Positions 1 through 64,000 of a DNA stretch of 64,000 nucleotides are shown here, one piece after another (within the stretch, counting starts at the first letter, position 1; every line of letters begins with the position of its first letter). Made by a program: the position numbers and the translations under genes. The notes under the pieces were generated by a model, which did not search any database, had not been told where the DNA came from, and worked only from the letters and a program-made list of their open reading frames with translations. Source of the stretch: Deltaproteobacteria bacterium (GTDB lineage: Bacteria > Desulfobacterota > Desulfuromonadia > Desulfuromonadales > Geopsychrobacteraceae); NCBI GenBank assembly GCA_024276935.1, contig JAJRWH010000073.1, positions 1-64,000 on the forward strand, read 5' to 3'.

Positions 1-437
1 TCGGCATCAAGAGAAATCAACAGAGGATCACAATCCCAATCGAGGCGGGTCAAAGCCAGATCAAAACCTATTTTACGCGCCAGGCCAACCCCTTCATTGT
101 CATTCAGTTCCCGCTCACTGCGACAGGCATCAACCCAGACAACATTCAGGTATGAACCGGACCTGTTCCTCAACCAGTCAAGTGTTTTGGCGTTGTCAGC
201 TTTTTCAGCAGCAGAAGAGGAGACCCGCTGATTGACAACCACAACAACCAGAGTTCGGGCCAACAATTTGACAGAATTTTGTATCAGAGATTCGAGGGTA
301 CGAGGCAGGTTTTCAAATTCGGCAAGAGCAGGAATAACGATCGCAGCACTAAAATCAGAACGCTGACAGCCTTCGAATTGCCAGGGAGTGAGAATTGCAC
401 GGGTGCGTAAATATTTTTCGCGTTTCCTGGCCCTCAT
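1..437 (-). CDS. GT2-like protein, 3' part outside the window
   Basis: The reading frame starts at an ATG at 437 and runs off the left edge of the window. A GGGAG ribosome binding site lies about 11 bases upstream, and the start is about 20 bases after the miaA stop, so the two genes probably form one transcript. The N-terminal part has a beta-strand motif AAIVIPALAEFENLPRTLES, typical of the first strand and helix of family 2 (GT-A) glycosyltransferases. Later come a strand VVVVVNQR and an acidic stretch DWDCDPLLISLDA that could be the DxD-type metal site. The assignment rests on fold-like signatures only; the substrate is unknown. It could also be a general GT-A-like hypothetical protein. 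Confidence 0.6.
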   Translation of the reverse strand, partial: MRARKREKYLRTRAILTPWQFEGCQRSDFSAAIVIPALAEFENLPRTLESLIQNSVKLLARTLVVVVVNQRVSSSAAEKADNAKTLDWLRNRSGSYLNVVWVDACRSERELNDNEGVGLARKIGFDLALTRLDWDCDPLLISLDA

Positions 438-456
438 TAAACAGGTGGCTCCCGGA

Positions 457-1392
457 TCAGGTCCCAAAAGGGACAGCAAAAGAAACCGTTTTAAGAATTT
501 CTACCATCTCACCCCACACATCGCCCTGCCCTTCCAGCCAGTGAATTTTTACCCCTCTTTTTTCCATCCGGCGAAAAAAGGTTTCCTGACGTTTGGCAAA
601 CTGACCGATCGCGCTACGCAGTTTTTGGACCATATCATTGTCGTTAAGCTGACCCTGCAAGTGTTGCGCAATCAAACGATATTCCAGACCGTAGAATTCA
701 AGCTGGGGCCAGGGAACTCCGGCATCGTGCAGTTCCTGAACCTCATTGATCATCCCCTGTTCGAGGCGTTGCTGCAGACGTTGTGAGATTCGCTGGCGCA
801 AAATGTCCCGTGGCCAACGCACTCCAAAAACCAAAGGGCTGATTTGCGGCAAAGGGGATTGGGCTGTGGTGGCCGCTTCGCCCACCGCAATCTCAATGGC
901 ACGAATCAGTCGCAAACGCTCATCCAGATCACTACGATTATGTTGCTGCGGCTTGAGATGAATCAGTTTTTCACGCAGTTGATCCTCGGAGAGGGGCGCC
1001 AATTCTGATCTGAGTTCAGGGTTCTCCGGAACTTCAATCAAGCGATATCCACGCAACACGGCATCGAGATACATCCCGGTACCACCACAGATAATCGGCA
1101 GTCTGCCCCGTTGATGAATCTTGGCAATGGCCGCAAAACAATCGCGTTGAAAATTAAAGACATTATATTCGCTGCCGGGGTCAGCAATATCGATCAGATG
1201 GTAGGGAACATCACCATACTCGGCCAGATCCTTGCCCGTTCCTAAATCCATCCCTCGATAAACCTGGCGTGAATCGGCAGAAATGATCTCGGCATTCAGA
1301 TGACGTGCAGCCTCGACCGCCAACGTTGTTTTTCCGCCAGCGGTGACACCCAGAATCACCAAAAGATCATAAGCAGAATCTGCCTTGAACAT
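457..1392 (-). CDS. miaA: tRNA dimethylallyltransferase MiaA (divergent form)
   Basis: Transfers a dimethylallyl group to A37 of tRNAs that read codons starting with U, including several tRNA-Ser. The P-loop is GVTAGGKTT instead of the common GPTASGKS, followed by the family motif SADSRQVYRGMDLGTGK and the later GGTGMYLDAVLRG. The protein is about 311 residues, normal for the family. The frame can be extended to a GTG at 1413, but that codon lies inside the heptamer repeat; the ATG at 1392 is the likely start. The heptamer array, which reads GCGTGAG on this strand, lies directly upstream and could supply a weak purine-rich ribosome binding site. The gene follows pcnB on the same strand. The GTGKDL tail of the motif, where typical MiaA has GTAKP, suggests a separate MiaA clade. 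Confidence 0.88.
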   Translation of the reverse strand: MFKADSAYDLLVILGVTAGGKTTLAVEAARHLNAEIISADSRQVYRGMDLGTGKDLAEYGDVPYHLIDIADPGSEYNVFNFQRDCFAAIAKIHQRGRLPIICGGTGMYLDAVLRGYRLIEVPENPELRSELAPLSEDQLREKLIHLKPQQHNRSDLDERLRLIRAIEIAVGEAATTAQSPLPQISPLVFGVRWPRDILRQRISQRLQQRLEQGMINEVQELHDAGVPWPQLEFYGLEYRLIAQHLQGQLNDNDMVQKLRSAIGQFAKRQETFFRRMEKRGVKIHWLEGQGDVWGEMVEILKTVSFAVPFGT

Positions 1393-1398
1393 ATCTAT

Positions 1399-1480
1399 CG
1401 CCTCACGCCTCACGCCTCACGCCTCACGCCTCACGCCTCACGCCTCACGCCTCACGCCTCACGCCTCACGCCTCACGCCT
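1399..1480. repeat. Heptamer tandem repeat, CGCCTCA x 11.7 (GGCGTGA on minus)
   Basis: Eleven perfect copies and one partial copy of a 7-bp unit fill the pcnB/miaA junction. The first unit on the minus strand supplies the last codons and the TGA stop of pcnB (AAG GCG TGA), and the far end lies just before the miaA start. The unit shares the GGCG core with the arrays at 23622, 26932 and 61143. Confidence 0.97.
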
Positions 1481-2756
1481 TCTGCATCGCTGCTTTGCGC
1501 CGTGGTCGACGCCGCCGACGCCTTGGGCTGCGACGCTCACCGGTGTGGGCAGCGGCTCCCGTTTCAAGTGCTTCCTGCCAACGAGCAAGCACATCATTCA
1601 GACTGGGATCGATCTGGCACCAGAGGGTAAAGAACTCAACAACCTGTGCTGTAAAGGGATGACGCAGAAAACGGGTTTCACCTTTCAAGCCACGCCCACG
1701 CAGCATCCGAAAACAGCCAACCAGCAGATCACGTGCTTCGCATCGAATCCCCTGAGCAATACTGTAGGTTCGGCAATGAGGCCGCAACAGCCTGTCTGCG
1801 ACGGCAAGAGCATCATTAATATGCTGATCGCGATCAAGCGGACACTGAAGCAAAAAGGAGGGCAGAACTAACGCGGCCAGCACCAGACTTTCGCGGATTT
1901 TTTTGCCGCTGGCAGTCCGTTTATCCAGCAGTTTAAGCAATTCAAACGTTTGGGGAGTAAAGCTGAGGTCAGGAAAAAGCTGATCGAGCAATCCATAACG
2001 CTCAGCCAATTCACAAACCTGCCCTGCAACCTGGTGCCGAAACAACTCCATGATCTCTTCGCGTAGGCGCGCACTCGAGGCTCCAGAAAGTAACTGACGG
2101 CGTTGATCGATCGCGGTAATAATTTCTGCATCAATCGCAAAATCAAGACGCGCGGAAAACTCCAACGCCCGCAGCATCCGCACCGGGTCCTCTTCAAAAC
2201 GTATCAGCGGATCACCAATCATCCGCAAGCGACGGTCGGCGAGATCCTGCAAACCGCCGACATGATCGATGACTGAAAAATCCGCGATGTTATAGAAAAG
2301 GGCATTGATCGTAAAATCACGCCGGAAAGCATCTTCACGCGGACTGCCAAAAACGTTCTGGACAAAGTGAAAGTGCTCGTCATTATCCTCAGGCAATTCT
2401 TCAATTGCAGGATTGCGACGAAAAGTGGCAACCTCAACCAGCTGGTTGCCACGAAAACGGATATGGGCAAGACGAAAACGTCGCCCCACCAGAAAACAGT
2501 TGCGAAACAACGCCTTGACCTGTTCCGGGGTCGCGTCAGTACCAACATCGAAATCTTTGGGAGTCCGCCCCAGAAGCAGGTCGCGCACACTTCCGCCAAC
2601 CAGGTAAGCCTGATAGCCATGTCGACTGAGTCGGTAAAGAACCTTTAAAGCACTTTCGTCAATCTGTTTACGCGAAATACCATGCTCGCTCCGCGCCACA
2701 ACGACCGGCTCGATTGTTGAGTCTGGACGAAAAGATACTGACTGTGAATCTGACAT
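1473..2756 (-). CDS. pcnB: Poly(A) polymerase / tRNA nucleotidyltransferase family (PcnB type)
   Basis: Adds 3' tails to RNA. The N-terminal nucleotidyltransferase domain has GGSVRDLLLGRTPKDFDVG, where the DxD is the metal-binding pair, followed by LVGRRFRLAHIRF, which is typical of the PcnB branch rather than the CCA-adding branch. The RNA-binding linker motif FEEDPVRMLRALEFSARL is present near residue 195. The C-terminus ends in a strongly basic run RRSPRRRRRRPRRK, as in known PcnB proteins. The ATG at 2756 is chosen over the TTG at 2762. The gene precedes miaA, and its stop codon lies in the first heptamer of the repeat array. A CCA-adding activity cannot be excluded from sequence alone, but the four tRNA genes in this window all encode CCA. 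Confidence 0.9.
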   Translation of the reverse strand: MSDSQSVSFRPDSTIEPVVVARSEHGISRKQIDESALKVLYRLSRHGYQAYLVGGSVRDLLLGRTPKDFDVGTDATPEQVKALFRNCFLVGRRFRLAHIRFRGNQLVEVATFRRNPAIEELPEDNDEHFHFVQNVFGSPREDAFRRDFTINALFYNIADFSVIDHVGGLQDLADRRLRMIGDPLIRFEEDPVRMLRALEFSARLDFAIDAEIITAIDQRRQLLSGASSARLREEIMELFRHQVAGQVCELAERYGLLDQLFPDLSFTPQTFELLKLLDKRTASGKKIRESLVLAALVLPSFLLQCPLDRDQHINDALAVADRLLRPHCRTYSIAQGIRCEARDLLVGCFRMLRGRGLKGETRFLRHPFTAQVVEFFTLWCQIDPSLNDVLARWQEALETGAAAHTGERRSPRRRRRRPRRKAAMQKA

Positions 2757-2954
2757 GATCAACTTTCATCGCCGCGCTTGAACAACGAATGAAAATGGTT
2801 AAATCAACCGTTAACGTTTTTGTAAATAATTGCCGCAGACTATAGCAAAAACCCCTCAAAAGACATACGCCTTTTGCTTTTTACCGCAAGAGACTTCCCT
2901 TAAAAAAACCTGTTCCGCCAGCACTTGCACATTTTAAGAGTCCTGTTATTGTTA

Positions 2955-2971
2955 ATTGCCAATGTGGCAAT
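2955..2971. promoter_or_regulatory. Palindrome upstream of first chemoreceptor
   Basis: A perfect inverted repeat ATTGCCA-atg-TGGCAAT lies about 23 bases before the receptor ATG at 2994 and just ahead of its AAGGGGAAGG ribosome binding site. It could be an operator or an mRNA hairpin. No regulator can be assigned. Confidence 0.35.
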
Positions 2972-2993
2972 ATTAATTATAAGGGGAAGGCTA

Positions 2994-5585
2994 ATGTCGA
3001 TCCGCTACAAACTGCTCATTGTTTTGCTGGTGGCCGTTTTGTTACCAATGCTGGTCAGCCTGACCGTTTCTAAAATTTACTCGGGACGGACGCAGAACCT
3101 CACCTCTGAAGCAACAAACAGACTGGCCAGTGCTGATGTCAATCATATTATTACCGGTGCATTAAGTCTGGTCTCCGCCAATAAAACAGCCATTGATCGT
3201 CAACGTGAAGAGGCGATCAAAACCTACCTGCGCTCTGCTGCCGATACTCTCTATTATCAGGTCAGCAAGATTGAACACCTGTTACCTCGCGACCAGGCCT
3301 GGTCGCAAATTCGCAAAACAATGCTTGCCCCCAAGTTTGGCCAGACCGGCTACGCCTTCGGCATGAACAGCAAAGGAACCTTGACCATTCATCCCAAAAG
3401 TGAAGGGAAAAATCTGGCGGGGAAAAAACATATTGACGAAATGATCGCCAATAAAGAGGGTTATATTTCCTATGTCAGTGCCACGACCGGCCGCAAAAAA
3501 TCTGTTTTCTATCGTTATTACGCCCCTCTTGATCTGATTATTGCTCCCGGTGCATTCAGCGACGAAATGACCTCAATTGCTGATCTGGATGCTGAACTTG
3601 ATGCGATCGACCAACTCCAGAATCAGTTGCGCAAAATTAAAATCGGAAACAAGGGTTTTGTCTGGGTCATCGCCGTCGACAATGAAGCGGATAACACGGG
3701 TGATTTCATTGTCACACCTTTCGACGATGATATCGACAAGCTGGATCTGCTTTATAAAGATGCAAACGGAAATGAATACATCCCACAATTAGTCAAAACA
3801 GCATTGTCTGCCCCTGCGAACGCAATCAGCAGTGAAGAGCGCAAACTGATCCATCCGGCAGATGGCCAGGCTCAGGAAATGCTCCTGAGTTATAGCTACT
3901 ACAAACCCCTGAGATGGATCGTCGGCACTGCGCTACCCAAAGGTGAACTGACAGCAACAAGTGACCTGATTGCGGCTTCCTTCAGCAAGATGAACCTCGC
4001 GGTCCTGATCAGTACTCTGATTCTGCTGGGGCTCGCTGGCATTTTCGCCTGGATTGCGGCAACCCGGGCAATTAAACCGATTCGCAGTGTCCAGAACATG
4101 GCGATGGAAATGTCACTGGGTCATCTCGACAACCGCCTGCACATGAACCGTAGTGATGAAATTGGCCAGATGGCCAATGCGATGGATGACTTTGCTGATG
4201 ATTTGCAAAACCAGGTTGTCGAGGCCCTTAAACGACTTGGCAATGGCGATTTGACTTTTGCTATCGAGCCTAAGGACAACCAGGACCAGATACGGGGGGC
4301 AATCAAAAAACTGGTGGTTGATCTCAATCAAATGATGGCCCAGATCCTGACTGCAGGCGACCAGATTGATTCAGGCAGCCATCAAATCAGCGACTCAGCA
4401 CAGTCCCTGTCACTTGGAGCATCAAAATCTGCAGCGGCCCTTGAACAAATCGGGGCATCAATCAGCCAGATGGCGGATCAAACAAAACATAGCGCTCAAA
4501 ATGCAGGTCAGGCCAATTCGCTTTCAACCGGAGCTGTAGAGCAAGCCCAGAACGGCAACCAACAGATGGAAGCAATGGTTCGTGCCATGGATGATATCAA
4601 GGCTTCGGGAGAAAGCATCAGTCGCATCATCAAAGTCATTGACGAAATTGCTTTTCAAACCAATCTGTTGGCTCTGAATGCTGCCGTTGAAGCCGCACGC
4701 GCCGGACAGCACGGCAAAGGGTTTGCGGTCGTTGCTGAAGAGGTGCGTAATCTCGCCGCACGCAGCGCCAAAGCCGCGGAAGAAACAACCGGCCTCATTG
4801 AAAGCTCTGTCGAAAAAACCAACAATGGCGCACAAATTGCCGACCAGACCGCTGCCGCACTCAATGAAATTGTCGAAAGTGTTACCAAGGTTTCAGACCT
4901 GGTTCATGGAATAGCAACCGCGAGTAATGAACAAGCCCAGGGCATTTCGCAAATCAATCAAGGGCTTGAACAGATCGACCAGGTGATTCAGCAAAATACA
5001 GCAGCAGCCGAAGAAAGTGCTGCCACCAGTGAAGAACTCTCCAGCCAGGCATCCTACCTGAAAGAAATGCTGTCACGCTTCAAACTGAATCAACAACAGC
5101 AGTCGCCGCAGGCCTATGAATCCCAACCAGAACAACTCGCAATGACTCCGGTCGACACAGGAGGCCAATCATTCGGTGGTGACTTCATCATCCGCTGGAA
5201 AGACAGCCTTTGTACCGGGATTTCGCGTGTTGATGAACAACACCAAAAGCTGGTCGCTTTGATCAATCAACTCTTTCGTTGCATGAAAGATGGTGGTGAC
5301 AGAATGGTTCTGGCTCAGGTGGTTGATGAGCTGACCTCTTATACCGTCACCCACTTCCGCGATGAAGAAGAATTGATGCGTCAGCACAACTATCCAGACC
5401 TTGAAAACCACAAATCCATCCATGAACTTTTTGTCAACAAGGTCAGTGTTGCCGCAGAGAAGCTCAAAGCAGGTGAACGGGTCGCCCCGGCTGATCTGTA
5501 CAACTTCCTGAAAGGTTGGTTGGTCAATCATATTGAAGAGCAGGACCGGGATGGCTTCGCTCCCTATATCAAAAACAGGCCCTGA
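2994..5585 (+). CDS. Methyl-accepting chemotaxis protein with double Cache and C-terminal hemerythrin
   Basis: A transmembrane chemoreceptor of 863 residues. The start at 2994 is chosen for its AAGGGGAAGG site; an upstream in-frame ATG at 2925 adds 23 residues and has none. The order is a membrane helix near residues 5-28, a periplasmic region with two Cache-like lobes ([18 protein letters not shown] and [12 protein letters not shown]), a second helix, HAMP, and the MCP signalling hairpin with the tip [21 protein letters not shown] bacteriohemerythrin domain fills the last 125 residues. Its iron ligands are visible: the His of [15 protein letters not shown] (HxxxE), HKSIH (HxxxH) and HIEEQD (HxxxxD). 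Family knowledge links this fusion to oxygen or redox sensing, as in DcrH of Desulfovibrio. It lies upstream of a paralogue and the che cluster. Confidence 0.93.
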
Positions 5586-5659
5586 GCGACCTGGACACCA
5601 ACTGACCGACAAACAGGAGAACATCATTTATTGAAGGAACAAACATAAAGGAGAGCCTT

Positions 5660-7951
5660 ATGCTGAAAACGATCAAAGCCAAACTGATCCTCAGCTTTTT
5701 GTTCGTTATCGCCGTGATCATCTGCTTCGGTCTGGTTGTTATCGTTAAGACAGGTGGTGTTTCTAAAGACACGGTCACTTTCGTTGAAAGCTACTGGGCT
5801 ACGGCCGATTTGATCATGGAAACCCGGATCACTTTTGACGAAATATCCCACGCCATGTCTCATCCATCACCAGAGATGGATCGTGAGCAGTTTATTGCCA
5901 AATCGACTACGGACTTAATGGACATGCGCAATCGTTTTCCAGATTCGGCACTCGATAAAACAATCAGCCGCAAAATCACCGACCAGATCGATCTTGTTAT
6001 TGCGGCTCTGGCGGATCCTGTCCGGCAAATGGGATTGCCCGCAAAAAAAATGGAAGAAGCAGACGCCGCAGTCAAACCTTTGCTGCAACGATTAGAACAA
6101 GACCGCAAAACAAGGCTGACAAATCTGGTCTGGGAAGGGGTCATGGCCTTCAACGATATTCTCATTACCAATGATCCGAACGAAAAAATAGCTTTCGATC
6201 AAACCATAGCAAAAATTGAAAATGATCCCGATTTTGCAGGTTTATCCAGTATCTATATCCCTTTCAAAAAAAAGGCGTTAGAGGTTTTTTCTTCTGCCAA
6301 CAAGCTGATCGAAGCACGCAACACCTTCAGTGAAAATGGCGAAGCTCTGGCCGAGCTTCTTGGACAGGCAGAAAAACAATTCGAAGGGGACGTTGTCGAC
6401 CCTGCAACACTCGCATTGCTTGACGACCTCAAGGGGACCCAGACAATTCTCATTGCAGGGCTGCTTCTAACAGTAATTATTGCCTTGCTGATCGGTGTCC
6501 TCATCGCCAATCATCTTTCAGCACCATTGAAACAAGCAGTAGCTATGCTGGAATCGATGGAAAAAGGCCGTATCAGTCAGCGGCTGAAGTTGCACAGCAA
6601 AGATGAAATCGGTCGCATGGCAAAAGCGATGAACAGCTTCGCCGATTGTCTTGAAACTGAAATTGTCGTCCCCCTGCAACTGCTGGCGCAGGGAGATCTA
6701 ACCTTCAACGTTCAGCCACGTGATGAGCATGACCTCCTCCGCACCGCACTGAACAAACTATGCGACGATCTGAACAGGACAATGAATACCCTTCAGGACG
6801 CAGGGACCCAAATCAATGCGGGAGCCTGTCAAGTTGCCGACTCGAGCACTACCTTGTCGCAAGGAGCAACCGAATCTGCTGCCTCACTTGAAGAGATCAG
6901 TGCCTCGATGAACGAGATTTCAAGTCAGACCAATGTCAGTGCCGAAAATGCCAATCAGGCCAACATGCTCTCTGATGAAGCACGTAAAGCTGCAGAAGAG
7001 GGAAGCAAGAGGATGGAAGAAATGGTCATCGCCATGGGCGAGATCAATGAAGCCGGTCAAAACATCAGTAAAATTATCAAAGTTATCGACGAGATTGCAT
7101 TCCAGACAAACTTATTGGCCTTGAATGCGGCCGTCGAAGCGGCTCGTGCCGGACAACACGGGAAGGGTTTTGCTGTTGTTGCTGAAGAAGTACGAAATTT
7201 GGCCGCCCGCAGTGCCAAGGCGGCAGAAGAAACAGCGGAACTTATCGAAGGTTCGGTTGAAAAAGCCACCAATGGAACAATGGTTGCTGAAAAGACTGCG
7301 GAGGCACTTGAAGAGGTCGTCTCTGGAATTACAAAAGTCTCTGACCTGGTCAGTGAAATTGCTGCGGCCAGTAGTGAACAGGCTCAGGGGATCGGACAAG
7401 TCAACCAGGGGCTGGCTCAAATCGACCAGGTCATTCAACAAAATACTGCAAGTGCAGAAGAAAGTGCCGCAACCAGCGAAGAACTGGCCGGGCAATCCGG
7501 ACAATTGGCAAATATGCTAAACCGTTTTGTCCTCGCTGGCAGTAACAGTGACGGGACTCTGATCCGCTGGACAGGAGAGCTGGATACCGGAATTCCCGAT
7601 ATTGACCAGCAACACCGTCGCCTGGTTGATCTGATCAATCAACTGTTCACATCCATGCGCGAAGGAAATAACAAGACAGAAATCGCCCGCGTTGTCGATG
7701 AGTTGGTCAACTACACGGATACCCATTTTAGTTTCGAAGAAGAATTGATGCGAAGTCACGGATATCCCGGATACAGCGAGCATCAGCGCATCCACCAGTC
7801 CTTTGTTGCCCAGATCAATCAATTTGCAACCAAAATAAAAGGGGAAGAACATCTGGCCGCTGCTGACGTCTTCAGTTTCTTGAAAGACTGGCTGATCAGC
7901 CATATCAAAAAACAGGATATCGAAGGCTACGCGCCTATGATCAGAAAATAA
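5660..7951 (+). CDS. Methyl-accepting chemotaxis protein with C-terminal hemerythrin (paralogue)
   Basis: A second receptor of 763 residues with an AAAGGAGAG ribosome binding site. It has an N-terminal helix, a predicted helical sensor region of about 240 residues rather than Cache lobes, a second membrane helix near 265-290, HAMP, the MCP hairpin with the same tip sequence, and hemerythrin from about residue 640. The ligand motifs are the His of [20 protein letters not shown] and HIKKQD. The sensor region differs fully from the first receptor while signalling and hemerythrin parts are alike, so the pair probably couples different periplasmic inputs to the same cytoplasmic hemerythrin sensor. 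The gene starts 74 bases after the first receptor, and both may be co-transcribed. Confidence 0.93.
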
Positions 7952-8049
7952 CTGTGTGCACAAGACATCGTTTCTGCCCCATCACCACCAGCAAGCCAAC
8001 CAGCAAAAAGCATGGGGCTGGAGACTTATTAATTTTTATTAAATTTTAC

Positions 8050-8077
8050 TTGATCGCAGGTCGATCCTCGCTATACT
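8050..8077 (+). promoter_or_regulatory. Candidate sigma-70 promoter of the che operon
   Basis: TTGATC and TATACT are separated by 16 bases, about 75 bases before cheA. An AT-rich stretch (TTATTAATTTTTATTAA) just upstream could act as an UP element. Before that, GCCCCAT and ATGGGGC form a 7-bp stem with a long loop after the receptor gene, not a convincing terminator. Confidence 0.5.
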
Positions 8078-8153
8078 TAACATTCAATTCATGAACGTTG
8101 ATTATTAAGTAAAAGCAAACCTTGAGTCTGTAGACACTTTTGGGATGGTAGCC

Positions 8154-10436
8154 ATGACCATGAACATTGACGACGATCAAATAGAAATTATCCAGGAATT
8201 TGTCACCGAAAGTCGGGACATGATCGAGCAACTGGAGCCGCAGATTATCGAACTGGGGCAAGATAGTGACCCCGAAACGATGAATGCAATTTTCCGGCTC
8301 TTTCATTCCATGAAGGGAAGTGCCGGATTTCTCGAGTTTGATCATATGACCCGTGTGGCACATGCCGCAGAAAACCTGCTTGATCTTATCCGTAACGGAG
8401 AAATCGATCTGGTCCCCGACCATGTCAATCTTCTGTGCGCTGCCTGTGATTTTGCCAAGGAAGCGCTCGACAGTGTCGAAAGCAGTTACTCAGATGACGA
8501 CATGGTCAATGCCGCAGACATTATGGCTGAACAACTTCATCAAGCCATCGAACACGCCAAAGGCGAGGATACTGCCGAAGAAGAAGCTCCTGCCATCGAT
8601 CAGACTGTCGAAGTTGGCAACAATGCCGAGTTACCACAAATTGAAATCAATGATGAAATGCGGCAAAGCTTTGTCACTGAAGGTGTCGAGCTCCTGCAAA
8701 ATGCCGAACAGGGCTTGCTGGCCTGGGGAGAAAAATCTGATGACCCCGAGCCCATGGCAGACCTGTTCCGTAACATCCATAGCTTTAAAGGTAATTGCGG
8801 CTTTTTCGGTTTTGCCGAGATGGAAAAACTGGCCCACCAGATGGAGACAGTCCTTGATCGGGCCAAGTCAGGCAGTCCTCTGGCCTCTGACAATCCGGCA
8901 GACTCTCTTCTCGCTGCGCTTGACCTTTTGCAGAACGCGGTAAACGACATCAGCGAAGGGCGTGATGGTTCTGTTCCGGATCTGGAAGAACACCTTGCAG
9001 AACTGCAAAAGTTACTGCCACCGATGATTGGCGAGATTCTGGTCGAAGAAGGGGTTGAGGCCGAACATGTTACCGCCGCCGTTGAAACCCAAAAGAAACC
9101 GGTGGGAGAAATCCTTATTGACCAGGGTAAAGCTTCGCCCGAACAGGTCAACAAAGCCCTTAGAAAACAACAGGCGGTCAAATCTCCGGGTAAAAAACAG
9201 ACCAAATCTCCTGCCTCACGGGCAGCGACTGTCGCCAAAAAGCAGGATATTCGTGTCGACCTTGGCAAGCTGGACAATCTGATCAACCTGATTGGCGAGA
9301 TGGTTATCGCCGAAAATATGCTGATCAACAACCCTGACCTGAAGGGCCTGGAGCTGGAAAACTTCACCAAAGCAGGTCAGCATATGTCGAAACTTGTTCG
9401 CGAACTGCAGGAAATGGCCATGACCATCCGCATGATCCCGGTTGCAGGCCTGTTCCGACGCATGATTCGACTCGTCCACGATATTTCTGCCAAAGCCGGC
9501 AAAAAGGTCGATCTGGTTCTCAGTGGCGAAGAGACCGAAATCGACAAAACCGTCATTGAAACGATCACCGATCCGTTGGTGCACTTGCTCCGTAACAGTC
9601 TCGACCATGGGCTCGAGCCCCCGGACGAAAGAATTGCTGCCGGCAAAGATGAAAAAGGGACCGTCACTCTTTCGGCACGACATGAAGAGGGTGAAGTCTG
9701 GGTTACAGTCAAAGACGATGGTCGAGGTCTGAATCGTGAAAAGATTCTTGAAAAGGCCATTAGCAAAGGACTGATAGAGGGAGACGGATCAGATTTAAGT
9801 GACAAGGAAATTTACAACATGATCTTCATGCCGGGCTTTTCTACCGCAGCGCAGATCACAGACATCTCCGGGCGGGGGGTCGGCATGGATGTGGTTAAGA
9901 AAAATCTGGAAAAAATCAAGGGTAAAATCAATGTCAGCAGCACACCGGGCCAGGGTTCTCGCATTGATCTGCGGATACCGCTGACCCTGGCGATCATCGA
10001 CGGTATGATGGTTCGTGTTGGTGACACCACCGCAATTCTGCCAACCCTGTCCATTCTTGAGGCCTTTCGCCCCAATGCCGACCAGATCACCCAGACCCCT
10101 GATGGCGACGAGCTGGCACGGGTCCGCGAAAACTTTTTCCAAATTATCCGCTTACACGAAATTCTTGAGAAGGAACCCGACTCTCGTGAACTTGCGGATG
10201 GAATTCTGATCGTTCTCGAACACCAGGAAGATCGTTTTTGTCTGTTTGTCGATGAAATTGTCGGCCAGCAACAGACCGTTATCAAAGGTCTTTCTGAGTT
10301 TATCGGAAATGTCGCCGGGGTGTCGGGCTGTACCATTCTTGGAGACGGAGGCGTCAGCCTGATCCTCGATATCGGCAGTTTGCGCGAGTCGATAGAGGGT
10401 AAATTAACTGAACAGGAATCAGCGCCTGAAGTATAA
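8154..10436 (+). CDS. cheA: Chemotaxis histidine kinase CheA with two HPt domains
   Basis: The central kinase of the cluster, 760 residues. Two histidine phosphotransfer domains come first, with sites in LFHSMKGSAGFL (His near 51) and NIHSFKGNCGFF (His near 209). Near residues 290-340 a segment with two half repeats (GEILVEEG and GEILIDQGK, each followed by a helix ending in Q) resembles the N-terminal domain of type II secretion and MshE ATPases and sits where the CheY-binding P2 domain is usual. Dimerisation, ATPase (HLLRNSLDHGLEPP, DDGRGL, GRGVGMDVV) and CheW-like domains follow. In-frame ATGs at 8145, 8154 and 8160 compete; GGGATGG favours 8154. No classical P2 is visible. Confidence 0.94.
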   Translation: MTMNIDDDQIEIIQEFVTESRDMIEQLEPQIIELGQDSDPETMNAIFRLFHSMKGSAGFLEFDHMTRVAHAAENLLDLIRNGEIDLVPDHVNLLCAACDFAKEALDSVESSYSDDDMVNAADIMAEQLHQAIEHAKGEDTAEEEAPAIDQTVEVGNNAELPQIEINDEMRQSFVTEGVELLQNAEQGLLAWGEKSDDPEPMADLFRNIHSFKGNCGFFGFAEMEKLAHQMETVLDRAKSGSPLASDNPADSLLAALDLLQNAVNDISEGRDGSVPDLEEHLAELQKLLPPMIGEILVEEGVEAEHVTAAVETQKKPVGEILIDQGKASPEQVNKALRKQQAVKSPGKKQTKSPASRAATVAKKQDIRVDLGKLDNLINLIGEMVIAENMLINNPDLKGLELENFTKAGQHMSKLVRELQEMAMTIRMIPVAGLFRRMIRLVHDISAKAGKKVDLVLSGEETEIDKTVIETITDPLVHLLRNSLDHGLEPPDERIAAGKDEKGTVTLSARHEEGEVWVTVKDDGRGLNREKILEKAISKGLIEGDGSDLSDKEIYNMIFMPGFSTAAQITDISGRGVGMDVVKKNLEKIKGKINVSSTPGQGSRIDLRIPLTLAIIDGMMVRVGDTTAILPTLSILEAFRPNADQITQTPDGDELARVRENFFQIIRLHEILEKEPDSRELADGILIVLEHQEDRFCLFVDEIVGQQQTVIKGLSEFIGNVAGVSGCTILGDGGVSLILDIGSLRESIEGKLTEQESAPEV

Positions 10437-10453
10437 AAACTGTGGAGGAAATA

Positions 10454-10981
10454 ATGAGCGAAAACAACACTGCAGCCGTCGAAACAGTCCTTGGAACAGA
10501 GGAAAATGAAGATACTCAAAAGGACAAATACCTGACATTTCACTTGGCTGGCGAGGACTACGGCATTGAAATCCGTTATGTCATTGAAATAATAGGCATT
10601 CAAAAAATCACCGAAGTTCCTGATATGCCACCCTTTATTCGGGGAGTCATAAATCTGCGTGGCAAGGTGATTCCAGTTATGGATGTTCGTGCCAGATTCA
10701 GCATTGAAGATCGGGCCTATGACGATCGCACCTGTATTATTGTCGTCAATATTGAAGGTACAGAAGTGGGCCTTGTGGTCGATGAAGTCAGTGAAGTTGC
10801 TGATATCCCCGAAAAAAATGTCGAACCTCCGCCACGGACCGGAAAAAGCACCGGCAGTCGTTATATTCAGGGGATGGGCAAGATTGGTGAAGAGGTCAAG
10901 ATTTTGCTCGACGTTCAAAAACTGCTCTTTGATGAAGAGATGCAGCAGCTTATGGGAACAATTGCTGATGAGCAGGAATGA
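10454..10981 (+). CDS. cheW: Chemotaxis coupling protein CheW
   Basis: An adaptor that links receptors to CheA, 175 residues. The ATG at 10454 is preceded by GGAGGAAATA at good spacing, which rules out the upstream in-frame GTG at 10442. The single CheW domain carries YLTFHLAGEDYGIEI, IRGVINLRGKVIPVMD and VGLVVDEVSEV, all conserved family segments. A short acidic N-terminal extension of about 25 residues precedes it. It starts 17 bases after cheA and is surely in the same operon. Confidence 0.95.
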   Translation: MSENNTAAVETVLGTEENEDTQKDKYLTFHLAGEDYGIEIRYVIEIIGIQKITEVPDMPPFIRGVINLRGKVIPVMDVRARFSIEDRAYDDRTCIIVVNIEGTEVGLVVDEVSEVADIPEKNVEPPPRTGKSTGSRYIQGMGKIGEEVKILLDVQKLLFDEEMQQLMGTIADEQE

Positions 10982-11307
10982 AGGATTGTCGGCTCACATG
11001 CAGGGCGCCCCCTTAGCAGGGAAGCAATCATGCACCTGCCTCATTCTCTAACAGTGGCACTTTGAATAAAGATGACCCTGATGCCGTTGGCGATCCTTGG
11101 GATGTTTGTTCTTTTGCTAACTTGGCGGCCCCAACAAGGCCACACCCATCGCTATGGAAATTGGGGGATCCAGAGGCAGAACCAAACAGAAATGACCGGG
11201 AACATAACAGATTCACAGCCGTCCCCACCAGAAAGTTGGGACTCAACTTCAACAGGCTCTCGATCATCATGAACTTGGCTAGATCCGAGCAAACAGCAGG
11301 AAGGGTT
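10982..11307. other. Unexplained 326-bp gap between cheW and cheR
   Basis: The longest gap inside the che operon. One frame stays open from 11062 into cheR, but the extra 82 codons show no CheR homology and CheR normally starts close to the 11308 site. Another short frame (11072-11272) encodes a hydrophobic stretch but has no ribosome binding site. GC-rich complementary blocks (GGCCCC and AAGGCC near 11130) could pair. I cannot match any riboswitch class. Confidence 0.6.
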
Positions 11308-12168
11308 ATGATTCAGGCTCCAGGCATAAATACCGGAATGATGACAATCAGCGATAATGAGTTTGCTGCCTTACGTGACCTTATCCACAAACGTTTTGGC
11401 ATCAATCTGACCGAGCAGAAACGCTCATTGCTGGTTGGTCGCTTGCAAAAACTGATGCGAACTCGAGGTTTTGCCACATTTCAGCAATATATTGATTTTC
11501 TCACCGGAGACAAATCAGAACAGGGATTAAGTGAGCTGGTCGATCTTATCTCAACCAATCATACCTATTTCAACCGTGAGAAAGATCACTTTGATTATTT
11601 TTATGAAACAGCACTACCAACGGTTGTCGAACGTCTCAAGCAACAAAACCGCCGTGACCTGCGCGTCTGGTGTGCCGGAAGTTCAACCGGTGAGGAGCCC
11701 TATACCCTGGTCATGTTGATGAAAGAATATCTGGGAACTGATTATAAAAATTGGGACGCAGGGATTCTCGCAACCGACATTTCTGATCGTGCCCTGACGA
11801 CAGCCCGGGCAGCAATCTATCCTCAAGATCGTGTTGATCAACTTCCAGCCAATCTGCGCAACAAGTATTTTACCCCCGCAGGAGACGGCCAACTCGCCGT
11901 GCGCGAAGAAATCAAACGCGAAGCAACCTATCGCCGTTTTAATTTGATGAATACCAGCTTTCCCTTCAAAAAACCCTTCCAGATCATCTTCTGTCGCAAC
12001 GTGATGATCTATTTTGATCAGCCGACCCGCGATGCCCTGGTAGCACGCTTCCACCAGCATACAGAACCTGGAGGGTACCTTTTTATCGGTCACTCTGAAA
12101 CTCTGGGTCGGACGCAAATCCTCTACAGGTATCTACAGCCTGCGTTATACCAGAAAGGAGATGCCTGA
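11308..12168 (+). CDS. cheR: Chemotaxis protein methyltransferase CheR
   Basis: Methylates receptor glutamates using S-adenosylmethionine. The ATG at 11308 has AGGAAGG upstream and gives 286 residues, the family length; a longer open frame to 11062 is not supported. The N-terminal helical domain contains FAALRDLIHKRFGINL, and the catalytic domain has LISTNHTYFNREKDHF, the SAM-binding VWCAGSSTGEEPYTLVM, ATDISDRALTTAR and IIFCRNVMIYFD. It ends in TGATG with the start of cheB, indicating translational coupling. No C-terminal receptor-tethering pentapeptide site or TPR domain is present. Confidence 0.93.
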   Translation: MIQAPGINTGMMTISDNEFAALRDLIHKRFGINLTEQKRSLLVGRLQKLMRTRGFATFQQYIDFLTGDKSEQGLSELVDLISTNHTYFNREKDHFDYFYETALPTVVERLKQQNRRDLRVWCAGSSTGEEPYTLVMLMKEYLGTDYKNWDAGILATDISDRALTTARAAIYPQDRVDQLPANLRNKYFTPAGDGQLAVREEIKREATYRRFNLMNTSFPFKKPFQIIFCRNVMIYFDQPTRDALVARFHQHTEPGGYLFIGHSETLGRTQILYRYLQPALYQKGDA

Positions 12169-13220
12169 TGGTTCGCCCAATCCGTGTATTGATCGTCGAT
12201 GATTCGGCTCTGGTGAGAAATATTCTGAGTCAAGGGCTCAATCTCGACCCCGGAATCGAGGTTGTCGGAACCGCATCTGATCCTTACCAGGCCCGCGACA
12301 AAATCGTTCAGCTACGTCCCGATGTCCTGACGCTGGATGTCGAAATGCCTCGTATGGACGGAGTCGCGTTTCTGCGTAAATTAATGCCACAATTCCCCAT
12401 GCCGGTGGTGATGGTCAGTTCTCTGACTCAACGCGGCAAACAGATCACTATCGACGCCCTGGATGCCGGTGCCGTCGACTTTGTTGCCAAGCCAACCAGC
12501 AACGTCGCCAGTGGCCTGAACGCCATGATTGGCGAGCTTCAGGTTAAAGTAAAAATAGCCTCAACAGCTAATGTGGCCCATTGGAAAGGCAAACGTGTCG
12601 AGACCCGGCCACAACCCCTGGCGGGAAGCAAAGCCCTCGCAGAATCAACCGATAAAGTCATCGCCATTGGAGCATCAACCGGCGGCACTGAAGCGATTCG
12701 CAAAGTCATTACCCAATTCCCGGCAACAACACCTGGTGTTGTCATCGTTCAGCACATGCCTGGCGGTTTCACCAAAATGTTCTCAGATCGCTTGAATACC
12801 CTCTGTGCCATGGAAGTCAAAGAAGCGCAGGATGGTGATCGAGTACGCAACGGTCTGATTCTGATTGCGCCCGGCGGTATGCAAATGAAGGTCGTGCGGT
12901 CAGGTGGTTTCTACCAGGTCAAATGTGGAGGCAGTGACAAGGTCAGTGGGCACTGCCCTTCGGTTGACGTCATGATGCGTTCAGTTACCGAGCATGTTGG
13001 TGCCAATGCCGTTGGAGGCATGCTGACAGGGATGGGAGGAGACGGCTCGGACGGAATGCTCGAAATGAAAAAAGCTGGCGCACGCTGTATCGCCCAGGAT
13101 GAAGCAAGTTCGGTCGTTTTTGGCATGCCGAAAGTAGCCTTCGAAAAGGGAGGAGCCGAAAAACTTGTCCCTCTCGACAAAATCGCTCAAACGTTACTCA
13201 ATCTGCTGGCGGAGAAATAA
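12168..13220 (+). CDS. cheB: Chemotaxis methylesterase CheB
   Basis: Removes methyl groups from, and deamidates, receptors when phosphorylated by CheA. The receiver domain (residues 1-125) has VLIVDDSALVRN and the phospho-Asp in TLDVEMPRMDG, with the conserved Lys in DFVAKPT. The esterase domain contains the catalytic Ser in AIGASTGGTEAI, His in VQHMPGGFTKMF and Asp in GMGGDGSDGM. Length 350 residues, as expected. It overlaps cheR by one base and is followed by cheD, a common gene order. Confidence 0.96.
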   Translation: MVRPIRVLIVDDSALVRNILSQGLNLDPGIEVVGTASDPYQARDKIVQLRPDVLTLDVEMPRMDGVAFLRKLMPQFPMPVVMVSSLTQRGKQITIDALDAGAVDFVAKPTSNVASGLNAMIGELQVKVKIASTANVAHWKGKRVETRPQPLAGSKALAESTDKVIAIGASTGGTEAIRKVITQFPATTPGVVIVQHMPGGFTKMFSDRLNTLCAMEVKEAQDGDRVRNGLILIAPGGMQMKVVRSGGFYQVKCGGSDKVSGHCPSVDVMMRSVTEHVGANAVGGMLTGMGGDGSDGMLEMKKAGARCIAQDEASSVVFGMPKVAFEKGGAEKLVPLDKIAQTLLNLLAEK

Positions 13221-13224
13221 ACAA

Positions 13225-13713
13225 ATGGGGCAGATCATCTTAGGAGTTGGCGATTACGGCGCCTCGAACCGACCCGGCGAGGAGGTCAAAACCTTCGCTC
13301 TCGGATCCTGTGTTTCAGTCGTGTTGCTTGATCCCAAAACCAGAACTGTAGGGATGGTACACGTCGCCTTGCCGGAATCAACAATCAACAAAGCAAAATC
13401 AGTAGAAAAACCAGGCTATTTTGCTGATACCGGGATCCCGGCATTACTGTCTGAAATGGCCAAATTCGGCTGCAATCCAAAGGGAAAAGGAATGGTGGTG
13501 AAGCTTTGCGGCGGAGCCAACGTCATGGATACAAACGATACCTTTCAGATTGGCAAGCGAAATGCCCTGTCGATCAAAAAGGTTCTCTGGAAGTACGGCA
13601 TGGGGGCTGTCGCCGAAGACCTCGGCGGAAACTTCAGCCGCACCGTTTCTGTTTCTGTGGACACTGGTGAGATCACTCTCAGTTCACCAGGCCGTCCCAA
13701 CTGGAAGCTTTGA
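13225..13713 (+). CDS. cheD: Chemoreceptor glutamine deamidase CheD
   Basis: Deamidates receptor glutamines and, in systems with CheC, binds CheC to tune adaptation. The ATG at 13225 starts the domain directly (MGQIILGVGDYG); a longer frame from 13165 only overlaps cheB. The catalytic Cys is in ALGSCVSVVLLD and the His in GMVHVALP; GGANVMD is a further family motif. Length 162 residues, normal. Its presence beside several CheX/CheC-like genes fits a CheC-CheD type of adaptation. Confidence 0.94.
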   Translation: MGQIILGVGDYGASNRPGEEVKTFALGSCVSVVLLDPKTRTVGMVHVALPESTINKAKSVEKPGYFADTGIPALLSEMAKFGCNPKGKGMVVKLCGGANVMDTNDTFQIGKRNALSIKKVLWKYGMGAVAEDLGGNFSRTVSVSVDTGEITLSSPGRPNWKL

Positions 13714-13724
13714 GGAGGCACACC

Positions 13725-14603
13725 ATGACGACCAAAATTGACCAGGATGAAATTCGCAAGGTCATCGAGTCGGTGCCGATGCTCTCAGCCAGCGCCACTC
13801 AGTTACTTCAGACAACAACCGACCCTGATCACGATCTGATCGAAATAGTTCGTATCGTCAAAACGGATGCGACTTTGACAGCCCGAGTTCTGAAAGTTGT
13901 CAACTCCGCTGCCTTTGGACTGATCAATGAGATCACTTCACTGGACCGGGCGATTTCCTATTTAGGCGAACGGCTGATCGTTGGTATCGCTATCGGTGAT
14001 TGTGCCTCCCAACTGTTCAATAAAGAACTTAAGGGTTACGAGGGGGAACATGGCGATCTTTGGCGACATGATCTGCGAACCGCCATCGCCTCACGCGAAG
14101 TTGTGACTCAAAGTAACTCAACCATCAGCCCGGATCTGGCATTTACCGCAGGATTACTTCATGACATTGGTAAGGCGCTGATTTCTGACTACCTGCATGG
14201 AACTGCCAGTGCCGTGCTGGAAAAAATTGAAAACGAAGAAATCAGTGACTATCTGAGTGCCGAAGAAGAATTGATCGGGTTCGACCACACAAGAGCCGTA
14301 CATGAATTGGCACTGGTGTGGAAGCTCCCGGAAGCCATCACCGAAGTCATTCGCTTTCACCATGCCCCGAGTGAAGCACGCGATGAATTCAAAGAGTTGG
14401 TTTACGCCGTTCACCTGGGAGACAACATTGCCATGATGGGTGGCTGCGGTACCGGAGCTGACAGCATGCGCTACAAATTGGATAACAACTACTGTCAATT
14501 CATGGATCTTCAACCTGCCGCACTGGCCAATGTCATGCTGGCGGTCAATGATGATTTTAATAAACTTGAACGCTCCTTCGCAGAAGCAGGGGAATCGAAC
14601 TGA
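13725..14603 (+). CDS. HDOD domain protein
   Basis: A 292-residue single-domain HDOD protein. The ATG at 13725 has GAGGAGG upstream and lies 11 bases after cheD. Characteristic segments are VPMLSASATQLLQ, the helix with IVKTDATLTARVLKVVNSAAFG, and AGLLHDIGKALI, a degenerate HD-like motif. HDOD proteins are regulatory or scaffold proteins, often next to chemotaxis or two-component genes, and usually lack catalytic activity. Its stop overlaps the start of the next receiver gene (TGATG), so the two are made together; it may act as the output of that receiver. Confidence 0.88.
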   Translation: MTTKIDQDEIRKVIESVPMLSASATQLLQTTTDPDHDLIEIVRIVKTDATLTARVLKVVNSAAFGLINEITSLDRAISYLGERLIVGIAIGDCASQLFNKELKGYEGEHGDLWRHDLRTAIASREVVTQSNSTISPDLAFTAGLLHDIGKALISDYLHGTASAVLEKIENEEISDYLSAEEELIGFDHTRAVHELALVWKLPEAITEVIRFHHAPSEARDEFKELVYAVHLGDNIAMMGGCGTGADSMRYKLDNNYCQFMDLQPAALANVMLAVNDDFNKLERSFAEAGESN

Positions 14604-14977
14604 TGAAACGTATCGTAATCGCAGATGATTCATCCACAGCCCGCATGTTTATCAAACGCTGCCTCGATATTATCGGGCTGGGTGACGCCGAAATTGTTGA
14701 AGCTGAACATGGCAAAGATGCACTTGCCGCGGCCAAGGCAGCGCCGACAGACTTGCTGCTGACCGATCTGAACATGCCGGTTATGGATGGTGAAACACTT
14801 TTGAAGTGGATCAAAGCCAGTCCCAAACTCTGTGAAATGCCCGTCGTTATCATCACCAGCGCCGGAAACCCGGCCAAAGAACAGGAGCTGCTTGAACTCG
14901 GAGCACTGAAGGTTCTCAACAAACCAGTGGCACCACCAATGCTGATGGATGCGCTGGAAGACTTTATTGACGACTGA
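14603..14977 (+). CDS. CheY-like response regulator
   Basis: A stand-alone receiver of 124 residues. It has the acidic pair in VIADDSSTARM, the phospho-Asp in LLTDLNMPVMDG, the Thr/Ser position in VIITSAGNP and the Lys in LNKPVAPP. No output domain is attached. It overlaps the HDOD gene and is followed 28 bases later by a CheX-like gene. The FliM-binding role of classical CheY cannot be assumed, since two receivers of similar size occur in this operon. Confidence 0.9.
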   Translation: MKRIVIADDSSTARMFIKRCLDIIGLGDAEIVEAEHGKDALAAAKAAPTDLLLTDLNMPVMDGETLLKWIKASPKLCEMPVVIITSAGNPAKEQELLELGALKVLNKPVAPPMLMDALEDFIDD

Positions 14978-15005
14978 CCTGTACTTAACTTCAGGGAGAA
15001 AAACC

Positions 15006-15482
15006 ATGCCTCATCAGGATACTGCACTTTATAAAGCCATGCTTGATGCCGTTCGGCAAACACTTGAAAATATGGCCTTTGTCGAGGTCACCGAACAGCC
15101 CGAAGAACTCGAGCTGAAAATTCCGGACGAAGCCAGCTGGGTCAGTATTTTAATTCATGATCCTGTCCAGGGTGAGATTCGTTTGGCGATGCCGCAAATC
15201 CTGTTACAGGAAATGACAGCCAACATGTTCGGCATTGAAACCGAAGAAGCCACAGAAAGCCAGCAACAAGACATCATTGCTGAAATCCTCAATACCCTGG
15301 CAGGACTTTTCATGACCAATCTGTTGCCCGATGACAAAACCTATCAATTGGGCCTGCCGGAACATGGCGATGGGCCACTGCCGGAGAATGAAGACAACGC
15401 CATAGTCTGGAACTTGCAGATTGAAAATTCTCCCCTGCTCCTGGTTGCCAGTGGAGTGGGGCTCGTATCTGAAAACCACTAA
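15006..15482 (+). CDS. CheX/CheC-like domain protein (first of the cluster)
   Basis: A 158-residue protein that starts at 15006 with GGGAGAAAAACC upstream; the longer frame from 14949 only overlaps the previous gene. The pattern LTNLxx-type fold of CheC/CheX is suggested by EILNTLAGLFMTNLL, which carries the E-x2-N pair used by these phosphatases, preceded by a strand with GEIRLAMP. It is more diverged than the two CheX genes at 15931 and 16409. A likely role is dephosphorylation of one of the neighbouring receivers; this is inference from family and position between two CheY-like genes. Confidence 0.7.
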   Translation: MPHQDTALYKAMLDAVRQTLENMAFVEVTEQPEELELKIPDEASWVSILIHDPVQGEIRLAMPQILLQEMTANMFGIETEEATESQQQDIIAEILNTLAGLFMTNLLPDDKTYQLGLPEHGDGPLPENEDNAIVWNLQIENSPLLLVASGVGLVSENH

Positions 15483-15504
15483 AACGTCTAAAAGGAGAAA
15501 TATC

Positions 15505-15876
15505 ATGGGTAAAACAGTCTTGATCGTCGATGATTCCAACACTATGCGTAAAATCGTTTCACGAGCCTTGAGACAAGCAGGAATCGACTTTGATCAGATT
15601 CTTGAAGCCGGTGACGGCCAGGAAGCACTTGATGTTCTGGGTGCGAACTCAGTTGATGTTGTTCTCAGCGATATCAATATGCCCAATATGACCGGGCTTG
15701 AATTTCTTAAAGCCAAATCTGAAGATGATGCCATCAAGGATATCCCCGTCGTTATGATCTCAACGGAAACCGGTGCAGATATTATTGATCAGGCCAAAGC
15801 ACTTGGGGCCAAAGGAGCGGTCAAAAAACCTTTTACTCCCGACCTGATCAACGACACTCTTGGCCCCCTTCTTTAA
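15505..15876 (+). CDS. cheY: CheY-like response regulator (second)
   Basis: A stand-alone receiver of 123 residues with AAAGGAGAAATATC upstream of the ATG. Conserved sites are VLIVDDSNTMRKIV, the phospho-Asp in VVLSDINMPNMTG, the Thr in VMISTETG and the Lys in AVKKPFTPD. It is closer to canonical CheY than the receiver at 14603, because it keeps DDSNTMR, STE and KPF. It is the best candidate for the diffusible output of CheA here, and the two genes that follow encode CheX phosphatases that could reset it. Confidence 0.92.
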   Translation: MGKTVLIVDDSNTMRKIVSRALRQAGIDFDQILEAGDGQEALDVLGANSVDVVLSDINMPNMTGLEFLKAKSEDDAIKDIPVVMISTETGADIIDQAKALGAKGAVKKPFTPDLINDTLGPLL

Positions 15877-15930
15877 GGATATCGACGACAGGTACTGAAA
15901 TAAAAATACTCTTTGACTACGAGGTTTATC

Positions 15931-16389
15931 GTGAACCACGCCGAACAAATAGCAGATGCAACTTGTGAGATTTTCTCAAGTATGATCATGCTCGAAGTCA
16001 CCCCTAAAGAAGCCGGAAAACGAACCGATCCGGCGTTTTCAGACAGCATCAGTGGAATGGTCGGTCTGGCAGGAACTGTCAAGGGAAACCTGGCAATCCA
16101 CCTCCCCTCTTCGGTCGCAACAGCTGTGACAACCGCATTTCTCGGTATGGACGTTGAGACAATCGATGATGATGTCTGTGATGCGATTGGAGAATTGGCC
16201 AACATGCTCGCTGGAGCGGTCAAAACCGCTATCGACCCGAGTGGTAGTGACATAAAGTTGTCTATGCCTTCAACCGTCTATGGTGACTCCTACAGCCTTG
16301 ACTGTCTTGATTGCGGAGTCAGTGTCCTGGTTCCTTTTGATCTCGATGGTACCGAGTTCAGTGTCGAACTCCTCTTGGCCGAGACCTGA
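15931..16389 (+). CDS. cheX: CheX-type CheY-P phosphatase
   Basis: A 152-residue protein. The GTG at 15931 (ACGAGG upstream) matches the alignment with its neighbour at 16409; a TTG at 15913 would add six residues. The CheX fold is indicated by ISGMVGLAGTVKGNLAIHLP, a helix leading to DDDVCDAIGELANMLAGAVK with the catalytic E-x2-N pair, and VLVPFDLDG near the end. CheX dephosphorylates CheY-P. It starts 54 bases after the second cheY. Confidence 0.88.
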   Translation: MNHAEQIADATCEIFSSMIMLEVTPKEAGKRTDPAFSDSISGMVGLAGTVKGNLAIHLPSSVATAVTTAFLGMDVETIDDDVCDAIGELANMLAGAVKTAIDPSGSDIKLSMPSTVYGDSYSLDCLDCGVSVLVPFDLDGTEFSVELLLAET

Positions 16390-16408
16390 ATCCCCTGGAG
16401 ATTGACTC

Positions 16409-16867
16409 GTGGAATTTGCCCAAAAAATCAAACAGGCCACCGAAGAAATCTTCTCCACCATGATCTTTCTTGATCTGAAACCAGGGGAACCACTCGCCCA
16501 GGGGAAAGAGGATCTTGGTTGCCATGTATCAGCAATGATCGGCCTTTCTGGTGATTTTAACGCACTCATCGGGATTCACTGCCCGGAACAGGTCGGTTTG
16601 GCCATTGGTGGTTCTATGCTGGGTATGGAACTGCAGACCATTGATGATGATATCAAGGATGCTCTTGGAGAGATTGCCAATATGCTGGCAGGTAGCCTCA
16701 AAGAGGCCTTTGCCTCCGAAAATATCGACCTGATGCTGGCCATCCCGACGACTATATCCGGAAATTCCTATAAAGTGTCTGCTCCTTCTGGGAGTAATCG
16801 GATTCTGCTTCCCTTTGATCTAGAAGCCGGTCGTTTTTATATCGACCTCAAATACTCACTCAGTTAG
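16409..16867 (+). CDS. cheX: CheX-type CheY-P phosphatase (paralogue)
   Basis: A 152-residue paralogue of the preceding protein, starting at a GTG at 16409 with GGAG upstream. Corresponding segments are VSAMIGLSGDFNALIGIHCP, DDDIKDALGEIANMLAGSLK with the E-x2-N pair, and ILLPFDLEA. The two proteins clearly share ancestry by tandem duplication but are diverged, so each may serve a different receiver. After it comes a 120-bp gap with short hairpins and no gene. Confidence 0.88.
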   Translation: MEFAQKIKQATEEIFSTMIFLDLKPGEPLAQGKEDLGCHVSAMIGLSGDFNALIGIHCPEQVGLAIGGSMLGMELQTIDDDIKDALGEIANMLAGSLKEAFASENIDLMLAIPTTISGNSYKVSAPSGSNRILLPFDLEAGRFYIDLKYSLS

Positions 16868-16987
16868 CAGCTGTCCATACAGAAACACAAGAAAAGACGA
16901 CCCCTTTTCGTCCATTGTGGCATGGTTCCAGCAAAATAGAAGAGCAATGGCGAAGCTCTGTCATTTCACTGACACCAGGGGACTATT

Positions 16988-18751
16988 GTGGAACACCAGG
17001 CAATTGTAGAAGTTGTTTTTAAAGCGGTTGTAGAAGCCTTACCAAATGAGCTGGGCGCACTACTCGGGCAGGAATTGAGTTGCAGTGAGCCCGTTTGTCA
17101 GCTGGTCTCTAAAGAAAACCTTTTTTCAACAACCTCCCGTCCAAAATCAACCCTGGCCCATCTGAAGGTCACCGGGGACCATGAAGGGGAAGCCTTTCTG
17201 GTCCTGCCGGTCAAAACATCCATCATCTTCGGCGGCACATTGATCATGCTGCCACAAGACCAGATTGAAGAGAATGCCCGCAGCGAAACTCTCGACGGAG
17301 AGGTTGCCGATGCCTACGGCGAAGTCGCCAACATTCTTGCCGGAATCCTTACCCAGATTTTTCTCGACAAATATCCAAAGAGTTTGCGCTTTGTTCGCAC
17401 AGAAGTTGATGAATTCGTTGACAGCAACATCGATATTTCTTCACAACAACCATTACCCCCCGGTCACTATTTTCAACTTAGTTGTGAATTGAACATGGGA
17501 GGCGAAAACCTCGGCACCCTGGAAGTTGTCACTCCGGCAGAACTTCTTGATCTCAGTGCACCCGAAATCGAAGAATCGCCCGAGGAAACACCTGAAAAAA
17601 CATCAGAAACAGAACAGAAGGAGACTCCCCCTTCGTCCTCTGCTGAAACCGACAAAACCGAGGACAATCCGCCAACCTCGGCCCCACCCTTTGCCGATGC
17701 CAAAAAAGTGGCCGACATTGTCCTGAAAGCGACGATTGAACAGGTCGCTGAAGAGGTTGGTGCCCTGCTGGGGCAAAGTTTCACCTGCAGTGACCTGCAA
17801 CTGGAGATGGTCTCCAAAAGCAATTTTTTCAACAACTATTGTCTCGACAAATCAATTCTCACCCATGTTGAAGTCAGTGGCGACACCAGTGGGAAAATGT
17901 ATCTGTTAAACCAGACCAAAGATGCAATCCTCATGGGGGGCACTCTTATCATGCTCCCGGAAGAAGAAATTCAAGGTCATATAGGAAAAGGAGCCTTTGA
18001 TGGCGAAGTTGCTGACGCCTACGGTGAAGTCGTCAATATTATCTCCGGAGGCCTGACTCAAACCTTTTTGGATCGTTTTCCTCAGCAACTCAGATTTGTT
18101 AAAACAACCGCTGAAACAATTGTACCAACCAAGATCATCCCCACAGATGACGCTCCCTTTCCGGAAGGTCTCTACTATCTCGCCAGTTGCACCATTGCCC
18201 TGCAAGGAACCCCGCTGGACAAGCTGTACCTGTTATTTCCTGCTGAGATTCTCGGGCTTGAAGATTATCAGGAAAAAAGCCAGTCGGCACCTTCTGCCCA
18301 GGAGGCCTCAACCACGGCACAAGGTTCCGCCGCAACATCACCGAATTCATCACGTCAGGCACCACAACCGCCCGCAGATGCAACTCCGGTTGTATTGATT
18401 ATTGCCGACAATCAGGAAGATGCAGAAGCAATCAGCAAAAACCTCACCAGTGATAATTATCAGACCAAAATCATCGGTTTTAAGGACGATATTCGGGCTA
18501 TCTTCAGCAGTCATCCTGTTCTGGGAATTTTCTTGTTGATGGCAGAAGTTGGTGAGAAGGGTTTTTCTGTCGCGATTAAACTCCAGTCAAGCGGTTACCC
18601 GCTGCCACCAGTCATCGCAGCCGGTCCAGAATGGACCCGATCTGCCGTACTTAAAGCCGTTAAATATGGAGCACGGGATATCCTCGTCACCCCGGCTTCG
18701 GATGATGAAATCCGCGAAAAAGCCAAACAGCACATCGCTATCCCGGCATAA
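16988..18751 (+). CDS. Double CheX-like domain protein with degenerate receiver
   Basis: A 587-residue protein starting at a GTG. Residues about 8-145 and 241-382 are an internal duplication: both contain LGALLGQ-type starts, GGTLIMLP and DGEVADAYGEVxNI, which keeps the E-x2-N pair of the CheC/CheX phosphatases. A linker rich in Pro, Glu, Thr and Ser joins them. From about residue 466 a receiver-like fold follows (VVLIIADNQEDAEAI), but where the phospho-acceptor Asp is expected the sequence is IFLLMAEVGEKG, with no Asp, and the Lys region reads DILVTPAS. So it should not be phosphorylated in the usual way. A role in the neighbouring che pathway is inferred from position. I know no named family with this exact order. 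Confidence 0.8.
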   Translation: MEHQAIVEVVFKAVVEALPNELGALLGQELSCSEPVCQLVSKENLFSTTSRPKSTLAHLKVTGDHEGEAFLVLPVKTSIIFGGTLIMLPQDQIEENARSETLDGEVADAYGEVANILAGILTQIFLDKYPKSLRFVRTEVDEFVDSNIDISSQQPLPPGHYFQLSCELNMGGENLGTLEVVTPAELLDLSAPEIEESPEETPEKTSETEQKETPPSSSAETDKTEDNPPTSAPPFADAKKVADIVLKATIEQVAEEVGALLGQSFTCSDLQLEMVSKSNFFNNYCLDKSILTHVEVSGDTSGKMYLLNQTKDAILMGGTLIMLPEEEIQGHIGKGAFDGEVADAYGEVVNIISGGLTQTFLDRFPQQLRFVKTTAETIVPTKIIPTDDAPFPEGLYYLASCTIALQGTPLDKLYLLFPAEILGLEDYQEKSQSAPSAQEASTTAQGSAATSPNSSRQAPQPPADATPVVLIIADNQEDAEAISKNLTSDNYQTKIIGFKDDIRAIFSSHPVLGIFLLMAEVGEKGFSVAIKLQSSGYPLPPVIAAGPEWTRSAVLKAVKYGARDILVTPASDDEIREKAKQHIAIPA

Positions 18752-18784
18752 AAAACACCCGCCGACATACCAAACAACAGCAGG

Positions 18785-18804
18785 CAGAGCCCTGCTCTGT
18801 TTTT
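18785..18804 (+). terminator. Terminator of the che operon
   Basis: A perfect CAGAGC-CCT-GCTCTG hairpin is followed by five T on the plus strand. It lies 34 bases after the 587-residue gene and abuts the stop of the convergent sigma-54 activator gene. Confidence 0.75.
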
Positions 18805-19903
18805 AGAGGTCCAATTGTTTCTTTTTTATTTTTTCGATCAGAGTGGTTCGTTTAAGGTTCAGCAACTTGGCCGCTTCCTTTTTATTTCCACCACTACGAC
18901 GCAGAGCATGCATAATCAGCTGGTCTTCAAAATCTGAAATGAGAATATTAAAATCCAAACCATCTTCAGACCACTCTGCGGGAGGAGGTGTCGGGGCCAA
19001 AACAACCGATGATGAATCTGGCTCTCCACTATCAACTGAAGAACTGGGAGGCTCGCAAGGTTCACAACGATATTTTGCCGGAAGGGCAGACAGGCCAATT
19101 GTTTTTCCGCGGTTCAATATAACCAGCCGCTGGATCAGGTTTTCAAGTTCACGAACATTGCCCGGCCAGTCATAAGCCATCAGGCTTCGCAGGCTGGCCT
19201 CTTCAAAACGTGGGGGCTGATCCCCTTTACGCCGACAGTAAATCTGGACAAAACGATCAATCAGCAAGGGGATATCTTCACGCCGATCACGTAAGGCTGG
19301 AGCATCCAGAGGAATAACCGCCAAACGGTAATACAGATCCTCACGAAATCGCCCTTCAGCCACCAGCTTTTCCAAATCCTGATGTGTTGCAGCAACAACT
19401 CTTACATCAACCTTGGTCGCCCTGATGCCGCCAACCTGTTCAACTTCGCGCTCTTGAAGAACCCGCAACAGTTTGGCTTGCAAGTTGGGTTTCATATCAC
19501 CGATTTCATCCAGAAACAACGTGCCACCATCAGCGTACTGAACCCGACCTATTTTCGCCTGTTGCGCGCCGGTAAAGGCACCTTTTACATATCCGAACAA
19601 CTCACTTTCCAATAACTCATCAGGAATAGCCGCACAGTTGACCGGAACAAAATGGCCACTTTTTCTTGGACTGTTATTGTGAATCGCTCGCGCGATCAAT
19701 TCTTTCCCCGTTCCACTTTCACCCTGAATCAGTATCGTGCTATCCCCCTCCTCAGCAACGCAGGCAATCAATTCAAACAATTCACGCATCTGTGGAGATC
19801 GGCCGATCATACCCGAAAATGATTTCATCACTGCCAACTTTCTACTTGCGACTGTTGTTTGTGGGGACTCATCAGCTGTGACGGCCAAGGTCGATAATTG
19901 CAA
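18803..19903 (-). CDS. Sigma-54 dependent transcriptional activator without receiver
   Basis: An AAA+ enhancer-binding protein. Visible motifs are Walker [12 protein letters not shown], the sigma-54 contact loop [13 protein letters not shown], Walker [13 protein letters not shown], the arginine-finger region FREDLYYRL and [14 protein letters not shown] Fis-type helix-turn-helix closes the protein ([20 protein letters not shown]). Only about 30 residues precede the AAA+ domain, so no receiver or GAF sensor controls it. The start is uncertain: a TTG at 19903 has GGGAG at good spacing, an ATG lies at 19828, and the TTG at 19933 is almost at the predicted transcription start. It is convergent with the che operon. 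I found no clear -24/-12 promoter in the window, so its targets are unknown. Confidence 0.88.
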
Positions 19904-19944
19904 AACAGAACTCCCGAGAAGAGATAACCTCAATTGGTTAGATA

Positions 19945-19973
19945 AACATAATATAAGATATGTAATGTGTCAA
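19945..19973 (-). promoter_or_regulatory. Candidate sigma-70 promoter of the sigma-54 activator gene
   Basis: On the minus strand a perfect TTGACA is followed after 17 bases by TATGTT. The predicted transcription start lies near 19938, which argues against translation from the TTG at 19933 and for an internal start. Confidence 0.65.
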
Positions 19974-20189
19974 TATTTAGACACCATTTTTATAAGTTTT
20001 TTCTAAATTTTCTTCCAGCCCGCATTTTCTTGTAACATCCTGCGATCACAGAAGTTTTCCAGCGACGAACTATTGACTCGAATTCTACCCTCTTTTTCAA
20101 ACCTCTCAAACCAATTCAAAACTATCCAGATCAAACCAGAATATCTGTTTGAGATTATTTCGGCAAAAAATTGACGTCCTACAAACAAC

Positions 20190-20216
20190 AAAAGCCCGGC
20201 AAAATGCCGGGCTTTT
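20190..20216 (-). terminator. Rho-independent terminator after tRNA-Ser(CGA)
   Basis: An 11-bp perfect stem (AAAAGCCCGGC / GCCGGGCTTTT) with a five-base loop lies six bases beyond the tRNA 3' end and is followed on the minus strand by a T-rich stretch (TTTTGTTGTTT). It would end the tadA / tRNA-Ser transcript. Confidence 0.9.
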
Positions 20217-20221
20217 GGATG

Positions 20222-20309
20222 TGGCGGAGAGGGGGAGATTCGAACTCCCGGAGGCTTGCGCCTCAACAGATTTCGAGTCTGTCACCTTCGACCACTCGGA
20301 CACCTCTCC
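20222..20309 (-). tRNA. tRNA-Ser(CGA)
   Basis: The minus strand folds as a class II tRNA of 88 bases: acceptor GGAGAGG / CCTCTCC, anticodon loop ACTCGAAAT with CGA, a long variable arm GAGGCGCAAGCCTC, T-loop GTTCGAATC and an encoded CCA end. It reads UCG. It lies just after tadA and is followed by a strong terminator. Confidence 0.97.
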
Positions 20310-20315
20310 AAAGTG

Positions 20316-20810
20316 TCAATCTCTCTTTAGTTTTGCGTTCTTCTTCTTTTCTCGCAGACGACGAAAAAAATCTCTGAGCTGCTCACTGCACCTTTCACCC
20401 AGAACCCCCTCACGAACTTCGACCTGATGGTTGAAACGCTCGTCTTCGGCTAGATTGTAAATCGAACCGACTGCCCCGACTCGCGGGTCGCGACACCCGT
20501 ACACCAGCTGTGGTATTCGGGCGAGAATAATTCCGCCCATACACATAACACAGGGCTCAAGGGTGACATAGAGCGTACAATCCAACAACCGCCAGGAACC
20601 CAGGTTGCCAGCAGCCTGTCGAATAGCGATCATCTCTGCATGAGCTGTCGGGTCTTGATCAGTCTCACGCAAATTGTGCCCACGGCCTATAATATTACCG
20701 TCATGAACGACAACGGCCCCGATGGGAACCTCGGCCAGAGCCTCAGCTCGACCGGCCTCCACCAGGGCCTCTTGCATAAAGACCCGATCCTGTTCAATCG
20801 AGAGAATCAC
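20316..20810 (-). CDS. tadA: tRNA-specific adenosine deaminase TadA
   Basis: Deaminates A34 of tRNA-Arg(ACG) to inosine. The 164-residue protein has the zinc and catalytic motifs HAEMIAIR (His and catalytic Glu) and PCVMC, with the substrate-loop region DPRVGAVGSIYNL. It begins with a GTG at 20810 preceded by AAGGA. The gene starts 19 bases after the 3' end of its own substrate tRNA-Arg(ACG) and ends just before tRNA-Ser(CGA); all three are on one strand, so processing of the flanking tRNAs would release the mRNA. The C-terminus is basic (RRLREKKKNAKLKRD). Confidence 0.96.
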   Translation of the reverse strand: MILSIEQDRVFMQEALVEAGRAEALAEVPIGAVVVHDGNIIGRGHNLRETDQDPTAHAEMIAIRQAAGNLGSWRLLDCTLYVTLEPCVMCMGGIILARIPQLVYGCRDPRVGAVGSIYNLAEDERFNHQVEVREGVLGERCSEQLRDFFRRLREKKKNAKLKRD

Positions 20811-20828
20811 AAGGTCCTTGATTTAAAG

Positions 20829-20907
<79 letters not shown>

Positions 20908-20946
20908 ATTGAAAGACCCGTTTTATCGCTCACCCACAAACATTTG

Positions 20947-21441
20947 TCAACCCTTTTCTGCGGTCGCTGTCTTTGTTTGCGGTGCGGCAACAAAACCACT
21001 TAAACTGAGATTGTAACGTGGATGGACAAAACCGTGAGACTTTGGATACAGAGAAAACAACCACCCGTCATACAATGGTTTGTCATTGTCCGTAACCACA
21101 ACCTGCACAGCAGGGTTCCCCGCACCACGGCCTCGCGAGGTAATCTTGCCACCCGACATAATAAAATTGGGCAAAAAACTCTTAACGCTGACCTTCAGAG
21201 AAGACCCGGGGATGGTAAAGCTGCTCCCAATCATAACAGTATAAACTACCGAAGAATCGTCTTTTTGATCTCTGACCGTTATCTCTACTGCGGACCAGCC
21301 AGACTTGACCTTGTCTGGAACAACAACTTCCAACTCTGATTTTGTTGCCTTTTTTTCGGGCACCGGTGCGGGCGTTTCCTGCTGGCTACAACCTGCCAGA
21401 AGTAAAAACAGCAAAAGAAAACCGATAATCAGTCTGCTCAT
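20947..21441 (-). CDS. DUF2155 lipoprotein
   Basis: A secreted lipoprotein of about 164 residues. The ATG at 21441 gives MSRLIIGFLLLFLLLAGCSQ, a signal sequence with lipobox LAGC; the longer frame to 21498 adds an unlikely N-terminus. After a Pro/Glu/Lys-rich linker, the body has FLPNFIM, NPAVQVVV, GWLFSLYPKSHGFVHPRYNL and LSLSGF, which match DUF2155 as known to me. Function is unknown. It sits between tRNA-Ser(GCU) and tRNA-Arg(ACG) on the same strand, so its mRNA may be cut from a tRNA-containing transcript. Confidence 0.82.
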   Translation of the reverse strand: MSRLIIGFLLLFLLLAGCSQQETPAPVPEKKATKSELEVVVPDKVKSGWSAVEITVRDQKDDSSVVYTVMIGSSFTIPGSSLKVSVKSFLPNFIMSGGKITSRGRGAGNPAVQVVVTDNDKPLYDGWLFSLYPKSHGFVHPRYNLSLSGFVAAPQTKTATAEKG

Positions 21442-21533
21442 TTTGCATTTCCTGACCGCTGATTTAACCCGAAACATACAGATTGACATACGCAACAACC
21501 TGCACGATTTAAACGGAGTGAAAAGTCAGCATT

Positions 21534-21829
<296 letters not shown>

Positions 21830-21862
21830 GCAAACACTTATTCAATTTTTACGGGAACAACA

Positions 21863-22086
21863 CTGACATTAAGTCAGCACTCGCTCCGCTTCGAATCCTG
21901 CTGAGCAGTTCTTCTAATTTGATATGGCGGAGGAGGTAGGATTCGGTCACTTTGTCGTCGCCATCACGGCGACTCCGGCGTAACCTCCCCTGCTCTCGCT
22001 GACGCCGACTTCCTGTCGGCTCTTCTGACATTAAGTCAGCGCTCGCTCCGCTTCGAATCCTGCTGAGCAGTTCTTCTAATTTGATA
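21863..22086 (-). repeat. tRNA-linked repeat after tRNA-Ser(UGA): recopied tRNA 3' end and spacer
   Basis: An 83-bp block at 21863-21945 recurs at 22025-22107 with one mismatch that I see; the period is 162 bp. It contains the last 21 bases of tRNA-Ser(UGA), CCA and trailer. The spacer at 21946-22045 is nearly identical to that at 21599-21696 (two differences that I see), although the recopied tRNA ends differ as their own tRNAs do. The trailer holds CGAATCCT, complementary to the T-arm AGGATTCG of this tRNA. Confidence 0.85.
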
Positions 22087-22172
22087 TGGCGGAGGAGGTA
22101 GGATTCGAACCCACGGTACTTTCGTACAACGGTTTTCAAGACCGCCGCCTTCAACCACTCGGCCACTCCTCC
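22087..22172 (-). tRNA. tRNA-Ser(UGA)
   Basis: An 86-base class II tRNA: acceptor GGAGGAG / CTCCTCC, anticodon loop CTTGAAA with TGA, variable arm GTACGAAAGTAC, T-loop GTTCGAATC, encoded CCA. It is the first tRNA of the cluster and lies downstream of serS, whose enzyme charges it. Confidence 0.97.
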
Positions 22173-22214
22173 GAACTTAAATCATCCAGACTGCTTTTTC
22201 CGAAAAACGCGCCG

Positions 22215-22243
22215 ACTGTAACCAAAATCGGCGTAAAATGCAA
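22215..22243 (-). promoter_or_regulatory. Candidate promoter of the tRNA-Ser cluster
   Basis: On the minus strand TTGCAT and TACAGT are spaced by 17 bases, about 40 bases before tRNA-Ser(UGA). It lies directly after the serS terminator hairpin, so the tRNA cluster can be transcribed independently of serS. Confidence 0.6.
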
Positions 22244-22246
22244 GCA

Positions 22247-22262
22247 GAAAGGCTCGCCTTTC
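22247..22262 (-). terminator. serS terminator hairpin
   Basis: GAAAGGC-GA-GCCTTTC forms a perfect 7-bp stem 12 bases after the serS stop, followed on the minus strand by TGCTTGCATTTTA. The T tract is imperfect, so termination may be partial. Confidence 0.5.
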
Positions 22263-22274
22263 GGGACAAACAAC

Positions 22275-23549
<1,275 letters not shown>

Positions 23550-23621
23550 TTATTCCTCCAGAGGTTCCTGTTTAACCGAACGGAAATAGATAGCACTTAT
23601 CCGCCCGCAGGGTCAAGGATA

Positions 23622-23720
23622 GCGTTGGGCGTTGGGCGTTGGGCGTTGGGCGTTGGGCGTTGGGCGTTGGGCGTTGGGCGTTGGGCGTTGGGCGTTGGGC
23701 GTTGGGCGTTGGGCGTTGGG
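23622..23720. repeat. Heptamer tandem repeat, GCGTTGG x 14
   Basis: Fourteen perfect copies of a 7-bp unit, with no mismatches seen. It lies in the gap between the serS start and the HD gene stop. The frame changes with each copy, so it is not coding. The unit is a variant of the GGCGNNN family at 1399, 26932 and 61143. Confidence 0.97.
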
Positions 23721-23753
23721 AACGATCACAATTTCCACCTTCCCCGTCAACCC

Positions 23754-23883
23754 CGACGAGTGAGAGATGTGCAGCAGATGCAAGGCACAGCCTGAACCTT
23801 ACCGCAGGCGTAACGCCAGCTACGTCGAGGACCAACGTGAAGGATGTAACGCCGCAGCTGTCGTGCGACTCTCACTCGTGTCG
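23754..23883. repeat. 130-bp inverted-repeat element
   Basis: The ends are CGACGAGTGAGAG (left) and CTCTCACTCGTGTCG (right), an inverted repeat with one 2-base gap. The interior contains further short palindromic pieces. The right end supplies the last codons and the TGA stop of the HD gene at 23872. It has the size of a non-coding palindromic repeat or MITE, with no transposase. Confidence 0.6.
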
Positions 23884-24447
23884 TCCATTGACCCACCAGT
23901 TGCGATCCCCATCAAACCACCACTTCGACGAATCGGTAGTCCAGATACTGGCGGCCAACTGCCGAGCGGCATCGGTTTTAAGACGCTCAATTGAAAAGGG
24001 ATACCACTCGTCAGCATAGCGGTTTCCCAAATCCTTATGCTCTTTCAACGCAAGGATCATCTCCAACTGATCGGCATCATTGGCAATCAATGCTTCTGGA
24101 GTTTTTCTGGCGTTGAACTCGATCAGGGTCTGGCGATAATCTTCACCGAAAGGCAATTGGGCAGCCAGATCATCAACCGCTTTCATTTCATCAACCTTGA
24201 CATACTTCTTATTGACGTAGTTCAGATCACCGGTCCGAGCTTCGGGAATATCGTGAAACAGACACAGCTGCATCACCCGTGCAGCATCGACCTGACCGTC
24301 AATCTGAGCCAGGGTATAGCCAATAATCGCCGTACGAAAACTGTGCTCGGCCACCGATTCGGCTCCTGATCCCAAAAACTGAAAACCGGTCCGTGGCGTT
24401 CGTTTAAGCATCCCGACTTCAAACAGAAAATTCGCCAGATTTTTCAT
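23872..24447 (-). CDS. HD-domain 5'-nucleotidase-like protein (YfbR/HDDC2 type)
   Basis: A 191-residue HD protein. The ATG at 24447 has AAAGGGTTTGG upstream. Metal-site residues are visible in VAEHSFRTAIIG (H), LCLFHDIPEARTGDL (HD) and NDADQLEMIL (D), the pattern of the HD hydrolases that act on deoxyribonucleoside 5'-monophosphates. The C-terminus ends in WWFDGDRNWWVNGRHE, partly encoded in the inverted repeat at 23754-23883, so the last few residues may be recently changed. No operon partner is evident. Confidence 0.85.
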   Translation of the reverse strand: MKNLANFLFEVGMLKRTPRTGFQFLGSGAESVAEHSFRTAIIGYTLAQIDGQVDAARVMQLCLFHDIPEARTGDLNYVNKKYVKVDEMKAVDDLAAQLPFGEDYRQTLIEFNARKTPEALIANDADQLEMILALKEHKDLGNRYADEWYPFSIERLKTDAARQLAASIWTTDSSKWWFDGDRNWWVNGRHE

Positions 24448-24575
24448 ATCCAAACCCTTTCAAAACTGAATCCGAGCGACGCGCAAAGGGTGTCTGGCGC
24501 CAGGATGGCGACTGTCAAGCCCCAGGGACGGGTTCATGCGGCCCTTGGAGTGGCGATCAGATTCAGTCGCTCCCC

Positions 24576-25448
24576 TTATCCATGCCAGATGAATATAACC
24601 CCTATCAATATCAACCCCGCCGACGCCAGGCGCATCCGTCCGAAAGACTCCCTCAAAAAAACAATACCGATCACCACCCCAACCAGCAAACTGACCTGTC
24701 GTAGCGGCACAGCATAACTGACCGGCGACAACTGTAATCCATACCTGAATGAGAGAAAAGAGGCCAGCATCACCGGCCCGGACCAGAGAACCAGCTTGCG
24801 ACTGTTGCGCCATTCGGCAAGAACCCGCCCGCGATAACAGGGCCGCAACAGATTCAGACTCATATACCCCAGCATGAACAACACCAGTGTATAGGTAAAA
24901 TGGTAAGCACTGTAGCTGTTGACCCCCTGCTTGTCGATGATCGCTCCCACCGAATAGATAAAACCGGCCAGCAGGGCCGCCTGAACGGAGCGGTTACCCA
25001 GGTTCTGCAACGGACGCATCAGTTCTGACAAACTGAATCGTCGTAACTGGATACTGTAAGCCCCGATAACAATCAGTAAAATGCCGCTTACGCCAACAAG
25101 CGAAAGCGCCTCACCCAGCAGCAACATCCCCCAGATCGGGACATAAAGCATTGATGTCTGGGCCAGAGGATAGGTCATCGACAGATCCCCCTCCCGGTAA
25201 GCCTTGCCTGTAAACCAGTGATAGAGGACAAAACAGACCGCAGCGCTGGCTGCCAGCGTCAGGTAGCGGACAGAAACAGACGGAAAGGGATGCCCGGGCA
25301 ACAGCATGTAAAGATTCATCAAGCCGAAAGCACAAAGGAACATCCACCAGATAAAAACTGTTTTGTCACGACTCTGCTTGACCAGCATATTCCACAACGC
25401 ATGCATAAATGCGGAAAAGATGATCAGAAATAAAGCCAGATTTTCCAT
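24576..25448 (-). CDS. EamA/DMT family transporter
   Basis: A 290-residue inner-membrane protein with about ten hydrophobic helices arranged as two EamA halves (AFMHALWNMLVKQSRDK at the start of the first, YSVGAIIDKQGVNSYSAYHF in the second), the usual drug/metabolite transporter layout. The conserved YPLAQTSMLYVPIWG segment follows helix 3. The substrate cannot be told. It is transcribed away from fumC; a 122-bp gap without a gene separates it from the HD gene. Confidence 0.85.
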   Translation of the reverse strand: MENLALFLIIFSAFMHALWNMLVKQSRDKTVFIWWMFLCAFGLMNLYMLLPGHPFPSVSVRYLTLAASAAVCFVLYHWFTGKAYREGDLSMTYPLAQTSMLYVPIWGMLLLGEALSLVGVSGILLIVIGAYSIQLRRFSLSELMRPLQNLGNRSVQAALLAGFIYSVGAIIDKQGVNSYSAYHFTYTLVLFMLGYMSLNLLRPCYRGRVLAEWRNSRKLVLWSGPVMLASFLSFRYGLQLSPVSYAVPLRQVSLLVGVVIGIVFLRESFGRMRLASAGLILIGVIFIWHG

Positions 25449-25488
25449 GGCGGCATCTTAGCGGATGGCCCGGACGATGGAAAGAAGA

Positions 25489-25516
25489 TTGACAGCCGGA
25501 TAGCGGTTGCTATCCT
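25489..25516 (+). promoter_or_regulatory. Candidate sigma-70 promoter of fumC
   Basis: A perfect TTGACA is followed after 16 bases by TATCCT, about 36 bases before the fumC ATG, which has AGAAAGGACG as ribosome binding site. Confidence 0.65.
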
Positions 25517-25551
25517 TGGAAACAGCGTAACAATCCAGAAAGGACGACCCT

Positions 25552-26931
25552 ATGAGTCAGACACGAACCGAAAAAGACAGTCTCGGAACCATGCAGGTTC
25601 CAGCTGATGCCCTTTACGGTGCCCAAACTGCCCGAGCCGTTGAAAACTTTCCCATTTCCGGCCAAACACTTCCCCGACCACTTCTAAACGCTCTGGTGCT
25701 GATCAAACAACAAGCGGCCCAGGTTAACGCCGACCTTGACCTGCTCGACAAAAATCGCGCAACAGCTATTGTTGCAGCCGCCGCAGAAATTCTTGCCGGC
25801 CAGCATGAACAGCAATTTCCTGTCGATATTTACCAGACCGGCTCAGGAACCAGCAGTAATATGAACGCCAATGAAGTCATCGCCCATCGTGCCAGTCAGC
25901 TGCTTGGCAACGAAGCCGATGACAACCCACTCCATCCAAATGATGAAGTTAACCTTGGCCAGTCAAGCAATGATGTTTTCCCCAGCGCAATCCATATTGC
26001 CTGTGCGCAGCAACTACAGGAACAGCTGCTTCCGGCACTGCAACATATGGAAAAGCTTCTGGCCGCCAAGGCTGCCGAATTCGCCAAAATCATCAAAATA
26101 GGTCGGACCCATCTTCAGGATGCCACCCCATTGACCTTTGGCCAGGTATTCAGCGGCTATGCAAGGCAACTGCAACTGGCCCAGGAACGACTGGCCACCG
26201 AATCGAGCGGTCTCTATGAACTGCCCCTGGGTGGGACAGCCGTCGGTACCGGTATCAACAGCCACACTGAATTTGCCTCACGGGTCATCAGCCGGATCGC
26301 CAAGAAAACACGTCTGCCATTTCGGGAAGCGAGCAATCATTTCGAAGCACAGAGCGCTCGTGATGCACTGGTTGCCGTCAGCGGATCTCTCAAATCGGTA
26401 GCGGTCAGCCTGTCAAAAATTGCCAACGATATCCGCCTGCTCGGCAGTGGCCCACGCTGTGGTATCGGCGAGTTGCAACTCCCCGCAGTCCAGCCCGGCA
26501 GCTCCATCATGCCCGGCAAGGTCAACCCGGTGATGGCCGAAAGTCTGATTCAGGTCTGTGCACGGGTGATCGGCAATGATACCAGCATTACCCTGGGAGG
26601 GCTGGGTGGCTATTTTGAACTGAACACCATGATGCCCCTGATGGCTGCTGCCATGCTGGAAAGTATCGAGTTATTAACCAGGGCAGTCACCCTGTTCAGC
26701 GACCGTTGCCTGACCGGCCTGCAAACCGACCGCAAACGCTGTAAAGAACTGATGGAACAGAGTCTGGCGCTGGTGACCTCTCTGGCTCCGGCCATTGGTT
26801 ACGATCGGGCTGCCGAACTGGCGAAACAGGCCTGGCATGAGGGAAAAACGATCCGTGAACTTGTCCTCGCCGAAAAAATTCTGCCCGAAACCGAACTGAA
26901 CAAGTTGCTCGACCCGGAACGGATGATTTAG
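25552..26931 (+). CDS. fumC: Class II fumarate hydratase
   Basis: Interconverts fumarate and malate in the TCA cycle. The 459-residue protein has the superfamily signature GSSIMPGKVNPVM, the substrate-binding TGSGTSSNMNANEV and SSNDVFPSAIH, and the catalytic-region GRTHLQDATPLTFGQ. The N-terminus ESLGxxxV-type motif reads KDSLGTMQVPADALYGAQTA, as in class II fumarases. Aspartate ammonia-lyase is a relative, but GRTHLQDATP and overall length favour FumC. It is a single-gene unit with its own promoter. A two-copy GGCGAGA repeat starts directly after the stop. Confidence 0.92.
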   Translation: MSQTRTEKDSLGTMQVPADALYGAQTARAVENFPISGQTLPRPLLNALVLIKQQAAQVNADLDLLDKNRATAIVAAAAEILAGQHEQQFPVDIYQTGSGTSSNMNANEVIAHRASQLLGNEADDNPLHPNDEVNLGQSSNDVFPSAIHIACAQQLQEQLLPALQHMEKLLAAKAAEFAKIIKIGRTHLQDATPLTFGQVFSGYARQLQLAQERLATESSGLYELPLGGTAVGTGINSHTEFASRVISRIAKKTRLPFREASNHFEAQSARDALVAVSGSLKSVAVSLSKIANDIRLLGSGPRCGIGELQLPAVQPGSSIMPGKVNPVMAESLIQVCARVIGNDTSITLGGLGGYFELNTMMPLMAAAMLESIELLTRAVTLFSDRCLTGLQTDRKRCKELMEQSLALVTSLAPAIGYDRAAELAKQAWHEGKTIRELVLAEKILPETELNKLLDPERMI

Positions 26932-26945
26932 GGCGAGAGGCGAGA
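26932..26945. repeat. Heptamer repeat, GGCGAGA x 2
   Basis: Two copies of GGCGAGA begin at the first base after the fumC stop TAG. It belongs to the GGCGNNN family. The rest of the gap to rnd has weak inverted repeats (CTGAC/GTCAG, AAAAAGCTTTTT) and no gene. Confidence 0.6.
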
Positions 26946-27018
26946 AAAAATCTGACGTTCACGTTCCGGATGTCAGCAAAAAGCTTTTTTCGCCCCGGCC
27001 TCTTGCCTGATCTTTTTG

Positions 27019-28137
27019 TTACAAGGCCTGCAACATCCCCTTGCCCAGCTCGCGCAGCTGCCAGTTTTTCAATACTCCCAAACTGGCAAGGGCCTTCTCT
27101 TCTTGCGGATTGGCCCGCGCCACCTGTTCCAGAGTCAGGTTGTTGATCAAGACCCCCGGATCAAGCTCAAGCCGAGAGGACTCTTTCTTGCGCCACGCCT
27201 TCAGCCGCATAAAGCGCTTGTCTGCAGCGGGATCTTTCTCGCGCCGTTCACCCCGGGGGAAAACTGGCAAGCTCTCTTCAGGCAGCTCGACACCACGCTT
27301 GACAGCCTGAAGCAGCACCTTGCCGTAGCGATCAAGCAAACGGGGCGGCAACCCTTCAATACCGGTCATTGCCCGGACACTGTCAGGGGCCTGAAGGACC
27401 AGCTGGAGCAAGGTTTTGTTGCCCATTACCTTGAAATGTGGCAGATCGCGTCGTTTGGCCTCCTGATCACGCCACTGCAACAACTCTTCAAGAACTCCCA
27501 GCTGGCGGCGAGTCAGTTTTCCGGCACCCTTGATTCGCAAACACAGGGGCCCGGCAGTCTCAGTAAAACGAGCCTGTTCGAGCAGGGAAAACTCTTCGGC
27601 AACCCAATCCTGACGTCCCAGAACCTGAACTTTTTCTTCCAGAATTTCAACCAGCGCTTGCAGGTATTCAGTATCGCCCGCAGCATAACGGATCATCTCA
27701 GGGCTCAAGGGGCGACGGGTCCAGTCGGCACGTTGATATTTTTTGTCCAGTTCCAAACCGAAGTATTTACCCAGAATATCCGCCAATCCAAAACGTTCTT
27801 CACCGATAAACTGGCAGCAGATCATCGTATCGAACAACCCTGAAATCTCAATTTTGAAATCTCGTGCCAGACACCGAATATCGTAATCAGCCGCGTGAAA
27901 AATCTTGCGGATCTGCGGGTCGGCCATCAGCGGACGCAGGGATGAAAGATCACCCCCTGCCAGCGGATCGATCAACAGCGTTTGCTCCCCGGCTGTAAAC
28001 TGCAACAGACAGACCTTTTCCTGATAATGATGCATCGAATCGGCTTCCAGATCGACGGCAATCTCTGAGTGCTGGGCCAATCCGGCAGCAAATTCACTAA
28101 TCTGCTCCGTCGTCGTAAGAATGGGCGGTAAAGACAT
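27019..28137 (-). CDS. rnd: Ribonuclease D
   Basis: A 3'-5' exoribonuclease that matures tRNA and other small RNAs. The DEDD catalytic residues lie in AVDLEADSMH (D, E), HAADYDIRCLAR (D) and YAAGDTEYLQAL (Y/D). HRDC-like domains follow (around residues 205-290 and 300-372). The ATG at 28137 follows the mutY stop without a gap, indicating translational coupling. It is the last gene of the minus-strand run that starts at ubiA. Confidence 0.93.
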   Translation of the reverse strand: MSLPPILTTTEQISEFAAGLAQHSEIAVDLEADSMHHYQEKVCLLQFTAGEQTLLIDPLAGGDLSSLRPLMADPQIRKIFHAADYDIRCLARDFKIEISGLFDTMICCQFIGEERFGLADILGKYFGLELDKKYQRADWTRRPLSPEMIRYAAGDTEYLQALVEILEEKVQVLGRQDWVAEEFSLLEQARFTETAGPLCLRIKGAGKLTRRQLGVLEELLQWRDQEAKRRDLPHFKVMGNKTLLQLVLQAPDSVRAMTGIEGLPPRLLDRYGKVLLQAVKRGVELPEESLPVFPRGERREKDPAADKRFMRLKAWRKKESSRLELDPGVLINNLTLEQVARANPQEEKALASLGVLKNWQLRELGKGMLQAL

Positions 28138-29268
28138 CTATTCTCCTAAATATTCAAGGGCTTTTTTATGGGCACCATGCAAGGCCAGGGTTTCAAGCTG
28201 AACCGAAGTATACCAGTTGCTCCTGCCATCGGTTTCGGCCATTGCAGCCAGACCTGCAACCGGCACGCGAAATAGCTGCAACTCCAGACGAAAGTGGCTG
28301 TAAACGTGCTTGATCCGGCCAAGGGCCTGAGCCTTTCCCTGCACGGCATAGTCAGCCATCAATCGAGCCAAGGAGTCAGCAACTGAACTCTGCCCATCAA
28401 GGCTCAGGGTTGGAAACTCCCAAAGACCACCAAGAAAACCACGTGCTGGACGACGTTGCACCAGATATCGACCCTGCCATTGAATCAGTAATGCCAGAGC
28501 ATGACGCTGCGGAACCTGCTTTTGTGGCTGTTTCAGCGGCAGTTGTTGTTCCAGACCTGAAGATCGCGCCTGGCACAGATCCTTAAGGGGGCACTCTGGA
28601 CAGAGGGGATGACGCGGCAGGCAGACCAATGCCCCCAGATCCATGATCGCCTGCGTATAATCATGCACCCGCTGCTCTGGTGTCAGGGCTTCGGCCCACA
28701 ACCAAAGTTTTTTCTCCGCAGCCCTGCTGTGCGGTGCTTCCTGCAAGGCAAACAAACGGCAAAGAATCCGCCGAACGTTACCATCGAGAATGGGAGCCGC
28801 CTGTTCAAATGCAAGCGCAGCGACCGCTCCGGCAGTCGAACGACCGATTCCCGGCAACTGCATCAGCCCTGCAACATCAGCCGGAAACAGTCCCCCCAGT
28901 TGATGGACCACGACCTGGGCCGCAGCATGGAGATTACGCGCACGTACATAGTAACCAAGCCCGGCCCAGAGATCGATTACCTGTTCCTGTGGCGCTGCTG
29001 CCAGCTGCTCAAGGGTTGGAAAACTCTCCAGAAAACGCTGATAATAACCGATCGCTGTTGTCACAGTCGTTTGCTGTAACATTATTTCTGCCAACCAGAT
29101 CCGATAGGGGTCACGGGTCTGGCGCCAGGGTAAGTCACGACCTGCCTGTCCGTACCAGTCAAGCAGAAGTTGCGCAACCTTTTCGGCGGCAAAAGGCAAC
29201 AAGGGGGTCAAACTTTCGTTATTTACGCTGGCTTTTCCCGGCGAACCTTTCGGCCTTTTTTCACCCAA
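28138..29268 (-). CDS. mutY: A/G-specific adenine glycosylase MutY
   Basis: Excises adenine mispaired with 8-oxoguanine. The 376-residue protein has [20 protein letters not shown] with the catalytic Glu, the helix-hairpin-helix [17 protein letters not shown] followed by the catalytic Asp in ILDGNV, and a [4Fe-4S] loop C-x6-C-x2-C-x5-C ([17 protein letters not shown]). The C-terminal NUDIX-like domain that reads 8-oxoG contains GGLWEFPTL. The apparent start is a TTG at 29268 that overlaps the hisC stop; a TTG near 29214 is a poorer choice. The overlap suggests coupling with hisC. Confidence 0.93.
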
Positions 29269-30313
29269 TCTCGATCAGTGCCTCCAGGGTTTGTTCCATC
29301 TCTTCACGGGTGCCAATCGAGATCCGCAAACCATGTTTAAGCAGCGGATCAGAGAAATAACGTACCAGAATTTTACGTTCGAACAGGGCATTATAAACCC
29401 GCTCACCATCCAGATCAGGTGGAGTCGCAAACACAAAATTGGCTTGCGAAGGAATCACCCGATAACCACTGCGGCGCAGTTCACCACTGAACCATTCACG
29501 GGTTTTACAAACCTTTGCCAGAGTGTCGGCCAGCCAGTCCTGATCGCCAAGTGCCGCTTTGGCAGCAACCAGTGCCAAACGATCAAGATGATAGTGGTCA
29601 CGAATCTTGTCGAGTGCTGCGACCACTTCGGGGCGCGCAATCGCCAATCCCAGACGCATTCCCGCCAGCGCATAGCTTTTGGAAAAGGTACGGGTCACGA
29701 TAACATTCTCGCACTGGCCAACCAGTTCCATAGCACTGCCATCAGAAAAATCGGCATAGGCCTCGTCAACCACCAGCACCCCCGCGCAACGCCCGGCCAA
29801 CTCACGGATATAGTCATTGGTGAAGCGCACACCAAAAGGCGCATTGGGACTGGTCAGAAAAAAGAGTTTGCCCTTGTAACGTTCAGGAAAACCGACCAGA
29901 CGAAAATCATCATCAAGACCGAAGGTACAGATATTGGCCCCCTGAATTTCGGCCAGGGTCGAATAATAGCTGTAGGAGGGATGAACATAGGCAAGCTCTT
30001 CACCTTCCGCAACAAACGCCCGAATCAGGTTGTTGAGCAACTCATCTGAGCCATTGGCCATAATGACCCAATCAGGCTCTACCCCATAAAGATCAGCGGC
30101 AATCTTACGCACATCACGACTACCCGCATCCGGATATTTGCGCAGACTGGCCCCATCCTCACCAACTTCTTCCGTAATCGCTTTTACAACTTGCGGGGAG
30201 GGTGGATAAGGATTTTCATTCGTATTGAGCTTGATCCACTCGGCCTCATTTTCGGGTTGAAAACCGGGGACATAGCCGGACATCCCGGCGATATTTTTAC
30301 GTAAGGGAGTCAT
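29261..30313 (-). CDS. hisC: Histidinol-phosphate aminotransferase family
   Basis: A PLP enzyme of 350 residues. The ATG at 30313 has GGAGGAATACTGAT upstream and lies one base after the mqnC stop; the longer frame to 30448 only overlaps mqnC. Family motifs are [36 protein letters not shown] and [14 protein letters not shown] with the PLP-lysine. It transaminates imidazole acetol phosphate with glutamate in histidine synthesis; related enzymes can also use aromatic amino acids. No other his gene is nearby, and it is embedded among menaquinone genes, so the exact substrate is not certain. Confidence 0.88.
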
Positions 30314-30314
30314 A

Positions 30315-31379
30315 TCAGTATTCCTCCAAAATTTCATATTCTGTCGTCCGCCGCACCGGCACAAACCCCGCCCCGCGCGCCAGTTCGATGATTTCTTCCT
30401 GCGACATGCGGAAAGAAATTCCGGCCGCGGCAACGACATTTTCTTCAAGCATGGTGCCGCCCAGATCGTTGGCGCCGAAAAAGAGCGCGACCTGGGCCAT
30501 CCGTGCCCCTTGCGTCACCCAGCTGGCCTGAATGTTGTTGATATTGTCAAGCACAATGCGCGACAGGGCAAGAACCTTCAGGTAATCGACGCCGCTCGCT
30601 GTTTCACCACCCAGTTCGGTATTGTCGGGCTGAAATGTCCAGGGGATAAAGGCGGTAAAGCCGGAGGTACGCGCCTGAATCTCACGGATCCGCAACAGAT
30701 GCTCGACAATATCATCCGGCCCCTCGCAACTGCCGAACATCATGGTTGCGGTGGTGCGCATGCCCAGAGCGTGCGCCGCTTCCATCACCTCGCCCCACTG
30801 CTGCCAGCCGATCTTGTTGGGTGAAATCTGCTGCCGGACCTCATCGACCAAAACCTCGGCTCCGGCACCGGGCAGTGAGGCCAGCCCTGCCGCCTGTAAA
30901 CGTTGCAGGCACTCTGGCATCGAAAGATCTGACAACTTGGCAATGTGGCAAATTTCTGCCGCAGAAAGTGAGTGAATCTGCACTTGAGGAAAACACTGCC
31001 GCAGCTGGCGAAAGAGTTCTTCAAACCATTCGATCTTCAGCTCAGGGTGCAACCCACCCTGCATCAGCAGCTGGGTGCCGCCATGATCGACCAGTTCCTG
31101 CACCTTGGCAAAAATTGTTTCATAATCGAGCAGATAGGCATTTTCAGCATCAGCATCGCAATAGAACGCGCAGAACTTGCACTTGGATTCACAGACGTTG
31201 CTGTAGTTGACATTACGATCAACCACAAAGCTGACCCGGTTTTCGGGATGTTTCTTCTTACGAACAGCATCGGCCAACTGGCCGATCTGCAGCAGGTCGG
31301 CTTCGGTCAACAGCCAGAGTGCCTCGTCACGTTCAATCGGCTGACCTGCGTTCAGTTTGTTTTGAATCGTTTCAAGCAT
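30315..31379 (-). CDS. mqnC: Cyclic dehypoxanthinyl futalosine synthase MqnC
   Basis: A radical SAM enzyme of the futalosine route to menaquinone; it cyclises dehypoxanthine futalosine. The [4Fe-4S] motif is [12 protein letters not shown]. MqnC-type segments are [41 protein letters not shown] and TTATMMFG, which distinguish it from MqnE. Length 354 residues. The ATG at 31379 lies next to the palindromic repeat 31390-31571, which separates it from mqnE upstream. It is followed within two bases by hisC. Confidence 0.9.
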
Positions 31380-31389
31380 AAGAACCTGT

Positions 31390-31571
31390 TAGCCACCAAA
31401 GCACCAAGGACACTAAGAAGACAAGAACCTTTTAACGCTGAGACGCGAAGAGGGAGAGATCGCAGAGAGAGGCGTAGGGCTTTTCAGATTTTAACTCCAA
31501 GACATTCTCCCCGTCTCTCCACCTCAGCGCCTCCGCGTTAAAAAAGATTTTTTTGGTGTTCTTGGTGGCTA
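31390..31571. repeat. 182-bp palindromic repeat between mqnE and mqnC
   Basis: Both ends read TAGCCACCAA when taken inward from each side (left TAGCCACCAAAGCACCAAGG; right complement GTAGCCACCAAGAACACCAA), followed on both arms by TTTTTAACGC and GAG/CGC-rich blocks. The arms are imperfect inverted copies of about 70 bases. It fills the gap between two co-directional pathway genes. Confidence 0.85.
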
Positions 31572-31578
31572 CCTTTTC

Positions 31579-32649
31579 TCAGATTTCGTTATACAAGGTA
31601 TCCCGCTCGACCGGCACTCTGCCTGCCTTGCGGATCAGATCGATGATCTGTTCCTTACCCATCGCCTGCGGTGAGTCGGCCCCGGCGTCATGGCCGATCT
31701 TCTCTTCGACCACCGTGCCGTCAAGATCATTGACTCCGAAGCAGAGCGCGGTCTGGGCAATCTTCAACCCCAACATGACCCAGTAGGCCTTGATATGTTG
31801 AAAATTATCCAGATATAGTCGGCTGATCGCCAGGGTCTTGAGGGCATCAACCCCTACGACCCCTTTAGCCCCTGGTACCCGGGTATTGTCCGGTTGAAAA
31901 GCCAGCGGGATGAAAGTCTGAAATCCACCGGTTCGATCCTGTAACTCACGCAACAGCCGCAAATGCTCGACCCGATCTGCGTAACTTTCGAGATGACCAA
32001 AAAGCATGGTGGCATTACTGCGTAAACCGGCGGCGTGAACCTTTTCGGTCACCTCCAGCCAGCGCTGCCCTGATATTTTCTCCGGGCAGATCAGGTCACG
32101 TACCTGCTGGCCCAGAATTTCGGCACCACCACCTGGCAGAGAACCGAGGCCCGCAGACTTAAGTGCGTCGATGACTCCCGTGATACTTAACCCCGACAGT
32201 TGAGCAAAATAATCGATCTCAACCGCCGTAAAAGCCTTGATGTGCAACTGCGGTGACACCTCTTTTATGGTTCTGAGCATCTGCAGGTAAAAATCAAAGG
32301 GCAGATCGGGGTGCAATCCACCGACGGTGTGAATTTCAGTCGCCCCGGCGGCAGTAGCCTCCCGCGCCTTGTCGGCGATCTGTTCCAGCGCCAGAGTATA
32401 AACTCCCGGCTCGTCAACCTCTTTGGAAAAGGCGCAGAACTTACATCGATTGACGCAGAGGTTGGTGTAATTGATGTGCCGGTTGACGTTGAAATAAACC
32501 TTGTCACCATTCTTGCGCCGATTGGCCTCAGCCGCCAGGCCACCGATAAACAACAGGTCGGATGACTCAAAGAGCGCCAATGCCTCTGCGTCGGATATGC
32601 GGGTATCCGCTGCGACTTTTTCTTTTACGGTTGCAAATAACTTGAGCAT
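31579..32649 (-). CDS. mqnE: Aminofutalosine synthase MqnE
   Basis: A radical SAM enzyme that makes aminofutalosine from the chorismate-derived 3-enolpyruvyl benzoate, the entry step of the futalosine route. The [4Fe-4S] motif is CVNRCKFCAF in NRHINYTNLCVNRCKFCAF. MqnE-type segments are TEIHTVGGLHPDLPFDFY, IKAFTAVEIDYF and SNATMLFGHLES. The ATG at 32649 is favoured over a GTG at 32655; 356 residues. It precedes mqnC, separated by a palindromic repeat, and follows ubiX by about 80 bases. Confidence 0.9.
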   Translation of the reverse strand: MLKLFATVKEKVAADTRISDAEALALFESSDLLFIGGLAAEANRRKNGDKVYFNVNRHINYTNLCVNRCKFCAFSKEVDEPGVYTLALEQIADKAREATAAGATEIHTVGGLHPDLPFDFYLQMLRTIKEVSPQLHIKAFTAVEIDYFAQLSGLSITGVIDALKSAGLGSLPGGGAEILGQQVRDLICPEKISGQRWLEVTEKVHAAGLRSNATMLFGHLESYADRVEHLRLLRELQDRTGGFQTFIPLAFQPDNTRVPGAKGVVGVDALKTLAISRLYLDNFQHIKAYWVMLGLKIAQTALCFGVNDLDGTVVEEKIGHDAGADSPQAMGKEQIIDLIRKAGRVPVERDTLYNEI

Positions 32650-32730
32650 AATCACCGGCCCTAAAACCTGTTTTTCTCAGGATTCCCATGGAATACAGCT
32701 CCCGGATTTTATCCTGGCGTTATCCAGAGG

Positions 32731-33342
32731 CTAATGCCTGTCTTCGTTGTCTTCACCCCAGCGTGCGAACAGCGCATGGTCAACCCCCAGTTGATCCAGC
32801 ACCTTGCCCACCACAAAATCAACCATCTCTGCCACCGACTGCGGTTGCTGATAAAAGGCCGGCATCGCCGGCAGGATCTGCCCACCAGCCTGTGACAGGC
32901 GCAGCAGATTCTCAAGATGAATCTGGTTAAAGGGGGTTTCACGCGGCACCAGCAGCAATTTCTGTTGCTCTTTCAAAACAACATCGGCGACCCGCTCAAG
33001 CAGATTTTCTGAAAGCCCGGCAGCTATCCGTCCAACTGTCCCCATCGAACAGGGGCAGATCACCAGCGCATCGGGAACACTGGAACCGCTGGCCACCGGG
33101 GCAAAGAAGTCATTCATCGCGTGATAAAGCAGATCATCACTGGAAAAGTGGTCGCACAGCTGTTCATGACAAGCGACAGGATCCTCATCCAACTGCAGAC
33201 CGGTCTCAAAACTGAGCACCTGCCGACCGGCGTCACTGATGAGAACACTGACCTCTGTCTCCACACACAGCAGTTCCTCGATCAGGCGCAGACCGTAAAT
33301 AGAGCCGGATGCTCCGGTTATGCCAACGACGATATTGTTCAT
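32731..33342 (-). CDS. ubiX: Flavin prenyltransferase, UbiX/MqnL type
   Basis: Makes prenylated FMN, the cofactor of UbiD-type decarboxylases. The N-terminal motif is IVVGITGASGSIYGLRL, and later ICPCSMGTVGRIAAGLSENL and VPRETPFNQIHLENL are conserved. The ATG at 33342 gives 203 residues; a GTG at 33360 is less likely. Its position between mqnE and ubiA fits the MqnL role in the futalosine pathway. The partner UbiD-like gene here is 6 kb away (39435) and has an altered active site. Confidence 0.9.
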   Translation of the reverse strand: MNNIVVGITGASGSIYGLRLIEELLCVETEVSVLISDAGRQVLSFETGLQLDEDPVACHEQLCDHFSSDDLLYHAMNDFFAPVASGSSVPDALVICPCSMGTVGRIAAGLSENLLERVADVVLKEQQKLLLVPRETPFNQIHLENLLRLSQAGGQILPAMPAFYQQPQSVAEMVDFVVGKVLDQLGVDHALFARWGEDNEDRH

Positions 33343-33360
33343 AAGCCCATATTCTGACAC

Positions 33361-33423
33361 AGAGTCGCAGAGAACCTCACAAGTTTGCCAGAGGAGTATT
33401 TTTTTGTTTTCTCTGCGGACTCT
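33361..33423. repeat. Palindromic repeat between ubiA and ubiX
   Basis: AGAGTCGCAGAGAA and TTCTCTGCGGACTCT are inverted copies with one extra base, followed outside by ACGCCTCTGCGTTAAAG. The GCAGAG and GCGTTAA words also occur in the repeat at 31390-31571, so this looks like a shorter member of the same family. Confidence 0.7.
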
Positions 33424-33456
33424 ACGCCTCTGCGTTAAAGATGCTCTTGATTGTCT

Positions 33457-34341
33457 TCAAACGACCGCATCGACCAGCGCGAAAACAAAAATCGTCACAC
33501 TGATATAACCATTCATATTGAAAAAAGCCGCATCCAGTTTCGACAGGTCATCCGGCTGGACCAGACGATGTTCGTAAAGCAGCAGTCCGGCAACAACCAG
33601 AACCCCGGCAAAATAGATCCACCCCAGACCACTGCCCGGCAGCACCAGTAACAAAAAGAGCAACATCAGGCCGTGAAAAATCCGCACCAGCAAAAAGGAT
33701 TTTTCCACCCCCAACCGAGATGGGATTGAATGCAAACCGCGTTCAACGTCAAATTCGTAATCTTGCAGGGCATAGAAGATATCAAACCCGGCAACCCAGA
33801 AGAGAACCGCCAATGCCAAGGCCACGACCGGCCAGTCCAGGGTTCCACGTAACGCAATATAGGCCCCGATCGGTGCGGCGGCCAGACAGATGCCAAGAAC
33901 AATATGGGCATAATGGGTAAAGCGTTTGCACAGCGCATAGAGGACAAAAAAAGCAATCGCCAGCGGGGCCAGTTTGAAACAGAGCGGATTGAGCATCCAG
34001 GCCGCAAGGAGAAATACTGCCAGAGACAGCAGAATAAAAACCCAGGCCTCAAGACGCGAAACCTTGCCCGCCGGGATGTGGCGTTCGGCGGTGCGTGGGT
34101 TGTCGGCATCGATACGGGCATCGATCAGTCGGTTCAACCCCATGGCACCACTACGCGCCCCGACCATCGCGACACAAATCCAGAAAATCTGCGCAAAACC
34201 CGGCAACGTTCCTGTTGCCAAGGCGGCCAGAACAACTCCCAGGAGCGCAAAGGGAAATGCGAAGATGGTATGAGAAAACTTGATCATCTCCAACAACGAA
34301 CGAAGCTTGCCTATGATCTGATACGGGTCTGTCGTTTCCAT
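33457..34341 (-). CDS. UbiA-family prenyltransferase (MqnP/MenA-like step)
   Basis: An integral membrane prenyltransferase of about 294 residues. The two aspartate-rich motifs are NRLIDARIDADNPRT and YALQDYEFDVERGLHS. About nine hydrophobic helices are visible. The ATG at 34341 has GGAAGAG upstream. In futalosine-pathway organisms the UbiA homologue MqnP prenylates 1,4-dihydroxy-6-naphthoate, and the mqn genes downstream support that role here over 4-hydroxybenzoate prenylation. It heads the run that continues with ubiX, mqnE and mqnC. Confidence 0.87.
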   Translation of the reverse strand: METTDPYQIIGKLRSLLEMIKFSHTIFAFPFALLGVVLAALATGTLPGFAQIFWICVAMVGARSGAMGLNRLIDARIDADNPRTAERHIPAGKVSRLEAWVFILLSLAVFLLAAWMLNPLCFKLAPLAIAFFVLYALCKRFTHYAHIVLGICLAAAPIGAYIALRGTLDWPVVALALAVLFWVAGFDIFYALQDYEFDVERGLHSIPSRLGVEKSFLLVRIFHGLMLLFLLLVLPGSGLGWIYFAGVLVVAGLLLYEHRLVQPDDLSKLDAAFFNMNGYISVTIFVFALVDAVV

Positions 34342-34450
34342 CACTCTTCCAGGATATATAGTGGCTGAACTGAAACGACACTCTACACCTGTCTCGCCTG
34401 ACCGACAAGCCCTTCGCTTTCAGGCTCTGCGTCTGCTATAGTTCGAATCC

Positions 34451-34903
34451 ATGCCTGAACTTTTGACCGAACATGGCCTGCTGTCTCTCTTTCTGCTGAG
34501 TTTCTGTGCATCAACCCTGATTCCGCTGGGATCAGAATGGTTGCTGGTGGCCTTGCTGCTTGGCGGCAGCAATCCGCTGTTGACTGTTGTTGTGGCAAGT
34601 GCGGGCAATAGTCTGGGAGCAATCACCAGTTACCTGATCGGGATTGGTGGCAGTCGTTGGCTGATCGAAAAAATATTGCGCATCAATCAGCAACAACAGC
34701 TCAGAGCACAAAACTGGTTCAATCGCTATGGCAGTTGGGCGTTGCTTTTTTCGTGGCTTCCTTTGGTTGGCGACCCTCTGTGTCTGGTTGCCGGGACCTT
34801 GCGGCATAGCTTCGGCAGATTCATCCTGCTGGTCGCCATTGGCAAAACAACGCGCTACAGCCTGGTTGCCATTTTAACCCTGACCGGCAGCAACCTGATT
34901 TGA
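34451..34903 (+). CDS. yqaA: YqaA/DedA-family membrane protein
   Basis: A 150-residue inner-membrane protein with about four helices. It has the YqaA-type segments STLIPLGSEWLL, AGNSLGAITSYLIG, FNRYGSWALLFSWLPLVGDP and CLVAGTL; the proline- and glycine-rich GDPLC region is typical of DedA/VTT relatives. It may help move lipids or undecaprenyl phosphate across the membrane, but this is inference from the superfamily. It starts 107 bases from ubiA in the opposite direction and is followed directly by the MFS gene. Confidence 0.83.
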   Translation: MPELLTEHGLLSLFLLSFCASTLIPLGSEWLLVALLLGGSNPLLTVVVASAGNSLGAITSYLIGIGGSRWLIEKILRINQQQQLRAQNWFNRYGSWALLFSWLPLVGDPLCLVAGTLRHSFGRFILLVAIGKTTRYSLVAILTLTGSNLI

Positions 34904-34904
34904 C

Positions 34905-36062
34905 ATGAGATCAATGATGCTTTACACCCCGGCCTTTGCAGCCCTGTTTGTCACAAATCTGTTGATTGTTGCCAGCTTTGCCGGTTTCTTTTTCTTACCT
35001 CTGTTCATCGGTGAGCATGGTGGCAGCGAAACGGATATTGGTCTGCTCATGGGCGGGTTTGCCCTGGCTTCTGCTCTTTGTCGGCCCTGGATTTCGGAGA
35101 TGATTGACCGGATCGGACGCAAGCACAGTTACACCATCGGCAGTCTGATCATGACCCTTGCTCCACTTTTATACCTGCCCTTCGGCGGCGATCTCCGGCA
35201 TTTTTTCTGGCCACTGATGCTCCTGCGTATCGTTCATGGCGTTGGCCTGGCCATCTGCTTTACTGCAATCTTCACCTTTATCGTCGACCTGATTCCGGAA
35301 CAACGCCTCAATGAGGGGATTGGTATGTTTGGTATTTCGGGTCTGGTCGGCTTCGCTGTCGGGCCTATCTTTGCCGAGCTGGTGATCAATCAGGGTGGTT
35401 TTTCTGCTCTTTTTATTGTGGCTTCCCTGCTGGCAGGTGGTGGGCTGCTGTTACATCTTCCGGTCAAAGAAAAACGGCGTACACCAGCTGCTGGCGACAA
35501 AAACACCGGGTTCTTCGTTCTATTGCGACAGCGTAAGCATTTATTGATTGCACTACTGGCCGGAATTTTTGGCTTTGGGTTGGCCGCAACCGGAACATTT
35601 ATTGCGCCACTGGCCGCCGAACGTGGCATCCATTTTATCTCTCGTTATTATCTCGCCTATTCAGCAACGGCAATCGGGATTCGCTTTGTAATCCGCTCGG
35701 TTGCAGACCGCCATGGTGAAGCGCGACTCCTCCCTTGGGGGATTGTCCTCTCAATGGCCGGACTCTTTTGCCTGCCATTTATCAACAATGGCCTGCTGCT
35801 GGTTATCAGCGGCCTGCTTTCGGGAGTGGGCCATGGTCTGGTCTTTCCCTCGCTTAATGCCCTGGCAATCCGTGGAGAGTCCTATCAGGTCCGTGGCAAG
35901 ATCACCGGCATTTTTACCGGCAGTATTGATGGTGGCGCCTTTATCGGTTCAATCTTGCTGGGACTGATCGGTGAACTGGCCGGGCTCTCCAGTCTGTTTT
36001 TCTGTGCTGCCGCCTTTATGGGTCTCGCTTTCCCCCTTTTGTATCTACGCGCTGCTCGCTGA
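34905..36062 (+). CDS. Major facilitator superfamily transporter
   Basis: A 385-residue, about 12-helix transporter. The loop 2-3 signature is FALASALCRPWISEMIDRIG, followed by GRKHSYTIGS; the second half carries a similar RFVIRSVADRHGEARLLPWG. Substrate unknown; it could be a drug or small-molecule exporter. It begins one base after the yqaA stop. Its last 18 bases overlap the 3' end of the convergent TVP38-family gene. Confidence 0.87.
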   Translation: MRSMMLYTPAFAALFVTNLLIVASFAGFFFLPLFIGEHGGSETDIGLLMGGFALASALCRPWISEMIDRIGRKHSYTIGSLIMTLAPLLYLPFGGDLRHFFWPLMLLRIVHGVGLAICFTAIFTFIVDLIPEQRLNEGIGMFGISGLVGFAVGPIFAELVINQGGFSALFIVASLLAGGGLLLHLPVKEKRRTPAAGDKNTGFFVLLRQRKHLLIALLAGIFGFGLAATGTFIAPLAAERGIHFISRYYLAYSATAIGIRFVIRSVADRHGEARLLPWGIVLSMAGLFCLPFINNGLLLVISGLLSGVGHGLVFPSLNALAIRGESYQVRGKITGIFTGSIDGGAFIGSILLGLIGELAGLSSLFFCAAAFMGLAFPLLYLRAAR

Positions 36063-36713
36063 TTTTTCACGGTGTCCTATCCAGCGCGCCAGCAGAATCC
36101 CCAGCAGCAAAAACACCCCCGAACCGATCAGTAACCAGAGACGATTTTTTGCCCCGGCAGAACCGATACCGCCCAATAAAACAAAAGCGATCAAGCCCGG
36201 CAAAATACCAATAAAGGTGCCAATGGCATAATCCCGGTGTCGCACTGCTGTCAATCCACAGCCGTAATTGACCGCGTCGAATGGCAACATGAGCAGCCGT
36301 AAAATCAAAACCGTCACCAGTCCGTTTGCTTTCAGGCGCCCCTCCCAGGCGTGCAAAGACTCTCCACTCTTCTTTTTGACCCAGTCACGCCCGAACCACC
36401 TGGCAACACTGAAAGCAACATTGGCGCTGGCATTTTCACCCAAAATTGTAAAAAAAATCCCCAACAAGGGGCCAAACAGGAGTCCCGATGAAACCGTCAG
36501 CAGGGTTGCCGGAAAGAGTAAAAACGGTCGAAGAGCGTAGATCAGCACATAAATACTTGCCGCTTTCCACAAGCCAAAGGCCTCAAGCTGTGATTCGAGT
36601 CGATAGGGAACTTCCTGGAGGCTAAGACCACTTTTTATCCAGACAAAAATGGCCCCCAGCAGCAATATCGCCCAAACTCCACCAAACAGCCATTTAAGTT
36701 TTTTCTCCTCCAT
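36045..36713 (-). CDS. TVP38/TMEM64 (VTT) family membrane protein
   Basis: A 222-residue membrane protein with about six helices. The VTT-domain segments are RPFLLFPATLLTVSSGLLFG, LGENASANVAFSVARWFG, LRLLMLPFDAVNYGCGLT and the PGLIAFVLLGG region. The family moves phospholipids between leaflets in eukaryotes; the bacterial role is unsettled. It starts directly after the xthA stop, suggesting co-transcription, and its 3' end overlaps the convergent MFS gene. Confidence 0.88.
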   Translation of the reverse strand: MEEKKLKWLFGGVWAILLLGAIFVWIKSGLSLQEVPYRLESQLEAFGLWKAASIYVLIYALRPFLLFPATLLTVSSGLLFGPLLGIFFTILGENASANVAFSVARWFGRDWVKKKSGESLHAWEGRLKANGLVTVLILRLLMLPFDAVNYGCGLTAVRHRDYAIGTFIGILPGLIAFVLLGGIGSAGAKNRLWLLIGSGVFLLLGILLARWIGHREKSASSA

Positions 36714-37529
36714 TCAAATCTCGAATTCTGCCCATATCGGACAATGATCAGAAGGTTTTTCCATCCCACGCAGTTCGTAATCGATGCCGGTTGCAGTGCA
36801 TTTTTCCAACAAGGGAGCAGTCGCCATGATCACATCAATTCTTAACCCCCGTTTTGGCTCGGCGGCAAATCCTCTTGAACGATAATCAAACCAGCTGAAA
36901 CGATTATCCACATCAGGATTTTGCTTGCGATAGGTGTCAAAGAGCCCCCAATCTTTGATCTTTTCCAGCCATTCGCGCTCTTCGGGAAGAAAGCTGCACT
37001 TGCCGGTTTTCAGCCACCGCCTGGCGTTGTCGGTTCCAATACCAATGTCTTTGTCCTCTGGGGAGATATTGATATCGCCCATGACGATCAACAGATCCTG
37101 CGGATCGGCTTCCGTTTCAAGCCAGCGTTGCAGTTTGGCGTAGAAGTTCCGCTTATTGGGAAATTTGGTCGGATGTTCGCGGTTTTCTCCCTGCGGGAAA
37201 TAACCGTTGACCACCCGCAACTGACGGCCATCACCAAGGGAATAACGGGCAATCACCAAGCGGCGCTGATGATCTTCGGCCTCACCAGAAAAGCCCTTCA
37301 TGACCTGTTGCGGCTCCTGCTTCGACATGAGGGCCACCCCGTAATGGCTCTTCTGGCCATGATAAACAACCTGATAACCCATCTGCTGAATGGTTTCGAG
37401 GGGAAACTCGGGATCGTTGACTTTGATTTCCTGCAACCCGATGATATCAGGCTGATGCTTGTCAATCAGAGCCTGCAATTGATGAAAACGGGCACGCAAT
37501 CCATTGACATTAAAAGAGACGATTTTCAC
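36714..37529 (-). CDS. xthA: Exodeoxyribonuclease III
   Basis: An AP endonuclease and 3' exonuclease of the EEP superfamily, 271 residues. Conserved catalytic segments are [25 protein letters not shown] (metal Glu), [18 protein letters not shown]-type RIDVIMAT and [10 protein letters not shown]. It works in base excision repair, as mutY upstream in the window does. It ends where the TVP38 gene begins. A 65-bp gap without a clear signal separates it from recQ. Confidence 0.95.
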
Positions 37530-37594
37530 AGGAACTCCTTCTGTTCAGTTATTTTCTGACACCAGATGTCTGGTCCAGGAACCAGCCCGGACTC

Positions 37595-39412
37595 CTAGCG
37601 ACTGATAAATCCGACGATCTCTGCCATAAATTCAGCCCCGTAGCGCTCAAGCTTGCGCTGCCCGACACCATTGATCTGCAGAAGGTCCTCTTCACGCGTC
37701 GGCAGGGTCGCCGCCATCTCGGCCAGACTGGCATCACCAAAAACAACATAGGGAGGCACACCATCGCGGTCAGCAATTTCTTTACGGCGGGCGCGCAGTA
37801 ATTGAAACAGTCGCTCGTCATACTCGATACCGACAATTTTGCGCGTGGTTTTCTTTTTACGTTGTGGCTTGCTGCGCGGACGACTCAGCCTGAGTTCGAT
37901 TTCACCACGCAACAGGGGTCTGGCAGCTTCGGTCAATTTGAGGGTCGAATAGTTGGCCATGTCCTGTTCAAGATACCCAAGGTGAACCAGCTGACGCAAC
38001 AGGTGCGTCCAGTGTTCCTGCCCTGCATCTTTGCCGATTCCCCAGGTCGACAGTTTTTCATGACCCAGGCTGTAAATTCTTTCGGTCCTGGCTCCGCGCA
38101 ACACATCAACCACATGGCCGATTCCAAACCTTTGCCCTACCCGATAAACACAGGAAAGTGCTTTGCGTGCGTCCTCTGTAGCATCAAAGGTTTCAGGCGG
38201 ATCAAGGCAGATATCACAATTGCCACAATCTTTCTCCAGCACTTCTCCAAAGTAGCCGAGCAGGGCTCGCCGCCTGCAGGTTCCGGCTTCGGCAAAAGCG
38301 ACCATGGCGTTTAATTTTTGCAATTCAATTCGGGTCTGTTCCGGATTCCCCCCTTTTTCGATCAGACCACGTGAGACAACAATGTCACCATAACCGAAGA
38401 GCAGCAAAGCTTCGGCGGGCAGACCATCACGCCCGGCTCGTCCGGTCTCCTGATAATAGCTTTCGATATTCTTCGGCAGATCGTAATGAACCACAAAACG
38501 CACATTCGGCTTGTCTATGCCCATCCCGAAAGCAACGGTGGCCACCACAATCTGCAGATCGTCGCGGATAAAATCATCCTGCACCTGCCGTCTGGTTGCA
38601 GCATCAAGCCCGGCATGATAGGCGGCAGCCTGATAGCCGTCCTGCTGCAATTTTGTCGCAATTTCTTCAACGCGCTTGCGACTCAGCGCATAAATGATCC
38701 CGGAATCGGTGCGACGACTGACAAGAAAATGCTTGAGTTGATCATAGGGACGTTGTTTGTCGATCAGCGTATAGCGGATATTGGGACGGTCAAAACCGGC
38801 AATGATGCATAATGGATTATCGAGATTCAAGCGTTGCAGAATATCCTGCCGGGTCTGTTTTTCGGCGGTTGCAGTCAGTGCCAGCAAGGGCACCCCGGGA
38901 AACATCTGGTGCAGAGTCCCCAACTGAATATATTCGGGACGAAAGTCATGTCCCCATTGGGAAATACAATGAGCTTCGTCGATGGCAAACAAGGCAATTT
39001 CGACAGATCTCAAATGTTCGAGAAAACCTTCATTGAGCAATCGTTCGGGAGCAACGTACAGCAGATCAAGCTCGCCAGCATGCATTTGGGCCAGCACCTG
39101 GCGGCTTTCAGTGGCTGAAAGTGATGAATTATAGCAAGCGGCTCTGACTCCGTTGGCAAGCAAGGCATCGACCTGATCCTTCATCAAGGAGATCAGTGGT
39201 GAAACAACAATTCCGACCCCATCCCGCAGCAGGGCCGGAAGCTGATAACAGAGAGATTTTCCGCCCCCAGTTGGCATCAAAACAAAAGCATCTCCACCGG
39301 CAACAACCTGTTCAACCACCTGTTGCTGATGTTCACGAAATTGCTGATAGCCAAAAACCTGTTGAAGAAGGGTTCTCGCATCCTGTTCTTGCCTCATGGC
39401 ATCTTTCGACAT
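37595..39412 (-). CDS. recQ: ATP-dependent DNA helicase RecQ
   Basis: A 605-residue 3'-5' DNA helicase. Motifs in order are FGYQQFREHQQQVV (motif 0), MPTGGGKSLCYQLPAL (Walker A), AIDEAHCISQWGHDFRPEY (Walker B and RecQ aromatic loop), ATVAFGMGIDKPNVRFVVHY and QETGRAGRDG. The zinc-binding CRRRALLGYFGE and CGNCDICLDPP follow, then a winged helix and a C-terminal HRDC domain (about 525-605). GGAGGAG precedes the ATG. It lies downstream of the UbiD-like gene and upstream of xthA, on one strand. Confidence 0.95.
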   Translation of the reverse strand: MSKDAMRQEQDARTLLQQVFGYQQFREHQQQVVEQVVAGGDAFVLMPTGGGKSLCYQLPALLRDGVGIVVSPLISLMKDQVDALLANGVRAACYNSSLSATESRQVLAQMHAGELDLLYVAPERLLNEGFLEHLRSVEIALFAIDEAHCISQWGHDFRPEYIQLGTLHQMFPGVPLLALTATAEKQTRQDILQRLNLDNPLCIIAGFDRPNIRYTLIDKQRPYDQLKHFLVSRRTDSGIIYALSRKRVEEIATKLQQDGYQAAAYHAGLDAATRRQVQDDFIRDDLQIVVATVAFGMGIDKPNVRFVVHYDLPKNIESYYQETGRAGRDGLPAEALLLFGYGDIVVSRGLIEKGGNPEQTRIELQKLNAMVAFAEAGTCRRRALLGYFGEVLEKDCGNCDICLDPPETFDATEDARKALSCVYRVGQRFGIGHVVDVLRGARTERIYSLGHEKLSTWGIGKDAGQEHWTHLLRQLVHLGYLEQDMANYSTLKLTEAARPLLRGEIELRLSRPRSKPQRKKKTTRKIVGIEYDERLFQLLRARRKEIADRDGVPPYVVFGDASLAEMAATLPTREEDLLQINGVGQRKLERYGAEFMAEIVGFISR

Positions 39413-39434
39413 TCTCCTCCTCCGGAATAGGACT

Positions 39435-40754
39435 TTATGTTAGTGGCTCAGATAAACGGCGCAGCAAATTATCAAGCATCTGCTTGTCATGGGACAAAAC
39501 CGCAGGGGATCTGGAAATGACCCTCTCAAGATCGGCATCAGGCTTTCGCCATACCTGCTCTGCCCGGGTTTGCGACAAAAGACTCCGCCAGTTTTTCTCG
39601 ATTGAACCCAGCTTGTCTTCAGGCAGAACAACCAACATCTGGAGTCGCCGCAGATAGCCAAGATTCTGGATTTTTTCAGCCAACGTATCTGCCCTTGTGG
39701 CTTCACTTTGGCAACTGACAAAATATATTCCATAAAAAGCGGCATCAAGTGGCATCGCCAGCTGGGTAATTTCGGGAAGATCTACAGCCAGACGAACCCG
39801 GATCAATTCAAGCTCGGCTTTAGCAATCCAACAGTCCTCCTGCGGCAGAGGGCCTGCCAGTGTCACTGGCAACAGGGGATCAGCAACTGTTGCAATCAGA
39901 CTGATCTCAACAAGCGGGCATTCATTTGCACCACCATAATCACCTCGATAGCAACCAAAGGGCCCTTCGTTTATTGTGCGGCACGGATCAACCCACCCCT
40001 CCAGCAATATCTGCGCTGAAGTTGGACAACGAAGTGGAAGTGTCTGACAATCTGCAACCTGTACTGCGGCACGCTGAATAATGCCACTAAAATTCAGCTC
40101 ACTGCAATCTCCTGGCAGCGAGCAGGCCGCAGCAAAGATCAAGGCCGGATCTGCCCCCAGTAAAATTGCAACCGGCATCGCTTTTTCCTCACGTTGCCAA
40201 AGGGCAAGATGCTCACCAGCTCCTGAACCAGGAAGCAGATTCAGGGTCAAGCTTCGGTTTCCTGCAACCCCGACCCGATAAATCCCCGCATTGTGGATCT
40301 CTGAATCGGGCGCTCGACTCACAACCACTGCAAGGGTCATAAAACTCCGCTTTTCCTGTGGCCAATAACGAATTCCCGGTACAAATCCCAGATCATTTTC
40401 TCGCTGGCTCAGGGATCCTGTTTTGCTTTCAAACCTGGCCTTAGCCAGAAGTTGGCGCAAACGCCCAGCAGAGTCGCCCTTTTTGAAGCGGCAAAGTTCT
40501 TTTGTTAGCCACTGCCCAAACGAAAACAGACTCTCGTGTCCCAGAGCCATTGCCATTCGTCGGTCGGAACCAAACAGATTGCTCGCGAGGGTCAGTGGTG
40601 ATTGCCTGATTCGTTTAAAAATAAGACCTGGTCTATTTTGTCCTGAGTACTGATCAGTCAAACAGGCCAATTCGAGCCGTGCATCAACTTCAATATCGAC
40701 CTCTTGGATTTGTCTGTCCTGTCGCAGGGACTCGATATATGTCTGCAAATTCAT
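39435..40754 (-). CDS. UbiD-family decarboxylase-like protein, altered active site
   Basis: A 439-residue protein of the UbiD fold. It keeps NLFGSDRRMAMALG, the NAGIYRVGV segment with the Arg that contacts prenyl-FMN, PVAILLGADPALIFAA, and EGPFG with the first active-site Glu. The next residue group reads EGPFGCYRGDY, where UbiD enzymes normally have a second Glu after EGPFG; here it is Cys. The family uses prenyl-FMN made by UbiX, and MqnM of the futalosine pathway belongs here, so it could serve the mqn genes; the substitution makes activity uncertain. It begins just after the nuo terminator and precedes recQ by 22 bases. Confidence 0.75.
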   Translation of the reverse strand: MNLQTYIESLRQDRQIQEVDIEVDARLELACLTDQYSGQNRPGLIFKRIRQSPLTLASNLFGSDRRMAMALGHESLFSFGQWLTKELCRFKKGDSAGRLRQLLAKARFESKTGSLSQRENDLGFVPGIRYWPQEKRSFMTLAVVVSRAPDSEIHNAGIYRVGVAGNRSLTLNLLPGSGAGEHLALWQREEKAMPVAILLGADPALIFAAACSLPGDCSELNFSGIIQRAAVQVADCQTLPLRCPTSAQILLEGWVDPCRTINEGPFGCYRGDYGGANECPLVEISLIATVADPLLPVTLAGPLPQEDCWIAKAELELIRVRLAVDLPEITQLAMPLDAAFYGIYFVSCQSEATRADTLAEKIQNLGYLRRLQMLVVLPEDKLGSIEKNWRSLLSQTRAEQVWRKPDADLERVISRSPAVLSHDKQMLDNLLRRLSEPLT

Positions 40755-40785
40755 TTGTCCAGCATACCCGATTCAGACCAGCAAA

Positions 40786-40824
40786 AATAAAAAAAGGCCC
40801 TTCAACATCTGTCGAAGGGCCTTT
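40786..40824 (-). terminator. Terminator of the nuo operon
   Basis: AAAGGCCCTTC and GAAGGGCCTTT form an 11-bp perfect stem with a 10-base loop, followed on the minus strand by TTTTTATTTTT-like sequence. It lies 21 bases after nuoN. Confidence 0.93.
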
Positions 40825-40844
40825 GGATCGATAAAGAGCAGAAA

Positions 40845-42305
40845 TCAGAATCCCGCCAGCTTAGCCAGCTCCATCACCGGACCAGGAACAATTCCGAGAG
40901 CCAGAACACCAACAATCGCCAGCAGAATTGAAACAACCGCAGGAATCTCAAGTTTCACCCAGGCGAAATCTTCCTTCGGATCACGGAAATACATGTACAC
41001 AATCACCCGCAGATAGTAATAGAGCGAAACTGCCGAGTTCAGCACACCAATAACCGCCAGCCAGATATAACCCGCCTTCACCGCTCCGGCAAAGACAAAG
41101 AACTTACCGGCAAACCCGGCTGTTGGTGGCAAACCCATGAGCGCAAAGAGAAAGATGCACATGGCAACGCCAAGGAAAGGTCGTTTGTAGCCGAATCCGG
41201 CAAAACCTTCCAGAGTCAGATTCTCCTCACCCTTCTTACCCGCCAGGACCAGGACCGCAAAAGCCCCGATATTCATGAAGGTATAGACCAGCATGTAGAA
41301 GAGGATTGCCGAAAGACCAATCTGGTTCCAGGCGACAATACCAACCAGAGCGTAACCAGCATGGGCGATCGACGAGTAGGCGAGCATCCGCTTGATATTG
41401 GTCTGACTCAGAGCGATGAAGTTACCAGCAATCATGGTCAGAACCGCCAGGAGCCAGAAAAGGGCGGAAATGTCTGCCTGAATACTGCCAAGACCAATAA
41501 TGGCAACCCGTAGCAATGCCGCCAGTGCAGCAGCTTTTGGACCGGCACTCATAAATGCAGTCACCGGAGTCGGTGCGCCCTGATAAACATCAGGCGTCCA
41601 CATATGGAAAGGAACCGCACCAACCTTGAACAGGAAACCGATCAGTAACAACACGGAACCTGCAATCATCATCGGATTATCAATAACCGCCGGCATCTCA
41701 CTCACATGTTGAGCAATCGCGGCAATCTTGGTTGAACCCGTTACACCATAGAGTAAGGCAACGCCGTAAAGCAGGAAACCGGTTGAAAACGCACCCAAAA
41801 AGAAATACTTGAGGCCCGCCTCGTTCGAACGCACATCTCCACGAAAGAATCCGGCCAGAACGTAAAGGGAAACCGACAGAACTTCCAGACCAAGGAAGAT
41901 CGTCATCAAGTCGGTTCCTGACGCCATCCACATTGCACCAGCAGTACAGAATAGAATCAGCGGATAGTATTCGCCAACAGGATAACCTTCTCGCCGCAGA
42001 TAACCGTCCGAAATCAGGATTGTCAATAAAGCAGCAATGATAAAGATCATACTGAAGAAGATAGCAAAGTTATCAAGAACGACGCTGCCAGCAAAACCCT
42101 CCTGCGGATTGTTCCAGCTGGAAACCGTCACTGCTGCAGTCACAACGAGAGCAACAATACTCATCCATGCAACATGAGTGGTACGGCCACGCTTCGAAAA
42201 CACCGAAACGAGCAGCAGCAGCATCCCGAAACAGCTGAGAACCACTGACGGCATGATTGCTGCCATGTTGATATTCTGCATGGCGATTTGACCCAGATTT
42301 TCCAT
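40845..42305 (-). CDS. nuoN: NADH-quinone oxidoreductase subunit N
   Basis: An antiporter-like proton-pumping subunit of complex I, 486 residues, about 14 helices. The family motif FHMWTPDVYQGAPTPVTAFMS is split over helices 7-8, and GLEVLSVSLYVLAGF holds the key Glu of helix 5. AAAGGAGCTTTCG precedes the ATG. It is the last gene of the operon, 39 bases after nuoM, and is followed by a strong terminator. Confidence 0.97.
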   Translation of the reverse strand: MENLGQIAMQNINMAAIMPSVVLSCFGMLLLLVSVFSKRGRTTHVAWMSIVALVVTAAVTVSSWNNPQEGFAGSVVLDNFAIFFSMIFIIAALLTILISDGYLRREGYPVGEYYPLILFCTAGAMWMASGTDLMTIFLGLEVLSVSLYVLAGFFRGDVRSNEAGLKYFFLGAFSTGFLLYGVALLYGVTGSTKIAAIAQHVSEMPAVIDNPMMIAGSVLLLIGFLFKVGAVPFHMWTPDVYQGAPTPVTAFMSAGPKAAALAALLRVAIIGLGSIQADISALFWLLAVLTMIAGNFIALSQTNIKRMLAYSSIAHAGYALVGIVAWNQIGLSAILFYMLVYTFMNIGAFAVLVLAGKKGEENLTLEGFAGFGYKRPFLGVAMCIFLFALMGLPPTAGFAGKFFVFAGAVKAGYIWLAVIGVLNSAVSLYYYLRVIVYMYFRDPKEDFAWVKLEIPAVVSILLAIVGVLALGIVPGPVMELAKLAGF

Positions 42306-42344
42306 CGAAAGCTCCTTTTGGAACCTAAAGTTTCAACTTAAAGA

Positions 42345-43904
42345 TTATTTCAATTCAAGAGTCTGAGCGATCACCGGTTGAACCGGTTCAACTACCGCAA
42401 CCTGCTTCGACTTGACCTGGTTGAGCAATTGTTCAATCGCCGGATTCATCTTCGACAGGAAGGTATTGGGATAAATACCAATCCAGAAGACAAACAGCAA
42501 CAACGGCAGCATGATGACGATCTCACGAACCGAGAGATCTTTCAGTTTCTCGTTCTCAGGATTGGTCACCTTGCCAAACATAACCCGCTGGAACATCCAC
42601 AGCATGTAGACCGCAGCAAAGATAACTCCGGTTGTTGCCACAACCGCGTACCAACGCAGCTCGCTTTCGAACGCTCCGACCAGAGCGAGGAACTCACCGA
42701 CGAAACCGTTGGTTCCCGGCAGACCGATCGACGAGAAAGTAATGATCAGAAAGATGGTGGCAAAGATCGGCATTTTGTGCGCCAGACCACCAAATTCGGA
42801 AATCTGACGGGTATGACGACGCTCGTAGATAAAACCGACAATCAGGAAGAGTGCCCCGGTCGAAACCCCGTGATTGATCATCTGAATGATGCCCCCGGCC
42901 ATGCCCTGCATATTGAGAGCAAAGATTCCGAGCATAACAAAACCCAGGTGAGCTACCGACGAATAGGCAACCAGCTTCTTGACGTCATCCTGCATCATCG
43001 CCACCAGTGAGCCGTAGATGATACCGAAGACGGAGAGGAACGCCAACAGAGGTAAATAGGTCTGCAACGCCTCAGGAAAGAGCGGAATCGCAAAGCGGAC
43101 ATAACCGTAGGTACCCATTTTCAGCAAAATCGCTGCCAGGATCACCGAACCGGCAGTCGGCGCTTCGGTGTGAGCATCAGGCAACCAGGTGTGCAAGGGA
43201 AACATCGGTACCTTGATTGCAAAACTGAATGCAAAGGCCAGGAACAACCAGTGCTGGGCAGCTGAGGGGATTCCCAGACGGTAGAACTCCTGAACTCCGA
43301 AGCCTTCCATCGGAGCACCGGTGCTGGCCGCATAATAGTAAATGTAGATAATTGCCACCAGCATCAACAACGAACCGACCGCAGTAAAGATGAAAAACTT
43401 GACCGCTGCGTAGATCCGGTTTTTGCCGCCCCAGATACCGATCATGAAGTACATCGGAATCAGCATCAGTTCCCAGAAAATGTAGAAGAGGAACAGGTCG
43501 AGAGAAACAAAGGCACCCAGCATCGCCGTTTCGAGCAGCAGCAACAATGCCATGAATCCCTTGACGTTCTTGTCAACAGCCTTCCAGGTCGAAAGGGTGG
43601 CAATCGGCATAATAAAGGTGGTCAACATCACCAGCCAGAGGCTGATGCCGTCAATCCCGATATTATAGTTCATCTTGAAAAAGCTGCCGATGCTGATCCA
43701 CTCGTGAAATTCACGATATTGCATCCCGCCTGAGACGGCGAAAACGTCGTCAAAAGCCAGCGGCAAACTGATCAAAAAGGTGACCAGTGTCACACCAAGG
43801 GCAAAGCTTTTCAGCAGCCCTTCGTTATCCCGTGGGATGAAGAGGAGAATCATCATCCCCATCAACGGGAAGAAGGTAATTAAACTAAGCAGATAATCGG
43901 CCAT
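42345..43904 (-). CDS. nuoM: NADH-quinone oxidoreductase subunit M
   Basis: The second antiporter-like subunit, 519 residues, about 14 helices. It has FYIFWELMLIPMYFMIGIWG with the essential Glu, PLHTWLPDAHTEAPTAGSVI and AYSSVAHLGFVMLGI. A C-terminal tail of about 25 residues rich in Val and Gln is specific to this protein. Gene order nuoL-M-N is standard. Confidence 0.97.
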   Translation of the reverse strand: MADYLLSLITFFPLMGMMILLFIPRDNEGLLKSFALGVTLVTFLISLPLAFDDVFAVSGGMQYREFHEWISIGSFFKMNYNIGIDGISLWLVMLTTFIMPIATLSTWKAVDKNVKGFMALLLLLETAMLGAFVSLDLFLFYIFWELMLIPMYFMIGIWGGKNRIYAAVKFFIFTAVGSLLMLVAIIYIYYYAASTGAPMEGFGVQEFYRLGIPSAAQHWLFLAFAFSFAIKVPMFPLHTWLPDAHTEAPTAGSVILAAILLKMGTYGYVRFAIPLFPEALQTYLPLLAFLSVFGIIYGSLVAMMQDDVKKLVAYSSVAHLGFVMLGIFALNMQGMAGGIIQMINHGVSTGALFLIVGFIYERRHTRQISEFGGLAHKMPIFATIFLIITFSSIGLPGTNGFVGEFLALVGAFESELRWYAVVATTGVIFAAVYMLWMFQRVMFGKVTNPENEKLKDLSVREIVIMLPLLLFVFWIGIYPNTFLSKMNPAIEQLLNQVKSKQVAVVEPVQPVIAQTLELK

Positions 43905-43951
43905 GTGGAAACGCTCCTTGTAGCTCTATCTCTGTTCGCTGCCGAACCCTA

Positions 43952-45943
43952 TTAACCGAAGATGTAGTAGCCGACAATGACCACAACACCGACCACCATG
44001 GCCATCGCATAGTTATGCAGGAAACCGGACTGGGTATAGCGCAGACCTGAACCAACACCTTTGACGACCCATGCGGTACCATTGACAATACCGTCGACAA
44101 TACGCACATCAAATCCTTTCCACAGAAAGGTTCCGATCCGCTTGCAGTTGTTGACAAACACGGCATCGTAAAGCTCGTCGATATACCATTTGTTGTACAC
44201 CGCACGCCAGAGGCCGGTAAAACTGGCCACAAAACGTCCAGGAAGTTCCGGATTCTTGATGTACATGAACCAGGCCCCCAGAATACCGACCAGGGCAATA
44301 CCAACCGACACACCCATCATGCCGAACTCAAGGGCCTTGGAATGAGCCATCTCAGGCTTGATCTCGATCCCGTTGAGAACCTGAGTATGCTCAAAGACCG
44401 GGGCAAGAAAATTCTCCAGATAATTCGGCATGTGGCCGAAGATTCCGCCAAGAACATGAGGAACACCCCAGAAACCACCAATCGCGGCCAGAGTTCCCAA
44501 GACCATCAACGGCAGGGTGATTGTCAGACCCGACTCGGGGATATGATCCTTGGCCCGTGGGTCAGTTTTCTGCTCACCAAAGAAGGTCATGAAGACCAGA
44601 CGGAACATGTAGAAAGCCGTCATACCGGCAGCAATGGCACCAACCAGCCACAGCATCCAATGGCCACGCTCACCGGCGAATGCCCACCAGAGAATCTCGT
44701 CCTTGGAGAAGAACCCGGAGAAGAACGGCAAGCCGGAAATCGCAATTGTCGACACCAGGAAGGTAATGAAAGTGATCGGCATCTTCTTGCGCAGACCACC
44801 CATATTGCGCATATCCTGTGGATCATCATGCAGATGAGCCTTGTGATAGGCATGGTGCATGCCATGAATAACCGAACCGGAACCAAGGAACAGACAGGCC
44901 TTGAAGAAAGCGTGGGTCATCAGGTGGAAAATACCGGCAGAGAAGGCGCCCACACCCATAGCCATAAACATATAGCCAAGCTGAGAAACTGTCGAATAGG
45001 CCAGGACCCGCTTGATATCGTTCTGAGCCAGACCGATGCTGGCAGCAAACAGGGCCGTTGCCGCACCAACGATAGCGATAGTCATCATGGTATCGGGTGC
45101 CATGGCGAACAGACCGTTCAGTCGTCCGATCATGTAGACACCAGCGGTAACCATGGTTGCCGCATGGATCAGAGCCGAAACCGGGGTCGGACCTTCCATG
45201 GCGTCAGGCAACCAGGTAAAGAGTGGAATCTGGGCCGACTTACCGGTTGCACCGAGAAAGAATGCCAGGGTGACAACCGTAACAACAACCCCACCGCTCT
45301 CGAGCAGGTGAGCATTTTCAGCAATCTCGACAAAATTGACTGTCCAGACACCTTTGCTGCCGAGCGCCCAGAAAAGAGTCAACAGACCACAGATAAAACC
45401 GAAGTCACCAATCCGGTTGACGACGAAAGCCTTTTTCGCTGCATCACCCGCACTCTTCTTGTCGAAGTAGTAACCGATCAGCAGATAGGAACAGAGACCA
45501 ACGCCTTCCCAACCAACAAACATGACCAGGGCGTTGTTTCCCAGAACCAGCATCAACATCGAGAAACAAAAGAGGTTGAGATACGCAAAGAAACGGTAAA
45601 ATCCGGTTTCTCCGTGCATATAGCCGATCGAATAGAGATGGATCAGCGTCCCGACCCCGGTGACGACCATAATCATCAAGGCCGAAAGCGGATCGAGCAA
45701 AAATCCCCAGTCAATTTGCAGGTTGCCAATCGACATCCAGGAAGCAATGACCTGCTGATGAACCTTTTCTGAATCCTTGAGCAAGGTAAAGAAATTGCCA
45801 CAAGCTACCAGAAAGGACAGGAAAATCATCAGGGTTGCGATACCGCCGATAATCGCCTCGTTCCTGATCTTCTTGCCGAGGAGTCCGTTAATGACGAACC
45901 CGACGAGTGGGAAGAATGGGATGAGCCACAGATAGTCGTACAT
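43952..45943 (-). CDS. nuoL: NADH-quinone oxidoreductase subunit L
   Basis: The terminal antiporter-like subunit with the lateral amphipathic helix, 663 residues. Motifs are MFVGWEGVGLCSYLLIGYY, PLFTWLPDAMEGPTPVSALI and AYSTVSQLGYMFMAMG. The ATG at 45943 is preferred over the TTG one codon earlier. The C-terminal extension (about 540-663) carries the lateral helix and last membrane helix. A plus-strand open frame of 476 codons across this gene is a shadow without a ribosome binding site. Confidence 0.97.
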   Translation of the reverse strand: MYDYLWLIPFFPLVGFVINGLLGKKIRNEAIIGGIATLMIFLSFLVACGNFFTLLKDSEKVHQQVIASWMSIGNLQIDWGFLLDPLSALMIMVVTGVGTLIHLYSIGYMHGETGFYRFFAYLNLFCFSMLMLVLGNNALVMFVGWEGVGLCSYLLIGYYFDKKSAGDAAKKAFVVNRIGDFGFICGLLTLFWALGSKGVWTVNFVEIAENAHLLESGGVVVTVVTLAFFLGATGKSAQIPLFTWLPDAMEGPTPVSALIHAATMVTAGVYMIGRLNGLFAMAPDTMMTIAIVGAATALFAASIGLAQNDIKRVLAYSTVSQLGYMFMAMGVGAFSAGIFHLMTHAFFKACLFLGSGSVIHGMHHAYHKAHLHDDPQDMRNMGGLRKKMPITFITFLVSTIAISGLPFFSGFFSKDEILWWAFAGERGHWMLWLVGAIAAGMTAFYMFRLVFMTFFGEQKTDPRAKDHIPESGLTITLPLMVLGTLAAIGGFWGVPHVLGGIFGHMPNYLENFLAPVFEHTQVLNGIEIKPEMAHSKALEFGMMGVSVGIALVGILGAWFMYIKNPELPGRFVASFTGLWRAVYNKWYIDELYDAVFVNNCKRIGTFLWKGFDVRIVDGIVNGTAWVVKGVGSGLRYTQSGFLHNYAMAMVVGVVVIVGYYIFG

Positions 45944-45987
45944 CAAACTCTCCTATTGCTTAAAAACCCGGTAGAATCGGGAATCTA

Positions 45988-46290
45988 TTACCATTTCAGC
46001 ATGTTGAAGTCGTCAGAATCGATCGACTCACGGTTGCGGTAAAACGCGATCATAAGCGCCAGACCAACAGCAGCTTCAGCTGCGGCAACGGTCATGATGA
46101 AGAAAACAAAAATCTGACCATCCATGTTTTGCAAATGACGCGATAAGGCAATAAACGTCAAATTGACTGAGTTCAGCATCAATTCGATGCACATAAAAAT
46201 AACGATGGCGTTCTTTCTCGTCAGAACCCCGAAGGTTCCGATTGAGAAGATAATCGCGCTCAAAATCAGATAATGATATACGGTGATCAT
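45988..46290 (-). CDS. nuoK: NADH-quinone oxidoreductase subunit K
   Basis: A three-helix membrane subunit, 100 residues, typical length. The buried glutamates of the proton path are in [16 protein letters not shown] and [12 protein letters not shown]. It is placed between nuoJ and nuoL as usual, 25 bases after nuoJ. Confidence 0.97.
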
Positions 46291-46315
46291 GGTTTATCTC
46301 CCGATCCGTGGCGGC

Positions 46316-46819
46316 TCAAACTTCGCGTTTCGACAGGATAACCGCTCCGACAATCGCTACCAGCAACAGGATGGAAGCAATTTCAAACGGAAGCAGAAAG
46401 TCGGTAAACATTGCCTTACCAATCAACTCGGTATGGCCATAACTTTGAATAGTCTGGGTTGTCACATCCCCCAACTTGCCTGTAGGTACACCACGGCGAA
46501 TAAGGAAATTGGTAACAAACAGCATCAGCACCGACATGGCTCCTCCCCAGACCAGAGCATGGGTGTAACGCTTCTTAACCGCAGTCCCCAGATTGAGCAA
46601 CATGATGACAAAAATGATCAGCACCATGATCGCTCCGGCGTAAACCATGATCTGGATAGCAGCCATAAAAGGCGCATCGAGCATGATATAGAGCGCAGCC
46701 AGACAAATGAAGGTGGTCACCAGCCAAAGAGCACTGTTCACCGGGCTGCGCGACTTGGTCACATAGAACGCCGAGAAAACCGCAACCGTTGCAAAGAGAT
46801 AAAAAAGAATCGATAACAT
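46316..46819 (-). CDS. nuoJ: NADH-quinone oxidoreductase subunit J
   Basis: A five-helix membrane subunit, 167 residues. The segment MAAIQIMVYAGAIMVLIIFV is the strongly conserved NuoJ helix 3 that undergoes the pi-bulge change in structural work on complex I; the rest is less conserved, as in the family. It starts 14 bases after nuoI. Confidence 0.95.
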   Translation of the reverse strand: MLSILFYLFATVAVFSAFYVTKSRSPVNSALWLVTTFICLAALYIMLDAPFMAAIQIMVYAGAIMVLIIFVIMLLNLGTAVKKRYTHALVWGGAMSVLMLFVTNFLIRRGVPTGKLGDVTTQTIQSYGHTELIGKAMFTDFLLPFEIASILLLVAIVGAVILSKREV

Positions 46820-46833
46820 GACTCGCCAGCTCC

Positions 46834-47229
46834 TTATCTGAGAAGACGTTCTTTTTCGAAAGTGAAATCTTCCCGCTTGAAGTTGGCCAACTCATAAGTG
46901 TCGGACATCTCAAGAGCCTCTACCGGGCATGCCTCGACACAATAGCCACAAAAAATACAGCGCAGCAGGTCGATCTTGTAGACTTTGGGGTATTTCTCAC
47001 CCTGTTCGTTCTCGGTAGATTCAACGGTAATACATTTGGCCGGACAAACAGTGGGGCAGAGATAGCAGGCTACGCACTTCTCACGGGTCTGGGTCGGTAC
47101 CAATCGATGCAAACCACGGAAGCGGGGAGACATCTTCAGCTTCTGCTTCGGATATTCAACCGTGGTGCTGTTCCCCGGAAGCAGATGCTTCAGAGTGATA
47201 CTCAGCCCTTTGGCAAACTCTTTAAACAT
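46834..47229 (-). CDS. nuoI: NADH-quinone oxidoreductase subunit I
   Basis: The peripheral-arm subunit with clusters N6a and N6b, 131 residues, short for the family. Two [4Fe-4S] motifs are CVACYLCPTVCPAKC and CIFCGYCVEACPVEA. It hands electrons toward NuoB at the quinone site. The position between nuoH and nuoJ is standard. Confidence 0.97.
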   Translation of the reverse strand: MFKEFAKGLSITLKHLLPGNSTTVEYPKQKLKMSPRFRGLHRLVPTQTREKCVACYLCPTVCPAKCITVESTENEQGEKYPKVYKIDLLRCIFCGYCVEACPVEALEMSDTYELANFKREDFTFEKERLLR

Positions 47230-47251
47230 ATCTATCCTCGCCTGTTATAAA

Positions 47252-48316
47252 TTACTGCCAGAGCAGGACCGCGACTGCGGTCAAAACAATGTTCCCGATT
47301 GCCAGAGGGAGCATCACTTTCCAGCCCATCTGCATCAACTGGTCGTAACGCAAACGCGGGAAGGTTGCACGGATCCAGATAAAGAAGAACATGAACCCGA
47401 AAACTTTGATCAAAAAGTTGATAACACCCGGGAATGGTCCATCCCAACCACCCAGAAACAGGGTCGCTGAAATGGCGCTGATCGTCACCATGTTGGCATA
47501 CTCGGCCATAAAAAAGAGCGCATACTTCATGGACGAGTATTCAGTACAGAACCCGGAAACCAGCTCGGTTTCAGCTTCTGGCAAGTCAAACGGAGTCCGG
47601 TTGATTTCAGCCATCGAACCAACAACAAAGAGACCAAAAGCCAGAGGCTGACTGAAGATGTACCAGTTATGCATCCAGCTGGGGAAAGCAGTGATTCCCC
47701 ACAAGGGCTGTTGTTGCGCGGCAACGATTCCACTCAGGCTCAATGTCTCGGAGAGCATGAAAATTGCGATAATTGAAAGACCTGCGGCCAATTCATAGGA
47801 GATCATCTGAGCTGAAGCACGAATTCCACCCAGCAGAGAATACTTGCTGTTGGAAGCCAAACCGGCCAGAACAATCCCGTAGACGCCCAGACCTGCCATC
47901 GCCATGATAAAGAGAACACCAATATTCAAATCAGTGATCTGGAGAGGGACCAGATAAGTAACGCCCTGAAAGGTAAATTCGTAAGCATTGCCAAAAGGAA
48001 TAACCGCCATCGAAATCAAGGCCGGGGCCAGAATCATCATTGGCGCCAGGACAAAAGCAAATTTCGACGCTTCGTTCGGGATAATATCTTCCTTGAAGAA
48101 AAGCTTGATCCCGTCAGCAATCGGTTGCAACAACCCTTTGGGTCCTGTCATTGTCGGCCCGAGACGGGTCTGCATCCGACCAATAACCTTCCGCTCGACC
48201 CAGGTCGCATAGGCAACGATCCCCATCAGCACACTGAAGGCGACCAGGATCTTCGCCAGCATGGCGGCTGCCCAGAGGGCCGGGGCATTTGAGAGGCTCA
48301 ATACTTCTGGCGTCAT
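47252..48316 (-). CDS. nuoH: NADH-quinone oxidoreductase subunit H
   Basis: The membrane subunit that forms the quinone channel with NuoB and NuoD, about 354 residues with eight helices. Conserved loops are RMQTRLGPTMTGPKGLLQPI, RTPFDLPEAETELVSGFCTE and RATFPRLRYDQLM. The ATG at 48316, with AGAGGA upstream, is preferred over the ATG two codons earlier. Confidence 0.96.
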   Translation of the reverse strand: MTPEVLSLSNAPALWAAAMLAKILVAFSVLMGIVAYATWVERKVIGRMQTRLGPTMTGPKGLLQPIADGIKLFFKEDIIPNEASKFAFVLAPMMILAPALISMAVIPFGNAYEFTFQGVTYLVPLQITDLNIGVLFIMAMAGLGVYGIVLAGLASNSKYSLLGGIRASAQMISYELAAGLSIIAIFMLSETLSLSGIVAAQQQPLWGITAFPSWMHNWYIFSQPLAFGLFVVGSMAEINRTPFDLPEAETELVSGFCTEYSSMKYALFFMAEYANMVTISAISATLFLGGWDGPFPGVINFLIKVFGFMFFFIWIRATFPRLRYDQLMQMGWKVMLPLAIGNIVLTAVAVLLWQ

Positions 48317-48387
48317 AACCATCCTCTTTCTTAACGTTTATGGCAATTGTGCCGTTACTGCGGGCAGGCCCGCAATTTCATAAGTCG

Positions 48388-50859
48388 TTATTTGCTTACG
48401 TCAACAGCGATAGCAGTCTGACCGCTGTAAATGCGGTTCAAACCCAGAGTCGCGAAGTGGTAGGGAGCAAACAGCACCCCTTTAGGCAGTCGCCGATCAA
48501 CCTTGGCCTTGGCAACAATCTCGCCACCGGCAGCCTTAAGCTTGACCGTATCGCCTTCAACCACCTTGAGTTCAGCCGCATCTTCGCGTCCAAATTCAAT
48601 ATAAGGCTCAGAAACCACCGCCATGGGTCCCTTGGCATGAAGGCTGGTTGTACCACTGTGATAAAGCGCACTACCGGTCACCAGCTGGAAACGGGCGTCC
48701 AGTTGAGTACCACCTTCAACCGCCACCAGGTTTCGTGTCTCTGGTGCCAGGATGTCGCTGCCCCAAACGTAGCCCTGGTCACCGATCATGTCGAGGCTGA
48801 CCATTTCATAACCAGCTGTCTCAGCAGCCAGCTTGGTAAAGGCTTCCGTTTCAGTTGCCGGTGCAGACTCTCCAAACCCGCTTAACAGTGCCTGGAAAAT
48901 TGCAAAATCTGTCTTGGCCTCACCTGGAGAGGTAATGGCTGCATGCAGACGTTGAATTCTGCGTTCGGCGTTGGTAAATGTTCCGTTTTTCTCGGCGAAA
49001 CTGGCCGCTGGCAGGACAACATCAGCCTTTCTGGCAGTCTCGCTTAAAAACAGATCCTGAACGACAACAAAACCGGTCTTATCCAGGGCCTTTTCGACCA
49101 GAGTCTTACCAGGATAAGAAACCAACATATCTTCGCCAACAACATAAAGGGCGTTAAGTTTACCTTCCGCTGCAGAACTCAGCATTTCGGCAACCCCGAG
49201 AGCACCTTCAGAAGGCAGAACCTGCAAATCGATCGCACCCTGGCTGTTGCTCTTTTCTCCGCAAAGATAGAGTCCGGAACCACTGCGTCCCGCAGCACCG
49301 ATCAACAAGGACAGGTTGGCTGCAGCCAGCCCCAGAGCCTTGCTGTTTGCCGTATAGGGCAGTCCATAGGCGAGCAGAATGGCCGCATTTTCGGCTGTGG
49401 CAAGTTCTTTGGCTGTCTGTTTGATCGCATCGGCATCAACACCTGTCGCCGCCGCTACCGCATCGGGCGAATAATCGGCCAGAGCTTTTTTGAAGGTATC
49501 AAGACCTTCCAGACCCTCTGTTTTCACCAAACCGTCATCCAGCAGGACGTGACAGATTGCATTGATGACATTAACTTCGAGCCCCGGCTTGTGGAGCAGG
49601 GTCCGTGCATGAGGCATGCGGGTCAGCTTGCCCTGCTTGTCACCAATAACCGTCAGCTGAGCTTCATTCCGTCTGACAGCCTGGTTGACCACCATACCGA
49701 ATACAGGATGTGTCTCGTAGAAATCAGTCCGGATCGCCAGGATAGCGTCAGCCTTCTCGCCCTGCGGGAAAGTCGCAGTCGAAGCCTTGATTCCAAGGGT
49801 CTCCTGCAGACCTTCGGTCAGTCCCTTGTAGCACTCGCCACCAGAATGATCGAGATTGCCGGTTCCAACCGCTTTGGCCAGGTTCTTCAGCAGGAAGAAC
49901 TCTTCATTGGTCAGCCGAGCGCCGCTGATGAAACCTGAAGCACTTCCGGCAGCACGAAACTCATCCGTAATTCTGCGCAAGGCTTCTTCCCAGCTGGCTT
50001 CAACCAGGTCTCCATCTTTCCGAATCAGAGGGCTGGTCAGACGCTTGTCACTATTTACATAGGAATAGCCAAAACGACCGCGAATACAGAGGTTGCCATC
50101 ATTGACGCCCGTTTTGTCATTGAAACGAATCGTCTGGACCTCGTTATCCTTGGTTCCCAAAGTCACTGTGCAGCCGTTACCGCAGTAGCCACAAACCGAG
50201 TTGACCTCTTTGAGCTGCCAGGGCCGGGCCTTGAATTTGAACGGACGCGGTAAAATGGCCCCTACCGGACACATCGACACACACTGACCGCAGAATTCAC
50301 AATTCAGACCGCGATCAAAAGCTGTCGCGATTTTGGTTTCAAAGCCACGATTGATAAAGGAGTACGATCCGTAACCGACAACCTCATCGCAAACCCGAAC
50401 ACATTTACCGCACAGCACACAGCGGTTCATATTGCGTTCGATCAGCGGATTGATTTCGTCGGTCGGCAGGTCAAACTTTTCGCCTTCAAAGCGGTTGCTG
50501 ACGACTTCATACTCATAGGAGAGATCCTGAAGATCGCATTCACCACCCTTGTCACACACCGGACACTCGACGACGTGATTGACCAGCAAAAACTCCAGGA
50601 CGGTCTTGCGTACCTTGCGAATTTCGTCCGTCATGGTCGTTACGACCATACCCTCGGTAACCGGGGTCGTACAGGAAGGAATCAACCGCCCCTTCATCTG
50701 CTCTACTTCGACCAGGCAAACGCGACAGGCGCCATAAGGAAGAAGTTTCTTGGCGTAGCAGAGAACCGGGATATGAACTCCCGCCTCTTTGGCCGCCTCA
50801 TAAATCGTGGCGGTTTTGCTTACCTTGACCTCTTTACCGTCAATCGTCAGATTAACCAT
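48388..50859 (-). CDS. nuoG: NADH-quinone oxidoreductase subunit G
   Basis: The largest peripheral subunit, 823 residues. The N-terminal [2Fe-2S] ferredoxin domain has CYAKKLLPYGACRVC and later Cys; a His/Cys [4Fe-4S] site follows (CVLCGKCVRVCDEV), then CGQCVSMCPVGAI. The molybdopterin-oxidoreductase-like part begins with CGYCGNGC, where an extra [4Fe-4S] cluster can bind, and ends with a C-terminal MopB-like beta domain near residue 720. It does not need Mo. It follows nuoF by 37 bases. Confidence 0.96.
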   Translation of the reverse strand: MVNLTIDGKEVKVSKTATIYEAAKEAGVHIPVLCYAKKLLPYGACRVCLVEVEQMKGRLIPSCTTPVTEGMVVTTMTDEIRKVRKTVLEFLLVNHVVECPVCDKGGECDLQDLSYEYEVVSNRFEGEKFDLPTDEINPLIERNMNRCVLCGKCVRVCDEVVGYGSYSFINRGFETKIATAFDRGLNCEFCGQCVSMCPVGAILPRPFKFKARPWQLKEVNSVCGYCGNGCTVTLGTKDNEVQTIRFNDKTGVNDGNLCIRGRFGYSYVNSDKRLTSPLIRKDGDLVEASWEEALRRITDEFRAAGSASGFISGARLTNEEFFLLKNLAKAVGTGNLDHSGGECYKGLTEGLQETLGIKASTATFPQGEKADAILAIRTDFYETHPVFGMVVNQAVRRNEAQLTVIGDKQGKLTRMPHARTLLHKPGLEVNVINAICHVLLDDGLVKTEGLEGLDTFKKALADYSPDAVAAATGVDADAIKQTAKELATAENAAILLAYGLPYTANSKALGLAAANLSLLIGAAGRSGSGLYLCGEKSNSQGAIDLQVLPSEGALGVAEMLSSAAEGKLNALYVVGEDMLVSYPGKTLVEKALDKTGFVVVQDLFLSETARKADVVLPAASFAEKNGTFTNAERRIQRLHAAITSPGEAKTDFAIFQALLSGFGESAPATETEAFTKLAAETAGYEMVSLDMIGDQGYVWGSDILAPETRNLVAVEGGTQLDARFQLVTGSALYHSGTTSLHAKGPMAVVSEPYIEFGREDAAELKVVEGDTVKLKAAGGEIVAKAKVDRRLPKGVLFAPYHFATLGLNRIYSGQTAIAVDVSK

Positions 50860-50896
50860 CGTGACCTCTTATTAAATCGAAACCCTGTCGGGTCGC

Positions 50897-52678
50897 CTAT
50901 TTAATTGCCATGAAGCGGCATGCATCATAGCAGGATGTACACTCGGTACATTTTTCCTTGTCGATGTATGCCACCGTACCTTTTTCCCAGGTAATCGCAT
51001 CAACCGGACAAACCCGCGGACACATTCCGCACTTTTTACAGGCATCCTCGATAACTTCAAAATGAAGCAATGATTTGCAGGAGTGCGACGGGCACTCACC
51101 GGTCTTGATATGATCTTCGTACTCATGACGGAAATAGCGCAGTGTCGACAAGACCGGGTTCGGAGCGGTTTGCCCCAGACCACAAAGTGAACTTTTCTTG
51201 ATGTCGTAAGCCATGTCTTCGAGAAGGTCAATATCCCCCTCGCGACCCTTGCCCTCGGTAATCCGCTCAAGGATTTCGAGCATAATCTTCAGCCCGATCC
51301 GACATGGGATACATTTTCCGCAAGATTCAACCCGGGTAAAGTTGAGGAAGAAACGAGCAATATCGACCATGCAGGTAGTTTCGTCCATGACAACCAGACC
51401 ACCAGAACCCATCATGGCTCCCGCCTTGATCAGCGAGTCATAATCAACCTCGGCGTCCAGGGCATCTGTTGGCAGGCAACCACCGGAGGGGCCACCAGCC
51501 TGGACAGCTTTAAACTTGCGGTTATTCAGAATGCCTCCACAAACATCGTAGATGACTTCTTTCATTGTTGTTCCGGCAGGAACCTCGACCAACCCGGTGT
51601 GCTTGACCTTACCGGTCAGCGCAAAAATCTTGGTGCCCTTGGTTCCTTCGGTCCCGATTGAGTTATACCAGTCAGCACCGTTATAGAAGATGTACGAAAC
51701 GTTGGCGAAGGTCTCAACGTTGTTGATATTGGTCGGCTTGCCCCACAGACCACGAACTGCCGGGAAAGGAGGACGTGGGCGTGACATGCCACGGTGACCT
51801 TCAATTGAAGCCATCAGGGCTGTTTCTTCGCCGCAAACAAATGCTCCGGCACCAGCCTTGATCCGCATATCGAGCTTGAAACCAAGCCCCATGCAGTTTT
51901 CACCCAGGATACCCTTTTCATAACAGGTATCGATGGCCATTTGCAGACGCTTGATCGCCAGCGGATATTCGGCACGGACATAAACATAAGCAAAGTTACA
52001 GCCGATGGCGTATGCGCCGATCATCAACCCTTCGATCAAACCGTAAGGATCGCCTTCGAGGACCGAACGGTCCATAAATGCACCTGGATCGCCCTCATCA
52101 GCATTACAGATCAGGTACTTATGATCTCCCGGAGAGCCCTTGGCAAAGGACCACTTGACGCCGGTGGGGAAACCACCGCCACCCCGACCGCGCAGACCGG
52201 ATTTTTTAACCTCTTCGATAACCTCATCAGGCGTCATGGTCACCGCTTTTTTGATTCCGGTGAAACCCTTGTGCGCAATAAAGTCCTCGATACTCTCGGC
52301 ATCTATGGTACCGCAACGAGAGAAGATGACCCGCTGCTGTTTTTCCAGAAACTTCTCGTAGTAGGCGCCAGCCTTTTTCTTGGCAATAGGACCTTCACCA
52401 AGAATATGTTCCTCGACAATCTGCGGCACCAGTTCAGGGGTCACAAAATCGTATGTAACCGGATCCTGCCCGGGGATACAGACATCGACCAACACGTCAT
52501 TGGCGCACAGACCACGACAACCGGTGCCAATGACTTCGCAACGCTTGCCGACAGTTGCTTCTACACCCTGCTTTTCAAACTCGGCCTCAAAGGCTTCGCC
52601 GACAGCAGCAGCTCCAGAAGCAAGACCACCGGTCCCCTGACAGATCAATATTTTCAGCTTTTCAGCATTATCGGCCAT
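50897..52678 (-). CDS. nuoF: NADH-quinone oxidoreductase subunit F with extra N- and C-terminal domains
   Basis: The NADH- and FMN-binding subunit, 593 residues, longer than the roughly 430-450 of E. coli NuoF. The first 110 residues form a thioredoxin-like [2Fe-2S] domain (ILICQGTGGLASGA, CRGLCANDV). The core has GLRGRGGGGFPTGVKW, FMN-binding ICNADEGDPGAFMDR and the N3 cluster SCGKCIPCRIGLK. The tail adds two [4Fe-4S] motifs, CKKCGMCPRVCPV and CTECTSCYDAC. This layout is known from NAD-linked and bifurcating hydrogenase subunits of the HydB/HoxF type and from NuoF of this lineage. GAGGAAGATTT precedes the ATG. Confidence 0.96.
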   Translation of the reverse strand: MADNAEKLKILICQGTGGLASGAAAVGEAFEAEFEKQGVEATVGKRCEVIGTGCRGLCANDVLVDVCIPGQDPVTYDFVTPELVPQIVEEHILGEGPIAKKKAGAYYEKFLEKQQRVIFSRCGTIDAESIEDFIAHKGFTGIKKAVTMTPDEVIEEVKKSGLRGRGGGGFPTGVKWSFAKGSPGDHKYLICNADEGDPGAFMDRSVLEGDPYGLIEGLMIGAYAIGCNFAYVYVRAEYPLAIKRLQMAIDTCYEKGILGENCMGLGFKLDMRIKAGAGAFVCGEETALMASIEGHRGMSRPRPPFPAVRGLWGKPTNINNVETFANVSYIFYNGADWYNSIGTEGTKGTKIFALTGKVKHTGLVEVPAGTTMKEVIYDVCGGILNNRKFKAVQAGGPSGGCLPTDALDAEVDYDSLIKAGAMMGSGGLVVMDETTCMVDIARFFLNFTRVESCGKCIPCRIGLKIMLEILERITEGKGREGDIDLLEDMAYDIKKSSLCGLGQTAPNPVLSTLRYFRHEYEDHIKTGECPSHSCKSLLHFEVIEDACKKCGMCPRVCPVDAITWEKGTVAYIDKEKCTECTSCYDACRFMAIK

Positions 52679-52717
52679 AAATCTTCCTCAATGCCTGAAC
52701 GTAAGTGAGGGCAACCC

Positions 52718-53215
52718 TCAGTCCATTGCCTTGTATTTTTCGATGACCTCGTCCATTTTCTGAACGGTCATACTGCCGTAGGTTGCGTCGTTGACCATGA
52801 TAACCGGTGCCATCCCGCAGGCTCCGATGCAGGCAACATACTCTGCGGTAAATTTGATATCATCGGTTGTTTCTGCATGCCCGATTCCGAGACGATCCTG
52901 CAATGTCTCACCAATCCGCCCGGCGCCCTTGACGTGACAGGCCGTTCCCATGCAAACCCGAACGATATATTTTCCACGAGGCTCCAGATGGAACTGAGCA
53001 TAAAAGGTCAAAACCCCATAGATCTGACTGGCGTAAACATTGAGTCGTTCAGCAGTCAGATGCACAGTCTCTTCGGGAATATAGCCATAGTGGTCCTGAA
53101 TTTCCTGGAGAACCGGCATCAACGCACCATGCATGTCCTGATATTTGTCCAGAACCTGATTGGCGGCTGTCAGGTCGATCTCCTCAACTGTTTCCTGCTG
53201 GGCAGTTTCAGTCAT
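52718..53215 (-). CDS. nuoE: NADH-quinone oxidoreductase subunit E
   Basis: The [2Fe-2S] (N1a) subunit, about 165 residues. The four ligands are in CMGTACHVKG and CIGACGMAPV. GAGGAAGAT precedes the ATG at 53215, so the first six codons of the longer frame (to 53233) are dropped. It sits next to NuoF and NuoG as the electron-input module. Confidence 0.95.
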   Translation of the reverse strand: MTETAQQETVEEIDLTAANQVLDKYQDMHGALMPVLQEIQDHYGYIPEETVHLTAERLNVYASQIYGVLTFYAQFHLEPRGKYIVRVCMGTACHVKGAGRIGETLQDRLGIGHAETTDDIKFTAEYVACIGACGMAPVIMVNDATYGSMTVQKMDEVIEKYKAMD

Positions 53216-53246
53216 ATCTTCCTCTTTCACCATTCCCCAAAGAGGG

Positions 53247-54422
53247 TTAGCGGTCGATTTCCCCGAGTACGATATCGAGAGTTCCGATAGTCGCGATTAC
53301 GTCAGCCAGCAAAACACCTTCAACCATCTGCGGCAATGCCTGCAGATTGACAAAGGATGGCGGGCGAATCTTCATGCGATAGGGATGAGGGGAACCATCC
53401 GAAACCAGATAGTAGCCGAGCTCGCCCTTGGGGGCTTCAATCCCGACATAAATCTCACCCTCTTCAGGCTTGAACCCTTCCGTGACAATTTTGAAGTGAT
53501 GAATCAGGCCCTCAATCGTATTGACAACATCTTTTTTGGGCGGCAGGCAAACCTGCGGACAATCCGCCAGGATGGGGCCCGGCTTCAACTTGTCAAGCCC
53601 TTGCAAAATGATACGTGCCGATTGACGCATCTCATCAAGACGCACCTTGTAGCGAGCGAAAGTATCACCTTCGGTCCGGGTCGGAACCTCAAAATCGAAA
53701 TCACTGTAGTTGCAGTACGGATCGTCGCGACGCAGATCCCAGTCAACACCCGAAGCACGTAATGCCGGGCCGGACAGACCAATATCAACGGCATCTTCAC
53801 CACTGATATAGCCAACGTCAATCGTCCGTTTCTGCCAGATCTTGTTGCCGGTCAGCAGGCCTTCGTAGGTTTCGAGATGGCCTTCCATTGACTCGGTAAA
53901 CTTGCGGATATCATCAACAAGCCCTTCGGGCAGATCCTCAGACAGTCCACCAACCCGAAAATAGTTGGAGGTCATCCGGGCGCCGGAGATTTTCTCATAA
54001 ATGTCGATAATCTCTTCACGCTCACGGAAGCAGTAAAGAAAAACCGTCATCGCACCAATATCGAGAGCATGGGTCGCCAACCACACCAGGTGGCTCTTGA
54101 TCCGGGTCAGTTCAGCCATAATGACGCGGATGGTGTTGGCCCGCTCAGGAATCTTGTCCGTAATTCCCAGCAGCTTTTCGACCGCCAGCACATAGCCCAG
54201 GTTGTTGCTCATCGGGGCCAGGTAGTCGAGCCGATCCGTCAACGGAATCACCTGATGATAGGTGCGATGCTCCGACAATTTCTCGGTGCCACGATGGAGA
54301 AAACCGATATGTGGCGTTGCCTTAACAACAATTTCGCCATCGAGTTCCAGGATCAGCTGCAACACACCGTGTGTCGACGGGTGCTGAGGTCCCATATTGA
54401 TGGTCATCGTTTCGGTTGCCAT
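53247..54422 (-). CDS. nuoD: NADH-quinone oxidoreductase subunit D
   Basis: The 49-kDa subunit, which shapes the quinone site, 391 residues. Motifs are MGPQHPSTHGVLQL with the quinone-binding His, PHIGFLHRGTEKL and a C-terminal VLGEIDR, the form found when the protein ends with Asp-Arg. It is separate from NuoC here. GGAAGAGGC precedes the ATG. Confidence 0.97.
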   Translation of the reverse strand: MATETMTINMGPQHPSTHGVLQLILELDGEIVVKATPHIGFLHRGTEKLSEHRTYHQVIPLTDRLDYLAPMSNNLGYVLAVEKLLGITDKIPERANTIRVIMAELTRIKSHLVWLATHALDIGAMTVFLYCFREREEIIDIYEKISGARMTSNYFRVGGLSEDLPEGLVDDIRKFTESMEGHLETYEGLLTGNKIWQKRTIDVGYISGEDAVDIGLSGPALRASGVDWDLRRDDPYCNYSDFDFEVPTRTEGDTFARYKVRLDEMRQSARIILQGLDKLKPGPILADCPQVCLPPKKDVVNTIEGLIHHFKIVTEGFKPEEGEIYVGIEAPKGELGYYLVSDGSPHPYRMKIRPPSFVNLQALPQMVEGVLLADVIATIGTLDIVLGEIDR

Positions 54423-54470
54423 TTTATGCCTCTTCCGTAAAAGGAATTTGATTCGGTATCACTTGAAATC

Positions 54471-54950
54471 TCAGGAAAGACGCCCCTGATAGGGCTCACG
54501 ATCAGGTCCCTGAACCGGATAGTCCTTGCGCAGCGGATGGCCCTGCCAATCTTCCGGCAACAGGATACGACGCAGATCGGGATGATTATTGAAAGAAATC
54601 CCCATCAGGTCCCAACATTCACGCTCGTGCCAATTGGCCGTTGACCAGACACCCGAAACCGTATCGACCCGCGGGTCTTGCTCTGCAACCAGAATCTTCA
54701 CCCGCAAGCGGCTCTTGGTGGAAATATTGTAAAGATTGTAAACCACCTCAAAACGCGGGGTGCGGCCCAGGTAATCGACACCGCAGAGATCGCTGAGGAA
54801 ATTGAAACCACAGTCATCGCGCAGGTAGGTACAGATCTCTACAATCTCACCCGCCTCAACAGTTACCGTCGTTTCACCTCGATGCTCAACCTCGGCAAGT
54901 ACCGACGCGCCAAATTTCCCCTTGAGTTTTTCAACAACTTGTTTGCTCAT
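54471..54950 (-). CDS. nuoC: NADH-quinone oxidoreductase subunit C
   Basis: The 30-kDa peripheral subunit, 159 residues. Conserved parts are FEVVYNLYNISTKSRLRVK, VWSTANWHERECWDLMGI and GHPLRKDYPV. It has no cofactor and forms the scaffold near NuoD. It is not fused with NuoD. Confidence 0.95.
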   Translation of the reverse strand: MSKQVVEKLKGKFGASVLAEVEHRGETTVTVEAGEIVEICTYLRDDCGFNFLSDLCGVDYLGRTPRFEVVYNLYNISTKSRLRVKILVAEQDPRVDTVSGVWSTANWHERECWDLMGISFNNHPDLRRILLPEDWQGHPLRKDYPVQGPDREPYQGRLS

Positions 54951-54985
54951 CGCATTAGTCCTGTCTTCGTACTGACGGGCCCTGT

Positions 54986-55501
54986 TCAGGCCTCGTTAAC
55001 GACTTCACCGACGCCGATGGCGGCACCGAAGCTGTTGCGCTCCTTCATGATCTTTTCCTGCAACTTCATCAGACCATAAAGAAGACCCTCGGGGCGGGGC
55101 GGACAACCGGGCACATAAACATCAACCGGCAGCTCCTCATCAATCCCCTGGATCACGCTGTAGGTATCGAAAATACCGCCCGAAGAAGCACAGGCTCCCA
55201 TGGCGATAACATATTTGGGCTCAGGCATCTGCTCATAGACTGTCCTGATGACCGGCATCATCTTCTTGGTCACCGTCCCGGCGATAAGGATGACATCGGC
55301 GTGGCGCGATGAGGCCCGAAAAAGAATCCCCATCCGGTCAAGGTCGAAACGGGCAGCACCGGCAGCCATCATTTCAATAGCACAGCAGGCCAGACCAAAA
55401 GTCATCGGCCACAGGGACTTGGCCCGCGACCAGTTCACCAGTTTGTCCAGGCTTGTGGTCACAAAACCGTTACCCAGGGTTTTCGTCTGCTCTACTCCCA
55501 T
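54986..55501 (-). CDS. nuoB: NADH-quinone oxidoreductase subunit B
   Basis: Holds cluster N2 next to the quinone site, 171 residues. The ligands are in [20 protein letters not shown] and PGCPPRPE. The ATG at 55501 has AAAGGAGC upstream and overlaps the end of nuoA by ten bases, so the two are coupled; a longer frame to 55522 is not supported. Confidence 0.96.
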
Positions 55502-55848
55502 TCCAGAGCTCCTTTTTTCCATACATAGACGAAGCCGACCAGGAGAATAATAATAAAGACTCCCATCTCGACAAAACCGAAAACCCCCAGACGCTTGAAC
55601 ATAACCGCCCAGGGATAGAGGAAGACTGCTTCAATATCAAAGAGGATAAAGAGCATGGCAATAATATAGAACTTGATCGAAAACCGATCCTGCGCCGAAC
55701 TGAGCAGCGGCATACCACACTCGTAAGGGGCCAGTTTGACATCAGTCGGCTTGTTCGGCCCGATCAGACGCGAAGCGACAACCGTCCCCACGGCGAAGGC
55801 AAAAGCGATCCCGATCAGGACGAGAATCGGCAGATAGTTCTCAAGCAT
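55492..55848 (-). CDS. nuoA: NADH-quinone oxidoreductase subunit A
   Basis: A three-helix membrane subunit, 118 residues. The conserved region is [19 protein letters not shown], which carries the acidic loop near the quinone channel, and [27 protein letters not shown] before the ATG at 55848 decides the start; a longer frame to 55890 has none. It is the first gene of the operon and has a promoter upstream. Confidence 0.95.
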
Positions 55849-55933
55849 AAAACCCGCTCCTTCAAAAGCTTTGAATAATGACAGACCCACCAGACGCAGA
55901 TGGACCCTCGGCGTTTACGCCACAGCGTCCCGA

Positions 55934-55986
55934 AAATTAGGATAATTCCCCCCAACATGTCAAGGAAAAAATACAGTATACTGTAT
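55934..55986 (-). promoter_or_regulatory. nuo promoter with upstream palindromic operator candidate
   Basis: On the minus strand a perfect TTGACA (55958-55963) is followed after 18 bases by TAATTT (55934-55939), about 85 bases before the nuoA ATG. Eight bases upstream of the -35 box is the 16-bp perfect palindrome ATACAGTATACTGTAT (55971-55986). It could bind an activator or repressor. The rest of the 324-bp gap back to hslO holds short palindromes (ACCGA/TCGGT; CAAACA/TGTTTG) and no gene. Confidence 0.65.
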
Positions 55987-56172
55987 GCAATAAACCTGAC
56001 CGAAAGCATCGGTTTAATTGTTGATTTTACAAGGATTTTAGCAACAAAGAAGAGGGGATTGGGTGCTGAACCAACGACACAAAGCAACCCGGCAATATCG
56101 TACAAAAAATTCAAACACTGTTTGTTTCATTTCCGGGTCAATCGCTTGTCAATCATCCAGCGTATTGCCCGG

Positions 56173-57039
56173 TCAACTGCGTAATGCCTCAAGCTCTGCT
56201 TGACTGTAGCGATAGACCTCACGACAATAGTCACATGTCACCTCGGCACCACCCTGTTCCTCAATCATCGCTTCAAGCTCTTTTTGGCCAAGCCCGGCAA
56301 GCATGTCGCTGATTTGACGACGGCTGCAGGGGCAGCTGAACTCCAGGGGCAACTGCTGCTGAACCGAGAATGTCTGCCCGGCCAACACTCTTTCCAGGAC
56401 CCGCCTGGCATCATCCCCCTGACGCAACAGACTGGTCGTTGGGGGCAGAGTGCCAAGTCGATTTTCAAGTTGGGCAAGCTGCTCCTGATCACCCGGCGGC
56501 AGTGCCTGCACCAGAAAACCACCAGCCGCTGCAATCTCCCCCTCGCTATCAAGCTCAACCCCTACCGCAACACAGGATGGCACCTGTTCAGAATGGGTCA
56601 GATACCAGGCCAGATCATCACCAATCTCACTGGTCTGCAACTGCACCATGCTACGATAAGGCTCTTTGAGTCCCAGATCCTTGATCACATGCAGAAAACC
56701 GGCCCGACCTACGGCTCCGGCGACATCAAACCGATCATCGCGCGGTGGTAAATCTGCTTGCGGGTTTTGTAACTTGCCGCGGATGCTGCCATCGGCATCG
56801 GTTTCGACCATCAATCGGCCCAGGGGCCCATTGCCTTCAACCATCAGGGCCAGACGCTGATTCCCCTTAAGCAGACAACCCATCAGTGCGGCACCGGTCA
56901 ACAGCCGTCCCAGAGCCACCCGGGCGGTCAGGTCGGCCTGCTGACGGTGACAGATTTCACGCACCAGTTGCGTCGTGTCAGCCGCCGCTGCACGTAAGCG
57001 TCCATCTTCTGTAACAACTCGTATCAGATGATCCTGCAT
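56173..57039 (-). CDS. hslO: 33-kDa redox-regulated chaperone Hsp33
   Basis: A zinc-switch holdase of about 288 residues that is activated by oxidative unfolding. The C-terminal zinc motif is CPCSRR and CDYC (Cx-C then C-x2-C). The N-terminal domain has MVEGNGPLGRLMVETDADG. The start is the ATG at 57039 with GGAAGAAAGACG upstream; a longer frame to 57069 is less likely. Its neighbour upstream on the same strand is a selenoprotein of the CMD type, so both could serve redox stress (inference). Confidence 0.94.
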   Translation of the reverse strand: MQDHLIRVVTEDGRLRAAAADTTQLVREICHRQQADLTARVALGRLLTGAALMGCLLKGNQRLALMVEGNGPLGRLMVETDADGSIRGKLQNPQADLPPRDDRFDVAGAVGRAGFLHVIKDLGLKEPYRSMVQLQTSEIGDDLAWYLTHSEQVPSCVAVGVELDSEGEIAAAGGFLVQALPPGDQEQLAQLENRLGTLPPTTSLLRQGDDARRVLERVLAGQTFSVQQQLPLEFSCPCSRRQISDMLAGLGQKELEAMIEEQGGAEVTCDYCREVYRYSQAELEALRS

Positions 57040-57144
57040 CGTCTTCTTTCTTCCGGTTATCAAATCCAAACAATCTCACCACCGGGGCAATCTTTCTCGC
57101 TGGTCCTTATTACCCTGGCATCTTTAGCAGTGAAAAAATCTGTT

Positions 57145-57423
57145 TCACGACGGGTCTTCCCTGCCCCGATCAGCACGTTTCATCTGCGCATTAACCTTGC
57201 CCGCACAAACGGCCATCGCAATCCCCTGGACGGCGCTGATCTGGGCCTCGCTGATACCTGCGTCCCTGGCAACGCCAAGGTAGTGCTCCATTCAGGGTTC
57301 GCACCCGGCAGCCATCGCCGCACTCAGACCGACCAGAATAGTCATATCTTGATCCAGCGCCGGGTCTTCGCGCACCAGGTCATAAAAATCACGATACATT
57401 TTTGCCGTTTCAGGTGACAACAT
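57145..57423 (-). CDS. Selenoprotein of the CMD/AhpD family (in-frame TGA read as Sec)
   Basis: A 92-residue protein starting at the ATG at 57423, with AAGGAG six bases upstream. Codon 44 is TGA (57292-57294), and the frame continues for 48 more residues to a TGA at 57145. The sequence around it is AAMAAGCEP-U-MEHYLGVARD: the CMD/AhpD family redox motif C-x2-C with Sec in place of the second Cys. Helices before (MLSPETAKMYRDFYDLVRED) and after (AGISEAQISAVQGIAMAV) match the family, so both halves are one domain. A hairpin with a G-containing loop sits 11 bases after the TGA. CMD and AhpD-like proteins with Sec are known in bacteria. A pseudogene is the alternative, but the frame, motif and hairpin argue against it. 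selA/selB/selC lie outside the window. Confidence 0.85.
57264..57280 (-). promoter_or_regulatory. Candidate bacterial SECIS element
   Basis: Eleven bases after the TGA of the selenoprotein gene, CCTTGGC and GCCAGGG pair (7 bp, one G-U) around the loop GTT. The stem, the small loop with G first, and a TGA-to-loop distance of 18 bases fit the reported bacterial SECIS consensus. Confidence 0.7.
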
Positions 57424-57495
57424 CTACCACTCCTTCACCATATAGAGGATACCCGGGAATATCCCTTGTATCTGTTCGTCTCTTAGCTGCACCTC

Positions 57496-58287
57496 TCAAC
57501 TGCGTAAACGCTTGCCAGAGCCGATCAGCCAGGCCGCCCAGACAAACAAGGCGACCGCCAGCAGGCTGCTCACACCGAACGCAACAGCAAAACTGGTATC
57601 ACCCACTCCAAGGATTGCGTGACGAAACCCGTCGATCAGATAGAACAGTGGATTCAGATATGAAAGATTACTCCAAGGTGGCGCAAGGATTGAAATCGGA
57701 TAAAAAACACCCCCCAGATAAATCAGGGGCAGAATCAGAAAATTACCGTACATCGACAGGGTATCGAAGTTTTTAGCGTAAATAGCCGCAATCAGCCCGA
57801 ACTGGGCAAAGAGAAAACTAGCCAGCACTGCCATTAAAATTGCCAGCAGTGGTGCCTCCCAGGGAAGTTCGGCAAACAGGGTTGAAATCAGCCAGGTCAC
57901 CAGACCAACCAACGCCCCGCGCAGCATAGCGGCCAACGTATAGGCCAGAATAAACTGTGGCGGCGAAACCGGCGTAACCAGCAGGTCAACGATCCCGCCA
58001 AGATAACGTGACATGAATAGCGATGATGAACAATTGGCGAATGAATTATTGATCACTCCCATCAGAATCAGACCGGGGATAACAAACTGGGCATAGTTGA
58101 AACCCTCAAGAACACTGATCCGCCCACCCAGAGTCGCCCCGAAAACAAACAGATAGAGAGACGCGGTAATAATCGGAGTCAGCAAAGTTTGCGATGCCAC
58201 CCGTAAAAAGCGCAAGACCTCTTTACGCAACAGGGTGACAAAAGGCAACCAGGGCTTGAACACTCCCTGACCATTGGAGCCGCTCAT
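57496..58287 (-). CDS. ABC-2 type exporter permease
   Basis: A 263-residue membrane protein with about six helices and the ABC2 signature near NSLFMSRYLGGIVDLLVTPV-type sequence (SSLFMSRYLGGIVDLLVTP) in the third quarter. It starts inside the last codons of the ATPase gene (four-base overlap), so the two form one exporter of the ABC-2 class. The substrate is unknown; homologues export drugs, polysaccharides or lipids. Confidence 0.87.
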   Translation of the reverse strand: MSGSNGQGVFKPWLPFVTLLRKEVLRFLRVASQTLLTPIITASLYLFVFGATLGGRISVLEGFNYAQFVIPGLILMGVINNSFANCSSSLFMSRYLGGIVDLLVTPVSPPQFILAYTLAAMLRGALVGLVTWLISTLFAELPWEAPLLAILMAVLASFLFAQFGLIAAIYAKNFDTLSMYGNFLILPLIYLGGVFYPISILAPPWSNLSYLNPLFYLIDGFRHAILGVGDTSFAVAFGVSSLLAVALFVWAAWLIGSGKRLRS

Positions 58288-59204
58288 GAGCCACCCCCAT
58301 CTCGGGTCAATTGCAGAAAAACTTCCTCCAGACCACTCTGGTCGGTTTCAAAATCGCTGATCCCAAGGTGCAAAGCCGACAGCTGGCGCAACAGGTCGGA
58401 CACGCCAGTGTCAGTTGGCAAACAGAGCAACAATTGCCGATTATTACCAACCAGGCGAGGATGGTAGTTTTCGAGCCCTGCCGGAATTGTTTCAAGCGGT
58501 CTGTCAATCCAGAGCTTGAGTGTCCGCCGGGAAAGCCGCCGAACCAGCTCACGGGTCGGTTCGAGCGCCACCAGCTCACCATGGTTCATGATGGCGATTC
58601 GGTCACACATCTGCTCGGCTTCTTCCAGATAGTGAGTGGTCAGCAAAATGGTGGTGCCGTTACGATTGATCTCGCGCATGAAATCCCACAGCCCATGGCG
58701 CAGTTCAACATCGACCCCGGCGGTGGGCTCATCGAGAATCAACAGTCGCGGACGATGGATCAACGCTTTGGCAATCATGAAGCGGCGTTTCATCCCGCCT
58801 GAAAGCTTGAGCATCACCTTATCAAGATGCGGACCCAGATCGAGCAGGTCAATCAGCTCCAAGCGCCATTCGGGATCATCCTCCACCCCGTAATAACCGG
58901 CGTGCAGCTTAAGGGCCTGGTCGATGGTACAGAAATTGTCGATGACAATCTCCTGATGAACCACCCCAAGCATCCGCCGGGTCTGGCGATAATGAGAGCG
59001 ATTGTCGTAACCAAAAGCAGTAATCCGACCTGAATCGATCCGGCAGATCCCCGAAACCATATTAATCGTGGTACTTTTACCGGCACCGTTGGGTCCGAGC
59101 AGGCCAAAAATTTCACCCTGATCAATATCAAAACTCAAGTTTTTGACTGCCGGCACGCCACCAAAAGCCTTTGACAAATTTTCTATGTGCAGTGCTTTTT
59201 CCAT
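58284..59204 (-). CDS. ABC transporter ATP-binding protein
   Basis: The partner ATPase, about 306 residues. Walker A is GLLGPNGAGKSTTINMV, the signature LSGGMKRRFMIAKALIHRP, Walker B LLILDEPTAGVDVEL, and the switch His is in LLTTHYLEEAEQ. The ATG at 59204 starts the domain (MEKALHIENLSKAFGG); the longer frame to 59306 reads into the divergent promoter region. A C-terminal extension of about 70 residues is typical of drug-exporter-type ATPases. Confidence 0.92.
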   Translation of the reverse strand: MEKALHIENLSKAFGGVPAVKNLSFDIDQGEIFGLLGPNGAGKSTTINMVSGICRIDSGRITAFGYDNRSHYRQTRRMLGVVHQEIVIDNFCTIDQALKLHAGYYGVEDDPEWRLELIDLLDLGPHLDKVMLKLSGGMKRRFMIAKALIHRPRLLILDEPTAGVDVELRHGLWDFMREINRNGTTILLTTHYLEEAEQMCDRIAIMNHGELVALEPTRELVRRLSRRTLKLWIDRPLETIPAGLENYHPRLVGNNRQLLLCLPTDTGVSDLLRQLSALHLGISDFETDQSGLEEVFLQLTRDGGGS

Positions 59205-59461
59205 GGGGCGAACTATACTCTTCTGAAGCGCCAACTGGCAAGAGTTCGGTTGTTTCCCTGACCAAAAAAAGCAGAACCCTCGAGGGTCTCCACGACAGAC
59301 ATCCAAACTTTTTCCGGCAAAAGTCTGGGCCGAAATCTACCTCGAACTCCTTTTCACTTTCAGGTAGAAACAATCTGAGCGTTGGTCGAAGTCCCCGGCA
59401 CCTGCCGGTCTTGCTCAAAATGTGAAAAAATGATACCCAGATGATTTAAAGGAGAGAATAA

Positions 59462-60025
59462 ATGTCGAAACTTGATCGCATCACCACCGGTGGTGGCGAC
59501 AAAGGTGAAACCAGCCTGGTTGATGGCAGTCGGGTCGCCAAATGCTCACTGCGGGTCTGTGCCTATGGCTGCGTTGATGAACTCAATTCTATCATTGGGC
59601 TGATCTGCTGTGAGGATCTGCCCGATGGCCTGCCAAAGAAACTCCAGCTGATCCAGAATCAACTGTTCGATCTGGGCAGTGAACTGGCGACACCGCTGGC
59701 AGAGGACTGCAACAAGCCGGATTGGGGAATCACTCAATCACAAATAGAGCTTCTCGAAACCTGGCAGGAAGATGCCAACAATAAATTGCAACCAGCAGCC
59801 ACCTTTGTTCTGCCCGGTGGTTGCCGGGGAGCGGCTCTCTGTCACCTGGCACGAACAGTTGCCCGCCGTACCGAACGCGAGGTCGTTGCTCTGGCGGCAG
59901 AAGAAAAGGTTGCACCACTTTGTTTGCGCTACCTGAATCGACTCTCCGATCTTTTCTTCGTCTGGGCACGTCTCTGTAACAATGAAGGTCGTGATGATCT
60001 GCTGTGGCAACCTCAACGTAGTTGA
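59462..60025 (+). CDS. Cob(I)alamin adenosyltransferase, PduO type
   Basis: Adenosylates cob(I)alamin. The 187-residue protein has the N-terminal motif GGGDKGETSLVDGSRVAK, then YGCVDELNSIIGL and the C-terminal ARTVARRTEREVVAL and YLNRLSDLFFVWAR, all typical of PduO-type enzymes. AAAGGAGAGAATA precedes the ATG. In the 257-bp gap upstream I see a 12-bp palindrome ACCCTCGAGGGT (59276-59287) and a CCGGCA/TGCCGG hairpin near 59395, but no cobalamin riboswitch box. Its 3' end overlaps the convergent DUF4019 gene by 13 bases. Confidence 0.92.
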   Translation: MSKLDRITTGGGDKGETSLVDGSRVAKCSLRVCAYGCVDELNSIIGLICCEDLPDGLPKKLQLIQNQLFDLGSELATPLAEDCNKPDWGITQSQIELLETWQEDANNKLQPAATFVLPGGCRGAALCHLARTVARRTEREVVALAAEEKVAPLCLRYLNRLSDLFFVWARLCNNEGRDDLLWQPQRS

Positions 60026-60426
60026 TAACTGGCAACACGCCAGCGTCCATCACTATCTTTGTGAATGACCAGCCGTTCAAGACGCTGATGACGACCAAAA
60101 GTACTTTGAAATTCGACCTGCATATAAATCCCCGGTGGGGCGGTTTCAAAAAAATCAAGGTGGCGGGCCAAAATCCTGCGTCGTGCTCGCACCTTTCCCA
60201 GAGGTTCACGGTAGGTCCGTAAAATCTGTTGCCATTTTTTTACCGATAATTGTGACTGAAAATAGCGGGTGCTGACCCGCCAGGCATCGACATAACGCTG
60301 CTGATCAAGCAGACCAAGATAGGCCTCAGCTTCGGCGAAAGCAACATCACGGGCCGACATCGGCACAGCCCCTGCCGGCACCGAAAGATATAGAAACAAA
60401 AAAAGCAAAAGAAATTTGCGCTGCAA
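60013..60426 (-). CDS. Exported DUF4019 protein
   Basis: A secreted protein of about 137 residues. The N-terminus (MLQRKFLLLFLFLYLSVPAG) is a signal peptide. The body matches DUF4019 as known to me: AEAYLGLLDQQRYVDAWR, SVKKWQQILRTYREPLGK, and an aromatic C-terminal WRVASYQLR. The likely start is a TTG at 60426, with GGAGG five bases upstream. Function unknown. Confidence 0.75.
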   Translation of the reverse strand: MQRKFLLLFLFLYLSVPAGAVPMSARDVAFAEAEAYLGLLDQQRYVDAWRVSTRYFQSQLSVKKWQQILRTYREPLGKVRARRRILARHLDFFETAPPGIYMQVEFQSTFGRHQRLERLVIHKDSDGRWRVASYQLR

Positions 60427-60629
60427 CAAATCCTCCGAACGCTAAAGGGGGATAAAGACAAGTCAAAGTGTAACTGACTCCTCACCTCTTCTCTACAAAG
60501 AATCATAAATGACTGTCAGCATTTCATTACCGGCAACCCCTGGGGCAGAGCCAGGAGCAACACCTGGGCAATATTGTCCTTGCAGAAGAATCACCGCTTG
60601 CGCATCATAGCCAGTGAGGAGGAGAACGC

Positions 60630-61142
60630 ATGAATCAATCCCCGACAGAAGAGCCCCTGATCCCACGCCTGCTCACCAGCAACGCCCTGCGCGCCAACCT
60701 GAGCAAACATATGGATCTGAACAAGATGGCCGATGCCAAGGCCTCGATGATCCTTACTGCCTCATCACTGATTATCACCATTACTCTCACCCAGTACGAA
60801 CAGCTGCATCTGGCAACGGTACTTTTACTCGCCGGGGCGGGCCTGCTGGCCGTGGTGATGTCGATTCTGGCGATCATTCCGCCCTGGCATGCGACCGGAC
60901 GGACCAACCTGTTCTATTTCAGATCTTTTGCCGAACTGAGTGAAGAGGAATTCTGCCAACAGTTTCAGGAAACAATTCTCGACAAGCAGAAACTCTACGA
61001 TGCCTATCTGCACGAACTCTACTATCTGGGAAGATACCGCCTGACCCGTAAGTATGCTCTGGTGCGTAACGGGTTGTGGATTTTATTGTTCGGATTACTG
61101 TCGGCAACAGGATCAGAATTAATCCTCAGATTGGCTGTATAA
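60630..61142 (+). CDS. PycTM/DUF5706-like membrane protein
   Basis: A 170-residue membrane protein with AGTGAGGAGGAGAACGC before its ATG. The N-terminal LSKHMDLNKMADAKASMIL-type region leads into a first helix, a second helix follows about 15 residues later, then a polar middle with FRSFAELSEEEFCQQF, and a third hydrophobic segment near the C-terminus. The DxKAS region and the helix layout resemble the Pycsar effector domain (PycTM, DUF5706), known in anti-phage systems that use cyclic CMP or UMP. No cyclase gene lies next to it, so a defence role is only inference. A heptamer repeat begins at the stop codon. Confidence 0.6.
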   Translation: MNQSPTEEPLIPRLLTSNALRANLSKHMDLNKMADAKASMILTASSLIITITLTQYEQLHLATVLLLAGAGLLAVVMSILAIIPPWHATGRTNLFYFRSFAELSEEEFCQQFQETILDKQKLYDAYLHELYYLGRYRLTRKYALVRNGLWILLFGLLSATGSELILRLAV

Positions 61143-61160
61143 GGCGTTGGGCGTTGGGCG
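61143..61160. repeat. Heptamer repeat, GGCGTTG x 2 plus GGCG
   Basis: The repeat starts directly after the TAA of the PycTM-like gene and runs to six bases before the sbcC-type stop. The unit equals that of the 14-copy array at 23622. Confidence 0.7.
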
Positions 61161-61166
61161 AAATGA

Positions 61167-63623
61167 TCAATTGCCGAATGCGGTCTTGTCCAGGTGGATA
61201 ATCTGGTCGGTGACTTCGGTAAAGGCGACGTCGTGGCTGATCAGGAACAGCTGGTCGTACCAGTGATCGGTGACATCCTCCTGGCCGACATCGATCGCGC
61301 GGAAAGCATGGGCCAGGTTTTCACGCCGAGTCACATCCAGGTTTGAAGTCGGCTCGTCGAAAAAGGCGTTCCGCGCCCCGATGGTCTGCAGCATCGCCAG
61401 CCGCAACGCAACCACCGCGCTCATGGTCTGACCTCCCGAAAGTTGATCGTCGACCCGTTCGCGCAGTTCACCATCGACCATGTCACGCAGCAAAATCCGG
61501 TAATCCTCCCCCCAGCAGAGCTCCTCGTCGGTTTCGGCGATGACGCGGTAGATCCGGTTGGCCCGCTGGCTGATCTCTTCACGGAAGCGTTCGGACAACG
61601 ACGCCGAAACGTTGCGGAAAACCCGGTTGCGCAGAAACTTCACCAGCGCATCCTTCTTCTGATACGCCCTGATCTGCTCCTGCCGGGCCAGAATATCTTT
61701 TTCGATCTGTCTGAGCTTGTCGACTTCAGCGCTCAAACGCGTGACCTCAGCCCGCAAACCCGCCACCTTTTGCCCCAGAGCACCGACCTTTGGACTCAGT
61801 TCGTCCTTCTGCCTGCGCAGCGCCTGATGTTCGTCCGGGTTGTATTTCTTGCCCGCTTTGTCAAAGGCGGCATCCCTGGCGGTCAACTCTACCTGTAACT
61901 GGCTGAACAACTGTTCAAACTTTTTCAGTTCAGTCCGGCGCTGCTCCAGGGCGGCGGCCTGCTGCCGATTGGCCACAAAGAGATCGCGCGCTTCCTGATG
62001 GCGGCCCTTCTCCTGCTCGGCCGCTTCGATATCGGCCTGCAATCGCTGATAGGCCGCCAGCGCCTGCTTCTTCTCGGCCAGTTGCTTACATACCTCAGCC
62101 TGTTCCTGCTTCAGTTGCTCCAACCCTGCAGCCTTTGTCTCATTGGCCTGGCGTTTCAATGCCAGCTTCTCCAGCTGCTCGTCCAGTCCCCTGCTCTTGA
62201 CGTCCACCTCCTTGAGCCGATCCTGCGCCTGGCTGGCCAAAACCTCCTCCTGTTCGATCTTTTCGATCTCGGCGGTCAAACGTTGACGTTCTTTGTCCAG
62301 ATCGGTGAACCTGGCGGAAAAAACATCCTTTGGCGGCTTTTCGGCAATATTGAGGCAGGGCTCCTGAAAGAAGGGACAGATCCCTGCGGAGAGCTTCTCG
62401 CTCCCCTCTTCAAGCCCGGCTCGACGCCCTTCAAGCTGGCCAAGCTGCTTGCGAACCTGATCCAGAGCAGAACGGATCTTCGGCAGAGACGCGGCACGCT
62501 TCACCAGCTCTTCATCGACCCTCAGCTCTTTGCGACTTTCTGCCAGAACCTTTTCTTCGGTGCTAAACTCTTCGCGATTCTTGCGGATCGCGTTCGATTC
62601 GACCTCGAAACGTTCACTCAATTGCCCAACCTGCTTATCAAGACCTGCAACCTCCTGTTCAAACCTACGCTGCTCCTTGACCTGAGTGCGTAATTCGACC
62701 AGGCGTTTCTCGGCCTGCTCGAAGGCATTTCTGCCTGCCGCTGTTTGCTCGGTAATCTTGTGGGCCTGCTCGGCTTCGTCGATCAGGCGTTTCTGGTTGC
62801 GGATCTTCTCTTGACCGTTGGTGATACGTTCCTTGAGCTTGCCGATCTCGACCTCAAGGTTCTTGAGTGTCTGCTCACAGCGGTCGGCCTCGCTCAACCG
62901 GGTTTCCAGCTCTTTGAGTTTCTGCTGCTGCCCGGTAAGTTCCCGCTCGGTTTCGCTGAGCCCCTGCCGGGCTGTTTTGAGTTCAGCCCGCTTTACCGGC
63001 AGTTCGGCAATCTGATCCTTGAGGGGGCCGATGGCACTTTCCAGGGCTGCAACTTTGGCCTTGATGGCACTGGCAAGCGCTTTGGTCGCGTTGAAGGTCT
63101 TGCGCCAGCTGTCAATGCCGAGAATTTCATCGAATTTATCTCGCCGTCTGGCCGGTTGCCTGATCACGAAAGGACCGAGGAATTCATGCTGAAAGGGTCC
63201 GATCACCAGTTCAAACTGTTCGGCCAGCGACCGTCCGCTGCTCAACCTGAGCAGCTCTTTGAGCCGCGCTTCGGTTTCCCGGCTGTCCTTGTGCTCCTCA
63301 ACCTCAAAAGCACCGCCAGTCTCCCTGGCCAGCAGCCATTTCGACGGCGTACCAACGGTGCGACTGACCCGATAGCAATCGGCATCTGCCACTTGAAAGA
63401 CAACAGAAATTTCACCCTTCCTGGCCCCGATCGTAATAAACCGCTCGACATTGCCGACAAAGCTCTGCGCATCAACCCCGAACAGGGCATAGCCGATCGC
63501 TTCAAAGATAGTGCTCTTGCCGATACCGTTGGGCCCGGAAAGCACGTTGATCCCAGGAGCGAAACAGAGTTCGGTATCGCGGTGAGATTTTATATTTTTA
63601 AGCTGGATGGAGAGGATCTGCAT
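61167..63623 (-). CDS. SbcC/Rad50-type SMC-like ATPase
   Basis: An 818-residue ATPase that works with an SbcD/Mre11-type nuclease in DNA-end processing. The N-terminal Walker A is LSGPNGIGKST (residues 29-38); two long coiled coils (about 170-400 and 440-650) flank a hook. The hook reads CPFFQEPC (Cys near 416 and 423), where canonical Rad50/SbcC has CPxC. The C-terminal part has the signature DQLSGGQTMSAVVALRLAML, Walker B NAFFDEPTSNLD and LISHDVAFTEV. It begins in the stop of the upstream nuclease gene (TGATG), as expected for an sbcD-sbcC pair. Confidence 0.88.
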   Translation of the reverse strand: MQILSIQLKNIKSHRDTELCFAPGINVLSGPNGIGKSTIFEAIGYALFGVDAQSFVGNVERFITIGARKGEISVVFQVADADCYRVSRTVGTPSKWLLARETGGAFEVEEHKDSRETEARLKELLRLSSGRSLAEQFELVIGPFQHEFLGPFVIRQPARRRDKFDEILGIDSWRKTFNATKALASAIKAKVAALESAIGPLKDQIAELPVKRAELKTARQGLSETERELTGQQQKLKELETRLSEADRCEQTLKNLEVEIGKLKERITNGQEKIRNQKRLIDEAEQAHKITEQTAAGRNAFEQAEKRLVELRTQVKEQRRFEQEVAGLDKQVGQLSERFEVESNAIRKNREEFSTEEKVLAESRKELRVDEELVKRAASLPKIRSALDQVRKQLGQLEGRRAGLEEGSEKLSAGICPFFQEPCLNIAEKPPKDVFSARFTDLDKERQRLTAEIEKIEQEEVLASQAQDRLKEVDVKSRGLDEQLEKLALKRQANETKAAGLEQLKQEQAEVCKQLAEKKQALAAYQRLQADIEAAEQEKGRHQEARDLFVANRQQAAALEQRRTELKKFEQLFSQLQVELTARDAAFDKAGKKYNPDEHQALRRQKDELSPKVGALGQKVAGLRAEVTRLSAEVDKLRQIEKDILARQEQIRAYQKKDALVKFLRNRVFRNVSASLSERFREEISQRANRIYRVIAETDEELCWGEDYRILLRDMVDGELRERVDDQLSGGQTMSAVVALRLAMLQTIGARNAFFDEPTSNLDVTRRENLAHAFRAIDVGQEDVTDHWYDQLFLISHDVAFTEVTDQIIHLDKTAFGN

Positions 63624-64000
63624 CAGTTCTCCTCCCCGTCAAGCAACCCCAGCAGGTCTTCCCCCTCGACATCACCTTTTTTCACCGCATCGCGCAACGC
63701 CAGCGAAAGACGAACCAACTCCTCTTCGCGGCCCTGATATTCACTGCCAGTTCCGATCAGTTCCTTCAGCACATCCTGCTCAATCTCGATCAGGCTCTTC
63801 TTGGCCGTTTCTCCCTCTGTCCTGTTGCTGACCAGTGACAGCTGGTTCTTGATCTCGACGTACAGCGGGTTCACCAGTTTTTCGAGGGTCAGGCGCAGCC
63901 GCTCGCGTCCCAGTTCAAAGGGGTGAAAACCGACCCGCCCGGTCAGCTTCAATTCAAGCAGCGGCCTGCGCTTATCGCCGGACAACTCGACCTTGTCCCG
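63623..64000 (-). CDS. SbcD/Mre11-type nuclease, C-terminal part (cut by window end)
   Basis: Only the last about 125 residues are in the window; the frame is open to the right edge (RDKVELSGDKRRPLLELKLT). It lacks the metallophosphoesterase motifs, which must lie beyond 64000. The C-terminal region has a strand-rich capping segment (ELKLTGRVGFHPFELGRERL) and a helical tail with LVNPLYVEIKNQLS. The assignment as SbcD/Mre11 family rests on its position directly before, and overlapping with, the SbcC-type gene, plus the general character of this region. Confidence 0.65.
   Translation of the reverse strand, partial: RDKVELSGDKRRPLLELKLTGRVGFHPFELGRERLRLTLEKLVNPLYVEIKNQLSLVSNRTEGETAKKSLIEIEQDVLKELIGTGSEYQGREEELVRLSLALRDAVKKGDVEGEDLLGLLDGEEN

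Follow-up and report, generated by a model that had tools for sequence, protein, structure and literature searches.

Genes at the locus

In the 64,000-nucleotide stretch of DNA analyzed here (the window), a gene for a UbiD-family protein lies on the minus strand in the order nuoL-nuoM-nuoN, hairpin, ubiD-like gene, recQ, xth, a DedA-like gene, two plus-strand genes, ubiA, ubiX, mqnE, mqnC, and hisC. Its product lacks the second active-site acid of the family, and we call it and its similar relatives acid-less. The main features of the locus are the following:

40793-40824, minus strand: strong terminator-like hairpin after nuoN (14 pairs plus a T tail), separating the nuo operon from the ubiD-like gene
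39435-40754, minus strand: acid-less UbiD-family protein, the subject of this study (ATG start; open reading frame of 439 aa)
37595-39412, minus strand: recQ, the next gene downstream, 22 bp past the ubiD-like gene; the same neighbor is found in most relatives examined
33457-34344, minus strand: ubiA/mqnP-like polyprenyltransferase of the menaquinone cluster
32731-33360, minus strand: ubiX-like flavin prenyltransferase (TIGR00421, above cut-off)
31579-32655, minus strand: mqnE, futalosine pathway (TIGR03700, above cut-off)
30315-31379, minus strand: mqnC, futalosine pathway (TIGR03699, above cut-off)

Given the intervening hairpin, read-through is not assumed, and we do not place the ubiD-like gene in an operon with nuo. 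This arrangement is repeated throughout the genus, and many other genomes retain nuoN-ubiD-recQ or ubiD-ubiA-ubiX; in the Geobacteraceae, ubiD, ubiA, and ubiX are grouped together. Of 57 acid-less loci for which 8 kb of DNA or more was available, 39 have a same-strand ubiA, ubiX, mqnE, or mqnC gene in the flanking sequence retrieved. This conserved neighborhood links the gene to the stage of menaquinone synthesis at which prenylation and decarboxylation take place. The initial annotation described the gene as not next to ubiX, which is misleading: ubiX lies on the same strand, 6.1 kb downstream, in a cluster with ubiA, mqnE, and mqnC.

Between ubiA and xth, positions 34451 to 36713 hold plus-strand DedA-like and MFS genes and a minus-strand DedA/TVP38-like gene, an insert that is mostly kept in genomes G001, G006, and G007 and absent from G004. 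Elsewhere in the window, two perfect 7-bp tandem arrays lie at or between gene ends (GCGTTGG ×14.1 at 23622-23720 and CGCCTCA ×11.7 at 1399-1480) and may be phase-variable or mobile sequence. Two consecutive genes (2925-5585 and 5660-7951) encode methyl-accepting chemotaxis proteins, each ending, as judged by eye, in a hemerythrin-type domain, and adjoin a cheA/cheW/cheR/cheB-like set.

A UbiD-family protein with an incomplete catalytic motif

The window protein scores 159.4 bits against the Pfam family UbiD (PF01977; cut-off, 23.3) and 49.7 bits against UbiD_N (PF20695; cut-off, 24.3). Its best match among the curated models is the menaquinone biosynthesis decarboxylase TIGR03701, at 215.8 bits, below the cut-off of 495.9; it also falls below the cut-off of the UbiD family decarboxylase model TIGR00148 (199.7 bits; cut-off, 244.85). 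On TIGR03701, the acid-bearing short form of the Desulfovibrionaceae reaches 658 bits, above the cut-off, and a Geobacter acid-less member reaches 381 bits; the long UbiDs described below, at 335 to 345 bits, are also under the cut-off. AlphaFold2 yields a model with a pLDDT of 91.1 and a pTM of 0.92, for which the top solved matches in Foldseek are to Escherichia coli UbiD (PDB ID 5m1d; E 5e-36; TM 0.76 to 0.81). By sequence and by comparison of the AlphaFold2 model, E. coli UbiD is the closest solved relative.

The UbiD family motif is RXnEX4(E/D), with Glu or Asp at the second acid position (PMC5818171). In the window protein, IYRVGV spans residues 158 to 163 (40283-40266) and EGPFGC spans residues 263 to 268 (39968-39951). 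The residues that matter for the comparison are these:

40290-40292, minus strand: Asn155, retained (E. coli Asn175; 152 of 152 sequences)
40275-40277, minus strand: Arg160, retained (E. coli Arg180, Aspergillus niger Fdc1 Arg173; 152 of 152 sequences)
40224-40229, minus strand: Gly176-Ser177, in place of the conserved His-Lys/Arg of acid-bearing UbiDs (E. coli His196-Arg197)
40098-40100, minus strand: Glu219, retained (E. coli Glu241; Glu229, a metal ligand in PA0254 [PMC3650080]; Glu in 150 and Asp in 2 of 152 sequences)
39966-39968, minus strand: Glu263, the first Glu of the motif, retained (E. coli Glu285, Fdc1 Glu277)
39951-39953, minus strand: Cys268 (codon TGC), aligned with the catalytic Glu/Asp of the family (E. 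coli UbiD Asp290, Fdc1 Glu282)

HMMER alignments to solved structures run through the motif region without gaps and place Cys268 on Asp290 of E. coli UbiD and on the Glu of PhdA and PA0254; a subfamily profile likewise aligns it with the catalytic acid of VdcC and HmfF. Every solved relative shown has Asp or Glu at this position, with EGPFGC aligned gap-free in each. The initial annotation had read EGPFGC as a Cys substituted for the second acid, with the first Glu and the Arg of IYRVGV kept. The gap-free alignments bear this out (the kept residues being Glu263 and Arg160), as does the Cys found in every gene-bearing member of the genus (seven genomes), and sequence alignment revealed no other Glu or Asp at the catalytic position. 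That UbiD and Fdc1 enzymes have Glu there was too narrow a statement: an acid is expected, but Asp is equally normal, as in E. coli UbiD (Asp290) and in the motif RXnEX4(E/D) (PMC5818171). A sequencing error, an assembly artifact, or chance can be rejected as the source of the Cys, which is common to seven genomes of the genus; the acid is also missing from 84 of 152 distinct relatives.

We found no alignment column near the motif in which an Asp or Glu is conserved throughout the acid-less group but lacking in the acid-bearing one. The sole group-wide candidate for a compensating acid, position 248, is a Gln in the window protein itself, and Asp272, four residues past Cys268, is not conserved even inside the genus. 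Acids fixed only in the genus with Cys occur at positions 64, 316, and 325. We also dropped the idea that the lost His is a metal ligand of the PA0254/Fdc1 kind: the alignment puts PA0254 His188 two positions off E. coli His196, and His188 aligns with a Gly in bona fide UbiDs (PMC3650080). We refer to His196-Arg197 only as a conserved pair with a putative role.

The window protein thus shares with E. coli UbiD (PDB IDs 2idb and 5m1d) its fold and all four of Asn175, Arg180, Glu241, and Glu285. It differs in having Cys268 for Asp290 and Gly176-Ser177 for His196-Arg197 and in lacking the loop of Asp439. With R160 and E263 present and Cys268 in place of E/D, the RXnEX4(E/D) ionic network is incomplete; by the features tested, the protein is a UbiD-fold member of the UbiD family and is no UbiD decarboxylase. 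In A. niger Fdc1, the Glu277-Arg173-Glu282 network is required for catalysis, and activity survives only Glu-to-Asp changes; Glu282 is the acid-base, and the E282Q variant no longer decarboxylates while still forming mature prenyl-FMN (prFMN), whose maturation depends on Arg173 (PMC5818171). By the yardstick of the orthologous position in Fdc1, a protein with the Arg and the first Glu and without the acid should not decarboxylate.

Acid loss marks a clade

Most of the 60 relatives searched have two UbiDs, a form of about 615 aa and a form of about 450 to 490 aa. The long form carries EGPFGDHLGYYS, in which the Asp is present, and an intact HRG. The motif of the short form is EGPFGNHTG in most of the Desulfuromonadia (the class of the window genome, which includes Geobacter). 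In the window's genus, it is EGPFGC(Y/F) in each of the seven members with a short form; relatives in which the approximately 490-aa type is the only UbiD retain the Asp. In a scan of named genomes, the short acid-less form was found in the Desulfuromonadales and Geobacteraceae (genomes labeled Geomonas, Oryzomonas, Desulfuromusa, Pelovirga, and Geopsychrobacter), and the Asp was present in the Desulfovibrionaceae, Opitutales, and others.

Residue counts were made on 152 distinct relative sequences, 84 acid-less and 68 acid-bearing. The acid position of the former is occupied by Asn (75 sequences), Cys (7), Thr (1), or Met (1), and the loss is accompanied by further changes. At the position of Ser177, 83 of 84 acid-less sequences have Ser or Thr, and all 68 acid-bearing ones have Lys or Arg. 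The neighboring His (position of His196) is missing in 83 of the 84. Deletion or alteration of the C-terminal LD(H/F/Y)A loop has likewise removed its Asp in 83. Two acid-less members have also lost the first Glu of the motif (Glu263). A single acid-less sequence, L066 of G049, has a His aligned at His196 (Asn, His, Ser at the three positions), which could reflect an intermediate or an alignment slip.

With the motif and His-Lys columns left out of the alignment, the resulting tree requires two changes to the acid-less state, both on supported branches. The first lies at the base of the Desulfuromonadia group, inside which one Nitrospirae-labeled genome falls; the second gave rise to a clade nested among Asp-bearing sequences, with the same set of changes. 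Two independent origins are below what a statistical test needs. Loss of the acid is well supported as a property of a whole clade and is not a one-off event. Our literature search, which covered open-license papers, found no description of an acid-less UbiD subfamily.

Acid-less UbiDs also occur in records labeled Chloroflexi, Nitrospirae, and (by NCBI rank) Myxococcota (L110, L159, L124, and L161). The motif of L110 is identical to that of Desulfuromonadaceae members, and its contig is probably misbinned or mislabeled.

The acid-less form accompanies a long, intact UbiD

Within the order, 49 of 61 genomes carry the short form. Counting the window genome, the long form accompanies it in 47 of these 49. 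The motif was read in all but about a dozen of the short forms, and every one read is acid-less. The two exceptions are drafts, the window's own genome (90% complete) and G008 (89%). Across an even sample of 297 genomes of the phylum, the coding pattern EGPF(G/A)NH occurs in 6, all of which have the long-form pattern, and the long-form pattern itself occurs in 26. Among named genomes, a long UbiD is found in seven of the eight with an acid-less copy and in none of the four with an acid-bearing copy only. Beyond the Desulfuromonadia, both kinds occur together in G353, G354, G187, and G284, whose short forms are acid-less (Asn, Asn, Asn, and Met, respectively), and the short form of the Nitrospirae-labeled G356 is acid-less as well. 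G355, with Thr at the acid position and no second UbiD found, is a possible exception or an incomplete genome. Conversely, the short form is absent from the complete genomes G040, G046, and G052, in which MqnE occurs with the long form alone; G042 lacks UbiD altogether and matches TIGR03700 (MqnE) only very weakly.

The long UbiD belongs to the same family and the same genomes as the acid-less form but differs in keeping EGPFGDHLGYYS and HRG, in evolving slowly, and in having its gene elsewhere in the genome. The simplest reading is that the long form is the decarboxylase in the Desulfuromonadia.

Two long copies of 615 aa are found in one draft of the genus (G003:C3 and G003:C52), by duplication or in a mixed bin. 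A third kind of UbiD (EGPFGEYTGYYSG) is found at L046 (G013) and L051 (G006), the two copies being very alike despite the different genera; L046 scores 538 bits, above the cut-off of the phenylphosphate carboxylase beta model.

A search of the window assembly for UbiD-family genes matched the acid-less gene only; a second, complete ubiD, the check proposed by the initial annotation, was thus not found in this draft, although relatives have one. Within the genus, the long ubiD occurs in the closed genome G004 and in five more genomes. Three genes that neighbor it in the congener G007 lack close matches in the window assembly; two of them are conserved and, judged by size and order, also sit beside the long ubiD in G004. 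The missing neighbors fit a stretch that is unassembled in the draft, although this is not proof. Loss of the long UbiD from the window genome is likewise not provable, since the neighbors are missing as well, as in an assembly gap.

A proposed role for the acid-less protein

We propose, with somewhat better than even confidence, that the window protein is a former UbiD of the menaquinone cluster that now acts as a non-decarboxylating partner of the long UbiD, in the handling of cofactor or substrate. The protein would descend from the approximately 490-aa menaquinone decarboxylase type of other Desulfobacterota. The acid-base residue (replaced by Cys here and by Asn in relatives), the His-Lys/Arg pair, and the C-terminal LD(H/F/Y)A loop are gone, and with them, probably, the decarboxylation chemistry. 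The gene has stayed in the menaquinone (futalosine) neighborhood under purifying selection, while a separate UbiD of about 615 aa would be the actual decarboxylase. The retained Asn/Arg/Glu side may bind prFMN, with the protein holding or maturing it for the long UbiD; alternatively within the same model, the protein may bind the UbiA-made naphthoate and hand it on. The initial annotation had likewise suggested a relative without normal decarboxylation, perhaps prFMN binding or accessory. That suggestion is strengthened by the clade-wide loss of the acid, the linked changes, and the second complete UbiD; its argument from ubiX falls away.

Among known systems, a close one is the menaquinone biosynthesis decarboxylase modeled by TIGR03701 (SCO4490 type). 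This is the UbiD homologue of the futalosine pathway, which is named MqnL in PMC4746308; the use of MqnM for a UbiD in the initial annotation reversed the two names, MqnM being the UbiX homologue (PMC4746308). The window gene resembles it in its neighborhood of ubiA, ubiX, mqnE, and mqnC (30315-34344, same strand), but the protein is far below the cut-off and lacks the acid, the His-Lys/Arg pair, and the C-terminal loop.

Cofactor handling is suggested by the retained Arg, Asn, and Glu, which suit such a role, and by Fdc1 E282Q, which matures the cofactor without the acid. In that variant, the same position is neutralized, prFMN is matured, and decarboxylation does not take place (PMC5818171), but it is a laboratory mutant, whereas the acid-less UbiD is a natural state common to a clade. 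The retained residues are compatible with prFMN binding by the acid-less protein; the lost His-Lys/Arg pair may touch the cofactor site, in which case binding could have been lost too. Proteins that supply or mature prFMN for UbiD enzymes without decarboxylating are known: LpdD is a prFMNH2-binding chaperone and PhdC a prFMN maturase (PMC10865409 and PMC13040415), and the authors of the LpdD study expect further such proteins in other bacteria (PMC10865409). Both are possible functional analogues, although their folds are unrelated to the UbiD fold of the acid-less protein. We hypothesize that the acid-less protein delivers or matures prFMN for a UbiD. More tentatively, and as a possibility to which we give well under even weight, a UbiD decarboxylase may have been turned twice, in one class of anaerobes, into a dedicated subunit that holds prFMN, matures it, or hands over substrate in menaquinone synthesis, encoded beside UbiX/UbiA and in the service of an intact UbiD. 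It would then be a helper with the UbiD fold, of the sort anticipated in other bacteria by the LpdD study. Some complete genomes with the menaquinone pathway are without the acid-less gene, so a partner role cannot be essential in them.

Could the protein instead be a changed catalyst, one that binds prFMN and performs another reaction, such as a hydration, an isomerization, or a lyase reaction on a quinone precursor, with the Asn or Cys and the new Ser as working residues? The pattern of replacement (among the 84 acid-less sequences, Ser177 or Thr in 83 and Asn in 75) goes beyond mere loss, Arg160, Glu263, Asn155, and Glu219 are retained, and the gene is under purifying selection. The dN/dS ratio is 0.12 to 0.32 in 14 close acid-less pairs and 0.04 to 0.06 in two Asp-bearing pairs; the former values indicate that the protein is maintained, under weaker constraint than its catalytic relatives. 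However, the short form evolves fast: its mean identity is 43%, compared with 75% for the long form over the same pairs of genomes. The acid position is also unfixed (N, C, T, or M) and Glu263 is lost in two members, which is odd for an active site, and several members of the order with the pathway lack the gene. We consider a changed catalyst unlikely, at about one chance in five.

A still smaller probability, of roughly one in eight, attaches to the protein remaining the menaquinone decarboxylase of the window organism, with the proton coming from Cys268, another side chain, or water. In favor, its gene is the sole UbiD-family gene found in the assembly and lies close to ubiA, ubiX, mqnE, and mqnC, and G008, of the same genus, shows the same picture. 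Yet, in Fdc1, activity needs an acidic residue at that position (PMC5818171), and no compensating acid near the motif is conserved across the acid-less sequences. Moreover, only 90% of the genome is estimated to be in the assembly, and the closed G004 and five further genomes of the genus do have the long gene, whose neighbors likewise have no close match here, as expected of an unassembled stretch.

About one chance in ten is left for a structural or regulatory relative outside menaquinone synthesis, for example, in flavin sensing or linked to recQ/nuo by position only. In favor are the fast evolution of the protein and the presence of recQ, xth, and nuoN among the neighbors in many genomes, but ubiA and ubiX are constant companions across families (grouped with the gene in the Geobacteraceae), and the long UbiD and MqnE are nearly always in the same genomes. 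That the gene is merely decaying is very improbable: it evolves faster than its neighbors, its dN/dS exceeds that of the two acid-bearing pairs, and it is missing from several lineages, but dN/dS is well below 1 in all 14 acid-less pairs, the reading frame is open in every listed genome, 49 of the order's 61 genomes have the gene, and the predicted fold is of high confidence.

Returning to the non-decarboxylating partner, its possible interest lies in two questions described as unsolved in PMC10865409: how UbiD enzymes receive their cofactor and have it matured, and how the prenylated product of UbiA, which is insoluble, becomes accessible to a soluble UbiD. The acid-less copy is also an annotation trap, since in drafts like that of the window, in which no long gene was found, it is the only UbiD and would be called the menaquinone decarboxylase. 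Linked to ubiA and ubiX and nearly always found with an intact UbiD, the acid-less UbiD is a candidate for cofactor supply or for access to the UbiA product, and it occurs in the well-studied bacteria of the Geobacter group.
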